Shown piece by piece: positions 1-64,000 of a stretch of 64,000 bases of DNA. The stretch's first letter is position 1. Each line of letters opens with the position of its first letter. The position numbers and the translations under genes are program-made. Location of the stretch: NCBI RefSeq assembly GCF_001029265.1, contig NZ_CP011856.1, forward strand, positions 1 through 64,000, written 5' to 3'. Below the pieces are notes generated by a model, which did no database searches, was not told where the DNA came from, and saw only the letters and a list, made by a program, of their open reading frames with translations. Origin of the DNA: Spiroplasma eriocheiris. Lineage in GTDB: Bacteria > Bacillota_I > Bacilli_A > Mycoplasmatales > Mycoplasmataceae.

Positions 1-1353
1 ATGAATACAAAAGAGTTATGAAACAATGTCAAAGAGATTTTATCCCGTGATGAATCAATTCCCCCTGAAATATATAACTACTATATTAGCGATACCCAAA
101 TTTATACTGTTTCGGATAATAATTGTTTAATTACAACAAAATCAGAAATTGCAATTGGTGTTTTTGAAGCTGGCCTGAATGAAAAAATCAAACAAATTCT
201 AAAAAAATTAACCGGAATTGAATATAACATTTCTTTTGAACTAGAAAAAAATATTAATAAAATCCCAGCGACTAATAACAATATTGATACTTTAATTGGT
301 TCTGATGATAATTCTTATTATGATTATTATACTTTTGAAAACTTTGTGAAAGGTGATTCTAACCGTGAAGCGTTGCAAGCGGCGTTGGCTGTTGCACTTG
401 ATCTTGGAAAAAAATGGAATCCTTTATTTATCTATGGTGATTCTGGTTTAGGAAAAACCCATTTATTACATGCAATTAAAAATAAAGTTGATGAAATTTA
501 CCCCGGAACACAAAAAGTAAAATATTTAAAAGCCGATGAATTTGGAAAAATGGCAATGGATATTTTAAATCAAGGTCATGAAGTTATTGAAGCTTTTAAA
601 ACTTCTTATGATAAATTTGATTGTTTATTAATTGATGACATTCAATTACTAGCCAAACGAAATAAAACTAACGAATTATTCTTCTATATTTTTAACTCTT
701 TTATTGAAAAAAATAAACAAATTGTTATTACTTCTGATAAATATCCCGATGATCTTGGTGGCTTTGAAGCACGGATTATCTCTCGTTTTTCTTATGGATT
801 AAGTATTGGGTTGGATTCTCCCGACTTTGAGACAGCAATTAAAATCCTTGAACAAAAATTAAAACAGCAAAATAACTTAGCTTTATTTTCCGAAGAGTCA
901 CTAGAATTTATTGCTTTAAACTTTAATAGTGATGTGCGAAAATTAGAAGGAGCAATTAAACGGTTATTGTTTTTAGCTGTCATGAACAAAAAACCAGAGG
1001 AAATTATTACTTTAAAAGATGTTGAAAAAGCATTTAAAAATGCCCCACTCCAAAATAATGAAAAAATAACACCAAAAAAAATCAAACAAATTGTTGCTGA
1101 TCATTATAATATCACAGTTAAGGCAATGATGAGTAAATCACGAATTAGTAATGTTATGCAAGCGCGCCAATTAGCAATGTATTTTTGTCGAACAATTCTT
1201 GATGAACCTTATACCAGAATTGGGGTTGAATTTGGTGGCAAAGATCATACAACAGTTATGAACAGTGTTAAAAAAGTTGAAAAGCAAATTGCAACAAATA
1301 AAGAATTTAAACAACTTGTAAATTCTATTCGTAAAAAGATTGAAGGTAAATAA
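1..1353 (+). CDS. dnaA: Chromosomal replication initiator DnaA
   Basis: DnaA is the AAA+ initiator that binds DnaA boxes at oriC and opens the duplex. The frame is open from the ATG at base 1 to TAA at 1351-1353 (450 aa), reading TGA at 19-21 as Trp. Visible in order: a short N-terminal helicase-interaction domain, the AAA+ core with Walker A GDSGLGKTH (residues 146-154) and Walker B LLIDDIQLL (about 208-216), and the C-terminal DNA-binding domain with RISNVMQARQ (from 381) and the signature GGKDHTTV (413-420). Length is normal for mollicutes. The window starts exactly at the start codon, so the promoter and any upstream boxes are not visible. dnaN follows after a non-coding gap that probably holds oriC. 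Confidence 0.98.
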
Positions 1354-1518
1354 CATTGTTTTCCACCCAATAATTTAATATTTAACAAGACAAAAATTCA
1401 AAGACATTCTCATTTTTCCACAATATCAACACTATAATAATAATAAATTAAAGAATAATTTATAACAAAAGTGTATAATATTCTTATGATATAAATATGA
1501 AATTATGAGGTGCAATAT
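1354..1518. other. oriC: Probable oriC region between dnaA and dnaN
   Basis: This is a 165-bp non-coding, extremely AT-rich gap. It has two DnaA-box-like sequences on the + strand: TTTTCCACC at 1359-1367 and TTTTCCACA at 1414-1422, close to the TTATCCACA consensus. They are followed by A/T-only stretches (1429-1465) that could serve as an unwinding element. A -10-like TATAAT at 1474-1479 may belong to the dnaN promoter; no good -35 is visible. In spiroplasmas the functional origin is known to lie around dnaA. Placing oriC here is inference from position and motifs, and part of it may lie upstream of this window. Confidence 0.6.
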
Positions 1519-2640
1519 ATGATCGTAAATATCAAAAGAGAAAAAATATTAGAAGAATTACTAAAAGTAAGTAGAATCATATCACAAAGGACTTTAATTC
1601 CATCATTATTAGGAATCTTAATTGAAGTAAAAAAAGATAAAATTACTTTTACAACATCAGATGGTGACACTTCCATTAAATCAGAAATCCCAGTGGGCAA
1701 GGATTTAGTAATTAAATCAATAGGTGGCATTTTAATTAAAAATAAATTTATCATTGAAGTTATCCGCAAAATTGAAGATGAATTTATTACCTTAGAAGCA
1801 ATTGAAGGTAGTTTAGTTAAAATTAAAGCTAATAATTTTGATTCAATCTTAAATACTCTAAATGCTTCAGATTACCCTCATATATCATTTGATACAGAAG
1901 GAAAAGAAATTACCTTCAATAATAACCTTTTAAAAGAAATTATTTCACAAACCTCTTTTGCCATTGGGGAAAGAGAAAAACGAATTGTGTTCAATGGTTT
2001 AAATATTCGCACGGATAAAGCAAATAATTTATTAGTAATCACGGCGACTGATTCGTTTCGTTTAGCATGCAAAAAAATTAATTATACTAGTGAAAATGAT
2101 TTTGACGTTATTATTCCAGGAAAATTTATTAATGAAATTGGTAAACTTTTAACTGAAAATGATGATGATATTAAGATGAAGATTAGTGATAAATCTGTAT
2201 GTATTATCTTAAATAATACAATAATACAATCAAAAATCATTGAGGGAAAATATCCTGACACAACCAAAGTAATTCCTGAGAATTTTGTTAGTTTATTAAC
2301 ATTAAATAATCGTGATTTAATTAAAATAATTGAAAGAGCTAGTGTATTATCAAACGAGGCAATGACAACAATTGTTACCTTAAAAATCAAAGACAACAAG
2401 GTATTTATCACTTCCTTTACCCAAGAAATTGGTAATTCCGAAGAAGAAATTAAAGATTTCCGGTTAAGTGGTACTGATCAGACCATTACTTTTAATTCAA
2501 AATACATCTTAGATGCTTTAAAATCATTTAAGACAAAAGAAGTAACAATTAAAATGATTGATGAAACAAAGCCTTTGATTATTGTTGCCGATGAAGAACC
2601 AAGTCTACAACAATTAGTATTACCAATTCGCTCATATTAA
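1519..2640 (+). CDS. dnaN: DNA polymerase III beta sliding clamp
   Basis: DnaN is the ring-shaped clamp that tethers the replicative polymerase to DNA. The frame encodes 373 aa from ATG 1519, the usual beta-clamp length, starting [17 protein letters not shown] and ending VLPIRSY, close to the family's typical C-terminal LPIR. An in-frame GTG lies at 1510, but the Shine-Dalgarno-like GAGGTG at 1507-1512 sits correctly for ATG 1519 and overlaps that GTG, so I chose the ATG. A strong hairpin terminator directly follows the stop. No recF lies between this gene and gyrB. Confidence 0.96.
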
Positions 2641-2672
2641 TAACTTATAAATTGTTTATAAGTTATTTTTTT
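2639..2672 (+). terminator. Rho-independent terminator after dnaN
   Basis: A perfect 13-bp stem (2639-2651 with 2655-2667) with a 3-nt loop overlaps the last bases of the dnaN stop codon and runs into a T-rich tract. Confidence 0.85.
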
Positions 2673-2783
2673 ATTTTTTACGATTTTTTCGTATAATTTA
2701 GATACTAATTTTTGATAATAAAAAAAATAATATTGCAGAAATTAATTAGATAATTCACCCCTAATTTCCCTTAAAAATGGTAA

Positions 2784-4742
<1,959 letters not shown>

Positions 4743-4760
4743 TTAAGAGGAGATTAATAA

Positions 4761-7238
4761 ATGAGTGCAGAAGATAATAAAAATTATGATGGTGAGATTA
4801 AAGTAATTGATATTGCTGATGAAATGAAAACTAGTTTTTTAGATTATGCAATGTCTGTCATTGTTTCACGTGCAATTCCTGATGTTCGTGATGGGTTAAA
4901 ACCAGTTCATCGTCGCATTCTTTATGCCATGTGGGATTTAAATATGACCCATGATAAACAACATAAAAAATCAGCGCGGATTGTGGGGGAAGTTATTGGT
5001 AAATACCACCCTCATGGTGATACTTCTGTTTATGAAGCAATGGTTAGAATGGCCCAGGATTTTTCTTACCGTTATCCTTTAATTGATGGACATGGTAATT
5101 TTGGATCATTAGATGGTGATGAACCAGCGGCGATGCGTTATACAGAAGCACGGATGAGTAAAATTGCCGGAGAATTAATTAAAGATATTGAAAAAGAAAC
5201 TGTTGATTTCAATGATAACTATGATGGTAGTGAAAGGGAACCTTCCTATTTAACAGGATATTTTCCTAACCTTTTAATAAATGGTGCAAGTGGAATTGCG
5301 GTTGGGATGGCTACTAATATTCCACCTCATAACTTAAATGAAATTATTAATGGTGTGATTGCTATTACAAGAAATAAAGATATTACCACCGCTCAATTAA
5401 TGCAAATTATAAAGGGACCTGATTTTCCAACAGGAGCATTAATAACAGCAGGGAATAGTTTATTAAAAGCTTATGAGACTGGGAATGGTTCAATTACTAT
5501 TCGTGCTAAAATAAATATTGAAGAAAAAAATAATTGAAAAAGTATAATAATATCAGAAATTCCTTACCAAGTTAACAAAGCACGATTAGTAGAAAAAATT
5601 GCTGAATTAATTCGGGAAAAAATAATTAATGGAATTGCTGATTTAAGAGATGAATCAAACCGGGACGGAGTGCGCATTGTTATTGAACTAAAACGTGATG
5701 CACAAGAAACTTTAATTTTAAATAAGTTATATAAGATGACTCCGTTGCAAACTAATTTCTCATTAAATATTTTAGCTTTACATAAGAACCAACCAAAAAT
5801 TATGGGTTTAAAACAGATCCTAAATTATTTTATTGAACACCAAGTTGAGATTATAATTAAACGAAGTATTTATGAATTAAATAAAATTACTAGTCGATTA
5901 TTAATTTTAAAAGGTTTAAAAATCGCGTTAGATAATATTGATGAAGTTGTGGAAATAATTAAAAAATCCGATAGTTCACAAATAGCAATTGCAGCGTTAA
6001 TGCAACGTTTTGAATTAGTTGTTGAACAAGCGAAAGCTATTTTGGAAATGCGTTTGCAAAGATTATTAGGATTAGAAGTTCAAAAAATTAATGATGAAAT
6101 AATTGAAATAGAAAAAAGAATTATTGAACTTAATAATTTTATTAATAGTCGCGAAAAACAATTAGAGTTAATGATTACAGAATTAGAAGTTATTAAAACA
6201 AAATATGGTGATGAACGCCGTAGTATGATTATTAAGGAAGAGTTAACTGAAATTGATCCTGAAGAATTAATTAAACGAGAAGAAATTTTAATCATGTTAA
6301 CAAAAGATGGTTATGTAAAAAGAGTCTCAAATGATACTTTCAAACCACAGAATCGCGGCGGTAAAGGAGTAACCGGATTATCTAATTCAGAAGATGTCTT
6401 AAGCAAAATTATAAGTGCTAATAGTATTGATTCTTTATTAATTTTTACGGATGCGGGAAGAGTTTATAAATTACGAGCATACCAAATTGAATCTTATTCT
6501 CGACAAGCACGAGGAATTCCAATTATCAATTTAATTTCAATTGATAAGAAAGAAAATATTAAGTCTATTTTAGCTGTTAATGAATTAGATGAAAGTACTG
6601 ATAATTTATTCTTTGTAACTAAAAGAGGAATTATTAAAAAAACTAAACTATTAGAATTTAACCAAATTCGAAATACTGGAAAGGTTGCAATTGAATTAAA
6701 AGCAAATGATGAAGTAGTTGATGTTATCTTAACAAAAGGAAATGATGATATTATTATTGCAAATAGTGAAGGAAAAGTAATTCGCTTTAATGAAAACGAA
6801 ATTCGCGCTATGAATCGCCAATCAGTTGGGGTAAAAGGAATATCAAATGGTCCTAATAGTGAAGTTATAGGAATTTGCTCTGGTCGTGATGCAAAGTATA
6901 TTTTATCAATTACTACTAATGGTTTTGCGAAAAAAACATTATTGGAAGAATATCGGATCACCGGACGCGGTACTAAAGGGGTTAAATCAATGGCTTTAAC
7001 TGAAAAAAAAGGAGATTTAAAATTTGTTAAATCAGTTGTTGGAGATGAAGATATTTTATTAGCAACAAAACATGGTAACGTAATTAGAATTGCACTAGAC
7101 CAAATTCCAGTTTCTGGGCGAACTACAACTGGAATTAAAATTATTAAATTAGAAAATGATGATGTTTTAGAAGCTAGTGAGTTAATTAGAAAAAATGATC
7201 AAGAAAATGATGAAGGAAATAAGCAAGGAGATAATTAA
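4761..7238 (+). CDS. gyrA: DNA gyrase subunit A
   Basis: GyrA is the DNA-breaking and wrapping subunit of gyrase. It has 825 aa, with TGA at 5535-5537 read as Trp. The catalytic tyrosine is Tyr127 in [11 protein letters not shown]. The quinolone-determining loop reads [10 protein letters not shown]. The C-terminal beta-pinwheel has repeated blades and a GyrA-box-like element (QNRGGKGV). AAGAGGAG upstream of ATG 4761 is a good ribosome-binding site. The tail is acidic and Asn-rich. serS starts 2 bp after the stop, so gyrB-gyrA-serS probably form one transcription unit. Confidence 0.97.
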
Positions 7239-7240
7239 AA

Positions 7241-8509
<1,269 letters not shown>

Positions 8510-8511
8510 AA

Positions 8512-8527
8512 TGTTTCACGTGAAACA
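8512..8527. promoter_or_regulatory. parS: parS site (ParB/Spo0J binding)
   Basis: The 16-bp sequence TGTTTCACGTGAAACA is a perfect palindrome and an exact fit to the bacterial parS consensus. It is the core of a longer 26-bp perfect palindrome (8507-8532) that begins with the serS stop codon and ends before a short T tract, so it could also terminate serS transcription. It lies about 7 kb from oriC, where parS sites cluster in other bacteria. No parA or parB gene is in this window. Identification rests on the sequence; function is inference. Confidence 0.8.
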
Positions 8528-8549
8528 TTTTATTTTTTAAAAATTAACC

Positions 8550-8577
8550 TTGCAAGTAAAACAATATAATATATAAT
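8550..8577 (+). promoter_or_regulatory. Promoter of the SRP RNA gene
   Basis: A -35 box TTGCAA (8550-8555) and a perfect -10 box TATAAT (8572-8577) are separated by 16 bp, with the predicted start at about 8583-8585, at the 5' end of ffs. Confidence 0.7.
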
Positions 8578-8580
8578 AGT

Positions 8581-8668
8581 AATGTCATTACAATAGTTAC
8601 ATTCGAAACTGGTCAGGTCCGGAAGGAAGCAGCCATAAGACTAAGGACTATGTGTAATGGCATTTTTT
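8581..8668 (+). ncRNA. ffs: Signal recognition particle RNA (4.5S type)
   Basis: This is the small SRP RNA that binds Ffh. The conserved domain IV core GGTCAGGTCCGGAAGGAAGC starts at 8611, with the Ffh-binding GGAAGCAGCC internal loop. The 5' arm (8581-8598) pairs with the 3' arm (about 8645-8664) to close a single long hairpin, as in other small bacterial SRP RNAs. The 3' end runs into six T residues, giving an intrinsic terminator. Exact ends are approximate. A near-consensus promoter lies immediately upstream. Confidence 0.93.
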
Positions 8669-8694
8669 ATGGTATAAAGGTTATGGTGATATTA

Positions 8695-9138
8695 ATGAAA
8701 CATGAAAATGAGATATTTGAGAAGTTATTAAAATTTTCGCAGAAAGCAGCAAGAAAAAATCAGGTTCCAATCGCTGCGGCAGTAGTTGATGAAAACCGCC
8801 AAATTATTGGGCTAGGTAGTAATAAAACAAATAAAAAAATTATTACTTCGCATGCTGAAATTTTAGCGTTGAACGCAGCTTGTAAAAAGTTAAAAACTAA
8901 TAAGTTAAATAATTGCTCAATTTGAATAACTGTTGAACCATGTATGATGTGTTTAGGAGCATTTTTTAATGCTGGAATTAGACATATTTGCTATTTTTTG
9001 GAAAACGAAAAATCAGGTTTCATTAAATCTAACCATACCTTTGACTTATCTAAAATGTCCATTCACAAAGTTAAAGATCCTGAAAAGAATAATCAAGTAA
9101 AAAAAATTATGAAAGATTTTTTTAAAAAACTAAGATAG
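8695..9138 (+). CDS. tadA: tRNA-specific adenosine deaminase TadA
   Basis: TadA makes inosine at the wobble position of tRNA-Arg(ACG). It has 147 aa, including a TGA-Trp at 8923-8925. The zinc/catalytic motif SHAEILALNAA (His and proton-shuttling Glu) and the second zinc motif PCMMCLGAFF are both present, so the active site is complete. I chose ATG 8695 because GGTGAT (8685-8690) precedes it at the right distance; ATG 8683 is in frame but too close to its AAAGG. It sits between ffs and dnaX, the same neighbourhood as in Bacillus. Confidence 0.94.
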
Positions 9139-9169
9139 ATAATTTTATAATTAAATAGTAAAATTATCT
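9137..9169 (+). terminator. Stem-loop between tadA and dnaX
   Basis: A perfect 11-bp stem (9137-9147 with 9159-9169) with an 11-nt loop begins in the tadA stop codon. It lacks a clear T run, so it may be a weak terminator or a leader hairpin of dnaX rather than a classic terminator. Confidence 0.45.
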
Positions 9170-9194
9170 TAGAGTAACTTTTAGGAGGAATAAA

Positions 9195-11342
9195 ATGAAT
9201 TACATCTCATTGTATCGGAAATACCGACCAAATAACTTTGATAAAATAATAGGCCAAAAAGAAATTAAAACAGCATTAAAAAATGCTATAAAAAATAATA
9301 CATTTTCGCATGCTTATTTATTTTCAGGTCCCCGGGGAACCGGAAAAACTTCAATTGCTAAAATTTTTGCTAAAGCAATTAATTGTTTAAATTTAGTGGA
9401 AGGTAACCCTTGTAATACATGTGAACATTGTGTAGAAATTAATCGCGGTTCATCTGTTGATATTTTTGAAATTGATGCTGCCTCAAATAATGGGGTCGAT
9501 GAAATTCGTGAAATTAAAAATAATGTTCAACTTTTACCTACTAAAATGAAGTATAAAGTTTATATCATTGATGAAGTTCATATGTTAACGAATTCAGCTT
9601 TTAATGCCTTGTTAAAAACATTAGAAGAACCGCCACATCATGTTATTTTTATTTTAGCCACTACTGAAAGTCACAAAGTTCCTGCGACAATTATTTCACG
9701 TTGTCAAAAATATAATTTTAAAAAAATATCAAAAGTTGAACTTGAAAGTAATATTAAAAAAATCTTGGAAAATGAAAATGTAAAATTTGAAATTCCGGCA
9801 ATTCAACAAATTGTTTTATTGTCAGATGGTAGTGCTCGTGATTCATTAAGTATTCTTGAACAAGTTATTATGTTTTCTGATGGGGCAATAACTCTTGAAA
9901 ATGTAAATACAATCTTTGCAACAATTTCAAAACAGAAAAAATTAAGTTTACTAAAAGAAATATTCGAATATCAAACTAATAATGTTTTGCTTCAAGCCAA
10001 AGAAATTTATCTATCTGGAGCTGATTTTGAACTATTAACAATTAATATGTTAGATATTTTAAAAGAAATTTTTGAATATCAACAAACTAAAAATGCAGTT
10101 TTTTTAAGTATATTATCAGAAGAAGAAGCACAAATTTTTGAAAATAAACTAGTTACAAAAGAATTATTAGAATTGATTGATCTTTTCACAGAGATGTTAG
10201 TAAAAATGAAAATGAATAAAGCACAAGACATGTATTTTGAATTAATTCTTTTAAAAGCATTAGCTATCTTTGAAAATAATAAAAAAGATTTTGCTGATTT
10301 AGATTTAACATTAATTAGTGATAACAAACTTGCGGATAATCAACATAGTTATATTAAAAATAAATCTGAAAATATAAATATAAATGGAATAAATTTTGAT
10401 AATAAAATTAATGCAAAACCTTTAGGAAACATAGAAAATTCAATAGAAAAAGACCAACATTCTAATAATATTAGCGACAAAGAAGATATAAAAATTAAAG
10501 AAGAACCTAAGATACACCATGATTTTGTACAACCAAATATCTTTTCTTTTGATGATGAAAAAGATTTTGAAATAGGAAATAATAATGTGGAAAATAATAA
10601 TATTGAAATTAAAATAGAAGGAGCTTTTGAAACTTCCGAACTATCAGAACAAAAAAATAATGAGTCTAATGAACCTATTAATGAACATATTATAGTTAAA
10701 GAAGAACAACAAGTAACTCAAATCGAAGCATTAAAAAAAGAACACGAAGAAGAGAATACTGAGGAATCTAAACAACCAGAAAATATTGATAATTTAAATA
10801 AATTTAAAGAGAATGTTAAAATAAATATTGATATTTATAAATTTTCAAATATTAATTATTCAATGCAACAAATTTTAAATATTTTAGTAAGTGCTGAAAA
10901 AGAACAACGTGAACGTTACGAAATTTTATTTGAAACTTTAATTAAAAAAAAAAGTAAAGATATTCCACTGGAAAAAATCATTAGTTTTTATAATGTTAAG
11001 TTTGTTGCTGCTTCTGATCAAGGAGTAATTATTGTAACAAATACAAAACCAGAAGCTAATTGAATAAGTCATGAAATGTGTGATTGAGAATTCAGAAATA
11101 AAATTTTCCAGAAGCTAGATTTTGATTTTGTTATTATTGTACTAAGTGAAACAGAATGAAGTGATGTTAAAAATGATTATGCAAAATTGCGCCAAGCTAA
11201 AAAATTACCAATGAGTTCAATTATAGATGTTGAAGAATTTTACCAAGATTTATTAGTAAAACAAATTGATAATTATGAAGAGCATAAAGAAGCAATTGAA
11301 AATGGTAAAGAAATTTTTGACAACATTAAAATTATTGAATAA
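9195..11342 (+). CDS. dnaX: DNA polymerase III gamma/tau subunit
   Basis: DnaX is the clamp-loader ATPase. The full frame is 715 aa, with TGA-Trp codons at 11061 and beyond. Walker A is GPRGTGKTS, the zinc module is C-x8-CNTCEHC, Walker B is VYIIDEVHML, and sensor 1 follows (FILATTESHK). Residues of about 380-560 form an Asn/Glu/Lys-rich, low-complexity linker. A C-terminal domain follows, ending DNIKIIE. AGGAGG precedes ATG 9195. A run of ten adenines at 10944-10953 could allow a shortened gamma-like product. The next gene is recR; the usual ybaB-type gene between them is absent. Confidence 0.95.
10944..10953 (+). other. A10 slippery run inside dnaX
   Basis: Ten consecutive adenines encode Lys-Lys-Lys in the normal frame. 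Adding one A by transcriptional slippage would place a TAA stop immediately after the run, giving a product of about 587 aa without the C-terminal tau domain. Slippage is inference; only the run and the following stop are seen. Confidence 0.35.
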
Positions 11343-11365
11343 ATTATTTTAATAGGGGGATAACA

Positions 11366-11950
11366 ATGAATAATTATGATGAAATAATTGAAGAGTTAAA
11401 AACTATTTTAGGGGTTGGCAAAAAAGTAGCCGAAAGAATTTTTAATAAATTAGTAACCAATCCAAATGTTAATACTAATCTCAGTGAATTATTATCCCAA
11501 ATAAAGGAGCAATTTAGCCAGTGTCCAATTTGTTTTTCATTAATGAAAGATAATCAATGTTTATTTTGTTATAATGATTTAAGAGATAATACAAAATTGT
11601 GTATTGTTACGAATGTTTTTGATGTTTTTACTTTTGAAAAAGCTAGAATCTTTAATGGCTTATATCATGTTTTAAACCAAGAAATAAATGTCAAAAATGG
11701 TATTACACCAGACAAAATTACAGTTAAAGAATTAGAAAGCAGATTAAATGATAAAATAATAAATGAAGTTATTATTGCAGTAAGTTCAACTTTTGAAGGT
11801 GAGGTAACTGCCCAGTATTTAAAAAATATTATAGAAAAATACCATATCAAAGTCTCAAGGCTTGCAAGAGGAATCCCGATTGGCGGAACGCTTGATTATA
11901 TTGATGAAGCAACTTTAAAGCAGGCATTAGAAGGCCGAAAAGATATATAA
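11366..11950 (+). CDS. recR: Recombination mediator RecR
   Basis: RecR works with RecO (and RecF where present) to load RecA on gapped DNA. It has 194 aa, the normal length. Order: helix-hairpin-helix at the N terminus (ILGVGKKVAERIF), a C4 zinc finger (CPICFSLMKDNQCLFC, residues about 52-67), then a TOPRIM-type region ending in ARGIPIGGTLDYIDEATL. AGGGGGA precedes ATG 11366. It lies between dnaX and tmk, the conserved context. No recF or recO is in the window. Confidence 0.96.
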   Translation: MNNYDEIIEELKTILGVGKKVAERIFNKLVTNPNVNTNLSELLSQIKEQFSQCPICFSLMKDNQCLFCYNDLRDNTKLCIVTNVFDVFTFEKARIFNGLYHVLNQEINVKNGITPDKITVKELESRLNDKIINEVIIAVSSTFEGEVTAQYLKNIIEKYHIKVSRLARGIPIGGTLDYIDEATLKQALEGRKDI

Positions 11951-11962
11951 GGGGTGAAGATA

Positions 11963-12610
11963 ATGTTATTTATATCATTCGAAGGGATTGATGGCTCTGG
12001 AAAAACAACCATTGCTAAATTATTAAAAGAAAAGTTAAAAAGTCAAGGTTACGAAGTTGTGTTAACAAGAGAACCGGGGGGTAATGAGATTGCTGAGCAA
12101 ATTCGCGATATTATTTTAAGTAAAAAAAATTCACAAATGGATCCATGAACTGAAGCATTATTATATATTGCTGCACGGAAACAACACGTGAGTGAAGATA
12201 TTTTGCCAGCTTTAAAAAGAGGAGCCATTGTTCTTTGCGATCGCTTTATGGATTCAACTTCTGCTTATCAAGGTTATGCCCGAGGGCTTGGAATTAGAAC
12301 ATTAGATGAAGTTCAATCAATTGTTTTAGGAACAACAAAACCAGATTTAACATTGTTTTTTGATATTGAACCAACAGCTGCTCGCGAAAGAATGAAAGCA
12401 CGATTTGAAGATGAAATGGATCGGTTAGATTTAGAAAAACAATCTTTTCATGAAAAAGTTTATGAAGGTTACCAAGTTTTAATTAGTGAGCATTCTGACC
12501 GCATTAAAGTAGTTGATGCACGTAAACCAATTAATGAAGTTTTAGAACAAGTGTCATATTATATTGATGAAGTTTTAGCAAAATTACAAGGAAATAAAAA
12601 TAATGAGTAA
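11963..12610 (+). CDS. tmk: Thymidylate kinase
   Basis: Tmk phosphorylates dTMP to dTDP. It has 215 aa, with TGA at 12146-12148 read as Trp. The P-loop is [11 protein letters not shown], the dTMP-binding LTREPGG follows, and the [18 protein letters not shown] region carries the conserved Asp-Arg. AAGGGGTG at 11949-11956 fits ATG 11963; an in-frame GTG at 11954 overlaps that ribosome-binding site and is less likely. The 3' end overlaps holB by 8 bp, indicating translational coupling. Confidence 0.95.
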
Positions 12611-13445
12611 CAATTTTGCACCAGTAGATTTAAAAAAACTTAATATCTTAAAAGAAAAAATTAATAATAATCTTTTACCTAATCAATTAATAATTTCATC
12701 AAATAATATAACAAAATTAAATGAATTTGCTAAACTTCTTAGTATGTTTTTAGTTTGTGAAAAAGAACGGACTTTTGATTGCGACTGTGTAAATTGTGTC
12801 AGAATCAAAAACAATACTTATTATGATTTAAAAGCATATGGTGATTTTAATACTAGTATTAAAAAAGAAGAAATTCAAAATATTATCGAAGTTTTTAATT
12901 ATTCTGCTTTAGAAAATAAAGGAGTCAAAATCTATATTATTAAAGGAGGAGATTTGCTAACTCTAGAAGCGGCTAATGCTTTATTAAAATTTTTAGAAGA
13001 GCCAACTGATAATACATACGCCATTATTTTATCTAATCAACGCAATAGAATTATTGAAACAATTAAATCACGATGTTTAAATATTATTTTAACAAATGAT
13101 TTTAATGCGCTTAAGGATGAGAATGACGATGCCAAACAAAAGTTTGTCCAAGTTTTTTTTAAAAATCTTGTTCACCAAAAAAATAACAATTATATTTTAA
13201 TTCGCCAATTATTTGATTATACCTCAACTGATTGTTATGAATATTTATCTGAAATTGCTAATGTCATCAAGAATAATAAGTGAGAACAATATAACCTAGA
13301 TGAAAAAGAAATGCTCTTATTATTGAAGCCAATTAAACATCATATTATTGAAGAGTGCTATTCAGCATGTAATCTTTTAGGGGGAAGTTTTAACAAGGAA
13401 TTAATTTTAGAACGAGTAATAATTAAAATTAGCCAGGTGGTATAA
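12603..13445 (+). CDS. holB: DNA polymerase III delta' subunit
   Basis: HolB is the clamp-loader stator subunit. It has 280 aa, with TGA at 13281 read as Trp. It keeps the AAA+ fold and C4 zinc module (CEKERTFDCDCVNC) but has no Walker A, as expected for delta'. It has the sensor-like region YIIKGGDLLTLEAANALLK followed by FLEEP. The start overlaps the end of tmk. The position tmk-holB-trmN6 matches other Firmicutes. Divergence is high outside the motifs, as usual for this subunit. Confidence 0.85.
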
Positions 13446-13446
13446 A

Positions 13447-14169
13447 ATGAAGGTATTAAATGATTTATTAAATTTTGAAGGCTTACAATTATATCAAAGA
13501 ACTGATATGTTTAATTTTTCTCTTGATTCAGTGTTGCTAGCGAGATTTGCACGGTTAAATAGCCGCATTAAAAAAATTATTGATATTGGAACCAATAATG
13601 CGGTGATTCCTTTAATTTTGAGTTGCTATACAAATGCCCAAATCACGGGAGTTGAAATTCAAGAGGAAGCAGCCCAATTAGCACAGGATAATGTGCATTT
13701 AAACAAAAAATCTTCGCAAATAATGATTATTAATGATGATATTAAACATTATGCGCAAGTCAATGCCCGTGACAAATTTGAGTTAGTAATTTGTAACCCG
13801 CCATTTTTTAAAGTGGGAGAATCAAAACTAAATGAAAAAAGTGAACTGTTAATTCCGGCGCGCCATGAAGTCCACTTAACTTTGCCAGAAATGATTAGTG
13901 CAGCGCGAAAAATAACTGAAAACCGTGGTTATTTAGTACTAGTTCATCGAGCAACCAGATTAGATGAAGTTTTAAACTTATTAACAACCAATGATTTTGC
14001 TGTTAAAAGAATTAAATTTATTCACTCCTTTCGCGATAGTGAAGCAAATAATGTTTTAATTGAAGCGCGTTTTAAGGGAACACCAGGGGTTATTATTGAA
14101 CCACCATTTATTGTCCATAATGAAGATGGTAGTTATACCGAAGAAATTAAAGCAATGTTTAGAAAATAA
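13447..14169 (+). CDS. tRNA1(Val) (adenine37-N6)-methyltransferase-like
   Basis: This is a 240-aa SAM-dependent methyltransferase. Motif I is IDIGTNNAVIPLIL (residues about 43-56) and motif IV is the adenine-N6 signature ICNPPF, followed by ARHEVHLTLPEMISAA. This matches the TrmN6/YabB/YfiC group that methylates A37 of tRNA-Val. The start is 1 bp after the holB stop, with AGGTGG as ribosome-binding site, so it is coupled to the operon. In Bacillus, yabB sits in a similar place near holB. The exact tRNA target is inferred from the family. Confidence 0.85.
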   Translation: MKVLNDLLNFEGLQLYQRTDMFNFSLDSVLLARFARLNSRIKKIIDIGTNNAVIPLILSCYTNAQITGVEIQEEAAQLAQDNVHLNKKSSQIMIINDDIKHYAQVNARDKFELVICNPPFFKVGESKLNEKSELLIPARHEVHLTLPEMISAARKITENRGYLVLVHRATRLDEVLNLLTTNDFAVKRIKFIHSFRDSEANNVLIEARFKGTPGVIIEPPFIVHNEDGSYTEEIKAMFRK

Positions 14170-14177
14170 GGGGGAAG

Positions 14178-15518
14178 ATGATGAATTTTGATATGTTAGA
14201 TAAGAATCAAAAATATATTATTGGGGTGTCCGGCGGACCCGATAGTATGTTTTTACTGGACAATATTTATCAAAACAAAGAATTTGATATTAATAATTTT
14301 ATTGTAGGGGTTGTTAATTATAAAAAAAGATCAGATAGTGATATTGACCAACAGATTGTTGTTGATTATTGTATCCGTCATAAAATTGCTTATTATGTTA
14401 AAGAAGTTAGCAAGGATGATTATCTAAAATATCAACAAGTTTCTCATAATTTTCAAACAATAGCCCGGGATATTCGTTATGATTTCTTTATTGAACTTGC
14501 CCAAGAATATGCTTGCCATGCCGTTTTAGTAGCCCATAATTTAACGGATAATATTGAAACCTATATCTTACAAAAGCAGCGTAATAATATTGTTGAACAT
14601 TATGGGTTGAGTCCCGATAGTATTTATTATTCAAAATTTAGTTCAACCACAATAGCTATTAAAAGAATTATGTTAGATACTCGCCGGGAGTTTATTATTG
14701 AGTATTTAAATAATAATAAAATTAATTATGCATTGGATTACACTAATATTTTAGGAATTTATAACCGGAATGTTATTCGAAGCGAACTCCAGGATTTTAA
14801 TTTTGCAGATTTGCTAGCGGAAATGAAAGACCAAAATTATGCCAATGAAAAATTAAAACAAGTTGGCAAGGACTATTTAATTGATAATTTTGGTCAAATT
14901 AATGTTTCTAGTTTTAGGAACATAACTGATTTAAAATTACAAAAGATGATTATTTTTAATTATTTTAAAATAGCAAAGTTAACTAGTTTAATTATTAATA
15001 AAAAACGGAAATTTTTAGATGAAGTTGTGAAAGAAATATCATCACCAAAGCCAAACATTATGATCAAAATCAATGAAGAATATTTTTTAGTCAAAAGTTA
15101 TGAAAATGTTGAAATTAAAACTAAAGCCCAATTAGCCTTGACAACTATTATTATTAAGGATGCTCAACAAACATACCATTGAAAAAATCACATAATTATC
15201 AAATCGGTAAAAGATAATTTTAATTTTTTTGTAACAACTGAACAGTTGCCATTAAAGATAACCAATGATCCTGCAATTTTAAAAAATGTCTTGTTAAATG
15301 GTAAACAACTAACAAAGATCTTTATCAAAGAAAAAATTAATCTGTTAATTCGTTTAAATTATGTTATTATAGATAAAAACAATGAAATTGTTGCAATTAA
15401 TGATTTATTAAGAGCAAAATTGTACAAACCTTCATATTTAAATGAAAAATGTCTGTTAAATGAGAAATATAATTTTAATGAAAAAGAAAAATTTATTATC
15501 TATTTTATGATAAAATAG
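14178..15518 (+). CDS. tilS: tRNA(Ile)-lysidine synthase
   Basis: TilS converts the wobble C of tRNA-Ile(CAU) to lysidine. It has 446 aa including one TGA-Trp. The PP-loop is VSGGPDSMF near residue 15, and the family motif DYTNILGIYNRNVIRSEL is present. There are two adjacent in-frame ATGs (14178 and 14181) behind AAGGGGGAAG; either could be used. The C-terminal half is Asn/Lys-rich and divergent. ftsH follows; the hpt gene often found between them is absent. Confidence 0.93.
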
Positions 15519-15599
15519 TTTAGAATTAGTGTTATTAACTTATTTTATGTTTGGTTATTAATAAAATCATAGGTTCTAACCATTAGGAAGGAAAAAAAT

Positions 15600-17678
15600 A
15601 TGAACAAAAAGAGATTATGACTAGGGATTATATTAAGCTTAATTTTTATTGCTTTAATTATCTTAATGATTGTTATTTGGATGCGATCAGATGTCACAAA
15701 AATTAATCAAGGAAAAATGCAAGAAATAGTTGAGACGGGTAATTATGATGGCAAAAAAATGGATGAAATTTCAGTGAATGCTGCTGTTGGTCGTAATACT
15801 GTTGTTGTTCAAGGTGAAATTAAATATAAAGATGGTGGTAAAACTGTTGTTGTTAAATATTCATCAGAATGAGACCGTGGAAGTTTTGATACTTTCAGTT
15901 ATTACACGACAACTAATACATCGGATCCTGCCCACCCCATAGTAACCTATCATAATCGTTGAACAGAAAGTTTCGCAGCAAAAAATGTTACTTTAAATGG
16001 TGGTTTTAATACCTATGATCGTGAATTTGTTCCATATTGAGAACAAGCATTAGTGCAAATTGTCCCATGAGTATTATTAATTGGGGTTTCAATTTGGTTA
16101 ATGGTTAGATTAACAAAAGCTTCTGGAGGAATGGGTGGTGCTAATCCATTCTCAATGGGGAAAAATAAAGCTCGTCAAATTCAATCAAATGTTCGCTTTT
16201 CTGATGTGGCGGGAATTAACGAAGAAAAAACTGAATTAGTTGAATTAGTTGATTACTTAAAAAATCCACAAAAATATTCAACAATGGGAGCGCGTGCTCC
16301 AAAGGGAGTGTTAATGGAAGGACCACCGGGAACCGGAAAAACTTTATTAGCAAAAGCTGTTGCGGGAGAAGCTGGTGTACCATTCTTCTCAATTTCTGGT
16401 TCTGAATTTGAAGAAATGTTTGTTGGGGTAGGTGCCTCAAGAATTCGAGAAATGTTTGGTGCTGCTAAAAAAGCGGCTCCATGTATCATTTTTATTGATG
16501 AAATTGATGCTGTTGGTCGGAAACGGACAATTTCAATTGGCAGTGGGGCTAATGAACAAACCTTAAACCAGTTACTAGTTGAAATGGACGGGTTTGGTAC
16601 TAACACCGGAGTTATTGTGATGGCTGCTACCAACCGAGTTGATGTTTTAGATCCTGCGTTATTACGTCCAGGTCGTTTTGACCGCCAAATTCAAATTTCA
16701 TTACCTGATATTAATGAACGGGAATCTATTTTACGTTTGCATGCTCGGAATAAAGCAATTTCAACCGAAGTTGATTTCCGCCGAATTGCGGAAAGAACAC
16801 CAGGGTTCTCCGGAGCACAGTTAGAAAACGTCTTAAATGAAGCAGCAATTTTATGTGTCCGTAAAAATATTAAAGTAATTACTGTTGATATTATTGATGA
16901 AGCGATTGACCGGGTAATTGGGGGGCCAGCGAAAGAATCACGTAAGTACTCTGTTTTAGACAAACAAATTGTTTCTTACCATGAAGGTGGGCATGCTTTA
17001 ATTGGATTAAAATTAGAAGCAGCAAGTAAAGTTCAAAAAGTAACAATTATCCCCCGGGGACAAGCTGGTGGTTATACAATTATGACCCCAAAAGAAGAAA
17101 CAATGTTCCATAGTAAAGAAAACTTATACGCTACAATTACCGGATACTTGGGAGGAAGAGCGGCCGAAGAAATTATGTTTGGAAAAACTAAAATTACTAC
17201 GGGGGCGCATGATGACCTTGAAAAAGCAACTAATATTGCTCGTCATATGGTTACTGAATATGGAATGAGTCCGTTAGGATTAGTTCAATTTGAATCACCA
17301 AAAGATGAATACAGTGGTGGGGTAAAACGTTATTCAGAAGATGTTGCTGCTAAAATCGATACCGAAGTTCGTAAAATCTTGGATGATTGCTATGTAACTG
17401 CTAAAGCAATTATTTCAGAAAATATGGAAACGCTTCATTTATTAGCTGAAAGTTTACGTGTCTTAGAAACCTTGACTGCTGAACAAATTGAATTTATTAA
17501 TAAAAATAACCGTTTACCAGATGAAGTTCTTCGGGAAAAAGAACGTTCAGCTAAACATAAAGAAAAAGAAGCAAAAGGTGAGATCTTAGAAGTCAAACCA
17601 CGTGAACGGAAAAAAGAGCCACCAAAAAATGATGATGATCATGATAAAAAAGATGATAAATCAAATAATAAAAACTAA
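15600..17678 (+). CDS. ftsH: ATP-dependent zinc metalloprotease FtsH
   Basis: FtsH is a membrane-anchored AAA+ protease that degrades misfolded membrane proteins. It has 692 aa, with TGA-Trp codons in the N-terminal part. The first transmembrane helix is at residues about 7-25, an extracytoplasmic domain follows, and the second helix is near 150-170. The AAA+ module has Walker A GPPGTGKT (from 241), Walker [12 protein letters not shown], and the second region of homology. The zinc motif HEGGH is at 461-465. The tail is lysine/aspartate-rich. AGGAAGG precedes ATG 15600. A terminator follows. Confidence 0.97.
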
Positions 17679-17682
17679 AAAG

Positions 17683-17711
17683 ACTGTCAATTGACAGTTT
17701 TTCTTTTTTTT
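17683..17711 (+). terminator. Terminator after ftsH
   Basis: The perfect inverted repeat ACTGTCAA/TTGACAGT (17683-17698) is followed by a long T-rich tract, 4 bp after the ftsH stop. Confidence 0.85.
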
Positions 17712-17796
17712 AAATTAAGAAATTACACGGACAATGAAATTATCTTGTTTTTTATTATTATTTAAGGTATAGTTAATCTAAGAGGGGTATATTTAT

Positions 17797-18639
17797 ATGG
17801 GTCGTGGTAAAGATTTTGTATTAACAATTTCATATTTTGTTAACGAAATAAAGAACATTTTTTTATGTACCACTGTACTGACCTTTTTTGCATTAATTTT
17901 ATTTAAGTTATTAATTTTAGGGTATAACTGATATAAAAAAACGAAAACTATTGTTAGTTATAACAAAAATTACTTGGATTTTAAAAAACAATTAAGAGCA
18001 GTTATATTATTTATCACATTTTTATTTATTTTTCAAAATCTAATTAATAAATCTTTACAGGGTAATGTATTTTTATTTGATAACCTAATTTTATTGATCC
18101 TATTAGTAACTTTATTAATTAACCCTCACAAAAATATTAATGTTGTTTTAAAAGGAGTCAAGACTTTATTTTGAATTTTAATTATTATTTATACTAATGA
18201 AAAGGTTTTTTGATTTGAACACTTAAAATTAATTAATGTTTTCATCACATTTGTGATATTGATGAGCACTATTTTTTACATTAAAGCTTCGAAAGAACGC
18301 TTTTTTGTCCATAAGATTGGCAAAATTTTAATCTGGATAATTATTCTATCGTTATTTAATTATCTCTATGAAATTTCGATGTCATATTTGCAAGTTGTTT
18401 CACATAGTAGTGTTAAAACAGTGCTAGAATATTGTCACTTGATGTTAATAATTATTCCGTCAGCGTTAGAATTATTAGCAATCTTTTATGCAGTTCAATC
18501 TGAACCAGAAATTGCTTGAGAAACAAACGATGATGAAATAATTACATCGAATTTAAAAATTCTTAGTAAGCAGGGGGATTTGTTAACCAAGAATTTTAAA
18601 ATTATTGAAAATGGTTATATGGTTGTTTTAAAAAATTAA
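17797..18639 (+). CDS. Multi-spanning membrane protein, unknown function
   Basis: I do not recognise this gene. The 280-aa frame has four TGA-Trp codons and about six to seven hydrophobic helices (near residues 24-44, 68-84, 92-108, 126-136, 147-162, 175-192 and 208-228), then a short charged cytoplasmic tail ending MVVLKN. AGAGGGG precedes ATG 17797. It stands alone between the ftsH terminator and a non-coding gap, so context gives no clue to function. The real coding signal is the long frame without TAA or TAG in such AT-rich DNA and the good ribosome-binding site. Confidence 0.75.
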
Positions 18640-18887
18640 TTTTTTAGTGCAACAATCATTTAAAGTCAATTATTTAACAAAAAAATAATTATTATTTATT
18701 AACTACATAAAAAATATTGAGGCAATATATAGATTACCCAAAATATAAAAACGTATGATAATACTAACTACTAACAAAAAACTTATTACATATAAATTGA
18801 TTTTTATATTGCTTTTAGCGATAAAAATTAACTTATTACTAACCAAGGTTAACAACTAAATATATATTAAGTGGAGGAGATGAAACA
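18640..18887. other. Non-coding AT-rich gap
   Basis: This is a 248-bp gap without a convincing gene. It contains A/T dyads near 18685-18705 and a poor promoter-like pair near 18798-18826 (TTGATT and GATAAA). No terminator or RNA gene is evident. Confidence 0.4.
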
Positions 18888-19010
18888 ATGATGAAAATAG
18901 TTAACAATAACAACAATTTGTTAAAAAAATTATCTATTAAAAATATCATTAATTTATTATCTGATGGCCACCAATCCCAACAACTTGTAATTTTAAATCA
19001 AAATTATTAG
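18888..19010 (+). CDS. Small ORF with strong ribosome-binding site
   Basis: The 40-codon frame starts MMKIVNNNNNLLKKLSIKN and is preceded by GGAGGAGATG at ideal distance. The Shine-Dalgarno match is better than that of many real genes here, so it is probably translated. It has five consecutive Asn residues, a leucine/isoleucine-rich centre, and no recognisable domain. It lies 40 bp before the broken rpiR gene and could be a leader peptide or a remnant of an older gene. No function can be assigned. Confidence 0.4.
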   Translation: MMKIVNNNNNLLKKLSIKNIINLLSDGHQSQQLVILNQNY

Positions 19011-19050
19011 ATGTTTAGAATAAATTATAATTTTACTGGAAACATATTAG

Positions 19051-19929
19051 ATGGAATTAAGAAGTTTATACAAAAAAATCAAATTACAAGGTATTAATTC
19101 AACGGGAATTACAAAAGCTATTTCAGATTATATTGTGGAAAATATTAAACAACGCAATATTGAAGCATTATCACTTAAAAAAATTGCTAAAAACTGCAAT
19201 GTAAGTGATGCTACCATAACTAGATATTGCAAAGAATTGGGTTATTCAGGGTTTATTCCTTTTAAAAAACATTTAGATGCCATTAATACTAACTATGTTA
19301 TTAATAACCATGAGGTGATTATTAATCGGAGTTTAGTTGAATCAACAGAGAAATTTTATGATGAATATGTTAATATTTATAATCGTGGACGATTAGCAAT
19401 TAAAATGCTAATTAAAAATGGAATGATTGATCGCATCGCAAGTTTACTTAAAAATTGCCAAAGAATTTTTATTGCCGGAAACAATATTAATTATAGTCAA
19501 ACAATTGATTTTAAAAATCATTTAATCGCGAGTGGGTTTAATGTTTTATTAGAATAAGATGAAGTAGCTATCACTTCATTTGCGAATATTGCAACTAAAA
19601 ATGATGTGTTTATTACAATCTCATTGGCGGGAACCGACACTTTTTTAGAAAGTGCGGGCCAATGTGCGAAGTCAAACGGAGCACAATGGATTGCAATTAC
19701 TAGTGTTTCGGATTCAGTTTTTCAAAATGCTGACCAATTAATTGTGTTAGAAAGTAAAGAATGAAATATTTGGAACTTGTATAGTTTACGAGGACAAATG
19801 CTGTTTGAATTTTGAAATGTTGTTTATTTGGCAACCGTTCATAAAATGATGGAAGCCGAAAATTACGAAAAGGCCTTTGATTCATATCAGGAAACAGATG
19901 ACTTAAGTAATTTAAAAATTAAGATATAA
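19051..19929 (+). pseudogene. RpiR-family regulator broken by one stop codon
   Basis: RpiR proteins regulate sugar-phosphate genes with an N-terminal helix-turn-helix and a C-terminal SIS sugar-phosphate domain. The HTH half is clear (LSLKKIAKNCNVSDATITRYC). The frame meets TAA at 19555-19557, then continues in the same frame without another stop through the rest of the SIS domain (DEVAITSFANIATKNDVFIT) to TAA at 19927. TAA for CAA (Gln) is the simplest change. The intact gene would encode 292 aa. It lies just upstream of the glycosylasparaginase-PTS genes and was probably their regulator. The N-terminal 168-aa piece could still bind DNA but would lack the effector domain. Confidence 0.85.
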
Positions 19930-19944
19930 CATATTGTTAATTTA

Positions 19945-19980
19945 AAAAAATATTGGATTAAACCAATATTTTTTATTTAT
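19945..19980 (+). terminator. Terminator after the rpiR pseudogene
   Basis: A 12-bp perfect stem (19945-19956 with 19963-19974), 6-nt loop and T-rich tail. Confidence 0.85.
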
Positions 19981-20141
19981 TTAATTTAATAATTATGGTT
20001 AAATTATAATATGATTAAATACTAATTTATCACAGACATTTTTTGAACGGGATTAAAAGTAAGGTCTTTTGATTTTATTTTTGGAATTATTTTACTATTT
20101 TTAATAAAATTTAAAAAATAAAATAATAATTAATATTTAAT

Positions 20142-20166
20142 TATACTAAAAAACTATTTAATAGTT
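20142..20166 (+). promoter_or_regulatory. Candidate promoter/operator of the glycosylasparaginase-PTS genes
   Basis: A -10-like TATACT (20142-20147) is followed by the perfect dyad AACTATT-T-AATAGTT (20152-20166), which would cover the transcription start. No good -35 is visible. The dyad is a candidate operator, perhaps for the neighbouring RpiR protein; this is inference from position. Confidence 0.4.
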
Positions 20167-20194
20167 GATAAGCAAGAGAGCAAGGGGGGATTAA

Positions 20195-21160
20195 ATGAAA
20201 TGAGGCGTTATTGCCACCTGGCGTATGGCTTATGAAGGGATTAACACAGCAGTTGATTTGTTTAATAAAAATGCCACCGCGGGGGATATTTTAGAAACAA
20301 TTATTAAAGCAGTTGAAGATTATCCTTACTATAAATCGGTTGGTTATGGAGGATTACCAAATGAAAATGGAGAAGTTGAATTAGATGCTGCTTTTATGAA
20401 TGGTGATAATTTGGCAATCGGTGCAGTTGCGGGGATTAAAGATTTTAAAAACCCAATTAGTATTGCCAAATATCTGGCGGAACATGAACGCCATAATATA
20501 CTGTTAGTTAGTAGTGGCGCTGAAGCATATGCCCATAAAAATGGGTTTCAAAGAAAAAATATGTTAACAGACCGTGCTAAATTAATGTATAACAACAAAG
20601 TTGCTGAACTAAGCGCGGCAAAGTTAAAAGCTTACGATGGCCACGACACGGTAGGGGCGATTGTTTTAGACAACCAAGGATCAATGGCGGCGGGGACCTC
20701 TACTAGTGGATTATTTATGAAAAAGCCTGGAAGAGTCGGCGATTCGCCGTTATCGGGATCCGGGTTTTATGTTGATAGTACAGTTGGTGGTGCTAGTGCA
20801 ACTGGTTTAGGAGAAGATATTATGAAAGGATGTCTATCCTATGAAGTAGTTCGCCAGATGGGAATGCTACCTAACAAATCTGTTCAAGAAATTATTGATG
20901 TAGTTCTTTTTAATTTTCATCAAAAATTAAAAGCAAGGTTTGGTGAAGTTGGCGGAATTTCCTTAATTGCAATGCGAAACAACGGGGAATGAGGAGTAGC
21001 TAGCAATGTTGAATTTTCATTTGTGGTAGCTACTACAAATAAGCAACCACAAATCTATGTTGCTAATCCAAATGCCGATTTTACGAAAACTAATTATGAT
21101 TTCGCAACCAAAGAATGACTAGATAACTATGAGAAAAGAATTAAGAGCCCACTTAAATAA
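20195..21160 (+). CDS. Glycosylasparaginase (N4-GlcNAc-asparaginase, Ntn-hydrolase)
   Basis: The family cleaves the bond between N-acetylglucosamine and asparagine after self-processing into alpha and beta chains. It has 321 aa, starting MKWGVIATWRMA with two TGA-Trp codons. The autocleavage/nucleophile motif is GHDTVGAIVLD with Thr152 as predicted new N terminus. The substrate loops GTSTSGLF, RVGDSPLSGSG and TVGGASATGLGED are all present. There is no signal peptide, so it acts in the cytoplasm. AGGGGGG precedes ATG 20195. It is followed at once by PTS IIA, IIC and IIB genes, suggesting that the transporter supplies its substrate. Isoaspartyl peptidase activity is the main alternative. Confidence 0.88.
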
Positions 21161-21188
21161 CTAAGTTTATTGAAAGAGAGGTTATGTT

Positions 21189-21497
21189 ATGGAAGATATT
21201 GAAATGATTGCTTTTAAAATTATTTCAAATGCTGGAGATGTATTTTCTCATATGTATGAAGCATTACAAAACGCCAAAAAAGGTAATTGAGAGGAAAGCG
21301 ATCAACATGTTAAAACAGCAGATGAAAAACTAAAAGCGGCCCATCTTGTGCAAACGGATTTAATTCAAAAGGAAGCCCAGGGTGAAAAAACCAGTTATTC
21401 AATTTTAATGGTGCATGCTCAGGATCATTTAGCCAACGCCATTCTAAGTCAAGTGATGTTCCAAGAATTAATTGAAATATATCGAAATAAGAAATAA
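21189..21497 (+). CDS. PTS lactose/cellobiose-type enzyme IIA
   Basis: This 102-aa protein transfers phosphate from HPr to its IIB partner. The family motif LMVHAQDHL is present, with His76 as the predicted phosphorylated residue and Asp79/His80 in the conserved positions. It starts MEDIEMIAFKIISNAGD at ATG 21189 behind AGAGAGG. It lies between the glycosylasparaginase gene and the IIC gene, and the three form one operon with IIB. It is related to the second IIA at 56836 but clearly distinct. Confidence 0.93.
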
Positions 21498-21512
21498 TAG
21501 AATTTATGAAAT

Positions 21513-23789
21513 ATGAATAAAAATAGTATCAGACATCAAACTTTTAAGGAAAAAATCGATTATTTCATTAATAATAAGGTCGCGATGTGAGGAGCAAAAG
21601 TGGCAGGTCAGCGTCATATTGCTTCGCTTCGGGATGCCTTTATTTCTTATATGCCCTTTTTAATTGTTGGTTCAATCTTTATTATTATTGCTAATTTTCC
21701 AGTAAATTCATGAAGCGATATTTTAGATAATAAATATCCGTGGTTAGGAAGTGTTTTAATTTTTCCGAAACGGATTACTTTTGATATGATGTCATTTTGA
21801 ATTACTGCCTTAGTTGCTTATAATTTATGTAAATATTATAAATTAAATCCAATCTTTCCTATTATTTCTTCAGTCGGATTTTTTATTGCATTAACGCCAT
21901 TAGTTGGTAGTGGGGAAGCTAGTGACTGGTGGAAAGCTTCTTATATTCCGTTTGGGGGATATGCTGGAACCAGTGGGATCTTGCTCGCAATTGTATGTAG
22001 TATTGTAGTAACTGAATTCTTTAAATTTTGTCGGGATAAAAATGTTCGAATTCCAATGCCCGCCGCAGTTCCCCCAGCGGTAACCGCTTCTTTTGCTGCT
22101 TTAACACCACTATTCTTAATTATTATTTTTGCTTTAGTCTTACGGGGGTTATTTGGATTAACAGAGTGAAAATACTTACCAGTTATGCTAGAACACTTTT
22201 TGGCGGCTCCGATTTCCCAAGGTTTCATTGGAAAATTAGGGGGCGTTGTGCTAGTAACCGTGTTAGGCAGTTTAGGATGATGCTTTGGGATAAACTCTTC
22301 GGCAATTAATGGTATTGTCCGGCCATTTTGATCACAATTATTACCAGATAATCAAGCAGCATTTGCCCATTATCGGCAAGCAGGTGAATATTTGTGAAAT
22401 AACTTTAACATCGGAGTTGAGGACTTTTATAATTATGTAACAACCGGGGGAGCAGGAAGCACCTTAATTATTATTTGTATAATGGCAGTTTTTGCTCGGA
22501 GTGAAAAAGTCAAAACAATTTGTCGGATTGCGATTATTCCCGGAATCTTTAATATTAATGAACCATTTTTATTTGGAATTCCAATTGTGTTAAATCCAAT
22601 GATGTGGATTCCCTTAATATTAGCACCATTGGCGTCTGCTTTAATTGCATATGGAGCAATGCACTTTCACCTAGCCCACATGCCGATTGGCGCGCTGAAC
22701 CCATGGACCTTACCAATTGGCGTCCTGGGATATTTTACTAATATGCATTGAACAGGACCAATTTTACAAATTGTAACGGCCTGTGTAGCTGGGGTAATTT
22801 GGTTCCCTTTCATTAAATTTGCGGATATGGATGAATTTAAAAAAGAAAATAATCTTGACACCGGAGTTTTAAACACCTTTAAAACAGCGCGGCGCCTCGG
22901 AATTTTGCCACCAATTTTTGGCTCTTTAAAAAATGACCTTTATTGGGAAAAATACACCCAGAAAAAACCATATAAAAAAGAATTAGCAAATGTTTTAAAA
23001 GAAAAACTAAACCAAGAAAAAATGCATAAACAAAAATTTACCGATAATGTTCTGATGCTAGATGATAATTTTAAAACAGAAGCTCAAACAATTGAGGCAA
23101 ATAAATTATCATGGTTAGCTTTAAAAGAGGAATGTAATGCCGAAATTAAAACAGCAAAAGGAGAGTTAAGAATTAAAATAAAAGAATTATCCAAAGAACA
23201 GCAAAAAGATAAATTACTAGTTAACCAAATTAAAAATAATTATAAAACTAAAATTAGACAAATTAAGGATAGTCATCAAGGTGAACTGCAAACATTATGA
23301 AATAAATACCAGTTAACAAAACAAGCAGGAAAAAATAAAATTAAAACGTTGAAAAAGGATCTTCGTAAACAAATCGGAACAACTAAACTTAGTTTAAAAA
23401 ATAATTTAAAAACAGTTACTGTTGACTTTAGACCATTAATTAAAATTGAACATCAAAAATTAAAAGAATTAAAACAAGAATGGTTGCAAGTTTATAAGCA
23501 ATTAAAACATACAGCTAAATTAGAAATTAGTTACGCAAGAAAAACAAAAAATAAAGAATTAAAAACTGCACAAGAAGAACGCGACCATTTAATTCATGAA
23601 GCAAAAATTGCGGGTGATGATATTAAAGTTAGCAAGTTGAAACGTAATTTTTTAAAACAACAAACAGAAATTAATAATAAGTTTGAAGATGCTGTTGTAA
23701 TTGCTAACGCCAAAATCTTTAACCAAAAAGTTAAACCAAGTCAATTAAAAAGTGATTACTACAAAACTGAACTTGAAAATAAAAAATAA
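21513..23789 (+). CDS. PTS cellobiose/lactose-type enzyme IIC with long charged tail
   Basis: This is the membrane channel of a PTS sugar transporter. The full frame is 758 aa, with many TGA-Trp codons. Residues of about 1-465 match the Lac-family IIC: RHIASLRDAFISYMPF, multiple membrane helices, and the substrate-binding NEPFLFGIPIVLNP. From about residue 475 to the end, the protein is a ~280-residue soluble, Lys/Glu/Gln-rich segment predicted to be helical coiled coil (for example IKELSKEQQKDKLLVNQIK). IIC proteins normally end soon after the last helix. No strong ribosome-binding site precedes ATG 21513, so translation may be coupled to IIA. IIB follows as a separate gene. Confidence 0.9.
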
Positions 23790-23810
23790 ATTGTAAAGGA
23801 GATGATTAAG

Positions 23811-24125
23811 ATGAATATTGTGTTAATATGTTTTGCTGGGATGAGCACTTCAATGTTAGTAAGAAAAATGCAAGAGGCAGCCGATAATAGAGGAATTAGT
23901 GCCAAAATTTGAGCAACAGGTGCTACCACAGCAATTGATGATTTAGAAGAAGAAAAAGTAGATTGTATTTTGATTGGACCACAAGCTAGATATGATTTGG
24001 ACAAAATGATTCCGATTGCCGAAGAACAAGATTGCCCAATTGATGTTATTAGCTCAGATTTGTACGGAACTTTTGATGGTGAAAAAGTTTTAGACATGGC
24101 ATTAGATCTAATTAAAAGCTACTAA
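23811..24125 (+). CDS. PTS cellobiose-type enzyme IIB
   Basis: This 104-aa phosphocarrier passes phosphate to the incoming sugar. It starts [17 protein letters not shown]; Cys7 is the predicted phosphorylated cysteine in the canonical C-x-G-M-S-T-S loop. AAAGGAGATG precedes ATG 23811, 21 bp after the IIC stop. It completes an IIA-IIC-IIB set. Its last 14 bases overlap the 3' end of a small gene on the opposite strand. Confidence 0.93.
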
Positions 24126-24387
24126 TTGTAAACATTACGGCAATAAAAATTAAAAGTAGAATAATTAGCAAGGGAATTAAAAAAATTATTTGGCGCAAAG
24201 CATGTTTAAACCAGCCTGTATTCAAAGTAAAGTCATTATTTTTATTAATTGTATTTTGAGGATGATTTAGTTTTTTAAAAATTCAAAGAGAAAAATAACC
24301 TAACAGAATAATTAAAAAAATAATTAAAATTATTAATAGGGAATAACTTCAAATTGGAATGGCTGGAAAATTTTGTGACAATAACAT
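24112..24387 (-). CDS. Small two-helix membrane protein on the minus strand
   Basis: I do not recognise it. The 91-aa frame on the minus strand starts MLLSQNFPAIPIWSYSLL and ends MFTISSF, with two TGA-Trp codons that hide it from standard-code ORF finders. It has one helix near residues 14-36 and another near 66-88, with a polar loop between. GAAGGGA lies 6 bases before its ATG (complement of 24385-24387). It converges on and overlaps the IIB gene by 14 bp. It is one of only two minus-strand genes seen in the window. Confidence 0.6.
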
Positions 24388-24419
24388 TTTGTTTCCCTTC
24401 TTTTATTTAAAATAAAAAT

Positions 24420-24464
24420 TTCTTTCTTTATTATTCTAAATTTATTTGAATAAAAAAGAAAGAA
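24420..24464. promoter_or_regulatory. Long hairpin between divergent genes
   Basis: A 17-bp stem with one mismatch (24420-24436 with 24448-24464) and an 11-nt loop lies between the minus-strand membrane gene and pepV. It is placed in the shared 5' region of two divergent genes, so it could be a leader structure or an operator. Confidence 0.45.
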
Positions 24465-24495
24465 GTTTATGAAAATTTTGAAAGGAACGTTTAAA

Positions 24496-25887
24496 ATGGA
24501 TAACTTAATTAAAAAAGAAATTATTAAAAACAATGATAAATTTTTAGAAGACCTTATAACATTTTTAAAAATCAATACTGTCAAAGATGGTGCTCTAGAG
24601 AACATGCCATTTGGAAAGGGAGTTGCTAGGGGGTTAGCGTTTTTATTAAATTGATCAAAACAACAAGGTTTTACAGTTATTAATCTTAACGAGATGATTG
24701 GTTATTTAGAATATGGTGAAAGCGAAGAATATATTGCAGTACTGGGTCACTTAGATGTGGTTCTCGCCGGTAATAATTGAGTTACCGATCCTTTTGAACC
24801 AGTTATTATGGAAAATAAAATTTATGCGCGGGGAGCTCTGGATGATAAAGGGCCACTATTTGCTAACCTATATGCAATTAAAATTTTAAAAGATTTAGGT
24901 TATTATCCGAAAACTAAAATTCGTATTATTTTTGGAACTGATGAAGAATCACGAGGGTTAGGAATTAATTACTATAATAGTAAAGAAAAACCACCAATAA
25001 TGGGATATACCCCAGATAGTGTATTTCCTGTTGTGTTTGCGGAAAAAGGAATTTTTACTTATTGGTTAAATAAGAAAAATAATAATTTTGCTAACCAAAT
25101 TTTTAATTTAAAAGGTGGAGAGCGTTCAAATGTTGTTCCTGATTATTGTGAAGTAACCTTAAAAAATTTAAATTTTGATTTAGTTGCCCAACTTAATGAT
25201 TTTTTACAACAATATAATACAAATTATCAATATCAATTTGAAATAAAAAATGATAATGGTTCTTGAAAAATACAATCCCATGGAATAACTGCTCATGCTA
25301 GTACTCCGGAAGAAGGAAATAATGCCATTCATAACTTGCTTAAATTAATTACATGGTTACCATTAGTTCATGATGATAACTATAATTTTATTAAGTTTAT
25401 TGCCAATAATTTTACTTATGATGGAGCAAAAATGAATTGTCAAGTTAAAAATACTGAAATGGGAGATTTAACTATGAGTTTAGGATTGATTGAACAAGAT
25501 GACAAGGTAATTAAATGTAAATTTAATGTACGTTATCCCCAAAATACTAATATGCCTGATTTAATTACTCGCTTAACAAAAATTATTGATCCCTTCGATA
25601 TTTATCTTAGTGAAGAAAATGATACTCCTGCTCTATATTTTTCAAAAACCACCCCGATGATTCAAATTTTACATAATACATATCAAAAGGTAACTGGTTA
25701 TCAAGATGAACTGGTACCTTCGAAAGGATCAACTTATGCTAAGTTAATGCCTAATATTGTAGCATTTGGAGCAACTTTCCCTGGTGAGGAAACAACAGAG
25801 CATCAACCAAATGAATTTATTGATTTACAAAAATTATTTAAAGCAATGGAAATTTATGCCAATGCTATGATTGCGTTAAGTAAATAA
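24496..25887 (+). CDS. pepV: M20 family dipeptidase, PepV-like
   Basis: PepV is a cytoplasmic zinc dipeptidase with broad specificity. It has 463 aa, the usual PepV length, with several TGA-Trp codons. Metal-site motifs in order are GHLDVV, ARGALDDKGP and FGTDEESRG; the lid domain follows and the C-terminal half carries the last ligands. ATG 24496 is preferred over ATG 24469 because AAAGGA (24481-24486) precedes it; the first ATG has no ribosome-binding site. It may supply amino acids from peptides and may process products of the neighbouring glycosylasparaginase, which is inference. Confidence 0.9.
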
Positions 25888-25988
25888 GAATATCCGATTA
25901 AAAATTGTTTTTACATTTATTTTACTTTCTTGCCAATATATACTACAATAACTAAGAAAGAATTATATATAAAGAGGAGAACAATTAA

Positions 25989-26852
25989 ATGGATAAAATT
26001 ATAAAAGTTGTTAGTAAAAATCATCATACCAAAATTACAGTTGTTGATGCCACAGAAAGTTTAAATGAAATTATTAGACTACAGGAAACTAACCCATTAG
26101 CAACGATTGCATTATCACGAGTTGCCATTGGGACAATTTTAATTGGCAGTGATATGAAAGGACCAGACAATAAAATTACAACGATTATTAATGGGAATGG
26201 TCCAATTGGAACTATTATGGCTGAATATACTGATCATCATATCCGGGCATTTTGTGCTAATCCCCAGTTTGATGAAACAAAAATTAAAAAAGAAAAAAAT
26301 GTTATTTCACAAGTAGTGGGAACTGATGGATATTTACAAGTAATTAAAGATTTAGGAATGAAAGAACCTTTTACAGGACAAATTGATTTAGTATCAGGAG
26401 AAATTAACCTTGACTTTACTTATTATTTAGTTAAAAGTGAGCAAATAAAATCAGTAATTGCTTGTTCAGTAAAATTAAATGATGATGGAACTATTAATAA
26501 AGCAGCAGGATTATTTGCCCAACTATTACCTGATCATGAAGAAGAAGACATTGATTACTTAGAAGCAAAAGTTGAAAATCTTGGTAGCATTACGGAAAAA
26601 TTAATTAAAGAAAATGATCTTAATAATATTTATAAATTAATTGATGATGAAGCAAAAGTTTTATCAGAAGAAACCTTTATTTTTAAATGTTCTTGTTCTC
26701 GTGAAAAAGCATTAATGTCAATTAAGTTATTAGGTGAAGAACAATTGCATGATATTGTGGAAAAAAATAATGATGTTGAAATTGTGTGTGATTTTTGCCG
26801 CACAAAATATATTATTAAACCAGAAGAAGTTGCAAAAATGTTTTTAACATAA
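25989..26852 (+). CDS. hslO: Redox-regulated chaperone Hsp33
   Basis: Hsp33 is a holdase activated by oxidative unfolding. It has 287 aa, close to the family length. The C-terminal zinc redox switch is intact: CSCS near residue 238 and CDFC near residue 272, the C-x-C and C-x2-C pairs. The N-terminal domain contains GNGPIGTIMAEY and the GTDGYLQV region. AGAGGAG precedes ATG 25989. It is monocistronic. No CIRCE element is visible upstream. Confidence 0.95.
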   Translation: MDKIIKVVSKNHHTKITVVDATESLNEIIRLQETNPLATIALSRVAIGTILIGSDMKGPDNKITTIINGNGPIGTIMAEYTDHHIRAFCANPQFDETKIKKEKNVISQVVGTDGYLQVIKDLGMKEPFTGQIDLVSGEINLDFTYYLVKSEQIKSVIACSVKLNDDGTINKAAGLFAQLLPDHEEEDIDYLEAKVENLGSITEKLIKENDLNNIYKLIDDEAKVLSEETFIFKCSCSREKALMSIKLLGEEQLHDIVEKNNDVEIVCDFCRTKYIIKPEEVAKMFLT

Positions 26853-26955
26853 TACAAACATTTTTTATGTTGGAAATATCATAATAATGAAAAAACTTAG
26901 CATAGTAAAATTATTATATATAATATTTATCTATAAAAATACCAAGGAGGCCAAA

Positions 26956-27422
26956 ATGAATTCAAATTATTCATCACAAGGATATCCACCACAAGGTGGT
27001 AAGATGGAAATTAAAAAACCAGATGGTTTATGTATGGCTGGGTGTATTGTTTCGCTTGTTTGTTCAGGGCTAGCAATGTTGGGTTTATTTATTAGTGCAA
27101 TTGTCTTTTTACTGGGGCAACATTTGCTGATAAAGTTGTTAATACAGGACCACAACCAGATATTGATCCTGACATCGTTAGATCAACCGGAATTGGAATG
27201 GGAATTTTCTTAATTATTTTCTGCTGTGTTCAAATCGCACCCATAATTTTATGTTCACTTGTATTAAGAGGGCATGCAAAAAGTAATATTGCCGCTGGTG
27301 TAGTATCATTAATCTTTTCAGGATTAATTGGCGGAATTTTAATTTTAGTTGGGAAATATGGTCCCGTTCAACCACAACCTAATCAATGAGAACAACAACC
27401 CCAACCAACAAGAGCGGAATAA
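26956..27422 (+). pseudogene. Small proline-rich membrane protein, frameshifted in a G run
   Basis: The first frame from ATG 26956 (AAGGAGG upstream) encodes a Gly/Pro/Gln-rich head (YSSQGYPPQGGK) and one membrane helix (CIVSLVCSGLAMLGLFI). At the run GGGG (27114-27117) the reading switches to the frame one base back, which continues ATFADKVVNTGPQPDIDP, a second helix and the Pro/Gln-rich tail GPVQPQPNQWEQQPQPTR to TAA at 27420. Restoring one G (five instead of four) gives a single 155-codon gene with two helices and proline-rich ends, like DUF4190-type small membrane proteins. This is true decay, phase variation or a sequencing error. Confidence 0.65.
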
Positions 27423-27447
27423 AATATCATTTATATGATATTTTTTT
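27422..27447 (+). terminator. Terminator
   Basis: A 9-bp perfect stem (27422-27430 with 27435-27443), 4-nt loop and T run, overlapping the stop codon of the preceding broken gene. Confidence 0.8.
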
Positions 27448-27506
27448 ATTTTATAAAAATAATTTGGTGTATACTTATTTAATAAGATAACAAAGAGGGG
27501 GCACCA

Positions 27507-28639
27507 ATGAAAAATTTTTAAATTTTTTATTATCGGGGACATTAACAGTAATTAGTACCAGTATAATGTTGGCCTGTTCAACTAATAATTCTCATAAGAG
27601 TAATAAATTTGAGGATAATATTAATCAAATTTTAAACCCCCAAATATTAAGAGACTATGATCAGTTAGTCGTTGATAATCATCATAATTTGTATTTTACT
27701 ATCAAAAAAACAACGGAGACTTATAGTACCCTTTATTTTTTAGCTAACAAAACCACTACTCCAATTAAACTGTCGGGATTGCCAGCTAATATTATTATTA
27801 ATGATATTAAAATTGATCACCAAGATGATGTGTATGTTTTAAGTAACAATGCGGGGTTATGGAAATTACCAGCAACTACCACAATCTTTCAGTATATTGA
27901 AAATGTTAATGAACTAGATATTTTATCATTTTGTTTTGATCAGAATGATAATGTTTATTTTGGAACTGCATCTGTTATTGGCAATTACGGGACAACGTAT
28001 TTTTTACAACATGATAGTTGGCAGGTAAAAGAAATTAATGGATTATCGATCCCAATTAGTATTATTAAAATTGATCAGATGAATAATGTTTATTTAGCAC
28101 CAGTAACCTCTATTAATAATAATGGCCCCAAAGCCTTTGTTTTAAAATCAGGAACAACAGTTATCCAAGCAATTGCTGATATTAAAACAAATGTTAATAG
28201 TATTGCAATTGCTCCTGATAACAATGTTTATTTTGGCTTAGTAAATGAATTATATATATCAAAAAACCATGGGATTAGTACCCAAAAACTAATTGAAATT
28301 GATGGTGACCTGGGAAGGATCTTAGTCACTTCAAATAATAGTGTTTATTATGAAATTTTAAAAGATAATTTTACAACCTTATATAAATTAGACCAGGAAA
28401 AGCAAATTTATCACAGTGATGAGTGGTGAGAAATTAATGCGTTAGTTAGTGACCGGGCAAATAATTTATTTTTTGCTTCCGAAAGTATTTTTTATATGAT
28501 TACTAATGAACAAACTATGCAAGAAACATTTTATCCGCATCTAAAAAATATGGGTTATTATATTAATGATATTATTAACAAAGATGATACTATTTATTTT
28601 ACTAATGCAACTGGAATTTGATATTATGAAAATAACTAA
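27507..28639 (+). pseudogene. Propeller-like lipoprotein, frameshifted in its signal peptide
   Basis: ATG 27507 has a strong ribosome-binding site (AGAGGGGG), but after Met-Lys-Asn-Phe the frame hits TAA at 27519. One extra T in the run at 27515-27519 would restore a perfect lipoprotein signal peptide (MKNFLNFLLSGTLTVI, ending in lipobox MLAC). The frame then stays open, with TGA-Trp codons, to TAA at 28637 (377 codons in total). The mature part has about eight repeats of roughly 40 residues of the type D-x-N-x-x-Y/F-F (DDVYVLSNN, DNVYFGTAS, NNVYLAPVT, NNVYFGLVN), which suggests a beta propeller. It would be surface-exposed. Without the frameshift repair no secretion signal is made. Confidence 0.75.
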
Positions 28640-28650
28640 AAATTGATAAG

Positions 28651-28678
28651 TTGCTATTTCTAATAATTTTGGTATGAT
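28651..28678 (+). promoter_or_regulatory. Promoter of the ABC exporter genes
   Basis: A -35 TTGCTA (28651-28656) and -10 TATGAT (28673-28678) with a 16-bp spacer. The start would leave a 5' leader of about 120 nt before the ABC ATPase gene. Confidence 0.55.
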
Positions 28679-28806
28679 ATTTATGTGTGAGTGGGAGTTT
28701 TTATAAACTACTACAAAATTCATAGAGATATCGAAATTTAATATTTAAAAAGGGCACTCTGGAGAAGTGTTTATTTAAGCAATATTAAATTTAAAGGAGG
28801 ATTAAA

Positions 28807-29733
28807 ATGGCTGAGCAAAAAGATAAGGTTACTGAGCCAAAATCAGAAGCGCCCAAAGCTGCTAAACCAGCTAAAGCAAAAAAAGAAAAACATGATAACA
28901 GTGCGTTAAAAGAATTTAAAGCAAAATTAAAAGAACAACGCAAAAAAACTAAACAATATTCAAAACGAATTTTAAAAGGAGAAATTATTTCAACTACTGG
29001 TGAACAACCAAATACTGATAAATACGTTATTGAATTAGTGGATGTTAAAAAATCATACCTAACAGGTGAATTAGAAACACCAGTCTTAAAGGGAGTTGAC
29101 CTAAAACTAGAAAAAGGGGATTTTATTGTTATCTTAGGACCTTCTGGTTCAGGGAAAACAACATTGTTAAATATTATTTCTGGATTAGATAAAGTAACTA
29201 GTGGTGATGTGTTTGTGATTGGTTATAACTTGTCATTATTAAAAGATGTTGACTTAACTAAATTCCGTCGTGACAATGTCGGATTCATTTTCCAACAATA
29301 TAACTTATTAACTAACTTAACAGCAAAAGAAAATGCTGAAGTAGGGGAAAACTTAAGTAAGGCAAAAAATAAAGATATGACAATTAATGATATCTTTAAA
29401 ACAATTGGAATGGAAGAACAAATGAACAAATATCCCCACCAAATGTCTGGGGGACAACAACAACGGGTTTCAATTGCGAGAGCCTTAGCCAAAAATCCCG
29501 ACATTCTTTTCGGAGACGAACCAACGGGGGCGTTAGATGAAGAAATGGGACGAAAAGTGTTAGAAATTTTAGTGGAAGTTAATAAAAAATATAAAACAAC
29601 CGTAATTATTGTTACCCATAACCCAAATATTGCCGATATTGGAAATACTGTTATTCATGTGCGAAATGGTTTAATTGACCAAATTAAACACAATGCTAAT
29701 CCCAAAAAACCAAGTGAAATTGATTGATCTTAG
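28807..29733 (+). CDS. ABC transporter ATPase, MacB/LolD type
   Basis: This ATP-binding protein would drive FtsX-type permeases. It has 308 aa, ending EIDWS after a TGA-Trp codon. The first ~75 residues are an Ala/Lys/Glu-rich cytoplasmic extension not typical of the family. The ATPase core follows: Walker A GPSGSGKTT (about 112-120), Q-loop, signature SGGQQQRVSIARAL, Walker B ILFGDEPTGALD and H-loop VTHNPN. It shows strong similarity in layout to LolD/MacB. AAAGGAGG precedes ATG 28807. Its permease partner downstream (30802) is broken; the intact permease at 37537 may use it. Confidence 0.93.
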
Positions 29734-29736
29734 TTC

Positions 29737-29778
29737 AAAAAAGATAGATTATTTAGGAATAATTTATCTTTTTTATTT
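29737..29778 (+). terminator. Terminator after the ABC ATPase
   Basis: A long near-perfect stem (29737-29753 with about 29758-29774) with a small TAGG-type loop, then a T-rich tail. Confidence 0.8.
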
Positions 29779-29781
29779 AAA

Positions 29782-29811
29782 TTGACTTAATTAGTTTATT
29801 TAAGATATAAT
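29782..29811 (+). promoter_or_regulatory. Promoter before the split membrane gene
   Basis: A -35 TTGACT (29782-29787) and perfect -10 TATAAT (29806-29811) with an 18-bp spacer, 29 bp before the next start codon. Confidence 0.7.
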
Positions 29812-29840
29812 AGAGTTTAATAAGGGATAAAGAAAGGGAT

Positions 29841-30727
29841 ATGAAAATGGTGAGCGAAACTAATCCAATTTTTTTAAAAGCAATTGCTGAAAATAATCAT
29901 CATAATTTTGGATTATTTACAAGTCCGCTGGCAATTTTTAACTATTCTTTGTTCATTGCTCTTTTTTGTTTATTAGCGATTGTTACTTTAAGTTTAAAAA
30001 CAAAATGGTTAGTTTACCAAAAATCATTTAATTATCATCAACACTTTTTTGTTTATTTAAATTTCTTCTTTTTTATTTTAATTTATATTTTAATGAGTTT
30101 TTTCATTATAAGAATTTTAATGATGTTAAAATAAGCATTTATTACATTTCATATTTGTATATTTTATATTTATTTTTGCCAGGTTGAATTTGCTTAATGT
30201 TAGGAGTATTTTGTAAAAATGATTTGTTAATCAAAATGGCAAAAACTACGATGATTTTATTTTTAATAAGTGTTTTAACACCCGTAATATTTTTAATTCA
30301 TTTTAGCTTAATTTTAAACCAACTAACTACTTTAATTTTATTAAGTGTCCTTTCAAATATCTTAAAAAGTTATTTATATATCTTTTTATTAGTCTTAAAT
30401 TATTTAGTATTAAAAGGATTAGTTTTAACTCTTCTTCGCCGTTTATTAAATTTAATTAAATTAAAAAACAATTGCAAAGATTGGTTAGAAATCTTTATTA
30501 TTAAATGACAACAAGAAACATTAGCCTTGTTAAAAACAATTTATACTTTTGAATTGTTATTTTCATATTTTAAAAATTTAAGATTAATTAAAAATTATAA
30601 AACGATGGCAGAAGATCCAACCCTAGCTGTTGACTATGATAATTATGATGATAAAGCAAAAATGACTTTTTCAATTAAAGCATTAAAAATTTTTATTAAT
30701 GGTTGAAAACAGAGTTTAAATAACTAA
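29841..30727 (+). pseudogene. Membrane protein split by an A-run frameshift
   Basis: The first frame (ATG 29841, AAAGGG upstream) encodes 97 aa with two membrane helices and stops at TAA 30132. The frame one base back is open across that stop and continues (SIYYISYLYILYLFLPGWIC) into a 176-codon segment from ATG 30197 to TAA 30725, which has no ribosome-binding site of its own. Adding one A to AAAA at 30128-30131 gives one continuous protein of about 295 residues with five or more helices. A similar-sized membrane protein precedes the second giant permease (36647), which supports the join. If they are two genes, the second start is unclear. Confidence 0.55.
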
Positions 30728-30801
30728 GTAACTTTCTAAACTTTAAAAAATTATTAAGAACGAAACAAAAAATATTTTAATTAAATAAAAGGAGTTTTAA
30801 T

Positions 30802-33800
30802 ATGCGCAAAGTTTTGAAAAGTTATTTGCGAACTTATTTAAAACAATGAATTGAAACAATTGGTTTAATTTTATTTGTTACAATTATTTCAATGGCTATT
30901 ATCGGAATGTTAGCCTCGCCCTTACAATTAATGGGAAAAAATAATCAAATAAAAGCACAATCAAATGAATGAAATTATAGTTTAATAAGTAAGCCAATGC
31001 AATTTTAAAATAATTTTACTTATGAATATTTTGTTGATGATTCAACTGAATATGGGATTAGTCCCATTATTGATAAGGGATCTGATCCAAATAATTATGG
31101 AATTTTAAGCCAAACCGGTTATGATACTTTATTAAGTAAAGATGGTGATCCGCGGACAAATCCTGATGCCCAGTTAGCATGGGGACAAGATTTAAAATTA
31201 TTATTAAGTACTTATTTTAATTACACTGAAAGCCCAACAAGTTTTACCAATGCTGGTGGTCAGCCAATCTTAGCTAGTCAATTTTTTAACCCAACTTTTA
31301 AAGATGAACTTAAAAACTATTATAATGATGCTAGTTATTATGTTAATAGCAAAGTAATGTTAAAGCATCAAGATAAATTTGCTTTTTCATATGATTTAAC
31401 ATTTTATTACGAAGTTTTTAAAAATAGTACCAATGTCGTTCCAGATTATTACCTATATATTACCAACGGAACGGAAAATATTAATCCCATCACGAAAACT
31501 TGAATTGATAATTTAATTATTACGCAAGGAGTAAATGATTTAAAAAATAATAAAATTGTTATTACTGATAAATTTGCCAAAGATAACAATTATCAAATTG
31601 GTTCTGCGTTAGATTTTGGAATTTTAGGAACAATTATTCCGGAATTAAACCAACCAACTATTAGCGGGTACGGAACTAAAATTGATACTTTATCCCAATC
31701 TAGTGATTTTTCAATGACTGGCGATGCCAAGAAATATGCGGCAGTTTTTGTTAACAAAAATATTCTGCAAGAACTATATAGCAAAGCATGACAACAACCC
31801 AATAAATCAAATAGTTTCAAGTTTCATATTGACCAACGAGTAAATTTTATGAATGGTAGTGATTATCAAACCTTAAAAAATGTGTTTAGTGCTACTAATG
31901 ATCAAGATAAAACAATTTATGATATGGGAACAGCAGTTTTCACTAGTTTTGGAAATCTAAAGCCAGTTAGTTCAATTAACTCGATGAATATGATGGTTAC
32001 CATCTACACAATTTTGGGGGTGGTAATGATTATCTTAGCTTTTGTTTTTATTAGTTTCGTAATGAAAAAAGAAATGAATAAAACAAGAAAGCAGTTAGGT
32101 ATTTTTAAAGCTCTCGGTTATCGAACAAGTGAATTATCATGAATATTTACGGTCAAGACTTTGATCACTATTTTATTAGGAGTTATTTGTGGTTATTTAA
32201 TTTCAATTCCATTACAAATTTATATGTATGGTCAATTTGAAAAAACCGTAACTTTTGCTTATAACCAGGATTACTATGCAGCCGGGTTTATGGTTATCCT
32301 CTTCATTGTAATTCCGTTAATCTTTACAGTTGCCTCTTATATTTCAACTTTCTTGTATATTAAAGAACCAGTTTTATCATTAGTTAATAACGGAGCAAAA
32401 GCAACCAAAAAAGTTCGCACTGGTTTAGTGTACCGTTCACTTGCTAAGCGTGGTAAAGCATTTACCTGAAGATTACAGATGGCATTTACGGCTCGGAACA
32501 AAGGAAAATTTGCTTTAGTAATTATTTTATTCTTCTATTCTTCATTTATTTTAATTCTAATGTTAGGAGCAGTCGGCGTTGGAAAATCAATTGTTAGTGG
32601 AATGTTTAATAATTTAAATCCCAACCTTGACCACCAAGAAACTTTTCGGAATTTTCCGAAAACTAATAGTAATAATAAAGGAAAGTTAACAGTTGTGGAT
32701 GATTTTTATCAAAAGTTAGATTTTAAATATCAAACTTATCAAAATGTTGAAGATATTAATTTTAATAATAATAGTGCTGATTTATTTCACCAGGATGTTA
32801 TTAAGATTGATCCAACTGCTCCAGATGCAAAAGATCAATATTTTGATTTATTTAATAAGTACCAAGTTGTTAACGGTAGTGTGAATCAACATTTATATTT
32901 ACGTGATTTACAAACAATCTTTTTAGCAACCCAAAATAATAGTTTTGGTAAGAGTGGTGCTATTAATCCAAGTCAATATAGTGCGTTTTCATCATTAATG
33001 CTAAACTCACTAATGATGGGAGCAAATGCCAATACAATTGTTACATTTAATGAATTATGATATAATCCTACAAATGAAACTACAGTTTATGGATTGCCCG
33101 TTGTTCCGGATGGTAATTTAGATGAAAATAATATGCAAATTATTGGACTATCAAATGATCAAAAAATAGGAGGATTATATACTTCTGCTTTTAGTTGAAA
33201 AGGAATTAACAATGAACAAATAACAAAAATATTTGCTGACTATAGTAGTAGTGATAATACTATTCCCGGAATAATTTCAATTAAATTAGCAAAAGATGGT
33301 AAATACAAAATTGGTGACACCATTAAAGTTAAATCAGCAACTCCAAATAAGATTGGGGTAAATGTTAAAGTTGAAGGAATTATTAAAAATGATACAATTG
33401 GTGCAAACATTTATACTGGTTATCATAATTTAATTAATAATCTGTTTGCCACTAATACAATTGACCCGAATGATCCAAGTAAAAATATTTATAGTGGTCT
33501 TTATTCCCAACAACATTTATATGAAGGAAAAATTGATTTAAATGATATGGCAAATTCAATTTCTAAATTAAAATTTATTGGTAATAATTTATCAATTGCG
33601 GCCAGTCCTGGCCAAACTCTCCTAGAAGCATTAACTAATTTACAAACGCAAGCTGTTAGTGCAACCTTAGTTAGTGCAACTTCTGATTTCTCAATGTTAC
33701 CATTAAATATTTTAAAATCTTCAATTGATGATATGCTTGATAAACAGAATAATTCAATGATCTTGTTTGAAGTTTTAACCGCTTTAATTGTTCTAATTTT

Positions 33801-34140
33801 ATTAGCTGTCGTAGTAATGGTTATTATTGATGAAGTAATGCCAATTATTTTAACAATGAAAGCAATTGGATATAAGAATAGTCAAATCAATTTTGCAATT
33901 ATGGGTAGTTATGTTATTGCAATAGTTATTACTTTTATTGTGTCATGGTTAGCATCAATGTTAGCATGACAAGGAATGGGATTATTATTGTATTCATTAT
34001 TTAAAATAGTAATTGATATTCCAATTGACTACCAAGGACCATTAATTGCTTTAGCAGTTATTATAGTAATTTTAGGAACTTCTTGGTTAGTAGCAATGAA
34101 TACTATCAAAAGACGAAAAGTAACTCAGATTACTGAATAA
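30802..34140 (+). pseudogene. Giant FtsX-type ABC permease with an early stop codon
   Basis: The frame starts at ATG 30802 behind AAAGGAG and would encode about 1,112 aa. It has an N-terminal helix (ETIGLILFVTIISMAIIGML), then an in-frame TAA at 31006-31008 (codon 69). After this the same frame is open, with many TGA-Trp codons, to TAA at 34138. Downstream are a large extracytoplasmic domain, three helices of an FtsX domain (about 31980-32400, with the family-like KQLGIFKALGYRTSELS), a second large domain and a C-terminal FtsX domain (about 33740-34100). The next in-frame ATG lies far downstream, so no complete permease can be made. It is a MacB/LolE-like export component. Confidence 0.8.
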
Positions 34141-34144
34141 TTTT

Positions 34145-34204
34145 AAAAACATCTAAAATAAATTTACAAATTATAAAAAAGTTAAATTTATTGGCGATGT
34201 TTTT
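34145..34204. terminator. Bidirectional terminator between convergent genes
   Basis: AAAAACATC (34145-34153) pairs with GATGTTTTT (34196-34204), and inside them AATAAATTT pairs with AAATTTATT. A/T tracts flank both sides, suiting both the + strand permease and the - strand transporter. Confidence 0.7.
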
Positions 34205-34219
34205 TATGAAAGGCTAAAA

Positions 34220-35278
34220 TTAAGTTAATGATTTGCTTGGATGCGGATTTAGTATTTTTGTTTTAAATAACTTACCACATAAATTACCAAATGTATAAAT
34301 AAATATTATTGAAGCAATAAAAAGTTCAATGATTGCTCAACAACGAAACGAAATAATTAAAATTTCTTGTTGCGCAGGATTGTTAATGATATTTGCCAGA
34401 TATTCACCATACATATTTTTTCCTACTGCCGAAATTGCTAACGGAAATATATAAGATACCAAAATAATATTAAACTTTTTTTCTAATAATGTTTTTAAAA
34501 TTAAAACATAAAATAAGAAACTAGCAACTAAGGGAATGTTTCCAATTATTAAAATTATAATATTGGAGTCTTGATTTTTTTCAATTGCAGCAAAATTATA
34601 ATTATAAGTTAGTAATAAAATTACATTTAATGTGATCAAGAGAATTAAAAATGAAGCTAAAAATTCTTTGTGACGGTTAAAAAATAAATATCCTAATCAA
34701 ATGAATAGAACTAAAAAAATAAATAAAATTAAAACAATGTATCACAAAATTTGAACAAAGTGTAGATAACTTTTACCAAGATATTTAATGTCAATAATAT
34801 TACAAGTAATTAAACCGATGGTAGGAAGTAATCAACATGGATTGGTGAATTTTAATTTAAAAAACGACAAATGTTGATAGACTCAAAAAATTCAAAAAGC
34901 AACTGCTAATAAAAATCCTAAAAAATAAATTATTATCCCTATTTGATAAATTCAACCTACTGTTAAAGAAGTTAGACTTTGTTTTGTTAAAATAAAACGC
35001 CCAATAGCATTAATCCCCATTGGTAAAAAAGTTAATTGTCATAATTTATCCGGTTTTTTAATAAATTCATAATGAGTTTTTTCAAAGTTTACCAATAGTT
35101 TAATAATTATCAATAAAATAAAGACAATTGCAATACTAAAAGTCACATATGATAATCATTCAGCACTAAAATGAAAACCATGATTACTTGTAAACATATT
35201 TCAACCATTACCAATTACTAAAATTCCCAGAGCCATTGGTGCTAATTCAAAGGGTAGTACCGCAAAAAATTTTTTCAT
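34220..35278 (-). CDS. TDT/TehA-like membrane transporter
   Basis: This minus-strand gene has 352 codons with at least ten TGA-Trp codons, so it is nearly invisible under the standard code. It starts MKKFFAVLPFELAPMALGI and has about ten hydrophobic helices. The start (PMALG), TNPCWLLPTIGLITCN and the overall layout resemble the tellurite-resistance/dicarboxylate transporter family (TDT, SLAC1-like anion channels). AGGAGGTG lies 6 bases before its ATG. It is divergent from pncB and shares a short control region with it. The substrate is unknown. Family assignment is by eye and moderately sure; that it is a membrane protein gene is very likely. Confidence 0.7.
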
Positions 35279-35302
35279 AGTTTTCACCTCCTAATAAATA
35301 CA

Positions 35303-35337
35303 CCATAATTTTAGCACTTGGACGAGGAAGTCAAGTG
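35303..35337 (-). promoter_or_regulatory. Minus-strand promoter with overlapping dyad
   Basis: Read on the minus strand there is TTGACT (35334-35329) and, after 15 bp, an extended -10 TGCTAAAAT (35316-35308). An inverted repeat, CACTTGgAC (35315-35323) with GTCAAGTG (35330-35337), has one bulge and covers the promoter. It could be an operator for the transporter gene and perhaps for pncB. Confidence 0.45.
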
Positions 35338-35361
35338 TTTTCAAAAAAAACCTTGAAAATA

Positions 35362-35390
35362 TTGACAATATTATTATTGTTCGTTATAAA
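35362..35390 (+). promoter_or_regulatory. Promoter of pncB
   Basis: A perfect -35 TTGACA (35362-35367) and -10 TATAAA (35385-35390), with the optimal 17-bp spacer. Confidence 0.8.
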
Positions 35391-35396
35391 GAAAGG

Positions 35397-35416
35397 ATAC
35401 TAAAGATATTTAGTAT
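35397..35416 (+). promoter_or_regulatory. Leader hairpin of pncB
   Basis: A perfect 8-bp stem ATACTAAA/TTTAGTAT with GATA loop begins at about the predicted transcription start and ends 3 bp before the AGGAGG ribosome-binding site. It may stabilise the mRNA or modulate initiation. Confidence 0.5.
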
Positions 35417-35432
35417 TTTAGGAGGTTTTTAT

Positions 35433-36464
35433 ATGTGCAAATCTTTTAATAGAAACTATGATGCGATTTATGTTGAAAAAACTTGCAAGATTTTAGAACA
35501 ATACCGGAAGAGAGATTTTATTACGATGCAGTTTTTTCAATGAGATAATGGTGTAACTTTAGCGGGCATTGATGAATGTTTACAACTTTTGCGTAATAAC
35601 GCCCAGGACCCTCAAAGTTTAGAAATTTATGCTTTAAAAGATGGTGATATTGTTAATAGTTTTGAACCAGTTTTAAAAATTAAAGGACATTATTACCAAT
35701 TTGGCTATTTAGAAGGAATTATTGATGGGATTCTTGCTCGTCAGAGTAGTATTGCTACTAACTGTGCAAATGTTATTCAAGCAGCCAAAACAAAAGAAGT
35801 TATTTATATGAACGACCGAAGTGATAATTGAATTAACCAAGAAAATGATGGGTATGCCGCTTATGTGGGAGGAATCAGAAAATTTGTAACTCCAGCAATG
35901 ATTGCTAAAATTAACGACCCAAATGTCAAAGTAGTAGGGACAATGCCTCATTCTTTAATTCAAGCCTTCAATGGTAATTTAATCGATACATTAGCGGCTT
36001 ACAAGGGATGTTTCCCTAACGAAAAAATTACAGCGTTAGTTGATTATAATAATGATGTTATTAACGATAGTTTACAAGCTGCACGTGCTTTTCCAAACTT
36101 ATATGCAGTTCGTGTTGATACTTCAAAAAAATTAATTGATAAATATTTTATTGGGAAAGAAGATCAATTTAAAGGGGAAAACATTTACGGTGTTAATAAA
36201 CATTTAATTAAAGCATTACGACAAGAACTAGATCGTCATCATTTTGAAAAAGTTAAAATTACAGTTTCTTCTGACTTTACTGTTGAAAAAATCTGCGAGT
36301 TTGAAGCAGAAAAGGTCCCTGTAGATTTTTATGGGGTTGGTCAAATTCTAAGTAAAATCAATTTAAATTTTACAGGTGATGCTGTAATGCTAAATGATTA
36401 TCCCCAAGCAAAAGTTGGACGAACTAACATTGAGTCGGACCGGTTACAAAAATACTTATTGTAA
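35433..36464 (+). CDS. pncB: Nicotinate phosphoribosyltransferase
   Basis: PncB makes nicotinate mononucleotide from nicotinate, the salvage entry to NAD. It has 343 aa with TGA-Trp codons at 35541 and 35829. The family motifs GTMPHSLIQAF (with the active-site histidine), LVDYNND and the VDFYGVGQ C-terminal region are visible. AGGAGG precedes ATG 35433. It is shorter than the ~480-aa bacterial type and resembles the compact mollicute/archaeal type. It has a strong promoter and a leader hairpin. Confidence 0.9.
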
Positions 36465-36483
36465 AAAGAAGTGTTTGAAAGTG

Positions 36484-36530
36484 AAAGTATTAATAATATT
36501 AGTAACTTTTAAATACTTTTTATTTTATTT
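36484..36530 (+). terminator. Possible terminator after pncB
   Basis: AAAGTATT (36484-36491) pairs with AATACTTT (36512-36519) across a 20-nt loop, followed by a T-rich tract. Confidence 0.5.
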
Positions 36531-36564
36531 TTTTAAACTAATAGGTTACACCCAGTTTTAAAAA

Positions 36565-36593
36565 TTGCTTGGAAATAATATTTTTGATATAAT
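36565..36593 (+). promoter_or_regulatory. Promoter of the second membrane protein-permease pair
   Basis: A -35 TTGCTT (36565-36570), 17-bp spacer and extended -10 TGATATAAT (36585-36593). Confidence 0.7.
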
Positions 36594-36646
36594 GCATTTA
36601 CCAAAGATAAATTAAAATAATAACTTAGGTAGAGGACGGAACGTGG

Positions 36647-37486
36647 ATGTTTGTTGTAGATTCAACATTTAATTTTTTAATGGATTACAAAAATATTTTT
36701 ATATTGTTTTTAAGATTAGCGATTTTTTTAACTATTTTAAAATTATCGTTTCTTTTAAATCGGCGTTTTTTTAATAATTATTTGCTCATTAATAACAAAG
36801 GACTAAAGTTAAAACTTGTTTGTTATCAATTAGGATTATATTTATGTACCCAACTAAGTAGTATTAAATTATTAACAATTTGTGATTTTGATCAAAGTAG
36901 TGAATTTTTATTTGCATTATTATGTTTAATGCAATTTATTATTTGTTGTAGTGTGATTTTTAAGGAATTAAATATTTTTAAAAAAATTCGGCATTTAACC
37001 TTGGGTCTGGTTGGCTTTATCATTATTTTAATTTTTTTAAAGATGATTCTAATATTTGAACTGGGAAATAAAAATATTTTTTCAACTACAATTATCTTTG
37101 CTACTTATGTAATTTTTATTATTTCGATTGCTAAGTTTTTAAATCATAAACAATTAATTTTAAAAAAAATTATCGTCAGTTGGATGATTTATTTAATTAA
37201 TAATGTTAACCATAAAAAACTTTTTAACAATTATTTAGTTAAGATTTTTATTCTTAATTATTTAACAGAAATAATGGCGATTATCAACACTTTTATAAAT
37301 TTTGATTGTTATCTTAATTATCAAAAACTAGTTATTAGTTTTGAAGAACTTGGGGAGCAAGTTAATGAAGAACAATTATTGATTAATAATTTACAACTTT
37401 TTTTAATTGTAAAAAGTTTAGTAATAATTAGAAAAGTAAGTTTTAAAAAAATAATCCTGAAACTAATGGTTGACGTGGGGTATTAA
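36647..37486 (+). CDS. Multi-spanning membrane protein next to a giant permease
   Basis: I do not recognise its family. It has 279 aa with about six hydrophobic helices, many Phe/Ile/Leu/Asn residues, no TGA codon, and a short polar tail (KIILKLMVDVGY). The ribosome-binding site AGAGGACGG before ATG 36647 is modest. It is the first gene after a good promoter and is followed 50 bp later by the 1,335-aa permease. The broken pair upstream (29841 plus 30802) has the same order, so this membrane protein is probably an accessory of the exporter. Confidence 0.7.
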   Translation: MFVVDSTFNFLMDYKNIFILFLRLAIFLTILKLSFLLNRRFFNNYLLINNKGLKLKLVCYQLGLYLCTQLSSIKLLTICDFDQSSEFLFALLCLMQFIICCSVIFKELNIFKKIRHLTLGLVGFIIILIFLKMILIFELGNKNIFSTTIIFATYVIFIISIAKFLNHKQLILKKIIVSWMIYLINNVNHKKLFNNYLVKIFILNYLTEIMAIINTFINFDCYLNYQKLVISFEELGEQVNEEQLLINNLQLFLIVKSLVIIRKVSFKKIILKLMVDVGY

Positions 37487-37536
37487 CTGAATAAGTTTAA
37501 AGAATTTTAAAAATAATAAAAGAGGGAGGATTTTTA

Positions 37537-40500
37537 ATGCGAAGACAATCATTTTTATTATTCAAAAATTCATTTAAACAAATTTGAAGAAACAAAACAC
37601 AAATTATTGGATTAATTTTATTAGTCTTATTATCTTCATTAATTTTTACATTAATGCGGGTTACTACTAATCGAATTATCAATGAATATGAAACTTTAAA
37701 TGAAAAATCAAATTTACATGATTTTATATTTGATTTAGATAATACTAATTATATTGGTAGTTTAACTGGAAAAACACCAGAAAACCTAGAACAAACAACT
37801 ATTAATGATATTGCAAAGAATATTAATAATAGTTTTTCTTGAAGTCGGGTTGAATCACGAACATTTGAATTATCAAATAATAAACATAACCGAATTTTAA
37901 AAACAATAGCAGTTAATTATTATAGTAAAATTGATAAATTAGTAATAATTATGGGAAGTAATATTGGTGAAGACCTAACCTTAATTCACTCGGGAGTAGA
38001 TATTAGTCAACAAGTGGTTGTTAATAAAGAGTTTGCTGATAATAATAATATTAAAATTGGTTCAGTAATTAGAATTCAACCAGATGATAAAGGCGAAACT
38101 TTATTAGTGGGAAGCGGAACTGATTTAATTAAAAATAACAATACTTATAATTGGTTTTATGTTACTGGTTTTGGAATTTCTGCTGATTTTGCCACACCAA
38201 TTATTGACCAAACAACACCGTTACCAAATAAAAAGCGGGAAGGAATTATTTATGTTCACCCTAGTCAATTTGGTTTATCATGAAATGTTAATGATAGTTA
38301 TTTATCAAATGGAGGATATTGGCTTTATAATAAATCAAGTGAAAAATTAACGATTAGTTCAAACGCTGATCGGGAAATTTATTATGTGGGAAAATGGAAT
38401 AGTTTTAATAATAATGCGCGGAATCTTGAGGTAGTGTCAGCAGATATTAAAAAATCATATTTGAGTACTACTAATAAAAGTGACCCCTTGGTCTATAGTG
38501 TATTTGACCATCGCTATCGATTTGCCGCAAGAACTAGTTTATTAAAGACAACAGTTAATGCTTATCAAACATTATTAACTTTACTATTATTAATTGTACT
38601 ATTTATTTCAGGCATAACAATTGCTTTAATTACCAGAAAAAATATTGATAATGCTAAAGTCCAGATTGGAATTCTCAAAGCGTTGGGATATACCAATTGA
38701 AAAATTATGAGTACAGCATTAACAATTCCGTTAGTTGGTTCTTTAATTGGTTGTTTACTGGTTTATATTCCAGCATCTTTTTTACAAATCACAACTGTTA
38801 ATATTTTTGCCCAGTATTTTAACCTAAATTTTGGTAGTTTTTATATTGATTATTTATCTTTTATCTATTGTTTAATTTTAACATTTGGATTTTTAGGATT
38901 AATCTCGATGGTTATTACAGGAATTGTTATTCGTTTTAATCCAATTGAATTAATTAAATCTGAACAAATTGTTAAAATGGGACCGGTTAAACGGGCAATG
39001 AAAAAATCAGTTAATAAAGCTGGGTTTTACCATCGTTTTCGAATGTCATTGTTCACTTCCTCAATGGGGAAAATGACTTCCGTTGGTTTCACTATGTTAT
39101 TAGGAACAACATTAATGACAACTTCGGTGATTGGACCAAAAATTATGGCGGATAATCAAAAAGTTAGTTACACAGGAATGAATTATAAATCAGCTGTTGA
39201 ATATGCAATGCCGGCAGCTAATATGCCAATGAGTATGTTTCGAACATATAATCCCCATTTACCAAAATGAAATTATACTACTTCATCAGGGGGCGGTTTT
39301 GATTATTATCATCCTGACCGTTATGGTGATGATAAAACGAAAGAAATTTTAGCTGGGATCTTGGAAAATAAGATTAACCAAGAATATTATGCCCCAACAG
39401 CTTTGGACCCCAATGCTAGTGATGCAATTACAACATTAGGAATGAATCAATTATCTTATTTAGGTTGGAAATCGTTTACAAAGAGTTCTTTAGATGGATT
39501 AGACCGGACAACTTTTTATGAACCTTCATTAGGAGCCTTTATTATTGGATCAGCCTGGCCAGATGGATTGAAATTATATAATTTTATTATGCAAGCCGAC
39601 CCTGCGAGTTTTTACACCAAAGAAAACTATGAAGTGTTAAGAACCTTCTATCGTACATACCGCTCAACAATCACAATGCATGTTCGGTATAAATTTCGAT
39701 TACCAAATACAGCAGGTACTAGTCCAAAAGATATTGATTATAACCAAATTGCTGAATATATCAAAGAAGAATTAAACACTAATAGAGAGAGCGTAAGCAA
39801 AGCCTTATTAGATAATACTGGTTTTATTCAAGAATTAACTTCACCGGAATTATTTGAAAAAAATCCCCGGGATAATAAACATTATTTTCATCTAGAAAAT
39901 GAAGAGGTTATTATTAACCATTCATGGAGTAATTTATCTCCAAATGAACAAGTTTTATGGTCAAACAAAGTTTTAGCATGGTTTATGACAATTTTTTATG
40001 GAAGTATTGGCCAAGCCGTTGCCCAGGGGACTTATAGTCAAGCACCATATTTTATTAAACAACAAATTGCCAATGCTTTTCAAAAAAAAGATGCAGAATT
40101 TAACCTTTCTTTTAATACAGTTCCCTTTGATCCTAGTCGAGAAGAGGTAGGAACATATTTTCGTGGAACAACTGATCAACGTTTTAATAATTCTTCTTAT
40201 AAAATTACAGTGTATGGTTTACAAAGTGAGCAAGAACTGCACCGTCCTTCCTATATGCAGTTAGATGATGTAAATGGTTATCCCCTAAATTATCTTTTAA
40301 CAACTCCAACGGATTTAACCACAACGCCAATTAATACTGTGATTAATCAAACAGTAGCTAAACAACTAAACTTACGCGTGGGAGATATGATTAAAATGTC
40401 AACAAATGGGCGAATTATTGAATATAAAAATGACCAGGGGAAATTTCAAAAGTTAGTCTTAGATGATATTAATTTTTCAAATATTGCGAATGCGAATGCC

Positions 40501-41544
40501 AATGAAACAAATGTTTCTTTAGCATTAGGAAATACTCAATTTGATTCAATTCCAAATTTAAAGGGACAACCAGCTTTCTTTAATATTGGTGGCCCTTCGG
40601 CCTTTACTAACCAAGTGCAAAATGGGAATGTCACCCAAATTAATGATGAACAAACTTATAATTTTAAGGTAGCTGGAATTTATGATGGTTATGGAGATCC
40701 TCGTGCTTATATTAGCAAAACTGCTGCTGATAAATTATTGGGTTATGATAAAACCCAAACAAAGTTATATGAAATTTTTTACAATGAATGATTTAATAAA
40801 ACTAATCAAACAATTAAGGATTTTATTGATTTTACAAAGCTACCAAAAACATTAAATGAACTAGTTAGTTTAAGTAAAATTGATTTAAATGCAGCAAAAA
40901 TTTTTAAAATTTTTAATCATGAATTTCCGATTTTTAATTTGAAATTATCTCAAGAAGATAATGTTGCTGATATTACTAATTCCTACACCGTTACTTCTGT
41001 GTATGGAGATTATACTACTGTTGGATTAAATGGTGGCGAATATAATGGCTTACGCTATTCAGTTAACGGAGAAGGAAGCACGGCAAATGTTTTACCATTA
41101 TATGTTCATCAGCAATTACTAAGTCAAATCTCAGCAATTATTAATATGATTTTAATTGCCTTTGCCGTTTTATCATTAGTTATTTCCTTTGTTATTATCT
41201 TATTAACAAGTAATTTAGTTATTTATGAAAATCGTAAAACAATTGCCACAATGAAGGTTTTAGGTTATAGTGACATGCAAATTACCAATATTGTTATTGG
41301 GATGTATTTACCAATCATTGCCATTATGTTTATTATTGGGTTTCCATTAGGGTGATATATTATTCAAGCAGTTATTAATTATCTGGCTTATCATTCAACA
41401 TGAGTTTTACCACTATTCTTTGCATGATGGTTAGTACCATTAGTAATGCTAATTGTTTTTGGAATTTATATTATTACCTTTATTATTGGCTGATATTCAA
41501 TGCAAAAAATTAACCCAATTTATGCATTAAAAGTTAGTGATTAA
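37537..41544 (+). CDS. Giant FtsX-type ABC permease, intact
   Basis: This is the largest gene of the window, 1,335 aa, open throughout when TGA is read as Trp. It starts MRRQSFLLFKNSFKQIW with a first helix at about 22-42. A large extracytoplasmic domain follows, then FtsX helices near 345-450 (ending in VQIGILKALGYTNW on the cytoplasmic side). A second export domain of ~600 residues follows (rich in Asn, Tyr, Thr), with a C-terminal FtsX domain at about 1190-1325 containing ATMKVLGYSDMQ. GAGGGAGG precedes ATG 37537. It has the MacB/LolE-like layout of proteins that move lipoproteins or peptides. No ATPase gene adjoins; the one at 28807 is a candidate. Confidence 0.88.
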
Positions 41545-41612
41545 CAAGAAGTTCATAATTAATTATTATTTCATAATTTTGAAAAAAGTAATTTTTCCAA
41601 ATGATATTTTTC

Positions 41613-41688
41613 CTTGGGTTCTTATGTTAAGATAATTCTACTTAGCAACTAATATTAATTAAAATTATCATTTATTAATAGAACCAAG
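41613..41688 (+). repeat. Long-range inverted repeat before a lipoprotein gene
   Basis: CTTGGGTTCT (41613-41622) can pair with AGAACCAAG (41680-41688) with one bulged G, closing a 57-nt A/T-rich loop 40 bp before the lipoprotein start. Function unknown. Confidence 0.35.
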
Positions 41689-41728
41689 CAAAATATTATC
41701 ACTAGAGTTTGGAAGGAAGCGGAAATAA

Positions 41729-42664
41729 ATGAAAAAGTTGTTATCAATATTAGGAATAATTGGATTATCAACTACAGCAACGTTTAATTTAGTTGCTTGT
41801 GATAATAATCAATCTGAGAAAGAAACTCCCAATTCAAAATTAGCATTAACAAAAGAAAATTGGGATGGTTTTATTGCTAATTATCAATGAGAATTAAATG
41901 GCAACAGTATTTTCAATGGCAAGAACCAAAAAAATAAATTAGAATTAAATTGAAGTTGAATGTTAGCAGCTTTAGGTCAAAAATTTAAAGCAGTAATTTC
42001 TGATCATTTTGACTTATCAACTATTAGTTCAAAAATATTTTTTTATACCAAATCAACAATTGACCAAGAGAGAATTTCTTTAATTACGGACCACCCCCAA
42101 ACAGCTGATTGGAATAAATTTTATTTAGATTTAAACACAATTACTGATAAAGCTGAAAGTGGATTAGGAATTAATTTTAATGAAGTTTATAACTTAGATG
42201 GTTTCTTTGGCATTTATGATCAAGAAACTTATCACCAACATGTTGATTTAGAATTAAAAAAAGTTACATTTAAAGTAAAACTAACTGGGATGGAAGCAAA
42301 TCCCCAACAGTTAGCAGATCAGATTGCGGGATTAACGCCTTATATTTATCAATTAAATCATGGTAATTTAAGCAAAGATGATATTGAACAAATTTTAAAA
42401 TATCAAAATGGTGTTACAAACCAAAAGGTTTTTGATATTTTTAATAAACAATTAACAAATAATTTTAAAATTAATAATATTACAATTGATAATTCAACTT
42501 GAAATATTAATGAAATAAAACTCCAATCTTTACAAGTTGATTTTATTAATAAGATAAATAAATATTTAATAACTTTAAACTATCAAGTTAGTGTTCAAGT
42601 GGAACCTAAAAATAATATTTGGTCAACGGGTTCCCAAACTGCATATCTAGTTTTGGATAAATAA
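41729..42664 (+). CDS. Lipoprotein, unknown function
   Basis: This is a secreted, membrane-anchored protein of 311 aa. The signal peptide MKKLLSILGIIGLSTTATFN ends in lipobox LVAC, so Cys24 would be lipidated. The mature protein is polar, rich in Asn, Lys and Asp, with five TGA-Trp codons and no domain I recognise. It has GGAAGGA before ATG 41729 and its own terminator, so it is monocistronic, just after the giant permease. It may be a substrate or partner of that exporter, which is inference from adjacency. Confidence 0.8.
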
Positions 42665-42671
42665 AATATTT

Positions 42672-42712
42672 AAAAATAGTTTAAACAAGTGATTGAATAA
42701 ACTATTTTTTTT
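42672..42712 (+). terminator. Terminator after the lipoprotein gene
   Basis: A 12-bp perfect stem (42672-42683 with 42698-42709), 14-nt loop and T run. Confidence 0.85.
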
Positions 42713-42767
42713 GATTAAGATAATTAAGGTTGAAAAAATAACAATTAAGAAGAAATGAGATGATTTA

Positions 42768-43097
42768 ATGCCAATTATTACAATTAAAGGGGCTAAGCCA
42801 GAATGAACAATTGAATTTAAAAGAGATATGGTTAATAAAATTGCTGAATTAGCTAACTGTGATGCTAGTCGGGTTTCAGTTTGACACGATACTAGTCTCT
42901 GGGTTACTGCGAATGAAAATGAGGACCAAACACCGCCAAAAATTATTGTCACAGTCGAGTGAAAATCACGAAAAGGAATTCAAAATGAAGTTGCTGAACT
43001 AATTTATCAATATTTTAAAATCAGAACTCATCAACAAATTGATGTTATTTTTCGTGAAATTGATAATTTTTATTATGTTAATGGAGAACGCCGATAA
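42768..43097 (+). CDS. Small DUF1904/tautomerase-fold-like protein
   Basis: It has 109 aa, with three TGA-Trp codons, starting MPIITIKGAKPEW. The Met-Pro start, the pattern of two beta strands around a helix (FKRDMVNKIAELANC, then RVSVWHDTSLWV), and the C-terminal IDVIFREIDNFYYVNG resemble DUF1904 proteins, which have a tautomerase-like fold. The function of the family is unknown. It is followed 3 bp later by the dihydrouridine synthase gene, so the two are co-transcribed. Assignment is by eye and moderate. Confidence 0.6.
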
Positions 43098-43100
43098 AAA

Positions 43101-44093
43101 ATGCAAATTGGAAAAATTAAACTGCAGACAAAAACAATTTTAGCACCAATGGCTGGAGTAACTAATGAAGCTTTTCGAATTATTTCACATGAATTAGGAG
43201 CTGGATTAGTTTATGCGGAAATGGTTAGTGATAAAGCAATTGTCCAAAAAAACCAAAAAACAATTGAAATGATTAAAGTTAATCCTCTTGAACATCCTAT
43301 TTCAATGCAAATTTTTGGCACTGATTTAGAAACCTTTGTTATGGCGGCTAAATATGTTGATGAACATAGTGACTGTGATATTATTGATATTAATATGGGT
43401 TGCCCAGCTCCAAAAATCGCAATTAAATCACAAGCGGGAGCCGCGCTTTTAAAACATCCGGAACGAATTTATGAAGTGGTGAAAGGTGTTGTAGAAGCTG
43501 TTTCAAAACCAGTGACGGTAAAGATTCGGTTAGGATGAGATGAAGAAAATATTAACTGTGTAGAAGTTGCCAAGTTAATTGAAAAAGCGGGAGCCCAAGC
43601 AATTGCAGTACATGCTCGCACACGTAATCAATTTTATAGTGGGAAAGCTGATTGAAGTTGAATCAAGAAAGTCAAGACAGCCGTCAAAATTCCAGTGATT
43701 GGAAATGGTGATATTTTTACAGTCGAAGATGCCAAACGGATGTTAGATGAAACTGGATGTGATGCGGTGATGATTGCCCGGGGGGTGCAAGGAAACCCAT
43801 GATTTTTTCAAGAAATTAACCACTATTTAGCAACCGGTGAAAAATTAACCTCACCAAGTATTGCAGAATGAAAACGAGTAATTTTTCGTCATGCTGATTT
43901 ATTAATTGCTTTAAAAGGTGAAAGAATTGCAATTAGTGAAATGCGTAAAAACTTAGCTTTTTATTTTAAAGGAAAACCAAATGCGACAGATTATAAAGCA
44001 CGAGCAACGCGGATTGAATCAAGAATTGATTTAGATAATGTTGTAAATGACTATATTGAGTATTATAATAATTCTTATAATATGAGTAAATAA
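43101..44093 (+). CDS. dus: tRNA-dihydrouridine synthase
   Basis: Dus is an FMN enzyme that reduces uridines in tRNA D-loops. It has 330 aa with TGA-Trp codons. The TIM-barrel start is LAPMAGVTNEAFR. The catalytic cysteine lies in INMGCPAPK. Further motifs are KIRLGWDE, AVHARTRNQFYSGKADW and IGNGDI, and ARGVQGNPW binds FMN phosphate. It is closest in layout to DusB. The order dus-lysS is the same as in Bacillus. The ATG is only 3 bp after the preceding stop; the ribosome-binding site GGAGAA lies inside that gene. Confidence 0.93.
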
Positions 44094-44116
44094 TTATTAA
44101 GAAATGGAGAAAAAAG

Positions 44117-45619
<1,503 letters not shown>

Positions 45620-45627
45620 GTGATTTT

Positions 45628-46632
45628 ATGGCACACGGAATCCACATTGGATATTCTTCAATTTTAACTTTACAAGAAACAATTGCGGCAATTGCCTTAA
45701 TTAAAGTTGAACTTTTAAAACGTTTTACTAAGGAATTTAACTTATTAGAAGTTGATTTTCCGTTAATTTGTAGTGAAGAGACTGGTTTTAATGATGATTT
45801 TAGAATTACTGAACGACCAATTGATTTTGATATTCAACCAAGTGGAATTGTGGGCGAAGTTTTACAATCACCCAATAAATGAAGAAGATATGCTGTTAAA
45901 AAATATGGCATTCAAGAAAACGAAGGGTTGTTAACATTCTCTAATGTTTTGCGTCGTGATATTAAACAATCCGATGTGAATGCTGTTAATTTTACGGAAA
46001 TTGGTTTTGACAAACTATTAGGAAAAAATGTTTTTAGTTTTGACCTCATTCACACCACTGTTGAAAAGGTCTGAGAATGTTTGGGGGCAATTGAAAAAAT
46101 TTTAATTAAGAAATATGATAAATTAACCGAAAAATTTGATAAGCAATTTAATTGAATTGCCCACAATGAATTGGAAAAATCAATGCGGCTATTAACTTAC
46201 CAAGAACGGTTAAATAAATATACTCGTGAAAATGGGGCAACTGTCCTTTATGGGCTAGAAGAAATCATTCAGGATGGGATTTTAGTTCCGAATGAATCAC
46301 AAGATACTTTTGATTGGAAATTATATGCCAAGATTTTTGTTTATAATTTTTATCAAGAAAAAGCAATTTGTATTGGTTATTGTGGAATTACTGTTGATAA
46401 AGAAGTTTTACAAAAACAAACAACAATTACCAAAGAAACTAATAAGATTAAAACCAAATTTGATGCGATGATTGCAACCAATGAATTACCAGTGACTTTA
46501 AGTTTTGGAATTTATAAATCACAATTAGATTTATACTTACTAGAAAAACAACATATTAGTGAAGTGATCTCCTCAGTTTGAGAAGATGACTTTATGGAAT
46601 ATGCAGAAAAAAATGAAATTCAGGTTCTTTAA
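45628..46632 (+). CDS. Degenerate asparagine synthetase A homologue
   Basis: AsnA makes asparagine from aspartate and ammonia and has a class II synthetase fold. This 334-aa protein aligns along its whole length with AsnA: KWRRYAVKKYGIQENEGLLT matches the KWKR...GEGL segment, RRD is kept, and HNELEKSMRLLTYQERL and GITVDKEVL match later landmarks. Catalytic and binding motifs are lost: the family's DQWDWE reads TEIGFD, the LNGAE-type loop reads RITERP, and GQSR reads YKSQ. It is probably catalytically dead or has a new role. It sits 8 bp after lysS with AGGTGAT as ribosome-binding site. The frame is intact, arguing for selection. Confidence 0.75.
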
Positions 46633-46634
46633 TA

Positions 46635-47312
46635 ATGGATGCTACTTATAGTGCGATTATTGTGGGAGCTGGTAATTCACAACGTTTTCAAAGTAAAAAA
46701 AATAAGTTATTATTTAAATTAACCAATAATTTAACAATAATTGAAACAACTTTACAAACATTTTTAAATGATCAAAAATGTACTCAAATCATTGTGGGGG
46801 TTAATGATGAAATTTTTACTTATTTGCAACCAAAATATCACGATAATTACAGGGTTACTTTTACAATTGGTGGCAATGAACGTGTTGATACCATTAAAAA
46901 TTGTTTATTAAACAATAAGATTATTAATGATATTATTCTAATTCATGATGGAGCTCGTTGTTATTTAACAAATGATTTTATTGACAAGATGTTAGATGAC
47001 TTTGTTGCGAATGATTATCAAACCTTAATTCCCCTGTTAAGAATTAATGATGCCATTAAAAAAATTAATGATAAAGAAATTGTTGAAACAGTTCACCGAT
47101 CGGAGTATGGGCTAGTTCAAACTCCCCAAATGTTTAAAACTAGTGTTTTATTGGGAGTATATCAAAATTATCAAAAAAATCCCCATAAATTAAGTCCAAT
47201 TTATGATGATAGTCAATTAGTAGAATTATACGCTCCTGAAATTGCAATTCATTATTTTCCAGGAAGTAAGGATAATATTAAAGTAACTTATTTGGAAGAT
47301 ATAATTGATTAA
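46635..47312 (+). CDS. ispD: 2-C-methyl-D-erythritol 4-phosphate cytidylyltransferase
   Basis: IspD is the third step of the MEP pathway to isoprenoid precursors. It has 225 aa, the normal length. The N-terminal nucleotide loop reads IIVGAGNSQRFQSKKNK (family A-A-G-x-G-x-R-x-G-x-x-x-P-K). Here G-N-S-Q-R is kept but the usual Pro before Lys is Asn. GGNERVDTIKN and IHDGARCYLTNDFI are conserved. The start is 2 bp after the AsnA-like stop, so it is coupled. Most mollicutes have lost this pathway; spiroplasmas are known to keep it. Confidence 0.88.
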   Translation: MDATYSAIIVGAGNSQRFQSKKNKLLFKLTNNLTIIETTLQTFLNDQKCTQIIVGVNDEIFTYLQPKYHDNYRVTFTIGGNERVDTIKNCLLNNKIINDIILIHDGARCYLTNDFIDKMLDDFVANDYQTLIPLLRINDAIKKINDKEIVETVHRSEYGLVQTPQMFKTSVLLGVYQNYQKNPHKLSPIYDDSQLVELYAPEIAIHYFPGSKDNIKVTYLEDIID

Positions 47313-47368
47313 AAACTTTAGGAAAATATTATATTTTATAATAATATAATGTATAATTTGTTGTGAGT

Positions 47369-47432
47369 TAATAATATAAAGTTTGGAATTATTAGCTCCT
47401 TGTCCGCGAAGGACCAATAGACCATAAGGAGG
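47369..47432 (+). promoter_or_regulatory. S6:S18-type leader of the rpsF operon
   Basis: A first hairpin is TAATAAT/ATTATTA (47369-47375 with 47388-47394). The second has outer stem CTCCTT (47396-47401) pairing with AAGGAG (47426-47431), and an inner GTCC/GGAC stem with exposed CCG and ACC segments. The outer stem sequesters the AAGGAGG ribosome-binding site. This matches the known autoregulatory motif bound by the S6-S18 complex, which contains a CCG bulge. A TATAAT at 47352-47357 is the likely -10. Confidence 0.65.
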
Positions 47433-47442
47433 AAATTTTAAA

Positions 47443-47892
47443 GTGCGTAAATACGAAATTATGTATATTTTAAACCCAGAAAGTAATGATATTAAAGCAT
47501 TACAGAACAAATTGCATGCTATTTTAGAAAATAATGGTGCAAAAATTGAAGAAATTGGTGACTGGGAAGTGATGAACTTAGCTTATCCAATTAAAAAAAG
47601 AAAAAAAGGACACTATACAGTTTTAATTGTTAATACAACAGCTCAAAATGTTGATGAATTTGTTCGTATTAGTCATATTGAACCAGATGTGTTAAGAATT
47701 TTAGTAATTAACACCGAAAAAGAAAAAGGATATCTTCAATCAACAAAATATGCAAAAACAGAAGTAAAAAACGATAAAGCCGAAAGAAATGATCGTAAAC
47801 CTGGTGGTAAGAAATTTGAAAAAAAATGAGACCGCCCCGATAACAATCAACAACCTGCTGAATCAGAAAATCCAGTTAAAAAAGATCAGTAA
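47443..47892 (+). CDS. rpsF: 30S ribosomal protein S6
   Basis: S6 binds S18 in the 30S platform. The start is GTG 47443 (read as Met), 10 bp after AAGGAGG. It has 149 aa: a typical ~95-residue S6 domain (KYEIMYILNPESNDIKALQ, YPIKKRKKGHYTVLIV) followed by a ~50-residue Lys/Asp/Asn-rich C-terminal extension. First gene of the rpsF-ssb-rpsR operon, probably repressed by its own product through the leader hairpin. Confidence 0.97.
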
Positions 47893-47915
47893 ATTATAAA
47901 AGGAGTACAACCAAA

Positions 47916-48377
47916 ATGTTAAATAGAGTTACCTTAGTAGGAAGATTAACAAGAGATTTAGAATTACGAAATTCAGTCAATGGAAAACCATTTGTTGCTT
48001 TTACAATGGCGGTTAATAGTTCATTTAATGACCAAGTTGCTTTTGTACCATGCTTTGCTTGAAATAAAGTTGCTGAAAACATGGCCCGTTATTTAAAAAA
48101 AGGTTCGCTAATTGCTTTAGACGGTAGAATTCAAACTAGAACTGATAATAATAACAGTCAACAGATGACTATTGTGCAAGTGGTGGCGGATAGTGTGTCA
48201 TTCTTAGACTCTCGTAATACTAATTCAACTACTAATGTTGATAGCATTCCAACTCCAAATAATGTTGATTTTGATAATATTACGTTTGGTGAAAATCAAC
48301 AATCATCACCAAATCCCCAAAATGATAATGATGAACCAATTAGTTTTGATGGGGATGATGCCATATTATGAGATTAA
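47916..48377 (+). CDS. ssb: Single-stranded DNA-binding protein
   Basis: SSB coats single-stranded DNA in replication and repair. It has 153 aa with TGA-Trp at 48060-48062 and 48369-48371. The OB fold starts MLNRVTLVGRLTRDLELR and contains the FACFAWNKVAENM-type core. An Asn/Pro-rich linker leads to the acidic tip, which reads GDDAILWD instead of the usual DDDIPF. AAAGGAG precedes ATG 47916. It lies between rpsF and rpsR, the canonical order. Confidence 0.95.
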
Positions 48378-48392
48378 GAAAGGAAGTCGACA

Positions 48393-48617
48393 ATGAACCC
48401 AAAATTTAAAAGATTTAAAAAACAATGTTATTTTACTAAAAACAAAATGACTTATATTGATTATAAAGATGCTGAATTACTAAAAAAATTCATGTCAAAT
48501 AATGGTCAAATTTTGCCGAAAAGAGTTACCGGAACTTGTGCTAAACACCAACGCATGTTAGCAACAGCTATTAAAAGAGGCCGCCAAATGGCATTATTAC
48601 CATTTGTAATTGACTAG
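48393..48617 (+). CDS. rpsR: 30S ribosomal protein S18
   Basis: S18 has 74 aa, a normal length. The signature [40 protein letters not shown] and ALLPFV are conserved. AGAAAGGA precedes ATG 48393. Last gene of the rpsF-ssb-rpsR operon, followed by a terminator. Confidence 0.97.
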
Positions 48618-48635
48618 GAATAATGATGAAAAGAG

Positions 48636-48672
48636 AACTATTAGAGAATAAAATCCTCTAATAGTTTTTTTT
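48636..48672 (+). terminator. Terminator of the rpsF operon
   Basis: An 11-bp perfect stem AACTATTAGAG with CTCTAATAGTT (48636-48646 with 48656-48666), followed by eight T residues. Confidence 0.9.
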
Positions 48673-48744
48673 CTTAGGGAAAGACTAAAATAAAACTTAA
48701 AAATAGTTTATAATTTAACTATTCAAAAACTATGGAGGGATTAA

Positions 48745-50297
48745 ATGGAATTTTTAGCAAGTGACAATAGTAACCCACTACATGATTTTGTGGCAATTTC
48801 CCAATGACAATCTTTAGTTAGTATTGTAATCTTTTTTGGGTTGATGGTGTTACTATGAATCTTTATTAAAAAAACTAAAATTCGTTTTATGTACCGGGTA
48901 ATTATTGGACTAGTTATTGGCTTAGGGTTTGGTACTGTTGTCCAAGCAATAAATGGTTTTCCTTATAATAGTGATCATCCTAGTAGTTCAATGATTGACC
49001 CGTGAGTTGATCCTAATGTTCCTAACCCGGTGGTTAATCCAATTTACCAATTATGGGTGCAAGAGTTATCAATTTGGGTTAATTTATTTAAAATGATTTT
49101 TATTAATGCCATTTTAATGCTAACAGTTCCGGTTGTTTTTTTAGCAATTGCCAGAGCCGTTGCTAGACCAGGCCATGATAAGAAAACTCGCCAGGGAATT
49201 ATTATTACGGTGATAATCTTATTAGTAAATGTCGCCGTTGCTTTTACGATTACTTTCTTTATTGGTTGGGCTTTTAAAATTGGAGACGGTTTTACAATTA
49301 GTGGTAGTGGTAATTATGATGGTGATGCTTTCAAACCACTACCCCAAATTATTTGGGAATATGTTCCTTCGAATTTTATCGGTGCCTTTATTGGTATTGC
49401 CATCATTCCAGTAATGGTTATCGGGGCTTTAATTGGGTTAGCTGTTAAGAAATCAGCTAAAAAACATCCCGAAGATATGCAAAAAATTCGTGATGGCTTT
49501 GAAAGATGATGAACAATTGTGATGTCATGTTTAATGTTTGTGATTAAACTAATGCCTTATGCGGTAATGTCAATGATTACTTATTCAATAATTTCACGGC
49601 CAATTGGTTATCTTGGTAAAATTGGAATTGTAATTGGGGTTGCTTATTTATGTTTAGTTGTTGCTTTAATTTGACATACTATTACCTTAGTAATATTTGG
49701 AATCAATCCTGTTAAGTGATGAAAACATGCCATTCGCCCATTAATTCAGGGATTTTCAACCCAATCCTCGAATGCAGCATTACCAATAACAATGGATACT
49801 TTAAAAAATAATATTAAAGTTAAGGAAAGCTTAGTTGGAATTTTGCACCGCTATCAATGACAATGGGATTAACAGCTTGTGCAGGAGTTCAGTCGGGGAT
49901 CATTGTATCTTTTATTATGAGTGCTGGGTTATATGATTTTACTATTGCTCATTTCTTTATTGCTTTATTGGTCACAGTAATTGCATCATTAGGAATTGCT
50001 GGTGTTCCTGGCACGGCGAGTGTTGTTACCGCCGGAGTATTAGGCGGATTAGGATTAGGAGCATTATACATGCCAGTTTATAGTATTATTGGGGCTTTGG
50101 ATGGTCTCTTTGATATGGGACGAACAGGAGTTAACGTTACTGGGGGAGTTCAAGCAACAACGATTGCCGCACGTTTAACTCATGCTTTAGAAAGTGATGA
50201 ACTTTTATTGTTTAATGGGAAGACTTTATTTGGTAAAATAAGAGCGAAGGTCCACAAAAAGAAAGAAGAAAAAAGAAAAACTAAGCAAAATGAATAA
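48745..50297 (+). pseudogene. Dicarboxylate/amino acid:cation symporter, frameshifted
   Basis: This family takes up glutamate, aspartate or dicarboxylates with Na+ or H+. The frame from ATG 48745 (GGAGGG upstream) has several TGA-Trp codons and runs through six or so helices and the conserved STQSSNAALPITM motif. It then shifts at 49845, where the single G of TTTTGCACC should be GG, and stops at TAA 49870. The frame one base back continues APLSMTMGLTACAGVQSG through the hairpin and C-terminal helices (GIAGVPGTASV) to 50297. The whole would be 517 codons. Sequencing error or recent inactivation; otherwise the protein is well conserved. Confidence 0.85.
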
Positions 50298-50326
50298 TTT
50301 TAAAAATTAGAAAAGAGGAAAACATA

Positions 50327-51678
50327 GTGAAAGTTATTATTATTGGTGGTGCTACTGCGGGAATGACTACCGCAAGTAAACTAAAAAGAAATTTAAAAGA
50401 CAAGGTTGAAATTGTTGCTTATCAAAATTTGAGTTATCCTTCTCTGGGAAGATGTGGAATTCCATATTATATTGGTAAAAATTTTGATGAAGCCAATATT
50501 ATGATTGCTAGAACAGTTGAAAAATTCACTGAAGAAGGTATTACTGTTCATACCAATTATGAAATTACCAATGTTGATTTTCCCAATAAAACAGTAAAGG
50601 GAATCAACTTAATAACAAAAGAACCCATTGAAGATCATTATGATAAATTAGTGATTGCTGTTGGTGGAAGTTTAGATAAGTTAAACTTACCAGGAAATGA
50701 TGCCCATAATATTTATGCACCCGCAACTTTAGAAGCAGCGGTTAAAATTCGAGAAGAATTAACGGATAAAATTAAAACAGTGGTTGTTGTAGGTGGGGGA
50801 CCAATTGGTTTAGAGTTTTGTGAAAATTTTGCCCGAAATGATAAACGCGTAATTTTAATTGAAGAACAAGACCAAGTGTTAAAAGATTTAGTTGATCCTG
50901 AAATTGCTGAAGCAGTCCAAATGGAATTAGAGCGCAAAAGTGTGGAGCTAAAACTAAACACTAAAGTTAAAAAACTCCATGTTAAAAATAAAATGATTAA
51001 CCAAATTGAACTAGCAACTGGGGAAATGTTAGATGTTGATTTAGTAATTTGTGCCTTAGGGTTTACTCCAAATACGCAATTCTTAGCTGATAGTGAAATT
51101 AGTATGAATCCTCAAGGTTCAATTGTTGTTAATGATCGGTTAGAAACAAATATCCTCGATGTTTATGCAGTCGGAGATTGTGTTCTTGCCAAAAATATTA
51201 TTGATGGTTCATTAATGCAAATTCCATCCTCAACCATCTCAATTAAACAAGGGAAAGTCCTAGCTAATGTCTTAGCTGGTAAAGATGATTACTTCCAAGG
51301 GGCAATGGGAACAATGATTTTACAAATTTTTGATTTAGAAATTGCCCGAACAGGTTTCACCGAAGAATATGCAAAAAAATGAGTTATTTGTATGACACAA
51401 TTACAGTTAGCACAAAAGATCATACAGCTTATGTTAAAGGAGCAAAACCAGTTACTATTAAAGTAGTATATGACACCAAAGAACAAATCATTTTAGGAGC
51501 ACAAATCTTAGGATACCATCGTGCTGCAATGCGAATTAATGTCTTTATTCCCCTAATTTGATCAAAAACAAAAATTAGTGATGTTAAACATTTAGACTTA
51601 CCATATTCACCACCTTTTAGTCGACCAATGGATGCGGTAACTATTATTTTAAATAAACTAAATGCGGAATTAGAATAG
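50327..51678 (+). pseudogene. NADH oxidase family flavoprotein, frameshifted in an A run
   Basis: NADH oxidase (Nox) reduces oxygen to water and regenerates NAD+ from glycolysis. Start GTG 50327 with AGAGGAAAA. The FAD fold is VIIGGATAGMTTA; redox Cys43 lies in GRCGIPYYIG. The NAD fold is VVVVGGGPIGLEF, and the second FAD motif is VYAVGDC. After TEEYAKK the frame runs into TGA-Trp and soon a TAG. The frame one base back carries the missing C-terminal dimer domain (KGAKPVTIKVVYDTKEQIIL) to TAG at 51676. Seven A residues at 51373-51379 should be eight. A restored protein has about 450 aa, the family's usual length. Confidence 0.85.
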
Positions 51679-51704
51679 CACAAGTTTTAAACTTGTGTTT
51701 TTTT
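51679..51704 (+). terminator. Terminator after the NADH oxidase gene
   Basis: The nearly perfect palindrome CACAAGTTT-T-AAACTTGTG (51679-51697) is followed by seven T residues. Confidence 0.88.
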
Positions 51705-51804
51705 GATTAAAAAAGATAAATTTTTATCATAAAATATCAAATTTTATAAGAATAAAGATTATAATATTTTTATAGCAACAATATTGAGAAGGAGACTTAG
51801 GATA

Positions 51805-52650
51805 ATGAAAACAACAATGAAAGCAGAATTACGGAAAGCAAAAGAAGGTCATTATGCGGTTCCCGCTTTTAATTTTGATAATTTAGAAATGTTAAAAGCA
51901 ATTATTGAAGCAGCGGAAGAAGAACACTCACCAGTTATTATTATGGCCACTGAATCGGCCGTAAAGTATATGGGGTTTGAATATGTTAGTGCGATTGGGC
52001 ATGCCGCGGTTGAATCAGCAACTGTTCCTGTTATTTTACATTGAGACCATGGTTTTGATATTGAACTAATTAAAAAGGCAATTGACGCCCAATATACTTC
52101 GGTAATGTTAGATGCCTCTTTGAAACCAATTGCTGAAAATATTGCCGAAACAATTGCCGTTGTTGAGTATGCTCATGCGAGAGGGGTCGAAGTTGAATCG
52201 GAAATTGGTCATGTGGGAGGAAAGGAAGATGATCGTAATTCCAAAAGTGCTCATTATACAACCGTTACTGAAGCAGTGGATTTTGCTAACAAAACTAAAA
52301 TTGATTGTTTAGCAATTGCGGTTGGAACTTCCCATGGCATTTACCATGGGCCAGTTAATTTACAAATTCAACGGATTAGGGAAATTGCTGCGGAGGTTGA
52401 CCAACCGTTAGTATTGCATGGCTCTTCAGGAGTACCTTATGACCAATTACAATTAGCAGTTCAGGCGGGAATTTGCAAAGTAAACATTGGAACCGATTTA
52501 AAAGTGGCAAATGCTAACGGATTACGAGAATGATTTGCTCAAAATCCTCAGGGTTATGATGCCCGAAAATTTGGGCGCTATGCAATTGACCAAACAAAAT
52601 TAGTTGCAAAAGAAAAAATGCAGGTTTTAAATTCGTCAGGAAAAGGATAA
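51805..52650 (+). CDS. Class II fructose/tagatose-bisphosphate aldolase
   Basis: This is a zinc-dependent aldolase that splits a ketose 1,6-bisphosphate. It has 281 aa. Motifs: VPAFNFDNLEMLKAI, a zinc-binding His region HWDHGFD (Leu of the usual HLDHG replaced by TGA-encoded Trp), ESEIGHVGGKEDD, GTSHG and HGSSGVP with phosphate-binding NIGTDLKVA. It resembles the KbaY/GatY/FbaA group. The location beside LacA/LacB genes suggests the tagatose-1,6-bisphosphate step, but fructose-bisphosphate aldolase is the alternative. GAAGGAG lies 10 bp before ATG 51805. Confidence 0.88.
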
Positions 52651-52656
52651 AATAAA

Positions 52657-53307
52657 ATGAAAAAAATATTATGTTCGTTATTATCATTAACACTAGTTAC
52701 TTTACCTAGTTTATCAGTCATTGCTTGTGGAAACAAACTAAGTTACCACCGCTTAGCGAAAGATTTAACCGAGTGGGATTTAAGTTATGACAAGGGAATT
52801 TTTAATAATAGTCTGACCCAAGCAACTGTGAATAAATATTCTGACGCGATTCTTGCCCAAACATTCTTTTTATTTAACCCCCAGCAAGTATTGGAAGAAT
52901 GTTATGGTTCAGCTAGTGCTGACCCCACCAGTGATTATTGTTATTTACCATTAGTAACTTTTACCAAAGATGTTCTTTATCAATATGAATTAAAAACTGC
53001 TAGTGATTTACAAGATTCGTTAGTTTATGTCAATGATAATAACCGCCCTGACCAAACAAAATCATTTCAAAAAATGGATAATGATTTAAGTTTTCAGTAT
53101 CAGGTTGATAAGAATTCTTTAAAAGCAGGTGATGATCCGGCTAATCCCCAATGAGTTCATATTGCTGATAATGAACAAAATACACCAGGGTCATTTTCAT
53201 TACGAATTAATTTTAATATTAAGATTAGCGCTCGGGATAATAATCCGGATGGTTATCAAAAATCAAAACAAGGAACAATTGTGATGATTTATAGTTTTGG
53301 ATTATAA
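52657..53307 (+). CDS. Lipoprotein upstream of the sugar PTS regulator
   Basis: It has 216 aa. Signal peptide MKKILCSLLSLTLVTLPSLS ends in lipobox VIAC, with lipidated Cys24. The mature part is polar and Asp/Asn/Tyr-rich. It ends with beta-like segments (SLRINFNIKIS and GTIVMIYSFGL) and has one TGA-Trp codon. I know no domain. It starts 6 bp after the aldolase stop and precedes the DeoR gene, so it belongs to the sugar locus. A second lipoprotein of similar layout ends the locus at 58122. Confidence 0.8.
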
Positions 53308-53330
53308 GAAAGGATATGAAAGGAACTATT

Positions 53331-54113
53331 ATGCATAAATTTGAAAGACGGCAAAAGATTTTGTCAAAAATTAAAGAATCAAATTTTATTACAACGAAAG
53401 AATTATTTAATTATACTGATGAAATAGGCATTACCAATATTACTGCTCGTAGAGATCTCAAGGAACTGGAACTGGAAGGATATATTAAACTATCATTTGG
53501 GGCTGTTAAATTTATTGATAACTCCGATGGTAAAAAGTATGAGACAACACGGGAAGAAAAATTGTTAAAAAATATTGCTGAAAAAATTGCTATTGCCAAA
53601 GAAGCTGTCAAAGAACTAACTGAAGAAGATGTTATTTTTGTGTCGCCAGGAACAACCCTAGAATATTTTGTTAAGGAAATTAATAAGCCAATTAAGTTAT
53701 TAGCAACCAACGCGTTAGAAGTTTTTCGGACTGCCACCCAAAATAAGAACATCCGGAATTTAATGATGATTGGGGGAAATTTTCGTCGCCGTAGTCGGAG
53801 TTTTTTTGGGACCCAAACTCAACAGCAGTTAAAAGACATGACATTTACCAAGGGAATTTTTAGTGCCACTAATATTAATGATGAATTAATGATTTATAAT
53901 AATAATGATTATGAAGCTGAAACAATTATTGTGGCATTAAATAATTGTAAAGAAAAAATTGCGTTAATTGATAGTTCAAAATTTGGCTCAGTGGGGATTG
54001 CCAAATTAGCTTTATTATCTGATATTGATTGTATTATAACAGATAACAAAATTCCCCCGGAAATTAGTAAGAAAATAACAATTCATAAAATAATTGCCAA
54101 TACCGATGTGTAG
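53331..54113 (+). CDS. DeoR-family sugar-operon regulator
   Basis: DeoR-type repressors sense sugar phosphates. It has 260 aa. N-terminal winged HTH: HKFERRQKILSKIKES, then ITNITARRDLKELELEGY. The C-terminal sugar-phosphate domain has VSPGTTLEYF, TNALEVF and MIGGNFRRRSRSFFG. ATG 53331 is chosen because AAAGGA (53319-53324) fits it; an in-frame ATG at 53316 has its Shine-Dalgarno too close. It lies between aldolase-lipoprotein and the PTS genes, so it probably controls the lac/tagatose genes, like LacR. No TGA codon. Confidence 0.92.
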   Translation: MHKFERRQKILSKIKESNFITTKELFNYTDEIGITNITARRDLKELELEGYIKLSFGAVKFIDNSDGKKYETTREEKLLKNIAEKIAIAKEAVKELTEEDVIFVSPGTTLEYFVKEINKPIKLLATNALEVFRTATQNKNIRNLMMIGGNFRRRSRSFFGTQTQQQLKDMTFTKGIFSATNINDELMIYNNNDYEAETIIVALNNCKEKIALIDSSKFGSVGIAKLALLSDIDCIITDNKIPPEISKKITIHKIIANTDV

Positions 54114-54130
54114 TTAATCAAATGGGTAAG

Positions 54131-54212
54131 AATGATAAATAAATTTCTTTCATTTGATTTTTTTGATAAAAATTTGAAAAAAAATTATCATTTTTGTTGA
54201 AAGTTTATCATT
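54131..54212 (+). promoter_or_regulatory. Candidate operator repeats before EIICB
   Basis: Three copies of a 9-bp motif: AATGATAAA (inverted, 54131-54139), ATTATCATT (54184-54192) and TTTATCATT (54204-54212). The last two are direct repeats 20 bp apart, two helical turns. A weak promoter (TTGAAA 54197-54202, TACAAC 54220-54225) overlaps the last copy. They lie directly after the DeoR gene, in front of the PTS genes. Confidence 0.5.
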
Positions 54213-54273
54213 TTCGGAGTACAACATAAGTAGATGGATATTTTCCATTACAGTAAATAGAAAGGAAAGGAAC

Positions 54274-56287
54274 ATGCAAAGTACAAAAAAATCTCCTAGC
54301 AGAGAACCGTTTAATAAAAAAATGGAATCCTGAATGAATAAACACCTTGTTCCTGTCTTAAGAGTAGTTGCTGGGAATAAGTATTTGCGTTCTTTAATGG
54401 AAGGATTTTATGTAACTTTACCAATTATTATTTTTTCTTCAATCATTGGTATTATTATGTGAGTTCCTCCCGCATTTAAAGGCAATATGGCGTGGTATCC
54501 CCTGGTTGCACGTCAATGTTTAAACCGGATTTATGTTTTTACAATGGGCCTGGTCTCAATCTTCTTTACCGCTGGGATTGCAAGGGCCTTAGCTGAAAAA
54601 ATTAATCAGGGTTTACCAACTAATCGTAAAATGAACCTTATTATGGTAATGTTTGCCGCAATTTCAGCAGTTTTTATGCTATCAGTAACGGTAACATTTA
54701 CTTTAACAAATGATGGTAGTCAAACTGAAAACTTTGCTAGCATCTTTATTTCAAACTTAGCCGCCCAAGGGATGCTAACGGGGATTATTATTGGTTTAAC
54801 AATCCCATGAATTTTTTACTTACCAGTTAAATATAACTGAACAATTAAATTACCTAAAGCTGTTCCCCAGGGAATTTCCCAATCTTTTTCTGATATTATT
54901 CCTTATGGTTTAGCAGTGTTGGTATATTGAGGATTTGGCTATATCTTCATTGGTATTTTAAACATGTCATTTACTGATGCGCTATTTCAAGCGATAAAAC
55001 CAGTGTTTAGTGGCCTTGACTCCTATGGCTTTTTAGCGGCGATGGCATTCTTAACAGCCTTCATTTGGTTTATTGGTGTTCATGGGCCATCGGTTACCAG
55101 ACCATTCATTACCCCTTTTATGTATAGTAACCTGGCTGATAACCAAGCAATTTTTGCTCAAGGTGGTCATCCCCACTGAGCTTTAACTTATGAATTTTCT
55201 TATGACTTTACTTCCAACAATGGGGGGAACTGGGGCCACCTTTGTGATTCCAATTTTACTAATTTTATTTGCGAAATCAAAACAATTAAAAGCCGTTGGT
55301 TTTGCTTCTTATATTCCAATTTGATTCCAAGTTAATGAACCAGCATTGTTTGGTTGCCCACTAATCTTAAATCCAATTGTGATGATTCCGTTTATGATTT
55401 TACCAATTATTAATGTGGTAATTTATAAATTCTTTATTGAAACGCTGGGAATGAACGGAGCAATTGTTGATGTGCCCTGGTCGATGCCCGCAGCAATTGT
55501 CGGTTTATTACTGGGAACGTCCTTCCAGTGGCAAGCTGTGGTGTTGTGGGGAATCTTATGTTTAGTTGATTTTATTTGTTGGTTACCATTTGTCTTATTG
55601 ATGGATCGCTTAACATGTACCGAAGAAATTAAATCAGCCCAAGAAAAAGGGATTCCGAAACCAATGCACTTTAATTACTTTACACTCGCGCGCTTGCGCT
55701 TGGGGGCCAAACTAGACTTAAATAAAGAAAAACGTTTATTATTTACTAACCAATTAGCAGAATTTACAACTGAAATTAAAACTGAACGGGCAAATAATAA
55801 AGCTGCTAAAATTGAAGCAAAAAAAGCTTTAATTGCCCAAAATCAACAATTTAAAGCCGAAAAATTAGCGGCTAAAAAAGCTGGTGTTAAATTTAATAAA
55901 AATCTGGTTGTTGAACAATCCCAACCTGTTAGTCAACCTCTAACTCGTGATCAATACCATGTTTTAATTGTTTGTTATGGGGCTGGCACTTCGGCAATGT
56001 TTGCTGCTAGTGCAAATAAAGGGGCTGCTAGCCGCGGAATTAAAAATATTGTAATTGATTCAGCCGCATATGGTAGTCACCGTAATTTAATGAAAGAAAT
56101 GGACTTAGTGGTATTATCACCACAAGTTAATGTCTATATCGATGAAATTGAACGTGATGCTAGTGCTTGAAAAGTTAAAATTGTCGAAACCAAAGGCAAA
56201 CAATATATTGATTGCACCAATAATCCTGACCAAGCAATTGACTTAATTTTAGCAAATTTACCAGATTATAATTTAGAAACAAATTAA
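54274..56287 (+). pseudogene. PTS lactose-type enzyme IICB, frameshifted
   Basis: This is the membrane channel and IIB domain for lactose/galactose-type sugars. The frame from ATG 54274 (AAAGGAAAGGAA upstream) covers most of the IIC (FTAGIARALAEK, GVHGPSVTRPFITPF, GGHPHW). At TTTT (55195-55198) the frame must move forward by one base to continue MTLLPTMGGTGATF, NEPALFGCPLILNP, a ~70-residue Lys/Ala/Glu-rich linker, then the IIB domain with phosphorylated Cys (codon 55973) in VCYGAGTSAM. Removing one T gives one 671-codon gene. All other conserved residues look intact, so the change is recent or an error. Confidence 0.85.
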
Positions 56288-56311
56288 CTGTAAGAAAAGA
56301 GGAGGATCTTA

Positions 56312-56818
56312 ATGAATACGAAAACGAGACGGAAAATTTCCTTGTTATGAACAGCAATTTTATTAATAACAACCATTATCATTTGTGCAATTTTTTATGT
56401 TGTTGCTGGACAAGAAAAAACCAGCCAAATGCTATGATTAGACTTCTTAATTGAATTTGGCTTATCAGTTGGTAGTTTTATTTGTTGTTATAGTGTGCCC
56501 TTTTGTTTTAACCGTAGTCGCTACCCATTTGTAACTTGTCAACCAGATGAATTATATGATAGTTTTTTAGCAAAACTATCTCCTTATGGTTGAATATGAT
56601 TATTTGTTTTTCCGTTCTTATTAGGAATCACTATCCCAACAGTTTACTTAGTTTTGTCGTTAACTTCTAGTTTTAATGATGAGACAATTAATATCACCAA
56701 CCGTCTCGTAATTTATTTTATTAGTATCATTTTGATTCTTATCAATAACTTTGTTTTTATCAATATTATTAAAAAACTCCAAATTAATATTAATAATGAT
56801 TTTGAAACTAAAAGATAG
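56312..56818 (+). CDS. Small membrane protein in the lactose-type PTS operon
   Basis: I do not recognise it. It has 168 aa with TGA-Trp codons, four predicted helices (near residues 10-32, 42-62, 92-120 and 131-153) and a basic tail (NDFETKR). A strong ribosome-binding site GAGGAGG precedes ATG 56312, 25 bp after EIICB. It is followed by EIIA. It may assist the transporter, which is inference from the operon only. Confidence 0.7.
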
Positions 56819-56835
56819 AAAATGAGGAATTAGTA

Positions 56836-57156
56836 ATGACAAAAGAAAAAATTAGTGAATTAGGTTTAGAAATTGTTGCTTATTCAGGAGATGCGCGTAG
56901 TTGCTACTTACGAGCCTTGAAATTAGCAAAGCAGGGAAATTTTGAAAAAGCTGAACAAAAAATTGCCGAAGGGGAAGCAGCAATTAATGCTGCCCATCAA
57001 CGGCAAACAGATTTACTCCAAGCAGAAGCGCAAGGAAATTATAGTGATGTGACAATGATTATGGTCCATGGTCAAGACCATTTGATGACAACCGCATTAT
57101 TGCGAGATTTAATTAATAATCTGTTAGATATTTATCGTGAAAAAAAGGAGGGATAA
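56836..57156 (+). CDS. lacF: PTS lactose-type enzyme IIA
   Basis: This 106-aa phosphocarrier is an all-helical trimer in known relatives. The motif IMVHGQDHLM carries His78, the same number as the phosphorylated histidine of staphylococcal LacF. ATG 56836 has ATGAGGA upstream. It works with the EIICB encoded at 54274 and is followed 1 bp later by lacA. The gene name is used by analogy; the sugar is inferred from the neighbouring LacA and LacB. Confidence 0.92.
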   Translation: MTKEKISELGLEIVAYSGDARSCYLRALKLAKQGNFEKAEQKIAEGEAAINAAHQRQTDLLQAEAQGNYSDVTMIMVHGQDHLMTTALLRDLINNLLDIYREKKEG

Positions 57157-57157
57157 T

Positions 57158-57595
57158 ATGAAAATTGCCATTGGCACCAATAAATTTCTTGGTCATTTAG
57201 AAATGATTAAAGACTTATTAACAGATTTACAATATGAAATTATTGATGTTAATAATAAAGTTCCAAAAGATATTTTTGATGCGAGTTTTGAAGTTGCAAA
57301 ATTAGTTAATGACCACCAAGCCGACCGGGGCATCATTATTGATGAATTTGGGAATGGTGGCTTTATGGTGGCCGCTAAATTTAAAAATAATATTGTTGCC
57401 CAATTAAGTGATGAACATTCAGCCCACATGACCAGAGAACATAATAATGCTAATATTATTACCCTGGGTGCTGAACTAACTGGTGATGAAGCTCTCAAAG
57501 CAATTGTTACTCGTTATTTTGCAACGGAATTTGCGGGGGGGCGTCATTTAGTACGGACTGATATGTTAGGTGAATTATTAAAGGAGGAACAGTAA
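57158..57595 (+). CDS. lacA: Galactose-6-phosphate isomerase subunit LacA
   Basis: LacA with LacB converts galactose 6-phosphate into tagatose 6-phosphate. It has 145 aa. Conserved: GIIIDEFGNGGFMVAAKFK, SDEHSAHMTREHNNANII and GGRHLVRTDML. AAAGGAGGG precedes ATG 57158. In this family LacA lacks the catalytic cysteine of LacB and completes the active site. The start immediately follows the IIA stop and lacB follows 1 bp later. Confidence 0.95.
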   Translation: MKIAIGTNKFLGHLEMIKDLLTDLQYEIIDVNNKVPKDIFDASFEVAKLVNDHQADRGIIIDEFGNGGFMVAAKFKNNIVAQLSDEHSAHMTREHNNANIITLGAELTGDEALKAIVTRYFATEFAGGRHLVRTDMLGELLKEEQ

Positions 57596-57596
57596 G

Positions 57597-58106
57597 ATGA
57601 AAGTAGCAATTGCTTGTGATCATATTGTCACTGATATTAAAGATAAAATGGTAACTTTTTTACGCCAAGCGGGCTATGAAGTAGTTGATTGTGGAACTTA
57701 TGATTTTGTGCGCACGCATTATCCAATTTTTGGCCATAAAGCAGCTAGTTTAGTTGCGACTAACCAGGTTGACAAAGCAGTTATCATGTGTGGAACAGGA
57801 GTTGGAATTTCAAATGCTGCCAATAAAACAAAAAATATTCGTGCAGCCCTTGTCCGTGACTTAATCTCTGCCCGCCAAGCGGTAGAGGAATTTAATGCCA
57901 ATGTAATTGCAGTTGGGGGAAGAATTACAGGGATTGGTTTGATTGAAGAAATTTACCAAACCTTTTTGGAAACTAAATACCAGCCAACGCCTGCTAAAGA
58001 TGCGCGGATTGAAAAAATTAATGCGTTAATTACCCATGATAATTATGCCGATAATATTTTTGATAGTGAAATTCAAAAATGACAAGCCGGTTATTATCAT
58101 GATTAA
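57597..58106 (+). CDS. lacB: Galactose-6-phosphate isomerase subunit LacB
   Basis: LacB is the second subunit, of the RpiB/LacAB fold. It has 169 aa with TGA-Trp at 58080-58082. Motifs: IACDHIVTDIKDKM, DCGTYDFVRTHYPIFG, the catalytic CGTGVGISNAANK, and VRDLISARQAVEEFNANV. AAAGGAGGAA precedes ATG 57597. With lacA this fixes the pathway as D-tagatose 6-phosphate. No lacC kinase or phospho-beta-galactosidase gene lies in the window. Confidence 0.95.
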
Positions 58107-58121
58107 GAGAGGTGAACCTGG

Positions 58122-58910
58122 ATGAAACGAATTCTTAGCCTATTAACTGCAATTAGTATTAGTGGAAGTTTACCAATTACTCTCGTTAGTTGCAATGCAC
58201 AGCGTTCAGTAATGTCATTAGATGATAGTAGCAATGATATTTTGGCAAAAGATCATAGTTTTAGTTATCATGATATTACTTACTGATCTTCTGATGCGAT
58301 TAATTCCGATGCCTATAAAAATGGGTTTATTAATAATTTAACTAATGCAATTAAAGATGGCGGTAAACAAGTTGATTATAATGAGTTTGTTAAAAATGAT
58401 GGAAGTGGACAAGCTATTGTCTTTAAATTATTGGCAGCTTACGAAGCCAGTTCAAATACTGGTTCGGAAATTAAAAAATATAGTGATATTAAAGTTTTGG
58501 AAAATGATTTTAATACTATTATTTATGACCAGGATAATAAAGCAACCGCAGAGTTTAAAGATGGTTCGTGGGTTAATGTCCCTGATCATGGCCAAATTAA
58601 AGCAGAATATAAAGCAGACACTAAAGTATATGTGGTGACTTTTAGTATTCAAATTGATGTTAGTACAAAGGGCAGGGCCGACAAATTTGTTGGAACTCGT
58701 CGTAATATTATTGGAACTAATAATAAGGATGAAAGTAAATGAACTGATATTACTGGAGCATTTGCGAGTGATCAAACTAGTACGAATTTATTAGTTGATA
58801 GTAGTGATAGCCACTTTAATAAAGGAAAAATCCTTAAAAATAATAAATGGTATATGACAAATTCCTATGACTATCGTTATAAAGTTCAATTTTATTTTAG
58901 TTTGGCATAA
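58122..58910 (+). CDS. Lipoprotein at the end of the lac/tagatose operon
   Basis: It has 262 aa. Signal peptide MKRILSLLTAISISGSLPIT ends with lipobox LVSC (Cys24). The mature part is Asp/Asn/Lys-rich with TGA-Trp codons. It ends with a hydrophobic beta-like strand (YKVQFYFSLA), similar in layout to the lipoprotein at 52657 (both end in an amphipathic strand after a VTFSIQIDVS-like segment). AGAGAGGTGA precedes ATG 58122, 15 bp after lacB. It may bind sugar or glycan outside the cell; no domain is recognised. Confidence 0.8.
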
Positions 58911-58913
58911 TAA

Positions 58914-58954
58914 AAAAATATTTGGTTTAAAATACCAAATATTTTTCATTTTTT
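58914..58954 (+). terminator. Terminator of the lac/tagatose operon
   Basis: A 12-bp perfect stem (58914-58925 with 58935-58946), 9-nt loop and T-rich tail. Confidence 0.88.
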
Positions 58955-59051
58955 TGAAAGTAAAAACCAATATTTTCAAAAAAAATCCTTGAATTATCCT
59001 AAAAAAATAAGAAAATAGTATTACGAGGAAGTGCAAAGGAGATAATTAAGG

Positions 59052-60023
59052 ATGTTTTATCGTTATGAGGAAATTGATAACCAGATTAATCTTAACAACT
59101 TAATTAAATCAAAAGAAACTGATGATATTTTCTTTACCAAAAATAGTTATTTATCAACTAAAATTATTAATTTGTTTGAACTTTTATATGCGTTAACTGT
59201 CGATGGTGATTATAGCTTTGAAACATTATTACAAGGAAAATCTATTAGTTTACAACCATTTAAAATTGAATATTATCCTGCCTTTAAAAAAGACTTGCAA
59301 CAAACTTTATGAGTAATTAAAAAAACAAAAGACTATCAAAGTAATGACCAGGTGTTTAATAAATTATTAGCAAAATACCCCTTTTTAAATATTTCGAGTT
59401 TAAAAAATAAGTTATTAACAGCAATTCAAAAATTTAAAAAGGAAAAATATTTAAAAGCGGATATTTATTTATGAATTGATGATTATTTGGCTTTTATTTT
59501 AAAAAAATTTACGAACATTTATAGTAAATTAAATTTAATGATTAAGCGAAATAATGGTGATTTAAAACTGGGGTTCCCATATGTCCAGGGTGTTTTTCAA
59601 AAGAGAAAAGTTTTTCGTTGCCCACTTTTATTATGAGGGCTACACCTTGACCAGACCCCAGGGGACATTACCTTACAATTAGATTTCAATAATATTGTGA
59701 TTAACCCAATTTTTCGATGAACAATTTTAAAGGCGAATAAAATTGCTACAAGTCATTTATTAAAAATTATTCGTTTTTATGATGTCCGTAATGCAATGGA
59801 AGTGATTGAGCGTGCCAAATTATTATCAGAAGAATGGGGAGCAAAATATCTTTACCAGTTTTCATATTATGTTACGAACGCAACGGAAATGAATTTAATG
59901 AGTTATCAAAAGCCCTTACCAATTTTAAGAAAAGATAGTGTTTTTAAGGAATTTCTTGAAAAATATAAACTAGGAGAAATTGAAATTTGTTATGCAATGT
60001 TTTTAGGTGCATTTAATTATTAA
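59052..60023 (+). CDS. Truncated DUF4011/superfamily 1 helicase-like protein
   Basis: It has 323 aa, open throughout with four TGA-Trp codons. The stretch GFPYVQGVFQKRKVFRCPLL, followed by a long beta-rich part (DITLQLDFNNIVINPIFRW), resembles the N-terminal domain of large DUF4011-type helicases, which have a family pattern of G-x-x-x-L-x-x-x-R-A-P-L-L-L. Those proteins exceed 1,000 residues and carry Walker motifs; here the frame ends at TAA 60021 before any helicase motif. It is either a stand-alone domain or a truncated relic. AAAGGAG precedes ATG 59052. Assignment is tentative. Confidence 0.45.
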
Positions 60024-60066
60024 ATCCGATATAATTTAAAAGCAATAAAGTTAGGAGAAACATAAA

Positions 60067-60714
60067 ATGTCAGTAAAAGATGCAATTGAATGACGAAAAA
60101 CAGTCAAAATATATGATGATAGCAAAGTAATCAGTGCAGAAGAATTAGCAACAATTATTGAAGCAGGACGAATGGCTCCTAGTTCAATGGGATTAGAAGT
60201 TTGTAATATTGTTGTGATTAAAAATAAAGAAATTAAAGCAAAATTTGCATATGATGTTTTAAACGGGTCAAATGTTGAAAAAGGTTTAAAATGTGATACT
60301 TTGGTATGTTTAGTTGGTTATAATGCAAACTATTTAGTTTCCGATGAATTTTTAAGAAGCCGTTTACACCGGAGCGAAGCATTAGATGAAAAGAAACTAA
60401 GTGAAACTATTGAAAAATATCGCCAGTATTTAGAAAACCATGATAATTTAACTAGTTATGTTGATAGTCAAGTTTATATCACAACTGCTTTTATGACCCT
60501 GCAAGCTGCTGATTTAAAAATTGGAACAACAATAATTGGGGGATTTAATGATCACCATAGTAATGATTTATTGCATGAACTTGGTTATATTGATAAAGAT
60601 ATTAAACATACCGTATTATTATTAGCCCTTGGAAAATATGATGAAAAAACAACTGGGGCAACTTTTGCTCGAAAAAGAATTAGCACCGAAGAATTTGCAA
60701 AGATTGTTAAGTAA
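60067..60714 (+). CDS. Nitroreductase family NAD(P)H flavoprotein
   Basis: It has 215 aa with TGA-Trp at 60091. The family start SVKDAIEWRKTVKIYDDSKV contains the FMN-binding arginine. APSSMGLEVCNIVV, ITTAFMTLQAADLKIGT and the C-terminal LALGKYDEK are characteristic. It is an FMN enzyme using NAD(P)H; the physiological substrate is unknown. TTAGGAGAAA precedes ATG 60067. It follows the helicase-like gene by 43 bp and has no clear terminator after it. Confidence 0.9.
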
Positions 60715-60807
60715 TAAATGTTTGCAAGTGTAAAAATTAAAAGAATAAAATAAAAACCAAATAAAAACAACAAATAAATCTATTGTTTTTAATAAAATAT
60801 ATGTTAT

Positions 60808-60850
60808 TATAATAAATGTCGTAAATTAATATACCAAGAAAGTATATTAA
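60808..60850 (+). promoter_or_regulatory. rpmE promoter element and leader hairpin
   Basis: A -10 TATAAT (60808-60813; weak -35) is followed at the expected transcript start by a perfect 9-bp stem TTAATATAC/GTATATTAA (60826-60834 with 60842-60850), 7-nt loop CAAGAAA. It lies 12 nt upstream of the GAGGTG ribosome-binding site. Ribosomal protein leaders of this kind often mediate autoregulation. Confidence 0.5.
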
Positions 60851-60873
60851 TCTTAATAAGAGAGGTGAGTATT

Positions 60874-61191
60874 GTGGCAAAAAAAGGCATCCATCCAAAA
60901 TATTTTGATACTAAAATTACATGTACTACTTGTGGAACGGAATTCATGAGTGGATCAACTAGAGGTGAAGAAATTAAAGTTGATACTTGTTCTTCATGTC
61001 ATCCATTCTACACTGGTAACCAACAATTTGCGAATGCAGCAGGACGAGTTGAACGTTTCAAATCTAAATTTAATAAAAAAGAAGAAATTGCTAAACAAAC
61101 TGCCAGTTTATCAAAAGCACAAAAAGATTTAAACAAAAAAAATGCAAAAGATAAAAAAGAAGCACCCGCAACTGCCGATAAATCAGAATAA
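60874..61191 (+). CDS. rpmE: 50S ribosomal protein L31
   Basis: L31 bridges the ribosomal subunits. Start GTG 60874 (MAKKGIHPKYFDTKI) fits GAGGTG at 60862-60867; an in-frame GTG at 60865 overlaps that site. It has 105 aa. The cysteine motifs CTTCG and CSSCHPFYTG mark the zinc-binding (C+) type. The core is ~68 residues and is followed by a ~35-residue Lys/Ala-rich extension. Monocistronic with hairpin leader and terminator. Confidence 0.97.
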   Translation: MAKKGIHPKYFDTKITCTTCGTEFMSGSTRGEEIKVDTCSSCHPFYTGNQQFANAAGRVERFKSKFNKKEEIAKQTASLSKAQKDLNKKNAKDKKEAPATADKSE

Positions 61192-61201
61192 AATAAATAA
61201 G

Positions 61202-61229
61202 ACACCATTAATTAATGGTGTTTTTTTTG
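61202..61229 (+). terminator. Terminator after rpmE
   Basis: The perfect 20-bp palindrome ACACCATTAATTAATGGTGT (61202-61221) is followed by T residues. Confidence 0.9.
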
Positions 61230-61282
61230 CTTATTTCGGTATAATATTGTATATTTAGAATAAATAGAATGTTGGTGGAAAA

Positions 61283-63205
61283 ATGGGTTTAGAGTTTAAT
61301 AATATTGTTTATAAAAGATATAAAAAAATTATTTTTAATGATTTATCTTTTAGAATTAATAATAAAGAATCTTTAGGCGTTTTTTTTGAAAATAAAATTA
61401 GCCAACGTTATTTTTTAAAATTTTTATTAGGAAAGAAAAAGGTTAATAAAGGGACAATTTATTTAAATAAAAAAAATATTACAACATTATTAACGAAAGA
61501 ACGTAAAATTGCTTATGTTCCCCCAGCTGCTTTCCGTTTAGGATTTTTACCAACAAAACTACGATTAACTTATAATATTTTAAAAACACCAAAGTTTTTA
61601 CACGAAGCAACAATCAAATATTTAAAAAATAAGTATGCTTATCGCGAATTATTAGCAATGGATAATGATAAGTATCGCAAAGACTTAATTAATAAAGTTG
61701 ATAAAATTCTGGAAGAATATATTTATAATTCAATTAAAATTAAAGAACAATGAATGGAAAACTACCGGAATGCAATTAAACTTTTCCATGAAAAAGAGAT
61801 TAAAAAAGTTTTAAAAGAAGATGTGACGGGAATTTTATTTCAGACTGTTAAAACTTATGTTTTAAAAAAAGAAGAATTAAGAATTCAAGAAGGTTACTTA
61901 GCATTTTTACAAGCGTTATGAGATAAAATTTATTATATTTCAGAATTAGATTATTCGTGTGATTGTAAATATGTTGCTAAACGGCGAAAATTAAAAGTTA
62001 AATTATTTACTTTTAATGAAGCAAAATTAATTTGTGAAAAATATCTTAAAATTTTACGAACAGAAATTGTTTACCAGCGTTACCATATTTTTAAAGCGCG
62101 GAAATCTTTAAAAAAATATCGTTTTAATGTTGTTAATATTTTAATGAAAGATAATCAAAAAAAGGAAATTTTAAAAGCAATTTTAAAAAAAAGAAATAAT
62201 AGTATTTTAAAAACTTGAATCCAACTTTCAGATGATCAGTGGTATGAATATAATGAGAAGCAAGAACAGTTAATTGTCACTTTATTACCCGATGAGGCTT
62301 CAATTATAAAGGGAAAAGTTATTGAATATTTTCACAAATATCATTTAGCAATGTTAAATGACACGTTTATTACAAAAAAAGAAGATTATAGTGAATTAAT
62401 TGAGAAAACTAAAAATAAAATTGTAAGCGTTTCTAATCAAGCATATAATTATGTTAAAGAACTAATGTTTGATTTAAATATTAAGATGAATTGACTAAGA
62501 TTAACCAAAAATTTAAGTAGTTTTGACCACACCAAAATTCGGTTAATTAATGCATTATTAGCTAAAAAAGAACTAATTGTTTTGCATCATACTTTTGATA
62601 ACTTAACCCAGAGTGAAGCAAATGAGTTATATAATATTATTAATAATATTAAAAGTTATAATCCTCAAATTACTGTTCTTGTGATTGTTAAAAATGTTGA
62701 AAATATCAAAAATTATGTTAATGGATTTCTACTATTTGATAAACAAAATCATTATAAAGTGATTTCCCAAGTGGAAGCCACGACTACCCCGATGACATTG
62801 GAATTATACAAAACAATGTTTGCAACTTCCGAAAATATTTTTCAGGGAATTTATCATTTATCCAACAAAACAATACAATTAGATGATATTATCATTAAAG
62901 CGGCTAATTTACCTTTAACAAATAATCAAGAGTATATAATTGCGATTAATCCAAAGTATCTTAGCTTTGAAAAGACAAAATTATATAATAAAGAAACCGC
63001 TTTGCATTTTAAAGGGAGTGTTAAAACTGTTAAAAAATCAGGCGGAGCCATTGTTTGCTATTTTGAAACCCATCATAATAAGATTTTTAAATTAATTGTT
63101 GATAATCAACAATTAAATTTGCGAAAATTAACAATGATTTATTTTGAAAAAGGAGCAGTTTTGGTATATGATAAAGAAACGCAAAAATTATTAGGAATTA
63201 TCTAA
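61283..63205 (+). CDS. ABC-type ATPase homologue lacking Walker motifs
   Basis: It has 640 aa, intact, with TGA-Trp codons. The start follows an ABC ATPase: LEFNNIVYKRYKKIIFNDLS, then KGTIYLNKKNITTL and KIAYVPPAAFRLGF (Q-loop region). However, where the P-loop should be, it reads GVFFENKISQRYFLK, without G-x-x-G-x-GK-S/T. A ~290-residue basic, helical insertion follows. The region expected to hold signature and Walker B reads LIVLHHTFDNLTQSEANEL, with His-His instead of Asp-Glu. The end (ALHFKGSVKTVKKSGG to VLVYDKE) looks like a TOBE domain of PotA/MalK-type ATPases. It is therefore probably a non-hydrolysing pseudo-ATPase. The ribosome-binding site GGTGG is modest. Confidence 0.7.
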
Positions 63206-63217
63206 GATAGAAAAGAG

Positions 63218-64000
63218 ATGTTAAAAATGCGCGAAAAAATGGACTTGATCTTAGCAAAAATTAAAGAATACGACAAAATAATTTGTTTACGTCATATTTC
63301 TCCAGATGGGGATGCTTATGGCTCATCATTTGGGTTAGCTAATTTTATTAAGGAAAACTATCCAACTAAAAAAGTCTTAACAGATGGGGAAACAAATGAT
63401 AATTTATCATTTTTAGGGGTTCCCGAAAAGTTAACAGCTGCAGATTACCAAAATGCGTTAGTAATTGTCACTGATACTGCTAATACTGAACGCATTGATA
63501 GTTTGTATTGGCAAACAGCCCAAGAAGTTATTAAAATTGACCATCATCCTGATGATACCCCTTATGGAGATCTTTCCTGAGTGGATGCGAAACGAATCGC
63601 TGCTTCAGAAATGGTGAGTGAGTTAGTTTTTCATAGTAAATTAAAAGTTTCATCCCAAACTGCGCGGTTGCTATACACGGGAATTATTACTGATTCAAAT
63701 CGTTTTTTATTTCGTAACACCACGAGTACAACTTTAATTCTGGCAAGTAAGCTTTTAGCAACTGGTTTTGATGTGCAAGAAATTTATCAACATTTATATT
63801 TGGAATCATGAGTTAATGTGAAGTTTAAAAATTACTTACAAAGTTTAGTTGAAATTAGTGCGCATGGTGTTGGATACATTAAAATTACCGATGAGATGTT
63901 ACAACAACATCAAATGGCATATGATCTTGTTAAAGGCTGAGTTAATATCTTAGCTAATATTAAAGAAATTAAAATTTGATTATTTTTTATTGAAAATAAA
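63218..64000 (+). CDS. DHH-family phosphoesterase NrnA-like, partial
   Basis: NrnA degrades very short RNA and 3'-phosphoadenosine 5'-phosphate. At least 261 codons are seen; the gene runs off the window end with no stop. Motifs: HISPDGDAYGSSFG (first metal site), VTDTANTERI (second), IDHHPDD (the DHH motif), and YTGIITDSNRFLFRNTT (later DHH motif). TGA-Trp codons at 63578 and 63809 and after. ATG 63218 or ATG 63227 could be the start; AAAAGAG is a modest ribosome-binding site for the second. It starts 13 bp after the ABC-like gene. Confidence 0.9.

Follow-up and report, generated by a model that had tools for sequence, protein, structure and literature searches.

A long basic helical tail on a lactose/cellobiose-class PTS permease of Spiroplasma eriocheiris, one of several unrelated appendages in the Spiroplasma lineage

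Few transporters have been studied as thoroughly as the PTS permeases, which are regarded as compact. A search covering one genome per species recovered 82 lactose/cellobiose-class IIC genes at 80 loci of other bacteria, and in none of these 82 non-spiroplasma proteins is the core preceded by more than 46 residues or followed by more than 30, in keeping with an earlier, sequence-only reading of the DNA described here, which held that IIC proteins usually end soon after their last helix. The permease under study is encoded in the window, i.e. the whole stretch of 64,000 nucleotides that was analysed (positions 1 to 64,000 of contig NZ_CP011856.1 of Spiroplasma eriocheiris). It shares the membrane core, the fold and the IIA/IIB operon with its relatives, represented by the lacE model TIGR00410 and the structure of ChbC (3qnq), but where the sampled relatives stop it adds 304 residues. 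The fused IIC-linker-IIB permeases (a second copy in the window at 54154-56287, and L009, L013 and L030) have in common with it a charged, Lys-rich segment after the IIC; in L009, L013 and L030 this segment is a shorter linker that ends in IIB, whereas the segment of the window permease is longer and runs to a stop, with IIB encoded separately.

The open reading frame at 21513-23789 (forward strand) encodes a protein of 758 amino acids under code 4 (86.4 kDa) in one open frame that is closed by TAA. Residues 1-454 (21513..22874, +) form the IIC membrane core: TIGR00410 matches residues 28-446 with 283.9 bits against a cut-off of 236, PF02378 scores 134.6 bits against a cut-off of 30.7, and the predicted fold resembles ChbC 3qnq (Foldseek E 3.3e-22, TM-score on target 0.71). 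A IIA gene (21189..21497, +; PF02255, 1.8e-33; net charge -5), the IIC gene and a separate IIB gene (23802..24125, +; PF02302, 1.8e-16; net charge -9) are collinear, the arrangement of a lactose-class PTS operon, and IIB starts 12 bases past the stop of the tail with a ribosome site of its own, AAAGGAG. IIB lies in frame with the IIC and its tail, a single TAA standing between them; the chance of such a shared frame is one in three. The gene is a genuine and intact lactose/cellobiose-class PTS IIC permease, and the only intact IIC of this class found in its genome. The copy at 54154-56287, which had served the sequence-only reading as a comparator (at 54274), is not intact: its frame is broken by a frameshift between ~55,190 and 55,230, near a six-G run at 55,222. 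A third lactose-class IIC of the same genome (L054, G000:C1:110581-112613) is also split over two frames.

The tail comprises residues 455-758 (22875..23786, +), about 304 residues if the count starts at the last IIC helix and 313 if it starts at the end of the TIGR00410 profile, somewhat more than the roughly 280 first estimated; the underlying observation of a long, charged, helical tail in an uninterrupted frame with a normal stop was borne out. It matches no Pfam family, its maximal 19-residue Kyte-Doolittle mean of 0.5 indicates no membrane segment, and 70 Lys/Arg residues against 38 Asp/Glu give it a net charge of +32. Composition-matched Markov sequences meet their first stop at a median of codon 10, and none of 2000 stayed open over 304 codons; the remaining two forward frames across the tail contain 23 and 42 stops. 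AlphaFold2 predicts helix across nearly all of residues 488-757, even without an alignment. The single-sequence model, with a pLDDT of mostly 75-95, consists of one helical rod at about residues 487-631 (22971..23405, +), followed by helices at 640-700 and 703-737 (23430..23717, +, the end being approximate) and one near the end, and a whole-protein model built with an alignment of the core has the same helices plus one break at 562-566. The distal helices at 640-700 and 703-737 carry the highest confidence within the tail, with a block pLDDT of up to 95. The periodicity of hydrophobicity along the tail peaks at 99 degrees (power 2.45, p 0.007) as against 1.48 near 103, for helices 567-630 and 640-700 the maximum lies at 98.5-99 degrees, and the heptad repeat at 102.9 degrees is absent. 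Because the period is 99 degrees and not the 102.9 of a heptad, the models describe an amphipathic, basic helical tail, for which coiled coil, the term used at first, is not supported even though its helical component is strongly predicted. Judging from the ChbC-like topology, the tail would be cytoplasmic. No IIB domain was found within it, so that the protein does not count as an IIC-linker-IIB fusion, and comparison with solved structures and folds matched generic helices only. Across 320 genomes of the order the tail has no convincing homologue; one match in genome G273 (E 4e-4, 26% identity) was set aside as compositional. Among congeners, a close remnant of the window IIC occurs in G003 alone, as a truncated fragment.

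The tail had been taken for an oddity of this one gene, a view that the wider family does not bear out. Among 79 complete lactose-class IICs from 60 genomes of the family, nine are fused to IIB and 70 are unfused, and 53 of the 70 are extended at one end, N or C, by 90 or more residues (range 90-343); a few of these extensions finish in a small non-charged domain. When groups are defined by the absence of links at E<1e-5, the N-terminal extensions form groups of 236-343 residues (the L008 class) and 157 residues (the L007 class), and the C-terminal ones form groups of 150-231, 94-218, 95-147 and ~157 residues, in addition to the window tail, which at 313 residues from the profile's end is the longest C-terminal extension in the set. 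Every one of the 59 charged extensions has a net positive charge; their mean is +0.094 per residue, whereas 190 soluble proteins of the window's genome average -0.005 (sd 0.037), and the N-terminal class has a hydrophobicity period of 99-100 degrees (p 0.003). The L007 and L008 classes resemble the window tail in composition and positive charge and are expected on the same cytoplasmic side of the membrane, but the appendage sits at the opposite end of the protein and its sequence is unrelated. The closest architectural counterparts are the C-tailed IICs L002-L004 and L031 (genomes G024, G031, G036 and G067), which likewise have a separate IIB and basic tails, of 231 residues in the first three genomes and ~150 in G067 as against 304 in the window; their cores belong to a different clade and their tails have no detectable homology with that of the window. 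A common origin of these tails and the window tail was considered and is unproven, at 2.3 bits and an hhalign probability of 0.4%: the score lies above 2000 plain shuffles, but at least 2.3 bits are also reached by one in 1000 block shuffles and by fourteen further extensions in the list, of which four belong to the profile itself. In the family the tail is common in kind, while its own sequence is unique to this genome. The tailed IIC represents a known transporter in a variant architecture that has evolved repeatedly in the Spiroplasma lineage, and no published account of such tails was found in the open-access literature on the PTS and coiled coils in Spiroplasma or mollicutes, subscription papers lying outside the scope of the search.

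Two further departures from the compact form were seen among lactose-class IICs. Many Spiroplasma proteins (L012, L014, L016-L018, L021, L022, L024, L174-L193 and others) have a less charged insertion of 83-199 residues that interrupts the membrane domain midway, between query positions ~216 and 240. In another family of the order, the genomes G043 and G049, which have no MreB proper, encode IICs (L025 and L026) with basic N-terminal extensions of at least 201-203 residues, whose reading frames reach the end of the locus and whose true length is possibly greater.

Within the window's own genome the comparison was made with a sample of 62 multi-TM proteins drawn from ~35% of the sequence. The longest C-terminal tail free of TM segments in this sample is that of the window IIC, and a longer, equally charged extension occurs only at the N end of a DUF4310 membrane protein (L212 10439-12118, G000:C1:560439-562118), where 352 residues that are poor in Pro and Gly carry a net charge of +22. 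Its orthologues in G004 and G015 are also extended at the N end, with ~345-353 residues over the three genomes, and its gene neighbours encode DUF4311, DUF4312 and Gly_rich_SFCGS proteins and a PRD-domain ORF; the cluster resembles an importer of the PTS type whose small subunits are detached. Another protein without a Pfam match (L219 10841-12625, G000:C1:980841-982625; 594 residues, five predicted TM segments) has a charged N-terminal part of 349 residues, with a K/R/E/D/Q/N fraction of 0.43.

In IIC trees the window core stands among Firmicutes, a placement whose exact position is unsure because of the long end branch. Its nearest sequences, from Clostridium, are 38-39% identical to it, against at most 33% for the aligned spiroplasma relatives, and an AU test (p-AU 0.024) rejects a clade that joins the window IIC to the remaining C-tailed IICs. 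We infer from these comparisons that the core reached the Spiroplasma lineage horizontally from Firmicutes-like donors. Three PTS clusters of S. eriocheiris, of which this operon may be one, have been listed as horizontally acquired from non-mollicutes (PMC9666726). Since the donors are without a tail, the recipient lineage probably acquired it itself, independently of the others. On a larger IIC tree, parsimony requires at least eight changes among the states of no, N-terminal and C-terminal extension. The course of such tails after their gain can be followed in G024, G031 and G036, three genomes of one genus, in which the orthologous tails are exactly 231 residues long without any length change and 55-71% identical at a dS near 1, with a dN/dS of 0.17-0.30 compared with 0.02-0.03 for the core. 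These tails, which are of a different class from the window's, are under purifying selection, and the pattern fits a constraint under which rod length and helicity would matter more than the letters.

The reading that we favour, and hold tentatively, is that the tail may act as a cytoplasmic helical scaffold or spacer on permeases with detached soluble subunits. After the core had entered the Spiroplasma lineage, the C end of the IIC would have been lengthened by 304 residues, a basic helical appendage expected to project into the cytoplasm from the inner face of the membrane; the extended helices could hold permeases together and keep soluble acidic proteins of the PTS (IIB, IIA), or acidic components of another kind, near the IIC, a putative non-covalent equivalent of the covalent IIC-linker-IIB fusion. 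A scaffold or tether is favoured because extensions accompany a detached IIB, most loci with extended IICs having a separate IIB gene, while fused permeases go without them or have a linker in their place: the nine complete fusions and the broken window copy lack an N-terminal extension and carry just a linker plus IIB. It is favoured also because the DUF4310 PTS-like permease, with its seemingly detached subunits, is extended too. Tethering of IIB, which had been proposed from the sequence, is possible in the window, where IIB ranks first in acidity among 51 IIB partners, but across the family the charges of extension and IIB do not correlate (rho -0.19, p 0.18; 51 partners), and their electrostatic pairing as a general rule is unsupported. 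Counter to a scaffold, Firmicutes with detached IIA/IIB have no tail, and the untailed spiroplasma IICs L005, L006 and L032, with a C end of merely 9 residues, also have a separate IIB. In its broadest and slightly more doubtful form, the proposal is that spiroplasmas and their kin may repeatedly and independently have equipped detached-subunit PTS-type permeases with basic helical rods on the cytoplasmic side, as a convergent and hitherto undescribed scaffold that would organise sugar uptake in the wall-less cell. Basic helical appendages of 100-340 residues at either end and of unrelated sequence suggest a need specific to wall-less cells, for which clustering, partner capture and membrane contact are candidates. 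S. eriocheiris is reportedly transformable, as Terahara et al. are said to have found in 2017, and the role is open to test by deletion of the tail.

The same charge would suit a different function that we consider unlikely, namely that the basic amphipathic helices bind a polyanion, either the anionic inner leaflet or RNA and ribosomes, and thereby place the permease or stabilise the membrane. The uniformly positive charge of the 59 extensions fits binding to a polyanion as well as it fits a scaffold, the 99-100 degree period of both the tail and the N-terminal class is typical of a straight amphipathic face, and the maximal hydrophobic moment reaches 0.54. Yet the tail is very hydrophilic, with a mean Eisenberg H of -0.26 and values of -0.01 to -0.6 in the segments of highest moment, so that its hydrophobicity lies below the usual level of membrane-inserting helices, and no RNA-binding family was found in it.

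It is likewise doubtful that the extensions are weakly constrained by-products of AT-biased genomes, in which K/E/N-rich helical tails would grow and drift because cytoplasmic ends are under little deletion pressure. At the amino-acid level the orthologous tails of G024, G031 and G036 change ~10 times faster than the core, the GC content of the window gene drops from 0.36 in the core to a host-like 0.26 in the tail, and the sequence of that tail occurs in no other genome. Drift of this kind sits poorly with the constant length and low dN/dS of those orthologues at a dS near 1, and with the concentration on PTS-type permeases of charged extensions of this size that lack a known domain, which among the 62 sampled multi-TM proteins are confined to the IIC, the DUF4310 protein and one unassigned protein and which occur on 0 of the 82 outside IICs.

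Anchoring of the permease to the Fibril/MreB ribbon, a role that the sequence-only reading had put forward, has been weakened and now seems improbable. Extensions of at least 150 residues on lactose-class IICs do occur, within the family, solely in MreB-bearing genomes, in 37 of 64 cases against 0 of 6 from genomes without MreB, by a Fisher test that ignores descent (p 0.008), but no PTS IIC is listed in the ribbon of S. eriocheiris (PMC9582952 Table 2) or in its 0.8% Triton-insoluble fraction (PMC5289999 Table 1), though its expression may have been low there. G015 has no MreB match and yet its DUF4310 permease carries a like extension, the two genomes of another family combine basic N-terminal IIC extensions with the lack of MreB proper, and the MreB-less G021 and G032 have tails of 114-119 residues. 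That something else was joined to the core at ~22,900 by assembly or annotation error, as the fall in GC at the junction might invite one to think, is very improbable because the tail lies inside one collinear IIA-IIC-IIB operon of a single-contig genome, open over 304 codons and with IIB directly after it, and analogous tails are present in other genomes.

The surroundings of the operon offer some minor observations. An RpiR-like regulator upstream (19051-19929) looks broken, an in-frame TAA at 19555-19557 splitting it into 168 and 107 residues. On either side of the operon lie the genes for an Asparaginase_2 family protein (20195-21160) and an M20 peptidase (24469-25887), and this company for a ChbC-like IIC hints at GlcNAc-Asn or glycopeptide-type substrates.
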